Positions 1-64,000 of a DNA stretch of 64,000 bases are shown here, one piece after another. The DNA lies in the NCBI GenBank assembly GCA_963402885.1, contig OY727093.1, forward strand, positions 7,079,501 to 7,143,500. The letters are read 5' to 3'. The notes under the pieces are model-generated. The model was not told where the DNA came from. It ran no database searches and worked only from the letters and a program-made list of their open reading frames with translations. This stretch comes from Antedon bifida (taxonomy: Eukaryota; Echinodermata; Crinoidea; Comatulida; Antedonidae). Within the stretch, counting starts at the first letter, position 1. Every line of letters starts with the position of its first letter. The position numbers and the translations under genes were made by a program.

Positions 1-270
1 TTTTTAGCTAATGTTGTTATTCTTGAGAATCGGCTTTTTCGACCACCCTTTCAGCCGAATTTCAAAATGGCCGAAGTTCCATACTAAATTTGGTCATCCA
101 TATGGTATCATTTGAAAGGGGATGTCATTTTATTGAATTATTACAGCCATATCAATAAACGCATAGTTACCTTAAAATGTAACAGTATTGTAAAGTTATT
201 AGAATACTTATACATTTTCCACATGTTCATCTTAATTCTTAAATTATATTATAGATATATTGTCTCATAT
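1..270. other. intergenic DNA, nothing recognised
   Basis: AT-rich sequence with no open frame, repeat or splice-flanked coding stretch that I can support. Confidence 0.4.
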
Positions 271-274
271 AGTA

Positions 275-645
275 AAAAATATATATAAAGAAAAACATAA
301 AAAAATTGTTTTAACTCGTTGCATGCTTATTTTAAAATGTATGTACACTGTATTTGCATATTAATTGTGTGACCATGGCAGGATAGAAAACAGCTCATCT
401 CCTGTATATTATTAGTTCGCTCATACTCATTTATAAGAATACAAATACGAACGTATTTGTATTCTTATGAATGAGTATGAGCGTATATGCCTAATGCAAA
501 TTATCATATACAGTAGATGAGCTGTTTTCTATCCTGCCACGGTCACACAATTAATATGCAAATACAGTGTATATAAATATTAATTTAAATAAGCAGGCAA
601 CGAGTAAAAACATTTTTGTTATGATTTACTTTATATATTTACTTT
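275..645. repeat. long imperfect palindrome (foldback/MITE-like)
   Basis: The two halves are inverted copies centred near 450-451 (aatacg-aa-cgtatt). Matching blocks include gaccatggcaggatag on the left with ctatcctgccacggtc on the right, actcgttgc with gcaacgag, and cgctcatactcat with atgagtatgagcg. Arms are roughly 170-190 bp with small indels. No coding capacity is seen. A non-autonomous foldback or MITE-type element is the simplest reading; no clear target-site duplication was found. Confidence 0.7.
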
Positions 646-2639
646 GCGCCCTCTGTAGAATCTGAAACCATCTCCTTTACTACCTCATACTGAGTGCTGC
701 TCATCGGCCGCCGGAAATTTCTATCTGAAGGGACCGCCCAGGATTGACTCGGCACATCGTGGGAAATTTCTATTTTTTTTTGCCTTTGTGTAAAAAAAGG
801 GCACATTTAAAATGTAGGTGATAGATCCGCCCTTGGTTAACCCTAATATAAATAGAACTTCTATACGGTGGCTCAACTTGTTATCCGTCTTTCACGCTTT
901 AAATGTCTTTAATTTGAATGACCTACAATCGGAACGTAATCCATACATGTATTTGGGACCAAAAATGCGTTTATTTTTCAGGTGAAAATAGGCAATTAAT
1001 TTCGCAACTCTTTTTTCCTTATATGGTAGTATAATTGTTTTTTTCTCTGTACCCGCCACTGGTAATAATATCATATTTCTTGATATGCCAAGTCACGCTT
1101 ATACATCATTTTAAATCAGAATGTGTCCAGTTGATATGCCTAACTGGTCTATATTCTTAAATACCATTTAGGGCCTACACTTGACAGTTTGATTTTCATT
1201 TTATAAAAAATATAACAACATTTAAAACTTACCCTGGACTGAACGGTGCTCAGTAACAATTAGAATATAACTATTATACTGCTGTAAGTGTATAGTCACT
1301 CCGATCTACCGGGCACAGTTCCGCAAGCCGAATGGAAACATTCAAATGATCATGCTGCGTATATATTATTTCACGCTTCAAACGTCTATAATTAGAATGA
1401 CAATAGACCTACAATCAAATCAATACAAATTTTGATATTGTTTTAATAGAATTTATTATGGGGATGTATTTGGTGTAATAAGTGAGTTTTAAAATAATAT
1501 TTTACAACTCCCTGGTGTAATGCAAGTAGAGCAGATATGGAAAAGTAGCGCCCGCGCCAGTGTATCATTTTTTTCTTCCGTCTTCCAAAGGGACACTGTA
1601 TTGATTGATGGAAAGTACCTGTTTCCAATCACCTTTAGGGTAAAATCTATTATTTTAACTTCTCTCTTGTGTATAAAAAAAGAGAAAATAGTGACTGAAG
1701 AGTTTTACTGGATGTTCTATTATTAATGAAACTGACTGACAATCAGATGGGCAGGAATTTGGCTTGGTAGGGATCAACATCTGAATATTGTAGCAGAGAG
1801 ATATAATATAGTTCACTATATTATATCTTTTGGTTACACTGAGATATCTGAGACAACTTTAGTTAGGAGTTGAATGGAATACAATGTAAAGTGTTATTAA
1901 ACCACGTCATAATCAATAAAATAAACTGTGTTTCTTTTGCAGTCGTCTTTTCTTCTGATTGCGTTTATTTAGTTCTCTTACCATGTATAAAATGATCAAA
2001 ACTTTTAAAATCCATTTTAATTTTTAACAATGCACAATTTCACACTTGAATAATTCTGAATGATAAATGAACAGAAGAGGCTTAGAGCAGAGAAAGTATT
2101 CCAACACAAGGATACAATTGAACATTGGTATTGGTCAACACTAGTGTAAGTTTCTGGCCAATTCTTGAATACCTATACAAAGATTGTCCCTAAATTGCAA
2201 GCATATTGACATTCTGTTCAACAAGTAGGTCATTAGTAACCAAGTAAAGTGGGACTGTGGGATCCGGACTTTCTTCTCCTGTGATGATCCTATCAATCAA
2301 TAGTCCCCCTGGAAGATGGAAAAAAAAGAAATGACAGTGGGACATAATACAAATTTAGATGGCCAAATATATTTTAAGGGAACCAGTGCGCAATACGCCG
2401 AAAGAAACTCTCTATGGTGACCTTGGCTGGGTCCCCATGGAGATCAATCAAATTATTTACAGAATGAAATTTGTACAGAATTATTAAGATGTATATCCAT
2501 CCATATGTGCCAAAAACTAAATGTTGTTAACAATGATAAGCCAAGGATGTAACTTCCGAGATTTTCGATTCAAGTTTCTAAATTTAGCAGGTAAGCTTTT
2601 TCTCAGAATATATACCTAATGTAGTTATCAAATTAAGAG
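646..2639. other. intergenic DNA, nothing recognised
   Basis: About 2 kb without a supportable gene. The only structure noted is a short perfect hairpin at 1799-1828 (agatataatatagt, tc, then its complement). Open frames here are short and lack splice-site or motif support. Confidence 0.4.
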
Positions 2640-3060
2640 AATGTAAAGATACCTTACCTCCTAAACTACCACTGATTCCCATTTTTCTAATTTTCTTGAT
2701 CAATAAGTTGTGAGGAACCACTAAAGGCCTTCGATCAATCAAGAAAGATCGCATGAACATCAGGAGGCCGTGCGAAGTCAAGAGTACATGCCCATTTACC
2801 AAGGATAAGGTTACAGGAAAACCAGGCCTAAATCCAAGTTGCTGGGGGAGATAGATATTTTAAAGAGCAGCGTTACAGATATGATATCGTGTATAAGTCT
2901 CTACATAAGTTTACAAATAACAGGTGAGAGAAATAGGACGATATGATGTAAAAGACCTTTGTAGACCGGTACAACATGAGCTAATTGTTTCCATTTTTCA
3001 GGAACATGCTCAGTTGTAAAGAAAAGTTAAACAGTCAGCTAAAGGTTTAGATAATTATTG
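2640..3060 (-). mobile_element. degenerate non-LTR retrotransposon reverse-transcriptase fragment
   Basis: Read on the minus strand in several frames, the segment gives classic non-LTR (LINE) reverse-transcriptase landmarks in order: VPEKWKQLAHVVPVYKG, then RPISLT, then GFRPG, then VPHNLLIKKIRKMGISG. Stop codons and frame changes separate them, so it is a dead fragment. The family (CR1, L2, RTE or Jockey) cannot be fixed from so little. A longer open frame at 2584-2802 is only one of the surviving frames. Confidence 0.75.
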
Positions 3061-3399
3061 AAACAGATATTAATTTTAGCTGCAATCTTGTCCGGTCATG
3101 AGGCACTATTTCTTAAATGGATTTCTGGACATCGAAAGGAGTAAAAACAAGTTTATCATTTGAATCATATTTTCAGGAAAAGGAATAGAATTTAAATTTG
3201 GCTCAGATGGATTAAAGCATCTTTGAAATGGGCAACAATTTCTGCCTTGGAAGTAAACATTTCGTCATTTACATTGAAGCAATGCCTAAATTGTGACGTC
3301 ACTTGGCGAACAACATACCAATTTGTTTAGTTAGTCACTTACATGAATGATTTTCTGTTGAAGCTGAATAGTGTATTTACTTCAATATTATTACATTTC

Positions 3400-4033
3400 T
3401 TAAAGCCCCCTTCCCTACGTTTTTTAGATCTAATTTAAGATCACAAACTATATTTAATGTAAAAATAATACTATATGGTCCTATTGCGATAACTTTTTTC
3501 GTCTTTAAACGGTTAAAAATGTGAAAAATAAGTCGATTCTAATAATTATAGCGGCCCGCTATAAATCCCAAAATGCATTGCGCGCGGATTGATATTTTTG
3601 TTTTTCACCTGTAATTCGCCCACTTTTCGATCGATCGTGAGGCCAAAACAAATGGAAGACTCCTAACTTTTCAGCGAAAATACCGGGTTTTCCCCAATTT
3701 GTATCAACGGAGTCTGGCAAAAATAGAAAGACAATTAATGCAGCAACTATACAACGTCAGGCTAGGTATATAGCTAGCGTACGATGTTCGTACGTTACCG
3801 ATGTTTACCAGCTAGGCCTACAAAACTAAGCCTAGCTAGGCTAGGCCTAAGACCGTCCGCGAGAGGTCGATCGCCGCGAGCTACTTAGGTAGTGCATTGT
3901 TTCTCACTTTTTATCATAATTTACCATAAAACGTACATTTAAGACAAGGAATGACATGGTTTAATGTTTTTAAAGTGATATATATGTATTATTTTCCAAA
4001 AAACGTCCAAAATTGCAGGGTAGGGGTCTTTAA
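3400..4033. mobile_element. TTAA-flanked MITE, copy 1 (634 bp)
   Basis: Begins TTAAAGCCCCCTTCCC and ends with the inverted version (GGGTAGGGGTCTTTAA), giving terminal inverted repeats just inside TTAA. A near-identical copy of exactly the same length lies inverted at 44658-45291. A TTAA target is used by piggyBac and Kolobok superfamilies; the 5'-AG start after TTAA fits Kolobok better than the 5'-CC start usual for piggyBac. It holds no transposase and is non-autonomous. The interior carries clustered TAGGCCTA palindromes near 3760-3860. Confidence 0.85.
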
Positions 4034-4585
4034 ATTTAAGCCAGATATTTTGTTTGCTAGATTTTATGGCTTTTGCGAAGGATTTTGGTCAGGGGTAAAA
4101 CATGGTTTTCTAGGCGTTCCACTAATAAGTTTACTTGGTATGGCACTACTATCAACACATTTTATAAACACATACCAGGAATTCCAAGTTTCATTGATAT
4201 TATTATCTTTGAGCGTGTTTGACCAACCATTACCATAGCAATACATTTTTCGTTTGACATTTAAGGTTTACGTTTCAACTTAGGTAAATTAAAAGTAGTT
4301 AAAATTGATAGATGATATGAATTAGCAATGGAATCAAAGACCATGCATTTCATGATTGTATGAACATTATTGACACGTACAAGCTAGTTCCCAGTGATAG
4401 CATTTTGTTGAAAATAGTTCATGTTGTAATGACGGAGATTCGTAAAAATAAAACATTTTGGCACATATGGCGTGTCATATTTGAGCTGGAATGGGACGCC
4501 CGCTGGTGGCTGGTGGTGGTTCTTTTTTAATCTTTCTTGCTTTTTTTTCAACAATTCGATCGATTATCGGCGATCAGATCAGATA
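4034..4585 (+). promoter_or_regulatory. upstream region of the zinc-module gene
   Basis: About 550 bp between the MITE and the first codon chosen for the downstream gene. It should hold the promoter and 5' UTR, but I see no clear TATA box or initiator and cannot place the transcription start. The frame of the first exon stays open upstream to about 4472, but the first ATG in it is at 4586. Confidence 0.3.
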
Positions 4586-7500
4586 ATGGATGATCACAGT
4601 TACAGCAAAGCTCATTCAAGATCGAAATCTATACTTTTCACAGCTCAAGTTTTTGGGGAAGCAATACCGGATGAAGGTTAGACTAGGCCTAGGCCTATAC
4701 CATGGGATGTTATTAAGCCTAGGCCCTAGCTAGGCCTAGGCTAGACCTATAAAAGTTCTTAGCAAGCTAGGCCTAGCTGGCCCAGGGCCAGGCTAGGTCT
4801 ACTAGGCCTAGGCCTACTACTAGATGGATCGCCTAGAGCTACTGTAGGCCTAGGGCAGACAGGAAGGAGGCTTACTCCTACTAGGCTAGTAGGCCTAGTT
4901 AGTAAGTAGACCGGAGGCATACCATAGGCTAATAGCCTAACTAGGCATTGCCATTGGCTAAAATTAAAAACGCTAGTTTTTAGGCTAATTCAAATGTAAA
5001 CATTGCATATTTTATTCTTAAATTTTCTACTACGGTCTATTTACAGGTTCACCCCAATTCTTAAATCCAGAAAAGCACCTACGTCAAGTTAATGAATGCT
5101 GCATTATTAAGTGTGAGGAAAAAGAGCATTGCGAAGGATGGCATTGCCCCCTCTGTAACATGACTAGATCAAGATATCGAATGAGGAACCATTTCTTCAC
5201 AGTTCATTGGGCGTCTCGCGTTACAATTGGTGGTAACTATTTTTCTTACATATTGTTATTAACATATTGTTTCCTGAATTATGATTAGATTACCATAAAA
5301 CTATTATAAAATGTCATTATTTAGTTTTCATCATGTTATTTTGAAACATTGCATCTATTTTTTACTTGGTTATTTTTTAATGTTTTTGAAACAGAAATCA
5401 ATTCGTTGCTTTGCAAGTGTAAAATCCCGAATGTGACGACACCTCGCCATTGGCACTGTCCATTCTGCAACACTAAGCCGTATTTCAAACTGAAGTATTT
5501 GGTTTTCCACATCGGCCGTGTACACAAACCAAACAAAACTGTGCAAGGATACACTCAACGAAAACTTGCTTACACCGTTGATTCTACCACCAACGCTGAT
5601 GAAACAAGTGCTGAACCAACGAATGATAATACCCTGGATGTCAACAACATTCGTTTATTAACTTGGACACCCAATAGTAAAGACACCAAAGATTTTTCTT
5701 TTCTTGGTTCTCATGGTTAGTATTGTTCAACAACTGTATATCCTCTGGTATAATCCCACCCCTAGAACAGGAAACTGGGCCAACTTTGGGGGGTGGGACT
5801 ATACCCAGGAAATGCCTGGTTTAGGAAATAAATGATTGGTATTATCATTTCTTGTAAAAACTGAACTGGCTAGAGAGAGGTCTACATCCAGACCAAAAGT
5901 CAATACTGGGACTATACCTGGGGATATGCCTGTGAAATCAAACATAAAGTAGAGGGTAGAGATTAGACCCCAACTGGGATTATGTGCGAGGATATACGGT
6001 ATTATTGTTCATGCTGGGCCCTCTGGGACGACAGTCTTTGACTATAGTGGTCCCCCGGTGTAAAGGAAAAATAAATAATACAATAAAAAATATTTTAAAA
6101 ATTGTAACCCTACTTGTAACCTGTCACTGATGACATGTTTTATTAAACTGTATACTACTACTAGGTTGGTTTGACCAGTTTATTCTATTTGACCACAGGT
6201 TGCAAATTGATTCGTTGTACAGACCCTGGTCACTGTGCTGGCTGGCATTGCTCTCTATGTCCACATGCTACACAAAAACACAGAGTTAGAAGACATTTAC
6301 TATCTACGCATTGGGCATGTAGGATTGAAGTCGGCGGTAAGTTAAATGATATCACTATATAAAGGGGATCCTTTTTTTTGGTGTCCCCTTAAAGATACCG
6401 TAAATCTTCTAATAGTAACCCACACTCTAATAGTAACCCCCCTTAAAGAATAGTAACCCACCCTAAAAAACAATCAAAGAATAATAACCCAGGGTTACAA
6501 TTAGATTTACGGTATATTGTTTAAAAAAAATGTTTTTCAATGTTTTTGTTGATATGCCATTTTAATGTCACATAATTGTTATTCACTTTGACCAAAAATT
6601 GGATTGGAAAAAAAAAATCAAAGCAAAAAATAGTCAAATCGATTGGATTGAAGTCATGTTTTTTTTGGTTGAATTTAACAGTTTATTTAGTCTTTTTATG
6701 AGTGAAAACATTATTGTTTTTTTTTTTTCCATGGGAGTGATTAACCATATTAAAACTGCAAAATGGCCTATTCAAAGTCTCTTTTTGGTAATCTTAATTG
6801 TTCATGTTTTTGTGGACAATACTGTCAATTCTATATTTATGTGCTGTATTGTAGAACACCCTTACATTATTACATACAAATAAGTAGATTGTTTACAAAT
6901 AACACATTTTTCATCTATGACATTTTATTGGTTTGCAGATAAAGTGGCAGTAATGTGCAAATGTGATCAGATCTCAAGATCTGGCTTAAGACATTGGCAT
7001 TGCCATTTCTGCAATAAGAAAATGTCTCGACCTAAGAAATTAATATTGCATGTTATGAATGTCCACAAACCAGACGATCTTGTGAAGAGATATTCAATGG
7101 GAAAACTTCACAGCTGTTTTAACACAAGTGGTATTGTTTCAGTACCACCAGCAGTGGACGACAAACAAGAATTTCCAATACAAGGTATAGACATTTTGAG
7201 TGATAAGAATGTTAACACACAATTTGGTGATCTAAATGTTCCCTAGTTTCTAGTTTTATGTGTATTTATTTATTTGTTGCCAATATAAGAATAAGAAGTG
7301 AGTATGCCTGTATATGGAATTTATCTAAGTTTAGCAAAAAAAATCATCTTAAGTTTGTTTAAAGTCAGTGTTTTTGCTTAAGTCAGTTTTCAAAATAACC
7401 TCATAAACTAATTTTACATGTTTCCTTTTTTAAATAAAATGTCAGTTTTTTCATTTAAGCACTTCTTAACTATCTTGATTTAAGTAAAAATATAATACCA

Positions 7501-10500
7501 TCTAGGGTTTATAATTAGTTGTTTTATTATTTCAGTGCCTTCGTTTGACTGTGAGATTATTAAATGCCTTGAAGCTGGTCATTGTAAGGGATGGCACTGT
7601 CCCTTGTGTACCGTAAATGGTAGAAAATATTATATAAATAATCATCTGCACACTGTCCATTTTGGTTCCAGATTGGAATTTGAAGGTAATATTCTTTATA
7701 GTTAATTGTACTTGTCAGGAAATTTCCCACAATATCTCACTGTCACATCAGTAAGCATGGGTTGTGAAATTTGAAAAATATATCAAATATTGATTACTTT
7801 AGAGGTTTTCTTTTCATTGTTTATCAATTTTTTTATGAAGAATAATAACTTGCATTCTCCTAGTATTCATATATAATATAATATAATTTTTTCCCGAAAT
7901 TATTGGAATTGGAGACAAGTCTCTCAGAGGGGCCACAAAGCCAGTGTTTTCCCCTTATATTATTATTATTATTAACTAATCTTAATTACAACAAAAAAGA
8001 AAAACAAAAATCACTTTAGTTTTCTTCTTGATTTTAACAGATAAAGTTTCAGTTATGTGCAAGTGTGGCTCAAATGGAAGAAAAACTCCCAGGCACTGGC
8101 ACTGTCCACTATGCACGAATACACCATACGTCAAATCCAAAATGCTTATGAATCATGTTTTATCTGTGCATAAGCCACAAACAACTGTGAGACGTTATTG
8201 TCAAGGAAAGTTAGTGACAGTTATTAATCAAGGTGAAAAACCTGATCCACCAAAAAGAAAGAAAGAGAAACCAAATTTGACAGAGTCACTATTATATAAT
8301 GGTTCAAGTAAGTATGTAAAATAATTACAAATACAATGGCCTGGATGGATGCTAGTCAAGTCACCCCATCGCAAAGTTGCCCATTACACAGTCGCCCCAT
8401 CGCAAAGTCGCCCCGACACAGTCGCCCCATCGCAAAGTCGCCCCAACGTAAAGTCGCCCCATCGCAAAGTCGCCCCAACACAAAGTCGCCCCATCGCAAA
8501 GTCGCCCCAAAACGTTAAAATAGTTTACAAGTGCGTAAAATGTCGCAATGATACACAAAATAACATGGAACGTGTAGGCATAAAATGGGAAGCCCCGCCA
8601 TGTACTCTCAGGTCACACGATCGGCACGTTCTCCCATCATCAGAGAGGAAGCCCCCGACTAATCACTCCGCGGTCGCACTAACGTGCTAGCTAGCTCACC
8701 AGAGGGAAACCCCCGTAATTACTCCGCCGTTGTCGCACAATACAACGCACCATCTGAAGATGGGGAAACCCCTCCGGAGTTTTACGATGATATCAGTCGC
8801 GTTTAATTTTGGTCGCGATAAAATGATGTTTACGATCTAGATTATTTTTACTTTGGTCGATGAATATTTATTATTATCATTATTAGGGCTATATTACTAA
8901 TTGATTTGTTTTTATTTTGCAGGTTTATGATGTAATCTTTTTAGAACTTTCAAACAAGGATTATTTTATTAATGAGTTTTAAAAAGCACATCACTCCATT
9001 AAAACCTGTAAAATAAACATTAAAACACAAATTATGTATATAATAGGATAAACATATAATGTATACGACATTTAGCGCGACCAAAGTAACAACGCGATCG
9101 ATATCAAACGCAACCGATATGATTAAAACAGCGTAAACTACTACTAGCGGCGGCGCTTCATAGTCATACCGAAATAAAACCATGGGCGACTTTGCGATGG
9201 GGCGACTTTGCGTTGGGGCGACTTTGCGTTGGGGCGACTTTGCGATGGGGCAAATTTGCAATGGGGCGACTTTGTAATGGGGCGACTTTGCGATGGGGCG
9301 ACTGTGCCGGGGCGACTTTGCGATGGGGCGACTTTGTATTGGGCGACTTTGCGATGGGGCGACTTGACTGGATCCCTTCAATAGGATGTCTTTATTTCAA
9401 TGAAATACATTAGTTGAGTTCAACCATTTTATTTAAATATAGAGGTCACCGCAATGTTGAGTCCCTTAGCAAGACAATTATCCACCTTGCTCTTTCCCAC
9501 AAAGGTGACCAAAATGGGTACTGGTGTGTAAAAATACTGACTAATCCTCCTCCAAGTCACCCCCCTCTCCTACCAACAATCATACACAATTTGTGGAGTC
9601 TGTGCAAACACTAAGGAAATAGAGTTAACACCACGGTTGTTAATCTTTAGTTTCAAATTTACCTTACTGGGATTTTTTTTGTACATAAGTTGGGGACACC
9701 TTTGTGAAAGATAGCCGAACTACCCCCTAAATAATCTCTCTCACTATAAAGAAAAAGAAGTTACTCATGGGATTCGAACCCTATACATCGATATGTAAAG
9801 TTCATAGTCTAATCCACTCGACGGTAGCAAATTTTATGGATTTGACTAATGAATATTTTATTTTGTGATGTTTCATGAGGGGCCCTAACTTATGTACAGA
9901 AAGAAATCGCGACCTGTTGACCTTGATAGATACCTCTACTTCCTTTGGCTTCTATGGGCCTGTAGAGCCTTAATCAGTGCATCCATGATTGGTCGTTGTT
10001 GATGAATGGCGAAGCAATATCAATGTTGTAAGAATAAATAAAAAGCATAAAAGAAAAATAGATAAATAAATAAAATAATATCAAAGTACTATATATACTC
10101 TTTACTGCTTTTATATTTCAGCGATTGACATTATTCCGTGTGAGTTAGACGTGCACTGTGAGGGATGGCATTGTCCATTGTGTGATAAGGCTGCTAGGAA
10201 ATACATCATAAAAAGACATCTATATGCTGTCCACTGGGGTTCTCGAGTGCAAGTGGGAGGTAACACTAATTATATAAGTTAATGAATAATTAATAATAAT
10301 AATTAATTAATATAATTTTCCTAGCCCATTCATTTATTATTTTAGTGGCACAAAATAAAATAAACTCTTATGAAATATTGCTTTAGGTGCAGCTCTTGTG
10401 TGGTTGAGAACTGCTGCTAAATTTTAACTAGCCTTAATTTTTCATCACTCCCACTTTTTCCCTACACTAAACTAATACTATTATTGTGAATTAATAAATT

Positions 10501-13500
10501 TCATTCAGAATGTTGTTTCATTATCTTTATAGATATGAAAGCACTGCTATGCAAGTGCCTAATGACCAAGGTAAAAGCATCACGCCACTTTCATTGTCCA
10601 CTCTGCGAAAACGTAGTATATTCTAAGTCTGTGCAATTGCAAAAGCATATTCTACGTGAACATTCACCGACTGCTGACGTTTACCAGTATTTCAAGGACC
10701 AAGCCATAAGCATTCTAAAAGGCAAACCTCAGCGTGAGTCATTATTAATGATGGATGCAGATGAAGACATACAAACTTTTGATACCACAATGGAAACAAC
10801 AGAACTTGCAGAAGCTACAGAAATCTTGGAAGCTACAGAACCAACAACGTCAGAACCAAATACCACAATTGTTAGGAAAGACCAAGATGGCCAAAATGGT
10901 AAAGAATATACTTTTTTAGAAGTATTCGTATAGGCAAGTCAAAGTAACATTTACGCAATTGTATAACCAAGGCCGTAGCGAGAGGTTAAAAACAGACGAG
11001 GAAAAGATGCTTTAAATATAATTATTAATATCAAATATGATGATCTGTGTAGGGGAATTGGGTGGGTGGTTAAAATTGAAATTTCAGACAAGCGCCGAGT
11101 CTGCCTCATAATGGCTATGGCCCACTAGAAGTTTGTATCACAAGGACCCCAAATAAGGTATATTATGTGACATTTAATAACAAAAAATAAATAAACTAAA
11201 AGAATATACTTTACATATAATATATAAAGCTCCTCATAACTAAAATGTGTATGTAGGTTTCGTTTTTTAACCACTACATTGTTGGGTCAAGAAAAGCTTG
11301 TAAAGAGTTTGCATGATCGGTCACAAATATACATTAATATATAAAGCTTTTGAAATAGAATTTGGATTTACAATTTGTATATTCTTGCTTTCTTAGAGTG
11401 GGATATGGTGAAATGTGCTGAAACAGAACATTGTGAGGGATGGCACTGTACTCTTTGTACCATGACTGGGAATATGCATAAATTAAAGAAACACTTTCGT
11501 ATTAATCATCGTAGCTCTCGTATTGAAGTTGGTGGTGAGTTTTTATTGTTTACCGTTTATAGCGTTGCACTGACGTAAATCATCAAGTGCATGAAATATA
11601 TATGAAAAATTGAGAAGAACTAGGGTGTCAACTTTGTTCTTCTCAGTTAACTACACCTTATCGCAACAATTCGTCGGCGACGCCATGAAGTGACACTAAT
11701 GTGGCTACAGACACTACACATGTGAAATGGATTTAACCTTAACATACTATTTCATTAATTATTTAATAAAATTACACATTTAATAGCTGAATTGTCTAGC
11801 TTTACAGGGGTGTAAATAAATCATATAAATGAAAATTTCTTTAAGCTAAAATTATGTGTTTTGTAAAGCTCTCTACTAATTTGCGTTTTTCACAAACGCA
11901 TGGTTATGTCAAATGACTATGCGGTTAGTATCTCTTTCTGGTGTGGTTAACAAATTCTTATTTATTTTACTGTGATTCTATTCATAGGGATGGCCATTAT
12001 TGCATGTATGTGTAGGAAAGTATCCGGGCTTGGACACCAACACTGGCACTGTCCTTTGTGCGTTAATCGCAGTTTTTCAAGAATTCTTAGCCTTGAAGAT
12101 CACTTTGTATCCACACACAAACCTATAGCTGAGGTGAAGAGGTTTGCAAGGGGTAACATTATAACTGTAAAAGACTATGCCAATCCAACGAAATTCAACC
12201 AGCAGTTTAGCAACGATGATGACAAAGTTGATGGTACATATGCTTTGATTGTAATTATGTATATAATACAGGGGCGGATTCAAGTATGCCCTCTAAATTT
12301 CACAAATTGTAATGCCAAAAATAAGTTCAGCACTTCATTACACTACTTTTGGCCTCCCTACTTCAAAATCTGCCACTGGAATATGGTTATGGTATGGATA
12401 CGCCATCACATGTGAAATCTCATATCATAGACTCTAACCAAACCCTTAACCTTACATGAAACATATGAGACGCTGTATTACAGAGGTTGCCTATGATACT
12501 GGACAAATATTGTTTTTTTTGTAGAGATACAGCACTGAGAATCGGGTGCTATTGTTTAGATGTTCATTTCATTCATCAATCATACAATAATAAATTTATT
12601 TATATTTTTTTATTAAATTTAGAACCTCCACCAAAACAGGATTGTACTGTGCTCAAGTGTACATTGGAAGGGCATTGCCTTGGATGGCATTGTCCATTTT
12701 GTTCTGTAAATGGAGAAAGGTTCCGAGTAAGGAATCATATTAAATCTGTGCATTGGGGGTCTCGTATAGAGATGGGAGGTAAGTTTCCTAAGTAGTACAG
12801 TACATTTTTTTTATTACAAAGGATTATATGCCGTGCCACGCCTTTTTTCCTTCTATTTTAGGAATATTGTCAAGGATAACTATACATGACCGTGTTCATA
12901 GTACAAATATATACACAGTTGCTTGATTTGATTTTGATTTTTCCACTTTATTTTAATTTTTTTAATACAGTCAACTTTCTTGGGCTGACCTAATATGTCT
13001 AGTTTTCTGGAAAGTGTGGTATACAAAATGCGTTTTTAATGGTATAGATCAATTTTTCAGAGTTATTTGAAGAGTTTTCTGTATTAAAGATCTTATAATG
13101 AATAATTGTGATTTTTAGATACATGGTCAGTTTTATGCAAATGTAAAAACGCAAATAAGACGACGCCACGACACTGGCATTGCACTTTGTGCGCAGACTC
13201 TACGTTCTCAAAGTCACACATCCTGGAAAAGCACTTGATGCACATTCACAAAGTCACAACTGACGTAAAACGCTTTTCAAGATGCAAGCTTGTAGCAGTG
13301 AATGGGGTACCATTAAATGGCGAGACAGCTATGTGTAGCACTGTTACCGAAGAAGATAAACAACCTTCACTGATTCCAGAGAACGTTGACCTAGTAATAC
13401 CCAATCAAAATGTAATCATACAGGATGAACAACCAATCAGAGAAGATGAACAACCCACGGTATCGGAGGAAATTTTGAAATTTACCTGTGTAAGTCATGT

Positions 13501-13884
13501 GCTAAGACAATTGTATCATAACTTTTTATAAAATGCATAAATAATGTCAAATACAAATTCTTTTCCGTACACTATGGCATGAATTAAAATAGTTATTATT
13601 TATACTTGCATATTCATTAAATTTAAACCTTATATACAGAATAAATACAATTATTTATCAGGTAACGCTGATATGAGCTTGGAGATAAATGTTTTAATAT
13701 AACGGTTAATTCATGCAGGGAAGAGTTAAATTAATTTTTCCCTGATTCATTTGAATATTTAATATTCTTTAAAGAGGGGATGAAAAAGTTGTGGGAGGAT
13801 ATGCTAAATACGATAAATAAACATGTACTATTCAATTATTCTTTTCAGGCTTGGAAGCTTTTAGAAGAGATTGCAGAAAACTAA
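4586..13884 (+). CDS. tandem double-zinc-module protein, six A+B exon pairs (949 aa, unnamed family)
   Basis: I do not recognise a named family. Exons: 4586-4676, 5047-5232, 5395-5715, 6199-6336, 6939-7184, 7536-7685, 8041-8307, 10122-10259, 10533-10898, 11397-11534, 11988-12233, 12623-12778, 13119-13489, 13849-13884. Each internal boundary has AG/GT; all introns are phase 1 except the last (phase 0), and the joined frame is open from ATG 4586 to TAA. After a 30-residue leader, exons alternate type A, C-x4-H-C-x-G-W-H-C-x2-C-x11-H-x4-H, and type B, C-x-C-x9-H-[WF]-H-C-x2-C-x12/13-H-x4-H. Each has eight potential zinc ligands: a C2H2-like finger fused to a second Cys/His site. B exons also carry VHKP-x3-V-[KR]-R-[YF] and variable acidic tails. 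PPKRKK near residue 450 may be a nuclear signal. Nucleic-acid binding is inference. Confidence 0.85.
4677..5046. repeat. intron 1, rich in TAGGCCTA palindromes
   Basis: Intron 1 of the zinc-module gene is packed with AGGCCT/TAGGCCTA/CTAGGCCTAG words from 4681 to about 4950, in both orientations because the word is its own complement. The same word is clustered inside the 634-bp MITE and around 54800-55075. It has no unit of fixed length, so this is motif enrichment rather than a true tandem repeat. Confidence 0.6.
5047..5715 (+). CDS. module pair 1 (exons A1 and B1)
   Basis: A1 (5047-5232) has KCEEKEHCEGWHCPLC then H-x4-H and ends VHWASRVTIGG. B1 (5395-5715) has LLCKC, nine residues, then HWHCPFC and H-x4-H followed by KP. 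B1 carries a long Asn/Thr/Asp-rich tail with no recognised motif. The intron between them is 162 bp, the shortest in the gene. A1 is longer than the other A exons because it also encodes the linker from the N-terminal leader. Confidence 0.85.
5732..6001. mobile_element. MITE in the B1-A2 intron
   Basis: Left end CTGTATATCCTCTGG and right end GAGGATATACGGTA are inverted matches, with a further inner match of TAATCCCA/TGGGATTA. About 270 bp, no coding capacity. The right end is followed by TA, so a Tc1/mariner-type target is possible, but the left flank has no clean TA copy. Confidence 0.55.
6199..7184 (+). CDS. module pair 2 (exons A2 and B2)
   Basis: A2 (6199-6336) has RCTDPGHCAGWHCSLC, with Ser replacing the usual Pro, and ends THWACRIEVGG. 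B2 (6939-7184) has VMCKC, then HWHCHFC and an x12 finger spacing, one shorter than other B modules, then VHKP. Both exons are multiples of three (138 and 246 nt) and phase 1-1. Confidence 0.85.
6396..6514. mobile_element. 119-bp MITE with TA flanks in the A2-B2 intron
   Basis: Terminal inverted repeats TACCGTAAATCT and AGATTTACGGTA, flanked by TA on both sides, as in Tc1/mariner-type elements. The inside is a short degenerate tandem of TAATAGTAACCC. No coding capacity. Confidence 0.6.
7536..8307 (+). CDS. module pair 3 (exons A3 and B3) with basic tail
   Basis: A3 (7536-7685) has KCLEAGHCKGWHCPLC; its post-finger signature is changed to VHFGSRLEFEG (Phe for Trp). B3 (8041-8307) has VMCKC, TPRHWHCPLC and VHKP, and its tail carries PPKRKKEK, which resembles a monopartite nuclear localisation signal. 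The 1.8-kb intron after B3 hosts a foldback transposon but the exon frames are intact. Confidence 0.85.
8347..9374. mobile_element. foldback transposon with minisatellite arms
   Basis: An intronic element of about 1 kb whose ends are inverted arrays of the same 16-bp unit, CGCAAAGTCGCCCCAT: about 8354-8515 in one orientation and about 9185-9369 in the other. The outermost sequence AGTCAAGTC is shared by both ends (preceded by GGATGCT on the left, GGATCC on the right, read inward). Inner segments also pair in inverted fashion (ttttggtcgcg near 8810, cgcgaccaaag near 9075). No transposase is visible. The structure resembles Foldback-type elements, where arms of tandem repeats replace simple inverted ends. 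Confidence 0.75.
9700..9832 (-). mobile_element. tRNA-derived SINE-like fragment
   Basis: On the minus strand an A-box-like ACCGTCGAGTGGATTAGAC (near 9806-9826) is followed by a perfect B box GGTTCGAATCCC (9769-9780). The stems of a true tRNA do not form in the anticodon region, so this is more likely a tRNA-derived SINE head than a functional tRNA gene. Confidence 0.45.
10122..10898 (+). CDS. module pair 4 (exons A4 and B4)
   Basis: A4 (10122-10259) has PCELDVHCEGWHCPLC and VHWGSRVQVGG. B4 (10533-10898) has LLCKC and ASRHFHCPLC, with Phe in place of the central Trp, and EHSP instead of VHKP. Its long tail is Thr/Glu-rich with short repeats (EATEILEATEPTT), suggesting a disordered acidic linker. 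Confidence 0.85.
11397..12233 (+). CDS. module pair 5 (exons A5 and B5)
   Basis: A5 (11397-11534) has KCAETEHCEGWHCTLC and NHRSSRIEVGG (Arg for Trp). B5 (11988-12233) has ACMCR, nine residues, then HWHCPLC and THKP. All eight potential ligands are kept in both exons although the surrounding residues are the most diverged of the B set. Confidence 0.85.
12269..12378. mobile_element. short hAT-like MITE in the B5-A6 intron
   Basis: Ends CAGGGGCGGATT and the inverted AATCTGCCACTG match a CAGNGG-type terminus typical of hAT superfamily elements. About 110 bp. The flanks do not show a convincing 8-bp duplication, so the call is tentative. Confidence 0.4.
12623..13884 (+). CDS. module pair 6 and terminal exon (A6, B6, C-terminus)
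   Basis: A6 (12623-12778) has KCTLEGHCLGWHCPFC and VHWGSRIEMGG. B6 (13119-13489) has VLCKC, TPRHWHCTLC and IHKV, then an acidic tail with a small internal repeat (DEQPIREDEQPTV). B6 is the only module exon that ends in phase 0 (TGT/gtaagt). The last exon (13849-13884) adds AWKLLEEIAEN and a TAA stop. Confidence 0.8.
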
Positions 13885-14010
13885 TTTTACCACCAGTTGA
13901 AAAGTAAATACAGCCTGCTGCAACATTTTACAGACGGATGAACATTATTCTACGAGGAAAGGCTAGTCAAGATTTATCAATTTCTTAAAATGTTGACTAA
14001 TTCGTATTGT

Positions 14011-14197
14011 AACACACCTAGTTGTATTCTTGCAATTTGATTGGTTAATTTCGCATCACGTGTCATTTGGTATTAGTTCTACCTAACCTAACTATTTATT
14101 CTCAAATTATTAAAGTTGTTATTGTTATACATTAAAAGAAACTCTAACCTGCCCAGTGATATACTGGAAAATTTCAATTGTTATACTGACCTGTTAT
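14011..14197. repeat. dispersed repeat, AACACACC family, copy 1
   Basis: About 187 bp that recurs at 26327-26507 in the same orientation and in part at 17455-17522. All begin AACACACCT and share TTTGATTGGTTAAT and an E-box-like CACGTG or CACATG. It ends ATACTGACCTGTTAT. It lies just past the stop of the zinc-module gene, so it may fall in that gene's 3' UTR. Class of element unknown. Confidence 0.65.
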
Positions 14198-14274
14198 CTA
14201 ACATAAAAGTGATATCTAATGATGATAATTAACACGCTCTAATGCACGTTCAGCTTTCTGTAAACATTTTGAGA

Positions 14275-16822
14275 CAAAAATGGTTAAAAATAGAACTTCA
14301 ACTTTTAAATTCAAGAAATATTCTCACCATCCAACACATAGACATTCACTATTTGTATAATAAAATTACTATATATGCGCATTCATAGTGTTATCACTTT
14401 TTTATAGAGAGCCATAATAACCGTTGAGGTAACATCCGCAGAACATTAAAAAGGTCGAAATTTGGCCATTTTTGAAAAAATCCCTGTACTTATAGTACAG
14501 GGATTTTTTCGAAAAATGGCAAAAAATAGCAAGTTTGTAAAATTCAATTATTATGCAATAATATTGCTATATATGACCATATATTGCGTTATCATCATCT
14601 TATAGTGTCATAGAAACCAGTTAAGGCGAAAAATAAAAGGGTCGAATTTGGCCATTTTTGAAATAATCCCTGTACTATTATAGTAAAGGGATTTTTTTGA
14701 AAAATGGCCAAAATAGCTAGTTTTTAAAATTCAATTATGCGATAATATTGCTATATATGATCATATATTGTGTTATCATCCTCTTATAGTGCCATAGAAA
14801 CCAGTTATGGCGAAAAATAAAAGGGTCAAAATTTGGCCATTTTTTAAAAAATCCCTGTACTATAGTAAGGGATTTTTTCGAAAAATGGCCAAAATAGCAA
14901 GTTTTTAAAATTCAATTATTATGCAATAATATTGCTATATATGACCATATATTGCGTTATCATCATCTTATAGTGTCATAGAAACCAGTTAAGGCGAAAA
15001 ATAAAAGGGTCAAAATTTGGCCATTTTTGAAAAAATCCCTGTACTATAATAGTACATGGATTTTTTCGAAAAATGGCCAAAATAGCAAATTTTTTAAAAT
15101 TCAATTATTAGCGATAATATTGCTATATATGACCATATATTGCGTTATCATCATCTTATAGTGTCATAGAAACCAGTTAAGGCGAAAAATAAAAGGGTCA
15201 AAATTTGGCCATTTTTGAAAAAATCCCTGTACTTAGTAAGGGATTTTTTCGAAAAATGGCCAAAATAGCAAGTTTTTAAAATTCAATTATTATGCAATAA
15301 TATTGCTATATATGACCATATATTGCGTTATCATCATCTTATAGTGTCATAGAAACCAGTTAAGGCGAAAAATAAAAGGGTCAAAATTTGGCCATTTTTG
15401 AAAAAATCCCTGTACTATAGTAAGGGATTTTTTCGAAAAATGGCCAAAATAGCAAGTTTTTAAAATTCAATTATTAGCGATAATATTGCTATATATGACC
15501 ATATATTGCGTTATCATCATCTTATAGTGTCATAGAAACCAGTTAAGGCGAAAAATAAAAGGGTCAAAATTTGGCCATTTTTGAAAAAATCCCTGTACTA
15601 TAGTACAGGGATTTTTTCGAAAAAATGGCCAAAATAGCAAGTTTTTAAAATTCAATTATTATGCAATAATATTGCTATATATGACCATATATTGCGTTAT
15701 CATCATCTTATAGTGTCATAGAAACCAGTTAAGGCGAAAAATAAAAGGGTCAAAATTTGGCCATTTTTGAAAAAATCCCTGTACTATAGTACATGGATTT
15801 TTTCGAAAAATGGCCAAAATAGCAAGTTTTTAAAATTCAATTATTAGCGATAATATTGCTATATATGACCATATATTGCGTTATCATCATCTTATAGTGT
15901 CATAGAAACCAGTTAAGGCGAAAAATAAAAGGGTAAAAATTTGGCCATTTTTGAAAAAATCCCTGTACTATAGTAAGGGATTTTTTCGAAAAATGGCCAA
16001 AATAGAAAGTTTTTAAAATTCAATTATTATGCGATAATATTGCTATATATGATCATATATTGCGTTATCATCATCTTATAGTGCCATAGAAACCAGTTAA
16101 GGCGAAAAATAAAAGGGTCAAAATTTAGCCATTTTTGAAAAAATCCCTGTACTATATAGTACAGGGATTTTTTCGAAAAATGGCCAAAATAGCAAGTTTT
16201 TAAAATTCAATTATTATGCAATAATATTGCTATATATGACCATATATTGCGTTATCATCATCTTATAGTGTCATAGAAACCAGTTAAGGCGAAAAATAAA
16301 AGGGTCAAAATTTGGCCATTTTTTAAAAAATCCCTGTACTATAGTACATGGATTTTTTCGAAAAATGGCCAAAATAGCAAGTTTTTAAAATTCAGTTATT
16401 ATGCGATAATATTGCTATATATGATCATATATTGCGTTATCATCATCTTATAGTGCCATAGAAACTAGTTAAGGCGAAAAATAAAAGGGTCAAAATTTGG
16501 CCATTTTTGAAAAAATCCCTGTACTATAGGCTAGTACAGGGATTTTTTCGAAAATTGGCCAAAATAGCAAGTTTTTAAAATTCAATTATTATGCAATAAT
16601 ATTGCTATATATGACCATATATTGCGTTATCATCATCTTATAGTGTCATAGAAACCAGTTAAGGCGAAAAATAAAAGGGTCAAAATTTTGCCAATTTTGA
16701 AAAAATCCCTGTACTATAGTACAGGGATTTTTTCGAAAAATGGCCAAAATAGCAAGTTTTTAAAATTCAATTATTATGCAATAATATTGCTATATATGAT
16801 CATATACTGCGTTATCATCAAC
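14275..16822. repeat. satellite array, about 185-bp monomer with embedded hairpin
   Basis: About 13 head-to-tail monomers. Each holds a near-perfect palindrome, TTTGGCCATTTTT...AATCCCTGTACTA facing its complement, followed by AGCAAGTTTTTAAAATTC, CTATATATGA, GTTATCATCATC and AAACCAGTTAAGGCG. Neighbouring monomers alternate between a form with TATGCAATAATATTG and one with AGCGATAATATTG or ATGCGATAATATTG, so the true period is a dimer of about 370 bp. The left edge (14275-14450) is a diverged monomer and the right edge is cut off at about 16822. It lies in the convergent gap between two genes. Open frames across it are not coding. Confidence 0.9.
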
Positions 16823-17454
16823 ATGGGCCCTTTATTTATATTTTTACTGAGACTGAAACATCCGAAATAGGCAGAACTGATTAATAACTATGATTCTATT
16901 ATTTTCGATTTGTATCAAATTATCTTCAAAATCAATACAAACACTATAAAGAAATCAATAAATATTCACTATATAATTACATACATTCTTTATAGAAAGA
17001 AGGTCTTTGAATCATATCCCTGATTATTAAAAAAAAAAACCTTTGATTATTATACCGGATAACAAGGTAATCCAATAATTAAAGAAGGTAAGCATTTTTA
17101 TGATTTGAGGGAAAATAATCTTAGTTAATTCTTATGTAGTGCCTAGTATAAGCAAGATAATGAGCTGTACATAAGGTGAAGTAGAATAGAAAACATTATA
17201 TAAATGAAAACAACTTGGAAAGGAAAGTCTTCAGTTAAGAAAATGTTAATTTCGATATAAAGAATGATATGCCAACATGATGTTAATATCTCATTTGTGT
17301 GTGTACAGTATTGGTTTAATTGGAATGATTTTAGATTAGGGGGAATATAAATTTGGTAATGTCCAATACAACACTGGAATGGAACAATAATATGGCATCA
17401 ACTCATTTTTCCTAGGATTTTCCTTGTCAGACATATATATATATTATCTATTAT

Positions 17455-17522
17455 AACACACCTGCTTGTAATCTTTTCTTTTGATTGGTTAATTACGCAT
17501 CACGTGTCGTGTTATAAAATAT
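17455..17522. repeat. dispersed repeat, AACACACC family, partial copy
   Basis: Shares AACACACCTG, TTTGATTGGTTAAT and GCATCACGTGTC with the copies at 14011 and 26327, then diverges. Confidence 0.55.
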
Positions 17523-17866
17523 TATAAAATAGAGAGAGAACATTTTGTTATGCCCCAGCACCAACAGGATTTCAATATTAATCACAGAAAGACATATTTT
17601 CAAATATATTTATCATTCATTATTCACTGACATACCATTAATTTATCTGGTCAATATTATTATACATATATATTATTTAAATAAAAACATTTTCTGATAA
17701 TATCAATACGATGAATAGAATAATTTTGAACAAGAGTGTAAATCATTCTGAACTAAAAGTTAGTCCTAGAAGGATTAGAATATTATGATTGAATTCCAAT
17801 CTCAAGATTCTAATCATTATTAGCTGGCCCACTGACTTTGCTGTTATAATTTTATATACAATGGAA

Positions 17867-17872
17867 TTTATT
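17867..17872 (-). terminator. candidate poly(A) signal for Myo1b
   Basis: TTTATT on the plus strand reads AATAAA on the minus strand, about 430 bp past the Myo1b stop codon. Other AT-rich matches exist nearby, so the choice is a guess. Confidence 0.25.
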
Positions 17873-18303
17873 GGTCAAGATACTAGGCAATTAATGAGAC
17901 AGAAACGTTATCTTAATATAACAATCAATGATTCTCATATGATTGTCGTCTTTTCTATTCTGCTAGCTCTTTCACAACATATACTAATGTTACACAGCAA
18001 ATATACTAAATATAAATTTAACACAACACACAGTTGCTACAGTCTGTCCTTAATTTTCATTCCATTTTTAGTATCATTTGTTTCAAAATTTTTTTAGGAA
18101 CATTAAAAAATATAATACTTATAATTATTATTATTATGTACATAAATGTTGTCATGACGGTAAGCGAGTTTTAATCAGGCAAAATGTAATTTATGTTTTA
18201 CAATTTATACTTTACGTCTCGTAAAATTACAATCCTCTGCAAGAATTACATCGGTTTTTACCGGTTACCTTATTTGGTTTTAACTGGTTATGTTTTATGT
18301 AAG

Positions 18304-20606
18304 TCACGCCATGATATCTAAGCGCTTGCCTTTCCGTTTACATTGTGGGGCTGGATTAATTTCATGAATGTTTTTGGTACAGATAGTTGCTTGGATACTG
18401 CTTCCATTAAAATCCAGATTAAACCTTGAAAAAAAAATGATATGATACAATAAATATTAAATTATTATAAAATTACTAATATTTTTCAGAGAGCTATTTA
18501 TATAGATTTATTATAATATATACCTAGCCTAGCACCCAAAAGGATATCCTCATTATCATAAACTTTGTGCTGATTACTAGCTGCATTATTATGTTTCCAT
18601 ATAAGAATAACTATTATTATTATTATTTATTATAAAAAGTTCAAATTCATCTTGATTTAAATATATACTTAAAACAAATGTCCTTTTAGTGATCTTTATC
18701 AATACAGTGCTTTCTCACATTGTTATCAAATGTTTTGTGGCAGTAAAGTATATTAAATTATTGTGTTGATTATCAGAAGGCATGAAAACATACACTGGTA
18801 GCCTTACTAACACTAAATGGGCTTTGTATTGAATTTTTGTAGGCACATAGACAAGCCCATAGGCAGAAGGTTTAAATAAATAATAAATAAAAATCTCTTC
18901 AGGAAATATTTTGTACTTTCCAACTGCATATGGGCGTAAAATAAATATTAAAAAAATAATACACTAAATAAAAACACCACCACCCTTTCTTATCAAATAC
19001 TTTATATAAAATAAGGCTTTAAATGAACTTACCTATCTGCTATTTGAACGACATTTTGTTTACTCATCTCCATTTGTAAAGCTCGACTAAATCGTGTCAG
19101 AATTTCTATAACCTTCAGGGATATGAATACAAAGTCACCCTTCTTTGTAAATTCTCCACCCTGAAAAGTAAATGTTTTTGTTTTTATTATTAATAAAAGA
19201 TATTTGGTAAAATAATAGTCAATTTGCTATAACTCCAATATTCCTCAACAACAAATTGTCAGTGATAACTACAGAAAATTATTTAATTGAAGAAAATTAT
19301 TGGTATTTATAATTTTGCCGATATATCTGCACTTTATTGCTTCAGTCCACAGCATGCTAAACTATGTATTTTCAAAATTTAATTGTAATAAATGCATTTG
19401 ATTTGTTCAAATAAAATATAGCTTACTTTAGTAACATGTACAACAAATACACCATCACTGTATGGACTGCATGTGATCCTTGTAATCTCATTTAGTGGAA
19501 TACGATATTTGATTGCTAGCGTCTTTTGATCCATTATGAGGAATGACTTGGAACTTAGAACCAGTAACGTGTGTGTCGTCTAAACAATAAAAAAATAGTA
19601 TATTAGCTAATAAATGATATAAGCATTTTTCTAAAAAAATGTAATATATCCCTTTCACATAAAACACCATGAATAAACTCTTGGAGAGTGTCTCTGAAAT
19701 GCTAGTACTATTCTGACCATAAACAACACCAGTGTCGGTACATTGCACATTGTATCTCCGGTGTGTCTTTGGTACGTTCCAGAGTTTGAAAGCGGTGTGC
19801 AGTCAGGTGTTTTGAGTAGTTTAAATTTATAATTAACACTGGTGTTGACTATGCTTGAGTTTTGGATAATATTGTCTCTATACCTTGCCATTGTTTCTGT
19901 TAACTTTATCAACGACATCAGCAAAGTGAATCTTCTGATCTTCAGTTTGCACGGCTAACTTGCTATATTTGGTGTTGTTTCGTAACCGCACATAGTCGCC
20001 ACGGAATTGCACAGATATTCTACAAGAGTTAAAAAATAAAATATAATAGATAGGTGTCTATCTATTAATTTGATACGGATTGGCTGTGATTTACGTATGT
20101 AAATAAACTTAAACCAAGCTGTCACACCAATTTTAACAGTCTAAATATGAAATATCTCTTTATATTATTATCAATCCCAATCACCTGATCCTTTCAAATT
20201 CAATTAAGATAGGATACAAATTTCAGAATAACTTACGAGGCTGGATAACTTGATTTCTTCTCTTTGAATAGGTCACTTGCAGTGACCTTTGTCCCAAGAA
20301 CTTCTCTTTTTTGCTCATCAACTTGACTTCTGTATACGGTTGCCTATAGCATCAAAATGTAGAAATTTACAGCATTACTTTACATTATATCCTGTAATTC
20401 ATATAAACTGTAATTTAATTATGTTAAATCTATTAAGTCATTGGCTGAAATACAATAAACACAAGGATTCATACCCTCCATCGCCGGAATACATCTTTCA
20501 GCTTTAAATGCGCAGACTTGTGAATAGGTGAACATGGTGGCCAGTTCTTGTCAGTTGGCGACATGGACGGTAACTGTGTTTTTAATTTCAACAAATACTT
20601 TGAAAT
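18304..20606 (-). CDS. myo1b: Myo1b tail (TH1, lipid-binding)
   Basis: Exons 21-26. The start, [18 protein letters not shown], matches the Myo1b post-IQ segment (MPSLSPIDKNWP in vertebrates). The rest has the TH1 pattern of class I myosins, which binds acidic phospholipids through a PH-like fold: [26 protein letters not shown], then [15 protein letters not shown] and KKGDFVFIS. The C-terminus is basic, ending [12 protein letters not shown]. Confidence 0.92.
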
Positions 20607-23600
20607 CTATTTGTAAAAAATGTAAATATAAATCATTAATATTGTAAACATTTTCTGAACTAAAAGAAGAAGCACTTAACAGAGAAGTATATAAAGAAGA
20701 CTGTCATGAATCTGCCAAATGGCATTGGTGTACTAGAAAGACAAGGTTTATCTTTATACATACCACATATCGCCGCATAAAGGCAACAATCTTTGGAGCT
20801 GCATTGGCACGGAATAACTTTCTGTATTCTCTTCGTACCTATGTTGAATAAAAACATGAAAAATAATATACAAATAATGGAAGATTATGAGATTTAATGG
20901 CAAGAATTTTTTTATGAATTGAAAAGGGTCTATTCGACAAGGCGGTGCTCAAATTTGGCAGCAGTGTAGTGCAGTTATAGACAGTGCCCATTACAGAAAT
21001 CAACCAACCAAATGACAAGGATACTATGTATGCTATTATTAATGATTATACAATGTACTCACTCGCCAACCAATGAAAAACTTCTTGATAATGCCAACAG
21101 CCCAGATACACTTTGCCTCATAACGCAAACGTTTGTACTCTTTCCGTGCAAGGTATCCACGCCATAGAGACGTTATCAAGATGCATGACATTCGCATTTT
21201 TTTGTACTTTGATTTGGCTTTGTAACCTTTGTAGTGTGCAGCGATTTGCGTCACACTCGCTCGCATCTTTTGGTATTTCTTACAATCTCGATGTCCTTTG
21301 TAAATCTTCTGTATTAGTGTGGCGAGGTAGTGCATGCGATGGTGGCGTCGTTTTTCTAAGTCAAAGAGCTGTAAGACAAATTATAGATTGTTGTATTAAA
21401 TTGTATTCCACATGAAATGTATATTATTATTCAAATGAAGCTTACTTACTTACTAATAGTGCATATTAAATCATTACGGTAATGACAATCAGTTGATAAG
21501 CAAAATGTTTATTTAAAATTCTGGAAAAAAGGCAATAAATAAACAACTTACTGTTCTTGGATTCCTAATGAAAATTTTAGTTCTTCCAAAGGCATACTCC
21601 TCCTTCTTGTATCCAAGATGTTTGAAGAGTTGGACCATTCCTTCTCTGGCTGGGCCATTCCAATTCGGCCATGTCTTTGGACAGAGCATCTTGTATCGTG
21701 ATAGGCAGAGCTCATACGATTGTCTGAATGCGTAGCCTGCCCTCCTTACTCGTACATTCTCCATTAAACTATAAGTAGAAAGATATTGTCCAATGGTTAC
21801 TAGGTTGCGAGACCTTCTTTAATTTGGAGAGATGTTTGTGTTTGGTTGTTAATAAACTTAACCACTTAAAGCACACATCTATTATACTTTCCTTTGTACA
21901 TAATTGCTATGGCTTTTGATTTGATATTATAATTATTTTTATAGATTACAATAGTGTACATTAAAAATATAATTACCCTAAATATCGGACTTGGTGTCTT
22001 ACTAACGCCTCATTAAAATCATTTGGTGCTTTGTCATCATTTGGCTGTTGAAAAAAAAATTGAATTTATTGCAATGTAATATTTCCAAAAAAAATATATA
22101 TTCTTGCACAACTTTTCATACAAATATTTACAATTCAAATCAGCTTTATACTTTCTGCAACAAATACATATTGAAACGGGGTAGTTACGAAAGCTATCAC
22201 AACTGGTTGGATATATATTTGTATGTTAATTAAGTTCCTTGGTAGATCTATCAGTTGTTACTTATGGATTACGGGTCAAAATGTAATGAGTAGTTGAATT
22301 GTCTGTATACCTAAGGACCAAACATAATAGCACACCTATGATCAATATTTTGCAATATTCTAGGCCTCTTAATTTTTTAGCCAATGTATTTAATTAAATT
22401 GTTTAAAATATGTTAATATACGATAACAATAAAAACAGCAATATGATTTTCTGTATTTAGAATATAAATTGTATTTGTCATGTGTATGAGAGGTTCCAAA
22501 TACATTATTACATAGAAAGAGCAAATGAGCATCCATCATTACTGTATATATTGAGTTCACTGGGTATTGGTTAATGGTTAATTAATTCAAGTCCACTACT
22601 CACCTTAATACATCGGATGTAATTAGGATCCTTACATACTAGATTCTTCATTAACTGTGCTATAGAAGACTGAATACAAAAATAAATAAATGATAAATAA
22701 TAAAACTAAAATCTGCAATATGTATGAAATCAATTCAATTCAATATAACATTTATTCAATAATGGTAAGACAAATAATAAAAGAATAATAAACAATGAGA
22801 AACAGTAATACAATACAAAAACAAGAAGAGGTAAATAAAAGTGACTATGTTGGCCAAGGTTTTCATGATATATTTAATAGCCTTTCACACTGGGACGCAC
22901 GTATGTCATCGTCCTGGTGTGTGTAAACTTGTTTTGACTGCGTATGGAGAATGTTTATCAATATAAATAATAAAAAAATACAACAAATTATACACATGTG
23001 CAGGGTTAAAATAGACTAATGAAATCTATTTTAAAACTATGTGATCAAGTAAGTAAGTAATATTTATTGCTTTCCAAGAACAGTACAATTTATAAAACAG
23101 CATAATATATGAATGAAAATACATAGAATAATACAAATACTAAACTTGAGAAATTAAACACGGAAAGCAGGGGATCAAGAGATAGGAAAGCTGACACTCC
23201 CAGAGCAGTAATCTCACCTTAAATTGGAACGCAGTCGTTGGCGGTCGTTTCTGTGAGTTATGTTTGGGGTTGCCTTCTGGAAAGAGAGTCTTGAGTAATA
23301 GATGGTCACACTTGTACATTAATTGAGATAGATCACGGAATAACAGATCGTTGTTCTTATCAATGAAACCATTTACACAATAGTTTACCTGAAAAAACAA
23401 AAAAGTATGTTCATGTTGCTGTTTACATTAAATAGTCACTGTTTCTTCAATTGAACAGCATTTGAGAATGTGAACTGAGAGTTCATAAAGTGTTGGTAAG
23501 TTTTATCAATATTTTTACCTAGAAAAGATCTCGAAATAAAAACATCTTCAAATTTGTGAACTTACATTTCCTGCATAATGCTTTAGCCTGAAAGACTCAT

Positions 23601-26600
23601 GGTCGATGGTCTTGTCTGATTTGCACTTTGACCTACTCTCGTAATGAGGATGTTTTATGATTGACTTTGTGGTATTCATCTTGTTTAAGAATGTGCTGTC
23701 TGAAACATCACCAGGGCGCAGGCACTCCTCATCCAGCATGGACAGGATTCCTACATTACTCTGCAGGGGAAAATAATTAAGATTAAATAAAAATATAATA
23801 AACTATCAAATACAACATTTATTTCCATTTAAAATAATTAAATTATAATTGTAATGGAGCTGTAGCTTGGTGGTTAACATGCTTGCCTTCCATTCCCAAG
23901 GTCCGGTGTTCAATCCTGACCTAGTGTCACGGTTGTAACTCCACTCCCTTTATAGTTTATAAGCACGATAAATTATAAAATAGTTTATCCATCCTGTAAT
24001 TGGTGAGTTACTCGCTGTTGAATGCATATGAAATAATAATAATAATTTAAAAAATTGCAATCTATTTTAGATTTTTTTTGTTTACTCTCATTGCCACATA
24101 TCATTAAAATAGGACATTATGCCATTGATTTTCTTAAAAATATGATATAATGTTTAAGCTAACCTTTTCAATTAGATCACATATTGCAATGTTATTAAAG
24201 AATTCAATGTTGGTCCATTCAATGCCTTCCACAATGTACTCTTCCTGTTCCTCCTTTAGCGTCAACTCAATAAAGATTTGTTGAAGCTTCTCATTGCAAT
24301 AATTGATTATGAACTGTTCAAACCCGTTTCCCTAAAGAAAAAAGTTATTTATGTTTTTCATCTCATTTCATATCATATCAAGGGATGCTTCTGAGATGAT
24401 ATTATCATCTTGGTATTGGTTGTAATGGATCTCTAATCATTATTTTGACAGGGCTGAGACGTAAAATCCATAAACCACACAAATTAGCAATATGTCCACT
24501 TAAAACCCAGAATAAGATTTTACCATGGTGTTCTATTGTACAACACAAATTGGTGACCAATATGGTAGAAAACGGCTGCAGAATGGTGCCAAGAAGCTAA
24601 CTGAACATGCAACATAACTAACCTCAAATATTTCAAATCCATAGATGTCCAGAACACCCATCACTTTCCTTCCGGAACCATCACGAACCTGATGAAAGAA
24701 GACGGAAATATTTAAAATACCATTATTTATTTTATACATATCGTTTGTAAAAAAAATTAATTGAAAACAAAGGAAATTCGGAAAGGCCCACTGAGATACT
24801 TTTTTTCCCACAAAAATTGTTCTCAGTGCACTGTACATTCAGTAAAATTATGAGTAGGGCAAAACTTTCAACTTAACAAGTCATACATATGATGGATATA
24901 ACTGGGTGGTTTGTTTCAAATTTGAAATCGCAAAAATCATTGAATGGACAGAAAAAGAAACTGCTATATAAAACATTACATGTGGGGGAATTTTTGGCTT
25001 GGTGGTTATAGTGCTTACAAGTTACATGAGAGATTAAGGTTCAAATCCTTTTGAATCCTATAATCTCTATCACATGCCAACACAAGAACTAGCATGCAAT
25101 AAGTTGATTGAATTATCTATTTTACTGATTTATTTGTGGGATAAACAAACACACTTTTATGTTCAACATTTCATAACTAGACTTAGCTAGCCTTGGTTGA
25201 CATAAGTGAAAAACAAAGCCAAGCGTGCTACCAAAGGATAAATGTAAGTGTTCACAACCAGGAAAATAATTATTTAAAAAAATTGCAAATGTGGTTCTTC
25301 ATTAATGATCACAAAATAATTCTGGAATTTACGTCCAAGTGACAATTATGGCAATATAGAATCCTTCTTCGAACATAGATTAAGGCACTACCATATTTGG
25401 CCATATCACGACCATATTTGGGCACATCAAACTACAGTAGTTTGATGGTGTATACAGAGCTTTAGGCCTTGGAACAATAACTAAAAGTACATAATGGTGA
25501 TGATGTGATGGACTTCAGGCATCTACAATACATGCATTTAAAAGTGTGATTTTTGGGATACAGTAGGTCAAAGGTGAAATAACCCATAGTTAAACAAGGT
25601 GAAAGGTCATTGTTGTGAATATATATTTATGTATGTGTGTATACCTTCTTCCTTGTATAAGACTGACAGGTAAAAAGATATATGAGGAAAAGTATTACAA
25701 TAATGATAAATGTATTATATTGTTTGAAGGTTTGCATGGCGAAATCAAATGTTGATATAAATTTTGCGGTACACGTATTTTAGTTCCGGAAAGAACTCAA
25801 CAGTTCTTTTCAGAACTAATATACGTGGTGTACTGCAAAATTTATATCAACAATGATAAATGTATGATACCAAATACAGTAGAATCTATATATATAAATT
25901 TAAAAATAATAATGTATGTATCTTAAACCAATCATGCAACTGTATTTATCTATTTATATTATGATGTCTATTTATAATTTATTTTACAATAAAAATTTGT
26001 TACCAAATTTATAGTGTAAGAAGCAAACACCATATTATATTATATAGCAGATATATCTTATCTATTTAATAAAATATAAGTATAAATAAATTAATATTAG
26101 ATTCTTCCACCATTTAATATATACGTACGTGCATACATTATGATTTTATAGTTACATAGCTTTTTCAATTGTTTTCCGTTATAGATGTTAATTGTATTAC
26201 CTTATATATATTATATTCATAGAATTATATATAATATTTATTTTTTTTATATATTATTATATCTCAAATATTAATGTTTTAATTTACCAAAGTAATATAT
26301 TATTAAACTATCATTATGTAATTATTAACACACCTGAGTGTATCCTTGCAATTTGATTGGTTAATTACACATCACATGTGGTTCGGTATTAGTTCTAACC
26401 TATTTATTCTCAAAATATTAAAGTTGTTATAAGTTAATAGGCATAGAGAAACTCTAACCCGCCCAGTGATATACTGGAAAATTTCAATTGTTATACTGAC
26501 CTGTTATATATAATATAATTGCTATGTTTATTACAATACAACTAAAAATACTAGTATTTTCATTACAAATTGTTTTATAAATGGGTTATTATATATATTT

Positions 26601-29600
26601 GTTGGATAATATTAGAGAACCAGATTAGAGTACCAAATTAGAGTATTTTTGTAATACCGGTACCTTCTTTTTTGCATTGTCTTTAGATTCCTGTGTTTAA
26701 AATAAATGAATTATTCAATGATTACTACTAAACTTGATTCTTTACAGGTTACAAGGTTGGGTTAATATTAAAGTTTGCTTAAAAAACAATAACAAATACA
26801 GAAAATAAAATAAAACAAGTTATAAGAGCAACTTATAAGATAATAGTACAGATGAACATATGAAAATTGAGTAAGTTCTTTAAGACTGGTTAGATAACTT
26901 ATGGAGGACAATAATGACACTTTCAATGACCATAAAATAATTACATATCTTTAAAAAAAAATATTTGTAAAAGACTAACATTTCTAAAGGAAAATGGGCA
27001 TCTTAAAAAGGTATTGAAAAATCTACAAATGAATTCAAGAGATTTCAATTGGGATACGAGGATGAGAAAGGGAAGACGAAATGGGAAATATATACAGTAT
27101 GTTAATAATAATCCACCAGTAAGTCTCTAAGGCTCTGTCTACACTAACAAACTTTATGTTACAAACAAATGTGATGTGCCCATAATTCATATCACTACCA
27201 TATTTAGGTACATCACACTTTTTTGTCAAACTAGTTTGATAGTGTAGACAGAGCTTAAGAAATGAATAATAATTATTTAGTAAATCACAAATTTCTTATT
27301 TTAAAAGCTTTCAAATTTCATTTATCAGAGAGATTTACAATTTGATCATTATGTCGTCTGAAAATGATGACGTTTATATAACTCATAAACATTTATTCTT
27401 TGTTTAGGTATAATAATCTGTACCAGTATTTTTATAATGGACATATATGGCAACAGCACTGAAGTACAAACAAGGGCTGTAATGAAATCTTCAACAATTT
27501 CATAAGCTTTGCTATGCTTGTATTTCCAACTGGAGTACTCAAATTGAGGTTGTGTTGTAGTTTTTAGGCTGAACAGTAAAAATTGGTGTAGCCAATACAT
27601 ACATTTAATAGCATTTGTTTAGCTTTTAAAAACAAGAAATTTACCATCTACTAAATAAGCTAAAACTAATCTGTTTGAGAATATTAGTATCGACAATATA
27701 TGTTAGGATGATAGATAATTACTACATAAAGAAAGAATTATAGTTATTTGTAAACATCTAAAAATGATATACAGACACACAAAAATATACACAAGTAAAA
27801 TAGCAACACAACATTGTGCTATACAAACTCTCACCTCCTATTTTGTAGCCAAGAAAATCCAGCATGAAAAGAATGAAAACATAAAAACAATAAAAACCAT
27901 AAAAAGAAATCGGCAATCAAGAAATAAATTAAATGTTAAACAACCATATTCTAATATTCCTTTTTTTTATATATTTATATAACTTTGTTAAATAATTAAT
28001 TTCATTTGTTTTTGGAAAAAAACAGAGAATTTCCAATTGAATGTAAAAAAATAAAACATTGAACAGTTTTAAAAAACCATACTAATCCATTATACTCCCA
28101 ATAGCCCAGTAGCCTATTGAATATAAAGATGTATTTTTTCTTAATGAAAATGAAAAAAAAACAATGCAACTCAAAGCCTCATGGTCAAAGTAAGCTCAAT
28201 TTAATTATTATGACCTTATTTTTGCCATTTTCAAGAGGTAATACATCTTTAAAATGTACATAAATAATTTATCACTATATATTAAAGAAAAAATAATGCC
28301 CAATTTGAATAATATAATATATATAAATTTTGTTGCATGAAAAAATGTCTCCAGCAGGATTCGAACCAGCATCGTATAATTGACAGGCTGAGCTTCATTC
28401 ATTACTTTCAAAGATTTGAAAACCACAGAGACATTGTTTTTATACAACAAACTCTAGTATATACGTACCCGTATACTGCTGTTGATCGTTTTGATAGCCC
28501 AGGTGAACAGTCGGTCGTAGATGGCCTTACAGAGGGCATCACGGGCATACGATGCTTGCGATGGCGTTAATGTTGTTGTAACCTTCTCACCCTTCTGTCC
28601 GATAGTCCGTTTAGTTAATGCATGAATCATGTCCTGTTGCGAGCATTCCAGCTGATCGCAAACGTCTAAAAGTTCTAAGAGACATAAATTACAATTCAGT
28701 ATAAAAATAAGATATATATTCAAATGGAAACCAAAATGTAAAATTCTGCATTATAGCACAGGATGTATTTGTTATACTTGCCAGTATAAAATTTTAGTTT
28801 TATAAATTATATTCCACTCCAAAATCAAATTTGAACCTCATGATCATATTTCCACTGCAGGTACATACATTTAACAGTGTTACATCAAGGCAATCTAACA
28901 ACAGGGCACTGAGCTAGCCTTGCCAAGGAACTCGTAACAGTCCTTTGATCTTATGTCTGGCTGCGAAAATACCAACAGTAGTTTACTATGGACATATTCC
29001 CTGTGACGTGCAGTGCCAGTTAAGGGGTGTGGAACTGATCGTGTTGCAACCACAGATAAACCCTTTCATCTCCAGAGCTCAGAATCTTGATTTCCTTGGT
29101 TACATATTCTGAAATCATCTTGCAGACTCGTTTTTGTTGTCACCTTTAACCTGTTACCTCACTGAAGGCAGTAAAGGACATTCAGAATTGATATAAACTA
29201 CATTAACAAATTGTAACTTACCATTTTCTCGTTGAATTTTGACTCCATCTGTTCCATTCATTGTATTGAAACTGTTAAATTCAACATTACCAAGCTTCAA
29301 TATACTACCTAGAAGTTTATAAACTGAAAGAATTTCCTCATCTGTAAAACCAAGAACTTGCATTGCTTTCTGTAGATAAATTGTATACAAAACAGTAAGC
29401 AATTTGTGCATTTAAGGATAATATTCACATTGGAGAAATCTTCTTGACTGTAACTTTATACATCAGGGTTCTAATTTCTATAATGTGTATCAGACAGTCT
29501 TTACAAAAGATGCCAATCTCGAAATGGATGTAATTCAAAATACAAATTTACTGTGTACTTTATTAGAATTTAAAAGAGCATCTGAATACCCACTGGCATT

Positions 29601-32600
29601 ATATTGTCCAGCTGGAAGGGTTACCCTGTAATATTTGAAGTCAATTTGGGGGTTTATATTGGAGAAATCATGTATAACTCTATATGTTTGATGAATCAGT
29701 GTTCTAATGTGTACCATCATTTTCTTTACTGTGTACTTTACTAGAATTTAAGAGGGCACATGAATATCAACTGGCATTATTTTGTCGAGCTGGAAGGGTT
29801 TACCCTGTAATATTTGAAGTAAATTTGATGAATTAGTGTTCTAGTGTGTACCAGACAGCCTTTAACAAAAGATGCCGATCTCGAAATAGAAGTATATTAC
29901 TATATTACAAATTTACTGTATTAGAATTTAAGAGGGCATCTGAATATCAACTGGCATTATATTGTCCAGCTGGAAGGGTTACCTTGTATATTAATAATTT
30001 CTTTCTAACCTGTGTAACTGCTAACTGCTCTTTGTCATTGATGTTCTCTATTTGTTGCGTTCCACTCTGATTCAAATAATGGTAATCATTTGGATTTCTG
30101 GTCAAATCTAACTCATCTGTGGGCAAAAATTAATACATTACTGCGTTTAAAAAAACCTGTGGTATTGTATGTGGAAATAGTGGCCTAGAGCTATAATACT
30201 TTGGCACCATCAGCATTGCCTTCCTCACCCACTCCAAACATTATATACCGGTTTGTTACTGTTAAATATAGTTCATAAATCCATACACCATGGTGGCAGA
30301 GTGTAGATCTTTTATGGTTAGTTTAGGTTATGTGTGCACATTTTGTTTAATACCACACAAAAGAACCAGAAAATTAGGATATATATTTCAATTAAAAACT
30401 CAATGAGGGTTTGTATTTAAGTTGAACAAAAGAATAATTGGATTTGAACTCAATTTATTTATGAAATATTTTAGAATAAATATATTAGAGATTGAAGAAA
30501 ATTAACCAACATACCATCCAAAAAGGAAAGCAACAAAAGATAAGAAAATTATTACTTATACAGTAAAGAACGAAAATAATAATAAAAAAAAAAATAAAGT
30601 ATAAATCATAAACATAATATTAATGTAAAGAAATACAGTATCATGACTAATTGTACATTTCAAATTTCACAAATGTTCAAGTTTGAATCTCGGTTGGGTA
30701 GCTTCTTCTCATTCTCCCAGATTTGTTCAAATCAGTATATCAGAAGGCAGTTTCGATTTGATCTTCTTAATTCACTTTTTTGAATTGTGGATTCTGGACC
30801 CAAAACAAGTATAATGAACAAAACAGCAATTTATTTTAAATGAGCATTTTAAAAAAGGTTGTAGTTGTAATTTCAACCTCTCCAACCCTCTGAATAATAG
30901 CAGAAACAATAACAAATAAACACTATTATAATAAAACACTAAAAAATATCTACATTTCTGTAACTAATGATAATTAATAGCAGAGAACAATCAAAAAGTG
31001 TACTAATCAGCTATTGTCAAATAATGATAGTGAAATCTTTATTGTACTCTATAAGCATGTAAAGTGACGCAAGATTTTAGCCTTTAAATATTACATAACA
31101 CGATAATGTATTAATACATATTTTGTGCTACACCTAAATATAACACAGTAGACAGGCCTTCTGTTTTAAGGCATAGTGCGAGCACACACCTAATACACAC
31201 AGAGAAAAGGTGATTGAGGTACAGAACACATTTGGTAAACTTCTACACACTAAGATATGACAAACAGCACAACGCTGAATGTGTCGAGGAGTACCATTCG
31301 AAGCACACCTGCAATTTTGAAATAACAAGGCCTAAGTAGGCCTAACATTTCTAGAATGCTGAAGCAAGCCAAAGACTACAGTATCAAGCCACCAAATGTC
31401 CCATCAACACCATTCCTTTTATCGCCTATTTAAATAAAATTTCATTCACATTGTCTACACACTATTGATTTATTTCAAATCCTTCTTCATAAATAATTCT
31501 ATAAAAAACTCAAATTATTACAGTTTAAATACTGTAATATCTACTACAGCATTTAACAAAAAACTATTCTATGATATGGATTCAAATACTACATTATGAA
31601 ATTAATTTAAAAGCATAACAGTATTAAGGCTTATTGTGACTAAACCTATGATTACATCTTGACGAAAGCTCGGGGAGACAAAGAGCAGAAAAAAGCATAA
31701 TAACCAAACAAAAGATATTCATAAAAAATGATATTTTGTCAATACACAACTACAGCGTACGCTTTGTAATTTTCTAATCTTTTTTAAATCAAGCATTTGA
31801 ATTTGAGCTAGATTATTTTGACATCGATTTTGAGTCAATTTGAAAAATACACACATACATTGAACTGATTTGATTAAGTTAAATCTAATTTAATTTAAAT
31901 ATGAATATTTGAGAATGAACAGTATAATTAAGGCCTATGTGTGATTTACAAACTGGGCGTGACCACTTATAATAGATAGTAAAATCCTATAATGAGTGTA
32001 AAATTTTAAAGTTTACGAAGCAATATGAATTATTGTGAAAAGTATGTTATGAATGTGTTATATATTATGAGTTAATTAATAAAACAAAAATGTAGACCAC
32101 AAATAATACTAATGTTAACAGAAAATGAACATCTTCTAAATGTATTTTGAAAATCGTTATGTAGCAAATAAAATGAACAATAAGGTAATGATTGTTTAAA
32201 GCACATATCTAAAATATAGCCTAGTAATTGTGAGGATGGAATTATGAATGAATAGTAGTAAGTACAGTGTAAGTGGTTTCATTTTTCTTTATATAATAGA
32301 GAATAAAACATGTTTATATCACAAGAACATTTATAAAAGCCCCATTTTGTTTTAGAAAAGCAGTAAAATAAACAACACAGCAATATAATTTAAATTATAT
32401 AGGTAAGTAACGGCAATTGAAATCAAAAGTAGAAACAAAATAAATATTTGATTTCTATTTTCAAACCCTGCAAATTTAGTACCAAATCATATTTAAAGAA
32501 TGTAGAAAATGTGTGAAGATGAAGTGCTGGACTTCTTTTGCGTGCTATAGCAGCAGATATGAATTACAGCGGACTTATCTCTTCATTAAAATTGTTTTGA

Positions 32601-35600
32601 GCACACTAGCCCATGATAGCAATCAATGTAAAAAAGAAAAATAGCAGAAAATGGATCCCAGCTGACACACGTTTACTGGTATGTTGTACTTACCCTCTGA
32701 AGAAAGGACAAGTGTACAATGAAAGAGAAAATAGACAAAAGGGATGGTCATAAAATATTTATATTCTTCAATCACTCAGAACAAAAAAACAGATGCATGT
32801 CATGAGTTTGCAATACAGAATTTATGGATTTTTGGGAAAGAAAATGGTTTAGAAATTTTGAAATAAGAAAGAGAGAAGTATAAAATAAATTAATATAAAC
32901 ATGTGACGATGTTTATCTATTTAAGATGCAGTGTATTTTAACATTTCAACATGGTTTGAAAGTTAGTGATGGTAGAGTACAGTATTTAATATACATTTGA
33001 ATTAAACAGTTAACGCTTTCCCATTAAAATGTTATATACTGTAATGAAGAATCTGTTTTAAACATCCTACATCATTAGCAAAGACAAGAATATGATATCA
33101 TCAAAGAAAAGTATTATGACATCATCAAAGAAAAGTATTATGACATCATCAAAGAAAAGTATTATGACATCATCAAAGAAAAGTATTATGACATCATCAA
33201 TGCCAATTGGTCAGACATAATTATTATAAATACAATCACATTTTTTATTAACTAAAACCTTCACAAAACAAAGAAAACTATGTTGATTAATCATCATATT
33301 CATGAAAAATAAAGTAAAACACATTTATCATAATACCTTTTTAGAACTTGGAAGTTGTTTAATGAGAAACAGACAAGAATAAATTATTATGGAATTAATT
33401 AAATATTATTATCTACATATTGTCTGACCTTAATGTAGTTAATCAGTCACCTGACTAATTTGCATATTGAGTCATACTTACTCATCAAAACATCTGGGGC
33501 ACCTGCCAGCAATTGATAGAAGATGTGAAAGTTCCTTTCTCCTGAAGCTTGTGTTACCACTCTGGACTTCTCTAGTAAATCTTCAAAACAATAAGTTGGT
33601 TTAATATATTTCAGTATGCGATTATAATTTTGTCCAACAGTAACTTTTTAATCAATTACATGATGGATAAACTATATCATACTTAAAAGTCTCATTTCAG
33701 GCTTAGAGAGTGGAGTAGAAACATGATTGAACCCGGGACCTTGGGATTTGAAGGCAAGCACATTACAGAGGGTTTAATGCACCACTAAAACAGATGGTGG
33801 GGTACCAATTTGTTTGCATATTAAGGTAGTTAAATATAATAAGACTTAAAATCAGTTTCACTATCTTAATGCATATAATATTAAAACGTGAGTATTCACA
33901 ACATATCTTTTATGACTCACTCATAAATGTTTTTTTTACGCATTGTCAATGATACCAGGAAAATATGAACAAACTCTACGCATGTACAAACATATATTCC
34001 CATTGTACGTGCAAGATTTGCGTACGAATATGGTGCTAGTATTTGTATACAGTATTACATTAACGGGACAGTTTCAAGAAGCAATGAGTCCCCTCATAGG
34101 TGTGACCTAGAATAGATTTTCCCCTCACTTAATTAATGGGAAAGTGTCCACTTAATATGGGTATCCCAAAAAAGGTTCTTTTTTTTTTTTATTTAGGATA
34201 CATTTCAAATAATCTTACAGTTTGTGATAACTCCACCCATTGGGTCTCCTTTGAAGTCAAATTCAATGTCCATATACTTTCCCTGAAAGAAAAAAAAAAT
34301 ACACAAGTGAAAATCCATAACCAATTTTGAACTTAATAAAGTCATTTACTGGTTTTTTTTCAATCATGAAAAGCAAACAATAAGAAATTAAGTGATCTTG
34401 TATTTTATTAATTCAATCCTATTGTAATTAATTCCGTCTTTGAAGTAGTTTGAGTTTAATCTCAAAATGTCTAGTAGGGATAACTTAACCTTGTCTTTAA
34501 ACATGGAAATTGTATATTTGATACTACATAGTCTTGCAGGCTTAATATCACTCCTTATTTAATCCAATAAAGCCATTTTGAGTGCTTATTTGAAAGTTAA
34601 GTGATTACCCATAAATCACATGTTAAAGAAGTAAAGGGGCTAAGTCTCCACACAAGTCTGTCAACGATCTAACTATTTTTAACAGAACATTTAACAATAT
34701 CAAAAGAATGTTATTGATTGATCACTTTATTTCAGAATAAATATTCCATATATACAACAAATACAGAACGGAAAATCACACTAAAATATGATTTTCTCCC
34801 ATTTAGTGAAGAGATTTGAAGATCATAACAGATAGTAGTAGAATAGTAGTAGACCTAACAGGATCAATATGTGAATGATATATCAATTAGTACATACATT
34901 CAGTAAATTAATTTATTTATAAGTTATACATAATGGGTAAATAAACAATACAATATCAATATTAAAGTGATAGCCAATCATAGCTAAGAGGCAGCAAGTA
35001 AAGGAAATACTGAACCAAACATTGAAAGGATAGCCAAGAAAAGCTATGAGACAGGGTAAAACAAATATTGAACAATTATTCTATGAAAATAAGATTATTA
35101 AATTAAAAAATGATATGCAAGCAGAAACAATATGTTTAGACGGGACGTTAGCCAAGCTAAACTTGCATTGGCTTGGCAAGTAGTACAGAAGCTTACAGTG
35201 TCACATAGATAAATCACACAAAACAACATCAATGGCACTTTTTAGCCTAGGGATAAAATGATATTCGTATTAAATGTACAATCTAATAACAAATTTCATA
35301 CATTAACTATTTTTCTTCCACAATGAAACATTTTAGAACCATGCAGGTGTGTTCATTCAAAATAAAAACTAGGCTATATTACTCAAAACCAGTAGGACAC
35401 GCTAGGCTGTGTTTTCTTAGGCCAAAGCAATACCGAGAGTTGTATACTACAGGCCTATATGTTGACATAGTTAGGCTACTAGCAGAGCAGTATCGATGCT
35501 GAATGGACACTACTTGTCCCTGTGGACCTTAATAGATGACAGAGTGCCATAGGTACTTTTTTTTAGATTCCTGATAAGCACATGGGTGACTAACCTAACG

Positions 35601-38600
35601 TTTTTTGCCTTATTAGTAGATGTTTAAATTAGAACTGATAATATAGGTATTGGATGGTTTTCAAGTTTCTATTGCGTGATCTATTTTAAATCTTGTCCAC
35701 TGCTGGTCAGCGATAACTGTCATTACCCTCTGTAACAAGCACTTCATGTACAATCTGTAACTAGATTGGCAATCCACATTCATCACAAACTAGAACGGTG
35801 CTCCGAGAGTGCATACCTCAGCCTACCGTAGAATTTCTCTACATAAGATTTCTCTCGAAAATATATATATTTTTTATTTTTGTGTCTAAAGCTGTGTGTG
35901 ATAATGGCTTATTTCACTAGTTTGGTTTTGAGTTTGGTGTAATGGTTATATAACCAGCCTTACACAGTTGTGGTCCCTGGTTCCATTCCTGCTGAGGATC
36001 TTTTTTTTCATCCTTATTATTCTTTATTATTAATAACATTTTAATTTTTTTTACTATGAACCTAACATTACGTTAAGATTGCTCAGTGCTAGATCATCGG
36101 CTTTTGAAAAATTGTCTCCATCTTTTAACACTAGCAGGTCTGAAAATAATAGTAAGTGGTCCAGAATTGGGATCCTTGTCCTGATTTCCTCCAAATTTAA
36201 TGGTAAATTCAAACTTTTAGAATTATCTCAGTAGGCATAATAAACATTTATACTTACAAATCGTGATGAGTTGTCGTTCCTATTTGTTTTTGCATTTCCA
36301 AAAGCTGTAAAGAAATTTTCAAAACCATTTTCTTTGTCAAATATATGTGTATAATATTGAATATATAAGAACAACACTAAAAGAATGATCTCATTTCTAG
36401 GGACAATAAAATTCATCTTGGAATTTTTGGGCAATTAAATAATGAAAACAATCTTGAGATTGAAACACGTAGGTATGAAAAATTCAAAGGTTTGACTTCA
36501 TAAATTTTATTAATTTCTGAATTTGAGTATCTTAAATTGTTATCAAATCTAATTTTGTTTCTTAAATGATATAATAAAAGACAATTTCATCATCACCACG
36601 TAAACAATCCACTTGTTACAGGCGTATCTTGTTTCGAGGCACGCAAGCATCGTTTCATTGATAACAAGTACATAATTGAGTTGTGAAATGAGACAACTGA
36701 ATGCTTAGCCCTTAGGCATGGAGGCTAAGATATCAGAAGTGGATATCCATCAGCTAATCACTGCTCAATTACCTACCGATTCAGGTAGATCACGCATCTT
36801 AGGCTGCCAATCTCAACAAGGCCAAAGGTTGCATGCAAAATCACACAACATTACCGTAACATATTACAATAATTGGGTATACTATGGTATCTTAGATATC
36901 AGCAGAGATATTGTGTATTGAACAGTTCATATTTTGATATCGTATTTCAAGGTAAAGTAGGCCAAATATTTATATAAGGTGAAACACATTTAAATTTAAG
37001 TAGAAAGTACTTATGGAGATACAGTATAAGCCCATGTTGAGATATAAACTAAACTTTTGTCCCATCCTGGTGTAGAGCTCAACCCACTACAGTATACTGT
37101 ATATTGTATACTGTTATAAGTCAACCCAATTTCACTTTCTAAAAACAATGTTTAAACATATAAAAACTTTTTTGAAAATAGAAACATGAAATGCTTGTAG
37201 ACAACCTATATTTTAAAGAGGCCACTGTTACTGCTCATTTCTACAAACAAATCTATAAATTAGCTCTTATCTTTGTCACTTTCAATGTTACGTCAAAACA
37301 ATCATCTTGATACTCCTTCACCTTGTCTAACTTACCTTCGAGCACCGGATTACTCTGAAGAAGCTGCTCTTTGACTGTATCCACATCCCTGCCCTTACCA
37401 CAAACTGCTGCGACATACTGCATAACAATCTTACTTGCCTCTGTCAAGATCAAGTCAAAATAGTGTTAAGCTCTGCACCCAAATATGGTAGTAATATGAC
37501 ATCATCATGTCCATATATGGGCACATCACATTTTTTTACACCTAAAGTTTGAGAGTGTAGACAGAGCTTTAACATACACAAAAATGCTAGACAAAGATCC
37601 GATTAAAATCGGAGTGGTTAAAACCAAATACAAGGATCCTCCATATGACAAGTGATTGCATTAAAAAAGTTACTGACCTGTTTTTCCTGCGCCAGACTCG
37701 CCGGAGATTATAACGCATTGATCACGGTTTTTGTCCCTCATTGCCCGGTATGCATCGTCTGTAATCGCGTATCTAAATGTTGAAAGTAATATCAAATTTG
37801 ATACAGTATGGACATTAATGACAATGTAGTTAGGAACTTATTTGCATGGGCGTTGAATGCAATTCAAGTATCAGGACTTTGTACCACAATCTAAATATTT
37901 TTCGATCGCACGCTTAACACAAACACACACACGTAAAAACCCTTCAGAGCAAATGAAAATTTGGTTTTCGTCTTGCTATGTTTGTGGTATCATTATGAGA
38001 TAGAAATAGTACATGTTATGTTAATAGAACATAATGTTATACTTACATATGGGGAGGTAACTCATACAAGTTCATTCCGCGATATTCACTAATATTATTT
38101 TGTGAAAACAAAGGCAGAGGTTTGTAGGGGTTCACTGATACTACAACTTTGCCAATATACGTCTGAAAAAAGGGAAAAAAATTGTTTTTAATTATACCAT
38201 AAAAGATATCATAAATCACCCAGCCTGAATCACCATCTTGTGGTCAATAGTTGAAAATCTTTATGTCAAAAATTTAGGCTTTTTTTAATTTTTAAATTAT
38301 TCTATAAAGCGATAATGCAATTTTTACCAGTCAATAACCTTTCATGTTACTGTACTTTTTGATATTTTACATACATGCAAATAAAATCTTTTAGCAGACA
38401 GTTATTTTTTATTGGTAGTTATCTGCTATTAACAAAACCTTTGAAACTTTATTATATAAAACAAACAATACATTGAGATCTTTATCTAGATAGTAGATAC
38501 TCACATATATCTCGTTTGCTTTGAATCTTTTTTGCAAGTTTTCAACAAACGCGTCTTCGGTCAATGGTTCAAGGAGGACGCAGTCACTGACTCCAATCAT

Positions 38601-38686
38601 ATTGTCCAGCAACGACATCATCTGGCTGTCCCCCGCCCTTGATGGGCCGTTGGAAAGCGCCATTTTCTAGTTGATAAGAATCAGAT
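18304..38686 (-). CDS. myo1b: class I myosin, Myo1b type (complete, 1093 aa)
   Basis: Single-headed, membrane-associated actin motor. Coding exons in order: 38505-38686 (ATG 38663-38661, preceded by an acceptor, so an untranslated exon lies upstream), 38047-38162, 37678-37772, 37336-37440, 36258-36304, 34219-34282, 33482-33580, 30010-30116, 29222-29369, 28469-28674, 26664-26690, 24623-24688, 24164-24331, 23566-23760, 23218-23388, 22604-22669, 21977-22044, 21552-21768, 21063-21368, 20764-20838, 20475-20606, 20237-20343, 19884-20019, 19427-19579, 19033-19160, 18304-18424. All junctions keep frame with AG/GT sites. Seen: SLLDNMIGV start, P-loop GESGAGKT (116-123), switch [21 protein letters not shown] (404-410), [20 protein letters not shown] converter start, IQ motifs, class I tail. 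Resemblance to vertebrate Myo1b is closer than to Myo1c. Human Myo1b is slightly longer, mainly in its IQ region. Confidence 0.95.
20764..21368 (-). CDS. myo1b: Myo1b neck: calmodulin-binding IQ motifs
   Basis: Exons 19 and 20 encode the lever arm. Three clear IQ-type repeats are seen, [32 protein letters not shown] and, between them, [17 protein letters not shown], plus a weaker fourth, [16 protein letters not shown]. Vertebrate Myo1b changes its IQ number by splicing; here exon 19 carries most of them in one 306-nt exon, so that form of regulation looks unavailable. Confidence 0.88.
21552..38663 (-). CDS. myo1b: Myo1b motor domain (residues about 1-708)
   Basis: Exons 1-18. ATP site: P-loop GESGAGKT split by an intron after its Thr codon starts, switch [16 protein letters not shown], and switch II LDIYGFE in exon 12. 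The TEDS-rule position, 16 residues before DAL of YARDALCK, is Glu (about residue 343), so the head should be active without heavy-chain phosphorylation, as in vertebrate Myo1b. Actin-binding and relay parts [17 protein letters not shown] and [15 protein letters not shown] are intact, and the converter ends IFIRNPRT. Confidence 0.93.
22670..23217. other. Myo1b intron with no recognised element
   Basis: AT-rich intron between coding exons 15 and 16; nothing further seen. Confidence 0.4.
23851..24048 (+). mobile_element. tRNA-derived SINE, about 200 bp
   Basis: A box TAGCTTGGTGG, B box GGTGTTCAATCC (23905-23916), a 3' tRNA-unrelated body, and an ATAATAATAATAAT tail. Inserted in a Myo1b intron. 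The head GCTTGCCTTC...CCCAAGGTCC is shared with the minus-strand copy near 33700-33800. Confidence 0.7.
24985..25055 (+). mobile_element. SINE head, tRNA-like
   Basis: TTGGCTTGGTGGTTATAGTGCTTAC (A-box region) followed by GGTTCAAATCC (B box). It belongs to the same type as the SINE at 23851. The 3' limit is unclear. Confidence 0.55.
25380..25474. mobile_element. TTAA MITE, CTCTGTCTACAC family, copy a (5'-damaged)
   Basis: Keeps the shared core CCATATTTGGGCACATCA and the right end GTTTGATGGTGTATACAGAGC; the left inverted arm is lost or diverged. Confidence 0.55.
25645..25662 (-). CDS. myo1b: candidate 18-nt cassette exon of Myo1b (SYTRKK)
   Basis: On the minus strand, ttacctgtcag / TCTTATACAAGGAAGAAG / gtatac. 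It is phase 0 on both sides like the exon at 26664-26690, lies in the same intron interval, and encodes a similarly basic peptide ending in Lys-Lys. It would fit between coding exons 10 and 12, either as an alternative to exon 11 or with it. Short length makes a chance match possible. Confidence 0.4.
25751..25851. repeat. 101-bp palindrome (miniature foldback)
   Basis: GTTGATATAAATTTTGCGG on the left faces CTGCAAAATTTATATCAAC on the right, with TACACGTATTTTAGTTC paired to GAACTAATATACGTGGTGTA and a centre at gaactcaac/agttcttttc. A small MITE inside a Myo1b intron. Confidence 0.7.
26327..26507. repeat. dispersed repeat, AACACACC family, copy 2
   Basis: Same order of blocks as the copy at 14011: AACACACCT, CAATTTGATTGGTTAATTAC, GGTATTAGTTCTA, AAACTCTAACC and GATATACTGGAAAATTTC, ending CTGTTAT. 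Full length relative to copy 1. Confidence 0.65.
26664..26690 (-). CDS. myo1b: 27-nt Myo1b exon 11 (ESKDNAKKK)
   Basis: Flanked by a good acceptor (aaacacag) and gtaccg donor, phase 0 at both sides. The peptide sits just before the [11 protein letters not shown] strand, where vertebrate Myo1b has a similar Lys-rich loop (AQTKVRKK), so inclusion is plausible. Because it is in frame it may be skipped or swapped with the 18-nt candidate at 25645-25662. Confidence 0.65.
27127..27258. mobile_element. TTAA MITE, CTCTGTCTACAC family, copy b
   Basis: Terminal inverted repeats GGCTCTGTCTACACTA and TAGTGTAGACAGAGCTTAA, inner pairs AAACT/AGTTT, and two copies of a CACATC core. The best-preserved member in the window. 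Confidence 0.75.
28346..28433 (-). tRNA. tRNA-like sequence (probable pseudogene or SINE head)
   Basis: On the minus strand GTCTCTG at the 5' side pairs with GGAGAC at the 3' side, and GCTGG-TTCGAAT-CCTGC forms a T arm with one mismatch, carrying the B box GGTTCGAATCC. The D arm and anticodon arm do not fold, so it is not a working tRNA as far as can be seen. It sits in the Myo1b intron just downstream of exon 10. Confidence 0.35.
29464..29995. repeat. three imperfect tandem copies of a 180-bp unit
   Basis: Each copy holds TTAGAATTTAA, GGCATTATATTGTCCAGCTG and GGAAGGGTTACC (near 29570-29630, 29745-29810, 29930-29985), with TGTACCAGACAGCCTTT and AAAGATGCC linking blocks. The last copy is truncated about 10-20 bp from the donor of Myo1b exon 8. 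Confidence 0.75.
33097..33200. repeat. 24-bp tandem repeat, four copies plus a partial one
   Basis: Perfect copies of ATCATCAAAGAAAAGTATTATGAC start at 33097, 33121, 33145 and 33169, followed by a partial unit. It lies in a Myo1b intron. The identity between copies implies recent expansion, so it should be polymorphic. Confidence 0.9.
33700..33800 (-). mobile_element. SINE head, minus strand
   Basis: On the minus strand TTTAGTGGTGCATTAA (A-box region), GCTTGCCTTC, TCCCAAGGTC and GGGTTCAATC (B box). This matches the SINE at 23851 in the anticodon-arm part. Confidence 0.55.
35925..36060 (+). mobile_element. SINE head with T-rich tail
   Basis: GTTTGGTGTAATGGTTATA (A box) then GGTTCCATTCC (B box, 35979-35989), followed by a T-rich and ATTATT-rich stretch. 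Related in kind to the other tRNA-like heads in the window but a different tRNA parent is possible. Confidence 0.45.
37466..37572. mobile_element. TTAA MITE, CTCTGTCTACAC family, copy c
   Basis: TTAAGCTCTG at the left and AGTGTAGACAGAGCTTTAA at the right, with core CCATATATGGGCACATCAC. The left arm is shortened relative to copy b. Lies in the intron after the P-loop exon of Myo1b. Confidence 0.7.
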
Positions 38687-41600
38687 CTGAAAGATAAAAA
38701 TATTCAATATGTTCACTTAACAAGAAAAAATAATATTCTTTACCAATTATTTAATAAGAATAACAATTTGAAATATAAAACATAAATAAATTGTTTAAAT
38801 TTATTACATAATACAAATAAAAATTGTTTTAAAACAAATCATGATGTAAAAAAAATAATACAGTACTGTATACTGTTTCATTTTTTAACAAGACTTTATC
38901 AAAATACAGCTGCTTGTGTTATTAAATTTGTTTTGGTACTATTATACTTGAATTCGATTACTTTATTTCTGTGAAATCAACAAATTGTTTTCTTAGAAAA
39001 ATGGAACAATACAAAATTCTATGAAATTCACAAAAGTTGTATTTCTAAAATACTTTAGTTTGCTCTTTTTCTAACATAAGATGTCGAACAACAAATTTTG
39101 ACAAAAATCACATTTATTTCTCATAAACCCACCCGCCAACTCAGAATGAAACGACTGTGAATTTGTGTGCTCATAATACCTACATAATGTATCATGTTTA
39201 TACCATGCAAAGTGTAATAATTCAAAAGAATGTGTTGCTATAAAGAAAGTGATTTGGTCGTGGGCTGCATTGGTCTAGTCTTGGAGTAGAAGGAGACTCC
39301 TAACACATTGATATTACTCACAGCATGTGTGAAACTCAGCACTAGGTTTATCTCATGAAGGGAGCACCAAAACATTAACTGTCTCAATATAGGGGCTTAC
39401 CTATCAATTACATGCAACGTCATACTGACCTACATTCAATGGGTATAGGAAGGGCATGTTATTAATGGGGTAGTGAATGTTTGTGTTCACATTAATGCTG
39501 GCTCGAAGGGGGTAAAATGATGATTGCCTAACCTACATTTGAAAAGTCTCATTCATAACCAAATGTGTAACAGCTATACTTTATAAAATAAAAATATAAT
39601 AACTTTATAAAATAAAAATTTAGTTTCGTGCCCCTTTCTTCATCAAATTTCTCGGCCTTACTACTTTTATAACTACAGTATTTATTTCTATTTTTTTTTA
39701 TTGAGGGTTACAGTATGGCAACTGGATTTTAACAAAAATATTTTTGACTTTTCCTCAAGAAAAAAAATCAAAACATTTTAGTACTACATTTTAGAAATGT
39801 TGCCGATACTGTAATTTTCCCGATGACATTACATTAAAAAAAAAATCCCGAAACATAACTTTTCGTACTTTACTCTACAAATAAAATTATAATAGTGTTA
39901 ACCATCAGGTTGATAACCCGGTAGTATCATTCAATCAGTCCCAATATGGCATTCCAATATGCTGATATCATATTCATATCGTTTGAAACAAAACACTCCC
40001 CCATATCTCATACAGAAATATTCGTATCAAATGAAAATTAAATTTGAAAGAATCAATCAAAGAAAGGGTATTGACTTGCTAGCAAATGAACTATAAAAAG
40101 TATAATCATATCTATTTTCTAACAGTTTGATTCAATTTGGTGGAATATGAAAAATGGCAGAAAACAAGAGAAAAACATTTACAATTACCCATTTCTACGC
40201 CAACTTCTTTGCGAATGTAAATGTTTTAAAAAATTCAACAAACAAAGAGAAGTAGAATTGTTGTATAATATCAATAACTGAAAATATTTACATTAAGGGA
40301 ACAATGATATTTTTTAGGAAGAATCGCTGGAACTGGTTCAGACCTACAGAGGAAATGCTTTTGTATCGTACGCAGCATGTATAGTACAACTCCATAGGAT
40401 CTGAATATGTACCCTTAGATAAGAAATAAATATGCAAAGTTTTTAATAAAACGTGTATAAACTCAGAATGTCCTTCCTCTATGTAAACATCAATACAAAC
40501 TGACCATGTTTGATAAAAAAAAAATGCCCAAAAAAGAAAAAAAAATTAAAAGCAAATACACATAGTAGGTATTCTACAATGTTAATTGATAGACAGCCAA
40601 GACACCTAGTGTGTGTTTGTTGATATAGGTGTAACCACTGTGTCCTACATACACAGGTTAAATGGAGTCAATCTCATTTGCCAATGAAGACACATGATAA
40701 ATGATTAAGTCCCTCAATGGAGATAGTGTATCACACAATATAGCACAGTTCTCAAAACAATGTGTACTAAAAGGCTTTGATACTGGATGCGCCATGGATT
40801 TAAATTACTAATAAACATTACATTACACATTTTAATAAACAAATTTTGACTTTTGGCAACCATCATTTCAGATCTAAAGTGTTGATCTAATGGTAAAAGT
40901 ATTTGGTGGGATTTGTGTTTATTGTGGAATGTACCATTATTATTTTTACAATGGCATTTATGATGGAAATTCTTTCTCTCCTTGAGGTGGTCAATGGCAG
41001 TTTATTTAGGTAAGTATTGGATAATAGACATTGATGAGATACAATTGTTTACTGTAGTTTATAGTAGGTGCAGTTGTGAAGGAGCAGGTGTTTTTAAAGT
41101 ATGTATTGTTGCAATTGCATAAATTACAATCAAAATAGATTTATATTTTGTGCATAAAATCTATTACATTTCTTGTCTACAGTACTTAAACATATCTCAG
41201 CTGGCTGAATAATTTATAATTTTGATAGTTTTAAAGTTAAAAACCGATAGGTTTCAGAATGTAACATAGACAAGTGCTTTCCAACAGGGGTACTGTACAT
41301 ACAGTACAGTATATCGTACTGTTGTGTTTGAATGTACAGGCTAAACCACAATCTAACTCCGATAGAACATAATTTAACTCAAGAATTAGAATTACATATA
41401 GAGAACTGCTTACTACTAGTACTATATCTGTGGTTGGTGTTAAAATAGAAGATGTGGTTATTAACTGGTAACAAACATCACCAAAACCGCAAACATAACA
41501 GTTGAGGCACCCTCGCAGTGCGTGGCTAGTATTTCCATGCTTACCGCAACGATTGCGAACTGCTTTTAGATATTCTAATCTACTATATGAACTATTACTT

Positions 41601-44519
41601 CGTCTACTTGAGAATTATCATTAGATAAACTTTTTAAAATTGATATTAAGGCGTGTTCGAAGTTCAATTGATAACAATAACAATCTTATGGCGGCATAAT
41701 TAGTCCACTATCTTGAAACAAATAAGCCCTAGAGCCTGTTCACACTTACGGCGTAAGCCATGGCGTACGCCTTTCATAGCGTACTTTTACTGTATACGTT
41801 ACACACTGTTGGGCACACTGTACATCGAACTCTGTATAAATATTTCAAAGGGAAACTAAATAATGGAAAAATAAAACCACTAAAGTGTACATGATTCAAT
41901 ACTTTATTAGAATGTTATATTTTTGTCAATAATTATAATAACTATCATTTATAATACACACAACAAAGCAGGAAATATATCTATAATGAAGCAAGCACAA
42001 TATTCTACAGTAGCAGACATGTGTTATGATGTTTGCTATATAAAATATACATCAGGATAAACCCACACTAGATTTCAGACATTTCAGTTTTGATTGACCT
42101 AACTAAATTCATTCTCCCAATGAATGCATGTAATGAAACATCAATCATAAACATATAAATAAACAAGGCAATTACTGTACCAGGTTTTAATTACAGTAGG
42201 ATTAATTGTAAAATAAACTAATACATAATGATCAATTAAGAAAGTTATAATTGTTACTTATATAAGAAATGCAATTAAAGAATGTAATAATGATTAGTAA
42301 TAAGGTTACATGTTGAAATAAAAACCTGATTTATTTCATCTGCAGTGTATTGAACCAATAAACATTTTAATGCTTCAATCTATGGTATGAGAAAACAATT
42401 TGTGTTGCATACACAGTACTCATTGAAGCCGGTTTACACAAATTTCCGTTTTCAATTTTGGGCAATGCAACTCGTGGAGGGTTGCGAGAGGTGCCAAACA
42501 AAAGTGTAAAATGTATGCAAAAATGTCAACATGCACATCACAAATGTGTGAACTGTGCACATCTTAATTTGTGCCAGAGCTTTGGCCGCCATGCAGTTCA
42601 TTACATAGTCGATCGTATTTGGCTATACAGTAGTATACTTTACTTTCTGCATGGATTTAGAATGATAGACCTACAGTACTGTATGCAGACCATGTGAATA
42701 ACATAGCGTATATTGTGTAGTGTTTACACAAGGTGTAAATTATTCATAAAATATAATACCACCATTAAATGCAGAGCAGTGTGAACAAAATGTATGTCAA
42801 TGGGATAATTACTAAATTAATAATCTTTGCATATGTCACATGTACGCGAACTTGATGGTAGTATTCCTGAAATCATGACTTCAAATGTTATTATTTGGAT
42901 TTTTGTCACTTGATATGGAAGACAAAGTACTCTTGTACATGAACATTGTTACCAAAAATGATGTTTCAATATATTAAATAGATTTATTAAAACGTATTTA
43001 AAATGTATTTGTGATTTATTTCTCGAAAAGAGTTTCTGGGAATGAGAGGTTTGTGGAAATTGTATTGCTTGTCGATTACTGTACATTGATATTGAATGTA
43101 TCATTGGTTTCCGCTTGAAGGCCATAATGATCCTGTAGCAATGAAATGAAACATTTTCCTAACTACCTACCCACGAAGATGCATTAAAATTCTTCCTCCA
43201 CAGGAAGCTCTGCGGACTTATTAACCTTATCAGGGTTCGTCTCGTCTCGCTACGTAGCTACATACAACCTACTGGACATCAGTCGAGGTCAAGTGTCCAA
43301 ATTATCTGATAATGGTGGTTATGAGATTGAGATGACCAACTGAAATTGAGCCAGGTGGTCAGAGGTTTTTTTTGCAAATTATCCACCTGTCTTAATTAAG
43401 GTACAGGTAAATGAATAAAACCAAGATGATTGATTTAAATACGACCACCTGTAATCAAATGGATAGAATATTCTTTAGATCTACAGTAGTTACTAGGTAC
43501 ACTATGCTATTTCAAATTACTTAATTGTGATGCCAAGACTTAACAACCTATTTAGTTTATCACTTCTAATAGCTATAACATTTATTTGTTGTAATAATAG
43601 TTATTTTAATCTACAGTAGGTACAACATATTAGTAATTATAATAATATTGTATTTATGTGATTTACAGTTTGAAGTCAGATATATCGCATAATTATATAG
43701 ATTTTAGGCTTTCATCATTCATTTATTCGGTCAAAATCAACATACAATACATGATTACATAACAATGTTACAATACAAAAAGTTAAAACTTGAGACTCAC
43801 AATTAAAAAGAAGGAAAAAATGTTATAAACAATCTAAAACAATGGTTTTTTTTAGAATAAAATATGTTCGATAGCAGCAGAGAGGTTAAAATGTGGAAGA
43901 AAATCCATTTGGATTCAAAAGGCAAACTCAAAACTGATGAAAAGAGAAATATGTTTACAGTACAAATGATATGATATTTAAAGTATAACAGTTGGAAAAC
44001 ATCTGGCTTCATATATGTTTACCAGTACCAGTCCATTTAATTGTTGAACATTATTATAAACATGCTTCGGCGCTAGTACTCAAACCTAACCATAATACAT
44101 TTCCTACTTTGTGTTAGGGATGGCATTAGGGTTAGGTCACGCCATCAGCACCCACTAGTATGACCATGCACATGGCATATGAACCAGGGAAGAGTTTCAC
44201 TTGCCCTGCTATGAATGAATTATTTCAGAATAAAAACTGTTAATTTCTAGAATATGTTATGAATTTTTATAAAAAAAACAACTTTGATTTACCTGTTATA
44301 CTTTCACCCTGGCCGACTAAAGAGCAAATACACCTACTACCTGTAATCATTTCCTGTACAATATTTGACAATTAAATGGTTGTATAAAGAGGAGTAGGAT
44401 AAAGGATAGACAGTGGTAAACCACAGGTACAATAGTGTGGTATTGTGACGGCCTGATGATTCATTATCCAATCATGCGAGGCGACACAGATTGGTGGTTA
44501 CATACCATACATTCATGTA
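38687..44519. other. probable 5' intron or upstream DNA of Myo1b, no gene recognised
   Basis: The first coding exon of Myo1b begins with a splice acceptor (tttatctttcag), so this region is most likely intronic. AT-rich, with TACTGTA/TACAGTA words common from about 41290 on. The open frame at 42458-42697 is Cys/His-containing but irregular and unsupported. Confidence 0.45.
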
Positions 44520-45483
44520 TAGTTTATTACGTTTGACTCGTACTGTAAATCCAAGGATGTATACTAAAAGGGGCACTCTAAGCTAAAGACAGTCCAGTTA
44601 CGTTATTTATTTTATTATACAGTACTTTACAGTATACGATGTTCACACCATCATGCATTAAAGACCCCTTCCCTGCAATTTTGGACGTTTTTTGGAAAAT
44701 AATACATATATATCACTTTAAAAACATTAAACCATGTCATTCCTTGTCTTAAATGTACGTTTTATGGTAAATTATGATAAAAAGTGAGAAACAATGCACT
44801 ACCTAAGTAGCTCGCGGCGATCGACCTCTCGTGGACGGTCTTAGGCCTAGCCTAGCTAGGCTTAGTTTTGTAGGCCTAGCTGGTAAACATCGGTAACGTA
44901 CGAACATCGTACGCTAGCTTTATACCTAGCCTGACGTTGTATAGTTGCTGCATTAATTGTCTTTCTATTTTTGCCAGACTCTGTTGATACAAATTGGGGA
45001 AAACCCGGTATTTTCGCTGAAAAGTTAGGAGTCTTCCATTTGTTTTGGCCTCACGATCGATCGAAAAGTGGGCGAATTACAGGTGAAAAACAAAAATATC
45101 AATCCGCGCGCAATGCATTTTGGGATTTATAGCGGGCCGCTATAATTATTAGAATCGACTTATTTTTCACATTTTTAACCGTTTAAAGACGAATAAAGTT
45201 ATCGCAATAGGACCATATAGTATTATTTTTACATTAAATATAGTTTGTGATCTTAAATTAGATCTAAAAAACGTAGGGAAGGGGGCTTTAAGATTTGTGA
45301 TACAGTATAAGTACAGTTTATTATGTTTGACTCGTACTGTACTGTGCATCCAGGGATGGATACTGAGAGGCACCCTAAGCTACTGTAAAGATGGTCCAGT
45401 TACGCGATGGTGGTTTTTAAGATACAGTATCTTACAGTATACAAGGTTTACACTGTACCACTATGCATTAAGATTTGTGATAC
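44520..45483. repeat. tandem duplication of about 150 bp, split by a MITE
   Basis: The segment at 44520-44661 (gtttattacgtttgactcgtactg ... atgcattaa, described by its ends) is repeated at about 45308-45483 with the same order of blocks: TTTGACTCGTACTG, GGATACTGAGAGG-like, GTCCAGTTACG, TTACAGTATAC and ATGCATTAA. The 634-bp MITE lies between them, inserted at the TTAA that ends the left copy. Confidence 0.75.
44658..45291. mobile_element. TTAA-flanked MITE, copy 2 (634 bp, inverted)
   Basis: Inverted relative to the copy at 3400-4033, of identical total length and differing at only scattered bases, so both are recent insertions. TTAA lies at both ends. The flanks ATGCA and GATTTGTGATAC are found joined by a single TTAA at 45463-45483, a paralogous empty site. 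Confidence 0.88.
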
Positions 45484-45614
45484 ATAACAATTTATGGGTT
45501 ATATCCAAGGATTGTGGTATTAACTATAAGGGACAACCTAATGCTAGGAGCTTTCGCTGGTGGTCTAGAACATAAACGCACATAAAATTATACTATTGTA
45601 CCATAACGTTGTAC

Positions 45615-45815
45615 CAGTGACGTAACGGCTATGATCGCTCACTGGCTAAATTAACCCAGGGCCCCAGAGCTTATGGGGTCCCTGAGCAGTGCCCAGAAGA
45701 AAAACAGGCATTAAAATATGTCAAAAAAGGCTAAAAACGTCCGAGGCCTCTAGCGTTGGAGAGCCACTTAGGGTTCCTAAACCAGGGGGCCTCAGGTCTC
45801 TACGTTACGCCACTG
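45615..45815. mobile_element. hAT-like MITE, 201 bp
   Basis: Ends CAGTGACGTAACG and CGTTACGCCACTG are inverted copies, and the flanks CGTTGTAC and CGTTATAC match at 7 of 8 positions, the target-duplication length of hAT elements. No coding capacity. Confidence 0.75.
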
Positions 45816-46928
45816 CGTTATACACGTTGATACAGCAGTTATATGAGGTAATTGTTCTATTCACAAACCACACAGATTGAAGTATGAAATTTAATTCAAA
45901 TGTCTTTTACAGTATGATAGGTTATGAACTTGAAAACAATAGAACAGGAAGGCATGATATTTACAAATTAAGATCTTGATTATGGCTTATATAACGGTTT
46001 AAATGAAGTGTAAATGTAATAATTCAAATGGAAATGGAGTATTCTACATAATAGTATAAGTCAGTCATTTTTACCTTGGCCACTCTTTCTGTTTAAAACT
46101 GGGTGTAGGCTACTGTATGTTTATTTTTCACAAAAATATTAGATACCCGGAATCTTCCATTGAATACAAAATTATATCAGAAGATTACATGGTTAATAAC
46201 TTAATACTGGAATACACCGTCACACCTTTATTTAAATCTTTCCTGTACTATATGTCTCTGACAACCATACATCCTGTATTATCTAATAAAACTTTTTTTT
46301 TCGATTCTTTGGAAATTGAATCTATTGAATTATCTGGAATGTACTGTCATTATATGGTAGTACTTTACCTACTGTACCTGAACATACATACAATAGCCTA
46401 TTATTATACTTGTGAGGAGAAAACCATTTAGAAGAACAAACAAACAATAAACTATTGTACAAATTGACCACTCACCCACATGTATACAGTAATGGGTGGG
46501 GTCACTCACCCAATGTGTACAGTACATACCATATAAAGAAACCTATTATATTTCAACTGACAGAACCACAAGTACTGTAGGCTCAATTTGATGGCCACCT
46601 CAAGTACAGATTTAACGCTACTGTACTGTAAGTACACAGTACATCCATGTACATGCTAAAATAAATCATGCGCTATGAGCCTGTGCTTAAAGCACAAAGT
46701 AAACATACCCCAGTGAAAAAAATTCTCTTTACACAAGGATAGCATCCGATTCTATTAAATAAATAGTAAAGTCTATTTATCTATTGGCCCCTGGATTATA
46801 TTTTAACAGCAGAACACAAGAAATATGGAGACGACCTGCTCAAACGATACAGTTACTGTACTACAGTACAATATAATTTTTAAAGAGTTTTGCATTATAA
46901 AACAAATTTACATATTTTTTTAGTAACG

Positions 46929-47104
46929 GAAGCTTTCTTTTTCACAAAAACCTATAAAATGTTTATTAATTTTAATCTTACAAATGGTAGTCAAAAGAAA
47001 TTGTTCTAATAATATTGAAGCTTTCCTTTTTCACAAAAACCTATAAAATGTTAATTAATTTTAATCTTACGAATGGTAGTCAAAATAAATTGTTCTGATA
47101 TTGA
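46929..47104. repeat. 88-bp direct duplication
   Basis: GAAGCTTTC...ACAAAAACCTATAAAATG...TTTTAATCTTAC...AATGGTAGTCAAAA...AAATTGTTCT occurs twice back to back, with a few differences. No flanking element explains it. Confidence 0.85.
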
Positions 47105-50042
47105 ATTAAAATAATTTTATGAATGGCATTCTATAATCTTAATCCAGTCTGGGTCAATAGTTGCAGTTTACAATTATATACCTGTATAGAATATAAATTA
47201 GGGCAACTGAACTTCTGTATATTTCCATTACACACCCACTTCACCTGAATACAAAGGCAGGAATTCCTGGACCAACACACATGTAAATTATATGGATGAA
47301 TTAACTGTACTGTACAAGAAGAATTGATATCTTCATAACAGTACACTAACTGTTAGGAGGACTACTGTAATTTATGAATAAATCAGGCACAGATTTAGGC
47401 GGGCGCCCCCCTCCCCTACTGTGAAATGTCTTTTAAAAATAAAATAAAGACTATTTTTATTTTTCTGCAACCTGGCGGATTGTTTTATCATTTCATCATG
47501 AAACCCCAACCCCAAACCCAAATCTATAATGCTGGATTAGCCCTGTAAATTATTGTTTAATTATTATACTATACTGAACCTCTCTGGCCCAACAGAAATA
47601 AGATCTTTTTGAGGCTGAAAAACCAAAATGTACAGTAACGTGCTAGGTGTGCTTGGACAGCAACCCTTCAAAGTCTTCAGCCTACTACAGTATAGCCTAA
47701 TTTAACCACGGAGGAATTGTATTTTAACACAGTACCCATCCAAGAAAAATCTTGATATTTAAAAAAGTACCTTTAAATACTTCCACCCATCCTACAGTAT
47801 GGCTCTTTTATGTTCACAGTACAGTATCGAAAAGTATGATTCATTTGCAGTAAAAAATAATCTCTCATCCTTCTAAATAAAAATGTCAATCAATAACTAC
47901 ATAATATCACCCTTATAAATATTAATGAATGAAGGGGTAAACAATGGCGTAAATATTGTTTTATACAAATCATCTTCTGTACAGTATAAAATTGCAAAAG
48001 TAATTTTACTAATGGCATTATGAATTTAATAATGCCTGGTAGATTACCAGCAATATACGTTAGGTCTATACACTTTTTTTTATTTGCAACCAGTTGCTGA
48101 ATGTTCTTTAAATTTTATTATTTATGTTCTTATTTTTGATCTTATTTCAATCATACACACTGTCTGTGCATGTTACCATTAAAGTTATTGTAAATGTATG
48201 CTTCTTTTATTTCTTGAACTGTTTCTAAATAATGTTGAATGAATTAAAAAATGTACAAATTTGGTATCCATATTAGAAAACATTGTTTGACGCTGATTGT
48301 GCTATGGTATTCTAATCTTAATGGTGATAGTATTACATAGTCCTTATTTTTCACTAGCTCATCAAGCATAAAGTGACAGTATGTATACTGAAGTAGTCCA
48401 CAGGCCTAACGATTTGGACATTGGAATAATATTAAACCACGCCCTGAATAGGATTTTTTCTAAGCTAATTCACAATATCCACCTGGTGTGATATTGTAGT
48501 CATTTTACTAACCATAAAACCCAAACAATATTACGCATTCAACAATCTAAATAAACTAACCACCCTCATATGGTTCCTGTCCATCTCATTAAACTCCGAT
48601 TTAAAGGGCAGTATACATTTACGACTAACACAAGCACCCTTATAGATTTAAAAAATGACCAACTGCAAAGTATTAAGTATGCAATATGAACAATAGACCT
48701 TGTTTCTAGTGAGATCTATTGTGGTACAGTAAAACAGAAAATGTATTGTCTACTAGCATTAATAGGATATTTGTGATTGGTAACATAATATACTATAGTG
48801 ACTGTTCAATCCCTCATGGGTAGACTAGCATAAACTAATCGTTGACAAATGTTTTCATAAATTGAATTTCACAAATATGATGTAGACATTAATTCATCAA
48901 AAAGAATATTTAAAAAAAATTGTCTCACCACTAAGTTATAATATCCTTCGCAATATTGTAGGACGTAATTGTTTTACGAGTTGAAGACTTATGAATGATG
49001 GATGACGTCGTCCCATCAAAGACAGTGGAATTGAATATTCGACAATATTACAGTATAGTTATCACTTATTATAAAAAGCAATGATCAACCAGATTCGTTT
49101 TACACCCCCTGCGGCCCTACAATTTCACCCATGAGTCACCGATTGTGGTATTCAACTGTTGTTACATTGACCTTTATATTATTGTTGGAGGAGACGAGGA
49201 CCACACTCAAAGTTACTTATTTTACTGATAACAAACAAATTTATAAAATTGTTTACACTGTCAACAATTTATCCTTGATACCATTAAATAATATAAATAT
49301 TGTTTACTGTAGATATGAGTTTAAGGAGAAAAAAAACATAATTTTTCTCAGAATATTAATATTCAAGTTAAATACTGTTTGGTTTTATAAGGAGATAATA
49401 ATAAACAGTAGCCTACTGCACCAATACTGTACTGTACAAACATTATTAATAGTTAATTTAAACCAATCAATCATTACACCCAGATTAAAGCTATTAAATA
49501 ACTAATAAATTATCAGAATAAAATATCATACAGTAGATTAGATTAGAAACTCCAAAGGCCAATTATTTTTTCCGCGCCAAAACAAATGTTCTGTAAGAGC
49601 CCATTTCCGCTGCAACAAATATTACCGATTAATACTGTACCATGTGAATAAATTACTCTTAATTTATTGGCAGCAGAAAATAATCATTTAAAAACACAGC
49701 ACAAACTTAGCAGAATTGCCATTTAAAAATTTTTTTTTATCAAATAAAAGTTTGAATTTTGCGTTAGGCAGCAGAAACAGTGTACTGTAGTAGAAGAGAA
49801 AATATGCAGAAATGTCGGTTTTTATAGGGTAGTTTTTCTTTTCAATTTCAAACGCTTGTAGCAAGGTAACGCTTGTAGATTTACATAACAAACTAATGAG
49901 TTATGTCAGTAAAACAAGGCAACCTGTAACTTATCAAACAAATGGCAACCTAGGTGTAGGGTGTTGTGAATGACCCTTTTGCTAATAGCTTGTCTCTTGC
50001 TATTCAACCAGATCCTCTATGAGAACAAACAGTGCATTAAAA
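47105..50042. other. non-coding DNA, no gene recognised
   Basis: AT-rich. The longest open frame (49131-49505, +) encodes an Ile/Leu/Asn-rich stretch of low complexity without splice or motif support. Confidence 0.4.
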
Positions 50043-50273
50043 TACACAAACCAACAGTGGTGTTGGTAGTCTATGAGTGCCGCTTACCTGGATAAACCAA
50101 CAATAGCCCCTTCTCCTCGAAGAGTGAGATATAACTCGAAAAGTAGAAGTTTTCATTGAATTCCCCTCTCCACAAATGGTATAGTCCATGAACTATGCCC
50201 TCAAGTGGGAGCCTGCCCACAAACCACCATCATCATTTCGCAAGACCTCTTGTCTGAGGGGACGGTGGGAGGG

Positions 50274-50373
50274 CGTTTATCCAGGTAAGCGGCACTCATA
50301 GACTACCAACACCACTGTTGGTTTGTGTAGTCTATTTCGTGCCTAGCTTACCTGGATAAACCAACAATAGCCA
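50274..50373. repeat. DIRS internal complementary region
   Basis: GGTAAGCGGCACTCATAG and CAACACCACTGTTGG here are the complement of the left terminus, and TAGTCTATTTCGTGCC with TAGCTTACCTGG the complement of the right terminus. The two parts meet at GTGTAGTC with a 2-bp overlap, giving the exact outer ends of the element. Confidence 0.85.
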
Positions 50374-50379
50374 GTGTAG

Positions 50380-51200
50380 CACCGGACTAGATACTAGTCG
50401 GCGGTGGGAGACAAGTTTAAAAGAGCTTTGTGTATTCATTACTTTCAGCTCTGCTGTGGCTACTGGTGCAAGGTTTGTGGAGATATTCGATAGGTGGGAG
50501 AGTGAATACTGACTGTGTATGCCACCTTGCTGGTACCACCAGAAAACAACACGTATGCAATCACACACACTGATGCATGTGAACCGGTGGTGGAGTGTCT
50601 GATAAAGCACATAACTCAATTTTCAGTTGTTGAATTTGCATCTGACTGGTGCGGGGCACCGAGGCAGTGATATTGAGACACTCCTTCTGGCAGTGCGGTG
50701 GATTGTAACTTAACTGCCCTCACTGGAGACAAGTATATATATGTATTATATCACCCAAAAGATAAGTAGATTTGGGAATGATAAACACAGTCAGTAATCT
50801 GCAAGCTGTCAAGCATCAATACTAGCCACACTCAAACCTAACCAGATTTGAGGAGTGTGCAACACGCCTCTGCATTCATATGTTGTTTCTCCAATAAGAA
50901 TGCCAAAAAAGGTGAGAATTGTAATGGGCCTTGTCGAAAGGCATCTGACTGATGTATCAGAACGGCTAGTATGATACTGACGTCCCAACAGGAACTAGGG
51001 CCTTAACATGAGGCCGATCTCTAAACATCTCGCAAAGCAACCTGAAACTGCAGGAGATGTAGATATGCTCAAGCCGTCTTTAAAGGTCGGAATTACAGCA
51101 CCCAAGGCAGACCGGTAGCCGGACATGGTGCGGACCTGCAGATCTGACTCAAACAGATAATGCAGGAAGGCGCAGACTTTACCTAGTTCTCTTTCATTAG
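50380..51200 (-). pseudogene. DIRS tyrosine-recombinase remnant
   Basis: On the minus strand VCAFLHYLFESDLQVRTMSG then YRSALGAV fits the N-terminal recombinase region of DIRS-type elements, followed in another frame by WDVSIILAVLIHQSDAF and further on by LSPVRAV. The catalytic Arg, His-x2-Arg and Tyr cannot be placed with confidence in the degraded C-terminal part. Confidence 0.65.
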
Positions 51201-51508
51201 GTCAATCTATTGGCGCTTGCACCATTTAAAATAGTGTTTTAGTTGGCTATTATAGACGGCGAGTAGGGTTCCTGTCGGGAACTCGTCACAAGAAGGGCGG
51301 CCAGGCCATTTGGAATGTCCGAGACTCTGAGCTGATCCCCGACAGTGGCAATACAATCAGGTCGAGGGATCGGGGGTTCGGCAAAGTTCAGTCCTGCGTC
51401 AGCAGGTCTCCCTGAATCTGGAGACGTAGAGGCTGATCGTAAAGCAGGCTGATGAGCAGAAAAACCCACGTCTGTTGTGGGCAACGGCTCTATCAGAAGT
51501 ACTCGGCA

Positions 51509-52060
51509 TTAATGGCGTTGAATGTGCGTCAGGACCAACGGCAGTATCGAAATTTGTGGAAATGCATGAGCCCAAAACCGTCCCACGGTATGGACAGGCA
51601 TCCACTGCCCACGCATGTTCATCTTGACTAAGTGCGGAAGATGCATGCTGCCTGACGTCGCAAACAGATCTATGTGGGGCCGCCCAAAGTGGTTGAAATT
51701 TGGGTGGCAATCGGCGGAAGGAGACGCCATTCCGTAAGATGTAGATGTGGGTTGGGACAGAGTGTCCGCTTCCACATTCAGTCGGCCTGCAACTTGGGCC
51801 ACTGAGTTCTACGTTGTGGTCTGTGCACCACATTAGTAACGTCCATGTGTCGCAGCACAGTGTTGGGGACCACATGTCCCCTTGCTGTTTATGTGAGCAA
51901 CCACAGTTGTATTGATGGAATTGGCGAGAACATGGCGATTTGCCAGATGGGGTAGGAGAGCTTCCAATGTACGCTCAACTGCCCAGTTCAAAACGGTTGA
52001 TGTGGGCATGTCTCCTTGCATGATCAAATGCCGGAGAAGCGACTTCCACTGACAGTGCAT
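51509..52060 (-). pseudogene. DIRS RNase H region
   Basis: Fragments in shifted frames: NTTVVAHINSKGT, then GRLNVEADTLS, FGRPHIDLFAT and WAHAFPQISILPLVL. These are the typical order of the RNase H end of DIRS polyproteins. At least one frameshift separates the first from the others. Confidence 0.75.
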
Positions 52061-52483
52061 AGCCGCCCCAACCTACTTCGGACGCATCCGTTTCAAAACG
52101 GAATTCCGGCTCTGACCTCTGAATGGGTCTGCCCACAAGCAACCAGCCTTCCGCAAGCTACCAGATGCGTGAGAATGAACGCATTCATTACAACCACTTT
52201 GTGAAGTGAGTCTGATTTTGGACGGTAAGCTGCCGGGAGGTGCAATCGTAATGGTCGCATCCTGAGTCGGTAGCACGGAACGAGGGCGACGAAGCTAGAC
52301 AGTGACTCTATGTGCGTAGCCAGTCATACCCCGTCGGAGCATGAGCATGAGATGTAGCACTGCATATCTTGCCTTGGCCACTCGCTCATATGGATGGGCA
52401 CGCATGGCCCGTTACCAAATTGATTTGAGCTCCGAGATAAAGAGGATTCTGTGTAGGCAGAAGACAAGATGTTGCTTCATTTA

Positions 52484-54690
52484 CGCCTGCAGACCTTCCT
52501 CCCCAGGCCCGTCTCGTTCTCCCATACTTATTCTTGGAGAGCGAGACCATTGTAAAAAACGAGGTTTGCTGTGGGCCTATATATCAATATATGAGACTGG
52601 GGGAGGAGGTCTTATGCGAGAGGGTGCGTTGGGCTCATCCCTCGGCAAGCTCTCACTGCTACAGATGGCTTGCAGTAACACCGGAGAAAACTCATTCACC
52701 CCGGGACCGCAGAGGCCGCAGCGTTGCATTGTAGCTGCATATTGGAATCCTGCTTGTTCCGTTACGAGGCGGAAAAATGCTAGGCTGTTTAACAGCTGGT
52801 CCCTGGACTGGGCCACGATAACCAATCGTCTAAGTACATAAATGTTTGATGTTTGACTGCCGTGTTGGTGGAAGAACGTTTCCAGCGTTCGTACCAGGCG
52901 TGTCACACACGCAGGGCCGTTTAGAGGCCGAACAGCAGAGCGACGAATTGGTATAAGTGATCATGGTTTCGAAAGCTCATGATCCTGACCTGCAATAGGC
53001 ATGTGAAAGCACTCTTTAGCGCCTTTCGGTCTATTGTGGCAGCCCAGTCGCCTCGTCTTAGCCCCAACAGGATAGATGAAGGCTGTCTACATCCTACCTG
53101 CAGGGCCGAATGAACCGTTTGTTCAGACTTAAAGGGGTAGCCAATTGCCAGATTTCTTTTCTGGCAAGAGATGGTGGACTTGTGTCCCGGGATCGCATAT
53201 TGAATATGAACTTGCACCACAGCTCCTTTTGGAGAAGTGCGTCGAGGCCGGCCATGAGCGCCTGTCTTTTAAGCGGCTCTGACGGAACCTCGTATGTCGG
53301 GCACCACCTCTCATAGGGGCTCGAAATGATATGCGATACCCGAGCGCTAACAGTAGAGACCTACTTATCCTTTGTCATGGCCTACTGTACCATACCTGCG
53401 CAAAACCATCTCAGGCGACCCCTCCCACCTGCCCGCCCTCGCTCGGAGGGACGGCGCCCCCAAACCGTCACCGGCACTTCACATTGTTGTGGCGTCGACC
53501 ACCTCTGTGGTGAGCGCCTCTCTCGCCACTATTTCCATGACGGGGATTATGTAAAGCTTGTCTAGAAGTAGAAGCCTCGTTTCTTTGCATAGGCTGTGCC
53601 GGTGGCGGAGGGGGTAGCTGCATCTGCAAAGGAGCAGCGGGGGAGCCGGCGGTCGCGATACTGTCCTTGGCGGAAAGCTGCCGGGAGGTGCAATAGTAAT
53701 GGTCACATCCTGAGCCGGCAGCACGGAACGAGGGCGACGAAGCTGGCCAGTGACTCTAATGTGCGTAGCCAGTCGTACCCCGTCGGAGCATGAGCATGAG
53801 ATGTAGCACTGCATATCTTGCCTTGGCCACTCGCTCATATGGATGGGCACGCACGGCCCGTTACCTAATTAATTTGAGCTCCGAGATATTAAACGAGGAT
53901 TCTGTGTAGGCAGAAGACATGATTTTGCCTCGTTTATAAGGAATCCTGCTTGTTCCGTTACGAGGCGGACAAATGCTAGGCTGTTTAACAACTAGTCCCT
54001 GGACTGGGCCACGATAACCAATCGTCTAAGTACATAAATATTTGAATGCTGTGTTGGTGGAAGAACGCTACCAGCGTTCGTACCAGGCGTGTCACACACG
54101 CAGGGCCGTTGAGAGGCCAAACAGCAGCGACGAATTGGTAGAAGTGGTCATGGTTTCGGAACACATGATCCTGATCTGCAATAGACATGTGACAGCACTC
54201 TTTAGCGTCTTTCGGTCTATTGTGGCAGCCCAGTCGCCTCGTCTTAGCCCCAACAGGATAGATGAGGCTGTCTCCATCCTACCTGCAGGGCCGAATGAAC
54301 CGTTTGGTTTATGAATTCAACGCCAAAGAAAATAAAGGACAGTACCGCCGTCCGTTTCGCGAACGCCTGCAGACCTTCCTCCCCAGGCCCGTCTCGTTCT
54401 CCCATACTTATTCTTGGAGAGCGAGACCATCGTCCTATCACTGTCATCTCTTGCCAGATAGACGGACCATCGTAAAAACAAGGTTTGCTGTGGGCCTATA
54501 TATCGATATATGAAACTGGGGGAGGAGGTCTCATGTGAGAGGGTGCGTTGGGCTCATCCCTCGGCAGAGCTCTCCGTGCTGCAACGATGGCTTGCAGTAA
54601 CACCGGAGAAATCTCATTCAACCCCGGGACCGCAGAGGCCGCAGCGGGTGCAGGCATGATTGGAGGTGCATTGTAGCTGCACTGAAAACA
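52484..54690 (-). pseudogene. DIRS reverse transcriptase, duplicated and shuffled
   Basis: The right copy (about 53985-54450) retains LLGLRRGDWAATIDRK, LFGLSTA and the active-site YLDDWL; the left copy (about 52755-53220) retains LLGLRRGDWAATIDRK, TRLVRTLETFFHQH and SRDQLLNSLAF. Three DNA segments occur twice with altered order: 52220-52470 with 53670-53930, 52755-53125 with 53945-54310, and 52484-52740 with 54361-54680. The element has thus been rearranged or two related elements are nested. Confidence 0.75.
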
Positions 54691-55442
54691 ACAGCTGATC
54701 TGAATATACGGACCGTGTCAAAATGAAGTGTCAACTATGACTCCGCTAGAAAACCAGACCAGTCAGGAAAGAAGCATAGACAAGATCTTTGATCCTGCAG
54801 TATGTAGGCCTAGGCCTCTTATATAGACTAAGTTCCAGCTAGGCCTTACAAAATTATGTCTAGCCACAATGTTATTGTTAGGCAACATGCATGGGCAACA
54901 TCTGACCCTGCAAGATCTAGGCCTAGGCCCCCTATGAGAGCATTAATAAAATTTAAGAAACTCAGGAGGCCAGCCTACAATAAGCCTAAACCACTATGCT
55001 AGGCAGTAGACAAGCTGTCCTGCTAGATTTAGGCCTGGCCACTATGGTACTGCAAACATTTCAGCCAGTTGGCCTAAGTGAAAACATTCACAAAAATGCT
55101 TGCTAAAAGTCATTTTATTGACATTTCAAAGTTCAATGAATCTCTGTAACCAAGAAAAACTACTTAGCTTCATATAGCAGCAGTCTCAGTATCAAAACTC
55201 TATTGCAACAGCAAGAAAACTGTGCAAGCTCTTTGAAGACATGTTTACTCTTTCATGTCTCGAAAAGAAATGATGATGGTGGTTTGTGGGCAGGCTCCCA
55301 CTTGAGGGCATAGTTCATGGACTATACCATTTGTGGAGAGGGGAATTCAATGAAAACTTCTACTTTTCGAGTTATATCTCACTCTTCGAGGAGAAGGGGC
55401 TATTGTTGGTTTATCCAGGTAAGCTAGGCACGAAATAGACTA

Positions 55443-57779
55443 TTTAATTCTAAAGCACAACAAAATCATAAATCTAATTTAAAAAGAAGAATGCATGTCA
55501 TTTTTTTTATATTTGTTTCTTTGCCCTGTAATATCCCTATAATTGAGAAGTAGCAGGTTCAAATCCAGTCAGAAGTCATGCTCATCATTTGTAGATGGGG
55601 AAATAAGCTACTGTAACTTTTTAATAACAGTAGTTTAGTAGTTTGGCCAAATCAGGTGGTGGATCCAGGATTTTGAAATAGGGATGTGGTAGGCTTAAAT
55701 AATTGTCAAATGTAGTGCTAAACTCAATCTATTTTTTTATCAACTCGAAGCAGAAATTGGAAAACCAATGCACTTTTGAGTTTCTGGTCATGTTTCTAAT
55801 CTCATCCAGTAATCTTTTCTGAAATATTCATTACATAATATTGAAAACTACAAATTAATCCAATACCTAACTGTCTTGTCAATATTAGTTGAAATACATT
55901 TTGTATCGTTCTGTTTTTTCAAACATGCGTTAAAAAAAAAAAAGCGTCATGGATGGATGGAGGTTTCAAAGTGTGATTCAGCCTTGCTTTAGGAATACCA
56001 CACAATACCTTTGCTAAGGTTCACCTATTGTTCAATTCACACTTACATGACAAAAGACTCAATTGGGTAATCATGGATTATGCAAATTACCTGCCTTCTA
56101 CGGATATCATATTTTAAAATTAATTTTTAAAGCATTTTTACAGTATAGTATTTAGTAAACATATTCAATAACATGGAGGAATTCCCTCAATTATAATACA
56201 TATATATTAACAATTGCAAAGATGAAAGAGTATGTGTAGTTCTATTGTAAGTAACCAGAGCCATATTTAAAAATCTAGACAAATAAACATATGGAAAACA
56301 TCAAATTTGGCAGACATTCTATCAAATTGAAAAAGTTGCTTTTGTTTATATTAAATATAAAGCTTGATGTGTTTTCTATCAGTTTTTCTAATAACACAAT
56401 TTCACAGCATATGTTGTAGTGGGTGTGTAACGCAGAATAACTCTACCTTTGTACCAAGAGTCGTTAAATATTAAATTAAGAGACAGAGTTCAAGATATTG
56501 AGCTGATTATCATTGTTTACACAGTACCATTGATTGTAAACCTGGGTTAATATTCTATAAGGCATTTAACATACTTAAAATTTTTTAGCAAATTCGTATG
56601 TTATACATTTGGTACGTTAATTTTTAAAAAGCTCAATATTGTTTCAATAATTAGGCAATATTTCAAAATGACATTTTGTTATTATAAACCTGTGGGTAAC
56701 AATATTCTACTGTATAAGGCATTTAACATATTATATAAAATTGCTCATCTTGCATTTTTTTTGCACTGTATAACAATATCAATGTCATGTTTAAGACTCA
56801 TTTATAAGCAGACTTCTAATCAATATTACTGCAATGAAACAAATCATACTATAAGTAAATATTTAACACAATATATATAGCTATTTATCATTTAATAATT
56901 AAAGTTACAGCACAATACATTGTAGAACTGCACTATACTAACTTGGAATTTCTGGGCACCCATTTTTCTGCTGCATAGAAAATCTTGGCACAGCAATGAT
57001 GACCAGAGGAGCGAAGGCGACGAGATGGAACAAGTTGGGTGATATAAGATGGGCAGGAAAAATTGAAGTTATATAAGTTTGTCCCTGATGTTTTATTTTA
57101 GGTACAACACATCCCTAAAATACAGTAACAACACAGTTATCACTATATAAACTGTGATTGTGTTGTTTTTTAAGAGTTTATTAAAAAAACATCTGAATTC
57201 AATTTATTTATCTAAAATATTGATATAGAAAAGTAGGATTGTATGTTAACCTCATTAACATTAATATTAAAAATGTGTATGTCATTTATGATCCTGGCTG
57301 TATTTCAGTAATTCGATTGTAATTACCTCCCACATGAGAATAATAAAAATTGTTTTAATTTTATAATTTAAATTATTTATTAGATTTTGACATACTATGA
57401 AGCTAATCTAAGATGGTCCAATGGCAGGACAAAAGCATATTCTGGGCCCACTGGAGTGAATTATAATTTAAGAGCTGTTATCTGGCTGAATACTTAGTAA
57501 ACAGATATTATATAAATTATATCAAAATAGTTAAATAAAAATAGTGTAGTGAAAATCTTCCATATGGTAGGCTTATTTAGCATATCTTATTATGAAGACC
57601 ACTTGTTGAGTATCATGCTAAAACTACTACTGGATTCAAATAGAGAAGGACGGTTAGTTACGACTAATTTGGTATTTACAAATACAATGTGTGTGATGGA
57701 TAAAATAGCATTGAAAAATAAAACATAATAATATAGTAGTTAACAAAAGAACAAACACTTAACATATATCATCATACAC
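55443..57779. other. non-coding DNA, no gene recognised
   Basis: AT-rich; a B-box-like CAGGTTCAAATCCAGTC near 55550 and GGTGGATCCAGGATTTTGAA near 55660 hint at further degraded transposon pieces. Confidence 0.35.
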
Positions 57780-58200
57780 TTAGTATCAGAAGAGAAGTTC
57801 CCAGTTTCATTTTCCCTAGCCTACGGGTTTCCGTTACTTACGCGCACCGGAAACAACAACCATCACCTTTTGACAGGCACCCGATACCAAAACATGGCAA
57901 GTGTGGTGCTAAGCACAGGTGAAACTGGGGGTAAGAACATATAGGCCTACACACTGCAAAACATGTACATAATATCAAGCTTACCTGATTTTTTTCTACA
58001 CGGTTTACCGTCTCTTAGTTACTATATACATTCACATTGACCGAAAGTCGCCTGGGAATGACGAGAGATAGCAATATATATTCGTATGAGATTATCTCCT
58101 TCTCTACGAACTACCTATCGCGGTAGAGCTCGCGTCTATGAATGGGCGGACCGACTACCACGGAAGTATATGATGTCAAAGGTTGTGTGATCATACAGGT
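57780..58200. promoter_or_regulatory. candidate promoter / first exon region (Myo1b 5' end?)
   Basis: GC-richer than its surroundings, with a GGGCGG box near 58145. On the minus strand TTTCCGGTGCGC/GTAAGTAA near 57843-57852 is a strong splice donor that could end the untranslated first exon of Myo1b, which needs one upstream of 38686. On the plus strand ATGGCAAGTGTGGTGCTAAG at 57893 opens a short frame ending at GGGG/GTAAGAAC, but no following exon could be found. Which strand is transcribed is unresolved. Confidence 0.35.
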
Positions 58201-59387
58201 GTATACAAAGGCGGTATTGAGGCGCCTACTTAAATAAATTCGTTTTCAAAATAATGTATTTTCACTTGAATTTCCTTCAAATATAAAAGTGCGTTCTTAA
58301 TTTACAATAATATATCTAAGGATGTTTTATTTAAATAACATTCGATATCTTCATGGACCATTGTTGTAATGTATTGAAGTTGTAGTAGACTAGATAAGAG
58401 AGGCATTGGCCATACAACATTGTACTTAAAATACACTGTCATTGGCAAAGCGTTATTTACTAATAAATTATAAATTAGGCAAAATAACTATATATATTTT
58501 CTTGTAGATTAGTAATTTTGCCATACAAAATTTGAAATTGTAACTTTTATTATAGTTATTTTTTGATAGTAGGTCTTTTTTAACGCGAGTGGGAGGAGCG
58601 CGAAGTACAAGTCAAGTTAATTAATACTCCTCCATCAAGAAAGCTTTTTCTCTGAATTAATATCGCTTTATTATAGAAAAACAAATAATCCCACCAACAA
58701 AATCTTTAATTAATTAAAATCATTTATTACAAAAGAAAAAAAATAACCAACATATCGTACTAAAACATCAAAGTTTGATTCTTCACGCAATGCCTAGGAG
58801 GCGCTATACAAATTATCTAGCAACAAGCACAACTAAATTTGATTAATTTTTCTGCTAAAAACGAAGTCTAATAAACAGTTTTTCTTGGAAACTATTTCTT
58901 AGCTTTCGATTTTCGAAAAGTTCCAGATTCCAGAGAAAAAATAAAGCTTAATTGGCTTTTGGTAGATGTATAATCCTGACCTTATATAACTATTGATTCT
59001 CCGTTTTCCAATTAGATTTTTCAGATACTGTTTCCAACATATTTCACTCGCAAAATAAGTTAAGATCATTGTAGGCCTATAATCTTTGCTGTATTAATTC
59101 GTTCAAAAACCTGCAATATTAAAAAATCTGGTGAAATCGTTGCTCCTGAAGAAAAACAAAACAAACAACAAACAAAACAAAAACCAAACACGCACAAATA
59201 ATAAACAAAATCCACATTTGAAAACAAAATAATCTAAAACTCAATGAATCAAGGAAACGTTCTCATTTTATCAAATAAATCATTATCATGTTAATATTGA
59301 CCGTGTTCCAAAATCTTACCAACGTTTTTGTATTTTACCCTTTTCTTCTGTGTTTGTTTTATGTTATCATTAATATCAAACTTTTGG
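58201..59387. other. intergenic DNA, nothing recognised
   Basis: AT-rich, no gene signal on either strand. Confidence 0.4.
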
Positions 59388-59520
59388 ACCATCTGGTTAA
59401 AGCTTGGTATCCAGTGGGACGCAACGCGATGGAAAGGATTGTCGCTTGTCGTTGATCAACTCAATTGCGTTGCGTTGCGTTTACAGTACGTGCTTGCGTT
59501 GCGTCCTAAAGTGAAACCAA
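59388..59520. mobile_element. small MITE-like inverted repeat
   Basis: GTGGGACGCAACGCGA near 59415 faces GCTTGCGTTGCGTCCTAA near 59495-59512, each set in AAAGCTTGG/TGAAACCA-type flanks. The plus-strand open frame across it is not considered coding. Confidence 0.35.
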
Positions 59521-61960
59521 AATGAAAGGAAAGAAAGAAAAACTTTCGCTTTCTTAAATTTTTAAATTTCTTATAAAATTTATATTGTATTGTTGTTATA
59601 TTACTTTAGGCTAACTGCTTTTTTCGTTCTATTAACAAAAGAAAAACAAATTTCTCTTATACTTTGAAAGAAAGATAAATAAATGTGTTTAAAATTGTTT
59701 GACTGATTTGTCCTGGTCAATTTCACGAAAAGTAAAAAAAAAATATAAAAGTATTTATATCAACTATAAAAATTATTTTATAAAATGTTTTTATTAATTC
59801 AACAAATCCGTTTAGACACCATAACAATGACAAAGAAAATATTTGTGTAACCCACAGTATGATGTACACAAAACTCTCCAATACGTTTTAAAATAAATTA
59901 AAACAAAGTATATTTACATTTAATCACATTAACACAGCACTTCAAGCTTCACTGTTACCCTACACCTTATGCAAATTTGTATTTGCATAAATTTAAATTG
60001 CACGCTTCACTGAGTTTCATAGCTATTTACAGGTTAATAACATCTAATTATTAATATAATATTAATATAACTAATGCATTTGTCGATGCTTGTTGATTAA
60101 TTAATATAAATTATAATAATTTATTATGTATTAAGTAAAATCGATAATTATTAATTGTTAATTCTTGGTTTAAAAATGTTGAATAATAAAAGGTATACTT
60201 AAATTTAAAACTTTAAAATTATATTAATTAAACAACTGTACTATATTCAAACAATAATAATAATTAGAAAACATTTATTTACAACACAGCACTAATTTTT
60301 AAATGGTAGATAAAAAACTAAATAATAAAGAACATTGGATTTACATTCATAATAAAACATATATTTACATAATTATAATTCTGTATTAGTTTAGGTACAT
60401 TTTTGGTTAGCAGAGTCTATCTATATGATATAAAGGCTTTAATTGTAATACTACCATGGCCTTAGAGGATAGTGTTTTTGATGTGAGAGAGTTGTGATTG
60501 TCTTCATCCAATAAGGCCTTATTTCAAATTATACTTTAATCTAATTTCCACCATGGTAATGTGAGTTTGCACCACATGCCTCCCCATGTCATGAATACAA
60601 ATGAAAGAGCATTTTTTTTGATGAGTGTAATTTTGTTTCATGAAGTTTTACAGTTAAATACAGTAACTAAATATTTCTTTGTTTACTATACTGTACATAT
60701 ATTACAGAAAATAAATTAATATGAGAATATGAACAATTTATTCATATTTCTGTATATCTATTTTATATTTATACACAAGCTGTAACATTATTTGTGATTG
60801 ATCTGTCCGAAAGAAAGTGTGTTTTGGTCAAATTAAATATTGGTCCTAATAAATAAAAATACAATTTTACAAATAATGTATGAACTAATATCATTTATAA
60901 AATACACACAATTTTCTTTAAAATTGCCAAAAGGCAAATTTGTTTGATTTGAATCAAACAAAATAATTAATATGTATTAATTGCTGAGCGATTCAATAGT
61001 TTAAATGTCCATTCTGATACACACTATAGTTCTATAAATGCATAGGTCACAAAATACTAAACCCACTATGGCAAACATGTATGTTGAAAGTCAGATTTGA
61101 AAATTTCAACAATGATGTATTACTCTACGGAATCCTTTTATGATGACATGTCTGCTTGATTTATCACCTTCTATCTATAAAGATTCTTTTCAAGTGCTGC
61201 TTAACAGGTATCCCTAAGGAAGGGTGCTTCTCTATACATCTTTGTCCACGTCCTTAGTTTCAGCAGCAGAGTAAATGTTGAATCCCAATAGGTTGCAACA
61301 CCAAAGCTTAGGTACAGTGCTTTCACCACTGACTTGCCGACATCTAAATTTAGATTCACTACATCTATGCTGGCCAGCATGTGTTGGTGTATTCAAAAAT
61401 TATTTTCTTCTCCGTCGCTTAGTTGGTCCTTTAGGGTCTATCTATCATTTAGTGTCTTTAGTATCTGACAGATCTTGACAACAACATCATTTTTCAAAAG
61501 CACCATCAGCTTTAGCCTGGTTTTCAAATCGAATTGTCTAATAGTAGCATAAAGTGTGAATGATTCTCTTCTTTGTCACCTAATTGGCCGGATAGTGTCT
61601 ATCATATCTTTGCAAGATTTCAGTATAAGCTGCGACATATTAAACATTTAAAATTGTAGTCTGGTTTGCAGATGTAATTGTCTTTGCAAATTTAACATTT
61701 TTGTTTTTCTGAAGTGTAATTCTGGTAGCCATTCAAATATTAGACCTCTCAAGTACTACAAAACTTGCATAATGACTGGAGATCAGCACCGTCTTTGTAT
61801 GACCTCAAGTAGTGATAATAAACTCATATAACTATGTTCTGCAAAATGTTAAAAATACAACTATATACGGCAAAAGAAAAGACTTGGAGGTCTGAAATAT
61901 TATCATCTACCATCACACTTCTTTCAAAGACTATTAAACTGCTCAGCAATCAACCGTATA
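59521..61960. other. 3' flank of the THSD7-like gene
   Basis: AT-rich DNA beyond the THSD7-like stop codon, expected to include its 3' UTR on the minus strand. TTTATT (AATAAA on the minus strand) occurs near 60738 and elsewhere, and I cannot choose among them. No open frame is supportable. Confidence 0.4.
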
Positions 61961-63896
61961 TCAGACATGAACACCATCCATATACTTCCTTTTGGCTGTG
62001 TCATCCCAGTAAATAGAATGATCTAACTCTAAATGTTTCTGTTGTAGAGTTGGTTGCTTGTTTTTCTTTTGTTTTCCACAACTAAAAATAGAAAAAAAGA
62101 TTATTCCTTGTTCATTATTTGTGTAAACACGATTATTAACACCAGATCAGCACACATCAAGGAGATGATCCTCTACACACTTGAAAATCAATTGGAACTC
62201 AACAAAGTGTCCCCTTAATAGAGGTGAATGGACTCCTGAATAGGAGTTGGCCTATATATATATATAACCATTTTCGTTTTACAGGAAATTGTCTCACTAT
62301 TTAAAGCTCTGTTTACACTATCAAACTAGTTTCGTCATTGTGTCCATATATGGGCACATCACATGTGTTTGTCACATAAAGTTAGATAGTATCGTAGCTT
62401 TAAATAAAGTATTCTAAAGGACTGTATTGGACTTTTTTACAAGGAACCAATGACCAATCAGAAGATCTGACAAATGATATGACAAACAGAACTGACAGGT
62501 CTCGATTAGGTCCTCCCTTCATTACCATTATGCTAACACACATTGTACTCACCAAGTGCAGTATATTAGAATTAGCATAATAATGATTATTAGAAGAGCA
62601 CCTCCAGCAGTAGGGTACATCCAAACTGGAATAGAATCTAAAAAAAAAATTGAATTTGTTTGTTTACAAATTGAGAAAGGGGAGAGAGATAAATTAATAA
62701 ATTCAAATTTGTTTTTATTGCAATCAATAGAGATAGCTGTATGCATGTAATGTGCTTTATACTATACTACAAACAGATTTGATAATATGATAATTTATGT
62801 AGTTGGTACATGAAAATAATTTTGATAAAATATATTACAAACCAAAAATGCCTTTCTGATCGTCTGGTTCTGTTTGGTTTTTGACATTCCTTATGTATGG
62901 TTTCTCGGTTATCAATTCATCAGGACTTGCACATCGCAATATGTCCCCAGATGTAGTACTGTACAAAAAAAATACAAAGCATACAAGAAAATGTAACAAA
63001 AAGTTCTAAGGAAGATAACATCAGTACCTGTAACTAAAGTCTATTAAAACATACAGAGGGTGAATTGAATATATGGTATTTCAACCTTTTTCAAATGATT
63101 AGTGAAATTGTTGTATATTTATACATTTAAACATAAAACATGACCAATAAAGAAATGAATAATACACAACAGTATATTTTATTCAGTTTAGCTGCAAGAA
63201 CTTTATCATTTGTATTCATATTAAACATTTTATTTTAAATTTTAAACAGAAAATAATTATATTACCTGTAGAAGGGCTTTAGGCCTGTTTTACACTGACA
63301 TTTGCCATTTTGTGCACAGTATGAGTTCTTCACAGTACAGGGCGGTTCACACTGTTTCATCTCTTCAGGTTTTTTATTTTCCAAACATCCACCTTAAAAA
63401 ATGATAAAGTCATTAATATATATATTCATTTTTTTAGTTGAATAAATATTTTCACTATGCTAAGAATACTAAGATTTGCTTGATTATCAATATTCAATAG
63501 GCCTATATTCAAATTACCTGTGACATTAACCCCATCTGACCTTTGACACCAAACTTGCCTATCTCCTTCATACCATCTACCAGTTTGCCACGTAAATGTA
63601 TAGCATGTATCACCTGAAATGTCAGAACAAAATTAATCAAAGCTTTATTTTCACTCTAAATTAATTAATATCGCTGCCATCTCTTGGCTTTTAGAGATAA
63701 AATATTGATCAAGAAATTTAAAATAGTGGGCCACAGAGCCTTGCAGTTTGTAGATCATTGACTGTTTTTTATACTTGAAAAGTAAGTGTGAAGTTTGCAA
63801 TATTACCTTGACATGGTCTTGCATCTACTTCATCTGCTTGGCAATTTTTCATCACTGAGATCGAGGCTCGTGAACGTGATTGAATGCCATCTGAAC
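61961..63896 (-). CDS. thsd7: THSD7-like thrombospondin-repeat receptor, C-terminal part
   Basis: Six 3'-terminal exons: 63807-63896, 63518-63613, 63266-63392, 62843-62958, 62553-62637, 61961-62081, all with AG/GT and an open joined frame of 210 residues plus a partial first codon. The peptide runs from the end of one thrombospondin type 1 repeat (SDGIQSRSRAS) through another with TVWCQRSDG-like VWCQRSDGVNVTGGCL. That second motif matches vertebrate THSD7A almost residue for residue. Next come a Cys-rich EGF-like piece (CEPPC...CAQNGKCQCKTG), an acidic stalk, a transmembrane helix (PTAGGALLIIIIMLILIYC) and a 43-residue basic cytoplasmic tail ending KRKYMDGVHV. The start and remaining repeats lie beyond the right edge. 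THSD7A and THSD7B cannot be told apart here. Confidence 0.92.
62301..62403. mobile_element. TTAA MITE, CTCTGTCTACAC family, copy d
   Basis: TTAAAGCTCTGTTTACACTA at the left and GTAGCTTTAA at the right, with the CCATATATGGGCACATCAC core. Lies in the last intron of the THSD7-like gene. Confidence 0.7.
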
Positions 63897-64000
63897 CTAG
63901 AAAATAGGAAATGTAAACTTGATTAAACTTACATCAATAATTTGAAATGTAAATCTATCATACATATAACACAGCATTATTATATTTTTGATTCATTCTC

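Follow-up and report, generated by a model that had tools for sequence, protein, structure and literature searches.

The window analysed here, a stretch of 64,000 nucleotides from the genome of the crinoid Antedon bifida, carries a putative gene of 14 exons on the + strand between positions 4586 and 13884, and the joined exons amount to 2,850 bases that specify 949 residues and a stop codon (Table 1). All 13 introns have a GT donor and an AG acceptor, and 12 of them are in phase 1, the last one (B6 to exon 14) being in phase 0. Between positions 5112 and 13249, 6 modules of a type designated A alternate strictly with 6 of a type designated B. The A skeleton is C-x4-H-C-x-G-W-H-C-x2-C-x11-H-x4-H, and the B skeleton is C-x-C-x9-H-x-H-C-x2-C-x12/13-H-x4-H, with x12 in B2 and x13 in the remaining 5 copies; by pattern matching, every A and every B module fitted (6/6 each). 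Thus, the strict alternation across 12 internal exons, the invariant Cys/His skeletons and the open joined frame of 949 residues that had been described in an earlier note on this DNA were all recovered, with each of the 12 modules in its expected place. Splicing of the 14 exons is predicted from the splice sites, the open frame and gene models of 2 other crinoids.

Table 1. Exons of the putative 6-pair gene of Antedon bifida (window positions)
Feature	Position	Strand	Basis or remark
exon 1	4586..4676	+	start codon, MDDHSYS, conserved in Anneissia
exon A1	5047..5232	+	joined frame and skeleton match
exon B1	5395..5715	+	joined frame and skeleton match; matched by Saccoglossus P0004
exon A2	6199..6336	+	joined frame and skeleton match
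exon B2	6939..7184	+	joined frame and skeleton match
exon A3	7536..7685	+	joined frame and skeleton match
exon B3	8041..8307	+	joined frame and skeleton match; basic PPKRKK stretch; matched by P0004
exon A4	10122..10259	+	joined frame and skeleton match
exon B4	10533..10898	+	joined frame and skeleton match
exon A5	11397..11534	+	joined frame and skeleton match
exon B5	11988..12233	+	joined frame and skeleton match
exon A6	12623..12778	+	joined frame and skeleton match
exon B6	13119..13489	+	joined frame and skeleton match; matched by P0004
exon 14	13849..13884	+	final 11 residues and stop

Each A and each B module consists of a C2H2-like finger (C-x2-C ... H-x4-H) that is preceded by a second set of 4 ligands, these being C, H, C and H in A and C, C, H and H in B; if all of the sets bind zinc, the array could hold up to 24 zinc ions. 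The 2 module types aligned with each other over 25 columns, confined to the C2H2-like core, and an older duplication possibly lies behind both. The modules have a net charge of +41 and the remainder of the protein one of -15. Since the A and B exons have phase-1 introns on both sides, exon duplication keeps the reading frame.

We observed neither pattern elsewhere in the window in 6 frames, nor in 50 mononucleotide shuffles of the window, nor in 30 ordinary C2H2 loci (92,070 bases). A looser DNA pattern was dropped, as it gave 739 forward and 586 reverse matches versus 474 and 546 for its reversed control. No RNA or tRNA genes were found within the window. A first search of the genome (an assembly of 315.6 Mb in 27 contigs) yielded 13 matches, of which 12 were the modules of the gene itself; no paralogue was found in the genome beyond these, and the sole extra match, of marginal significance (E 0.0186), was an 866-residue ORF on contig 13, referred to below as the C13 ORF. 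By these criteria, the gene appears to be a single-copy gene for a protein of 6 A-B units, so far found only in crinoids.

The top database match was an uncharacterized predicted protein of Antedon mediterranea (P0001, 952 residues), which was 96% identical over its full length and crossed the same exon junctions, with small insertions within exons. In Anneissia japonica the gene is represented by 2 partial models: LOC117102059 covers pairs 1 and 2 and the greater part of pair 3, and LOC117102018 extends from late A3 to B6. As the models overlap in A3 and B3, we treat them as one gene. The proteins of both species agree with ours in module order, start and ligands, as expected for the same gene, although the Anneissia gene is split over 2 models and none of these proteins carries a name. 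The first residues, MDDHSYS, are identical in the Anneissia protein P0003, and the basic stretch of B3 is partly kept there, as PKRR. In the comparison with A. mediterranea all 96 ligands were identical (96/96), and in that with the 2 Anneissia models 46/46 and 58/58 were, so that all 96 positions were covered, 8 of them twice. Non-ligand residues of the modules were identical to Anneissia at 72/155 and 109/199 positions (46-55%), and residues outside the modules at 109/205 and 146/320 (46-53%); gap columns numbered 0 within modules and 12 and 47 outside. The earlier note had held that the ligands were conserved while the linkers diverged. The first half of this stands, as ligands and spacing are held, but the linkers substitute no faster than the non-ligand module residues, which change at about the same rate, and in the Anneissia comparison it is invariant ligands and absence of gaps, rather than substitution rate, that distinguish modules from linkers.

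When Antedon was compared with Anneissia, each of pairs 1, 2, 4, 5 and 6 had its own counterpart as reciprocal best match (58-73%, versus 50% or less for other pairs); the comparison covers these 5 pairs, pair 3 being unscored where the Anneissia model breaks. In a tree, 4 of the 5 testable pairs formed supported clades and pair 5 lay at an open base. Together, the reciprocal matches and the clades indicate that the 6-pair array predates the split between Antedon and Anneissia and has not been subject to ongoing homogenisation.

The earlier note had claimed that the double-zinc module belongs to no named family, and we found none that covers it in Pfam, in NCBIfam or, by sequence, in the PDB; among named zinc families in these sources there were only weak C2H2-like or chance matches. 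With the whole 949-residue protein, Pfam listed no zf-C2H2 (PF00096 or PF13894) up to E 10, and listed for the gene neither the CxC4 domain (PF18717), a cysteine cluster whose Pfam name links it to KDZ transposases, nor the KDZ transposase domain itself (PF18758). Pair 1 scored 15.2 bits against zf-C2H2_4 (cut-off 27, the comparison with the cut-off being for pair 1 only) and 15.7 bits against zf-Di19 (PF05605; cut-off 27.5); weak matches to the former occurred in 5 of 9 pairs (best E 4.1e-4) and to the latter in 6 of 9 (best E 1e-3). The second half of each module is thus C2H2-like, under the Pfam cut-offs. Predicted structures were weak (mean pLDDT 36.6 for a 3-pair stretch, too poor for use, and 63.5), and placed a putative helix ahead of the 2 His of the C-x2-C ... 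H-x4-H half. The gene resembles tandem C2H2 proteins (PF00096, PF13894) in this half and in the predicted helix before its 2 His, but differs from them in the extra front ligand set, in the x11 spacing of A, in having one module per exon and in scores below the cut-offs. No description of this gene or domain was found in the literature searched, the scope of which did not extend to the original 2014 description of the KDZ group, and LOC117102059, LOC117102018 and LOC102807716, the last of which is discussed below, are named in none of its papers.

The module does have relatives, namely the C2H2-like fingers, a protein of Saccoglossus kowalevskii and certain proteins with a CxC4 cluster. A first protein search gave 2 matches among 3,149 candidates, and a search with a profile of the A-B pair, against 5.8 billion proteins, gave 3 among 847, of which the only non-crinoid one was the Saccoglossus protein (P0004, LOC102807716, 733 residues; E 7.4e-4). 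P0004 begins with a B module, SVMCKC ... TPRHWHCPFC, that has a complete B front site and a Cys at the last ligand position; its gene model contains no A module and has no CxC4 match in Pfam. The body of P0004 was 32% identical (199/623; E 5e-85) to the C13 ORF. Searched whole against the Antedon genome, P0004 matched copies of the element to which the C13 ORF belongs and also 3 of the 6 B exons of the gene (B6, E 2.9e-6; B3, E 6.4e-5; B1, E 2.1e-4). Its B module was 54-56% identical to the modules of the crinoid gene, and these are much closer to it than to the units of the crinoid elements themselves. P0004 therefore shares with the crinoid gene an N-terminal module with B front site and TPRHWHCPFC core, but differs from it in that a single module, with Cys as last ligand, is followed by some 600 residues of element-type sequence.

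The proteins with a CxC4 cluster are encoded in the Antedon genome itself, where CxC4 was found in 3 places, on contigs 8, 10 and 13. The C13 ORF scored 27.8 against a CxC4 cut-off of 26.9, that is, barely above it, and a protein of 1,459 residues from contig 10 (C10) scored 38.6 bits and also contains an SprT-like domain, which is likewise present in the ORF next after the C13 ORF. For neither protein did Pfam give a KDZ transposase domain (PF18758), so that the designation KDZ-associated, as applied to them, reflects CxC4 only. Each of the 2 proteins has at its start an A-B-like unit (hhalign: C13, 95.6%; C10, 95.0%), in which the spacing from the last His of A to the first Cys of B is 14 residues, as in the crinoid gene. 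Unlike those of the gene, these units lack the A front site, have C-x3-H in B in place of C-x-C, and are followed by CxC4. The poorer front sites argue that the element proteins of the Antedon genome were not the direct donor. The N-terminus of the C13 ORF gave 8 candidates in the protein database, none at E 1 or below. A viral origin was also considered; with the A1 profile, P0004 and the C13 ORF as queries, no relative was confirmed in viral contigs.

If the gene were an ordinary lineage-specific poly-C2H2 transcription factor, with its extra Cys and His residues acquired by convergence, then its likeness to the element proteins would be that of any C2H2 core; the C2H2-like second halves, and the restriction of the A-to-B alignment to that core, are in keeping with this. 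With an HMM built from 9 pairs we scored 50 control ORFs of the same genome, which together contain 382 ordinary C2H2 fingers and come from 30 loci among 150 listed PF00096 matches. P0004, C13 and C10 scored 36.6, 27.1 and 25.1 bits, respectively, versus 11.5 for the best control; the hhalign scores were 78.6, 52.6 and 49.5, versus 34.4. Ordinary fingers thus score far lower, and generic likeness would also not lead one to expect P0004 to share both C-x-C and H-x-H at the front site, together with the entire TPRHWHCPFC run, or C13 and C10 to keep the 14-residue spacing. We regard convergence on a C2H2 core as quite improbable. As far as sequence can establish it, homology to element-type proteins is demonstrated for the B module and likely for the A-B unit as a whole. 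What is new, at the level of sequence, is that the A-B pair appears to be no orphan, but to have relatives at the front of transposon-type proteins, both in a hemichordate and in the Antedon genome.

We are somewhat inclined to the view that a zinc domain of a transposon was domesticated, amplified as exon pairs, and now serves in a multivalent nuclear DNA-binding protein; the direction of transfer, zinc binding, nuclear location and DNA binding are parts of this history that we infer. The A-B unit of the gene would have a common ancestor with the zinc unit found at the N-terminus of transposon-type proteins of the CxC4/KDZ-associated kind, and the front end of such a protein, presumably the part that contacts DNA or chromatin, would have been captured without the remainder. 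The phase-1 exon pair would then have been duplicated to 6 before the 2 sampled crinoid lineages split. Because the P0004 B module is nearer to the host modules than the Antedon elements are, either the donor was a P0004-like element, absent from the sequences examined here, or the flow was in the reverse direction. In the latter case A-B would be an old host zinc domain taken up by elements; alternatively, host and elements would both have it from a third family. Either way, the crinoid gene would be an ordinary one, expanded in place. The closeness of P0004 to the host modules and the reduced appearance of the front sites in the Antedon elements both speak for this, whereas a non-crinoid host gene with the unit was not found among the 3,149 and 847 candidates, which weighs weakly, given that such searches detect a protein only if it is close to the query in length and has exact words in common with it. 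We consider a host or common source to be unlikely, though deserving of serious attention.

With regard to function, the domesticated protein, in the history that we favour, would be nuclear, would touch DNA at several points simultaneously and might regulate transcription or chromatin. The DNA- or RNA-binding role suggested in the earlier note would now have a better basis than finger-like layout alone. RNA and proteins are also among the targets of C2H2-like fingers, and the long acidic linkers would suit a protein that binds RNA or other proteins instead, for example as a scaffold; an origin from an element and the basic character of the modules would point, indirectly, to DNA, and we think it rather less probable that RNA or protein is the target. 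A partial parallel exists in fish, where F-box genes carry CxC7, another KDZ-associated zinc-chelating domain, for which a role in recognising DNA sequences or proteins of chromatin has been hypothesised; there, in contrast to the crinoid gene, the domain is of a different type, is joined to an F-box and, in the portion of the text available, is not described as a tandem array (PMC12062965). A bolder proposal, which we offer as a long shot, is that the A-B unit serves a group of animal transposons as a DNA-recognition domain, so far without a name, and that crinoids captured it and multiplied it 6-fold, the array being a multivalent reader of the repeated ends of that element family, a defence made from the element's own targeting domain.

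Should the domestication reading be right, the gene would be a clear case of an unnamed transposon zinc domain made into a host gene by duplication of an exon pair, which is easy to achieve in frame where A and B each occupy their own 1-1 exon, and its 6 conserved natural copies of a likely nucleic-acid-binding unit would give a handle on the front end of little-studied element proteins. A Pfam-type profile of the A-B unit would name a family whose members are now labelled uncharacterized.

The element that contains the C13 ORF has related copies at 5 other places, on C1 (2 copies), C10, C11 and C15, with main blocks 94-97% identical, and most copies carry a large internal deletion. The left edge, GAGACGGG, is common to 5 copies, 2 of which share their outer flank, leaving 4 independent flanks. 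The C13 copy is flanked on both sides by an 8-base repeat, TAATATTG, as read by eye. At its ends the element carries inverted repeats that agree at 93% over 564 columns, and the outermost 10 or so bases of the 2 ends mismatch each other.

On contig 13 of the same genome, a repeated element of about 9.2 kb is bounded by long inverted ends and carries one ORF that joins an A-B-like zinc unit to the KDZ-associated domain CxC4 (PF18717), and a second ORF that encodes a SprT-like domain. The parts split over these two ORFs lie in a single uninterrupted frame on contig 10, which combines an A-B-like unit with CxC4, a SprT-like domain and a tandem SEPTPTTSSEHATPKQP-like stretch. The Saccoglossus kowalevskii protein LOC102807716 differs from its contig 13 relative in lacking the CxC4 part, which appears as a gap in their alignment, and a Pfam search of this protein gave no CxC4 match. 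Its gene model may be incomplete.

Within the gene itself, the intron between exons B3 and A4 contains an element of about 1 kb. Composed of AGTCGCCCCATCGCAA short repeats, with inverted ends 157 bases long and 90% complementary, it has the appearance of an insertion of non-autonomous type. By eye, TAGGCCTAGGCC-type low-complexity repeats fill the first intron. Leaving repeats aside, no open stretch in the window is longer than two that lie elsewhere, of 191 and 173 residues.

Locations of the elements, repeats and open frames
Feature	Location	Strand
Repeated element, ~9.2 kb	G000:C13:10925523-10934721 (locus L022:3524 to locus L029:2722)	
ORF, 1,459 residues	locus L026:2649-7025 (contig 10)	(-)
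B3-A4 intron element	window 8354-9369	
First-intron repeats	window 4690-4960	
Open stretch, 191 residues	window 51399-51974	(-)
Open stretch, 173 residues	window 52320-52841	(+)
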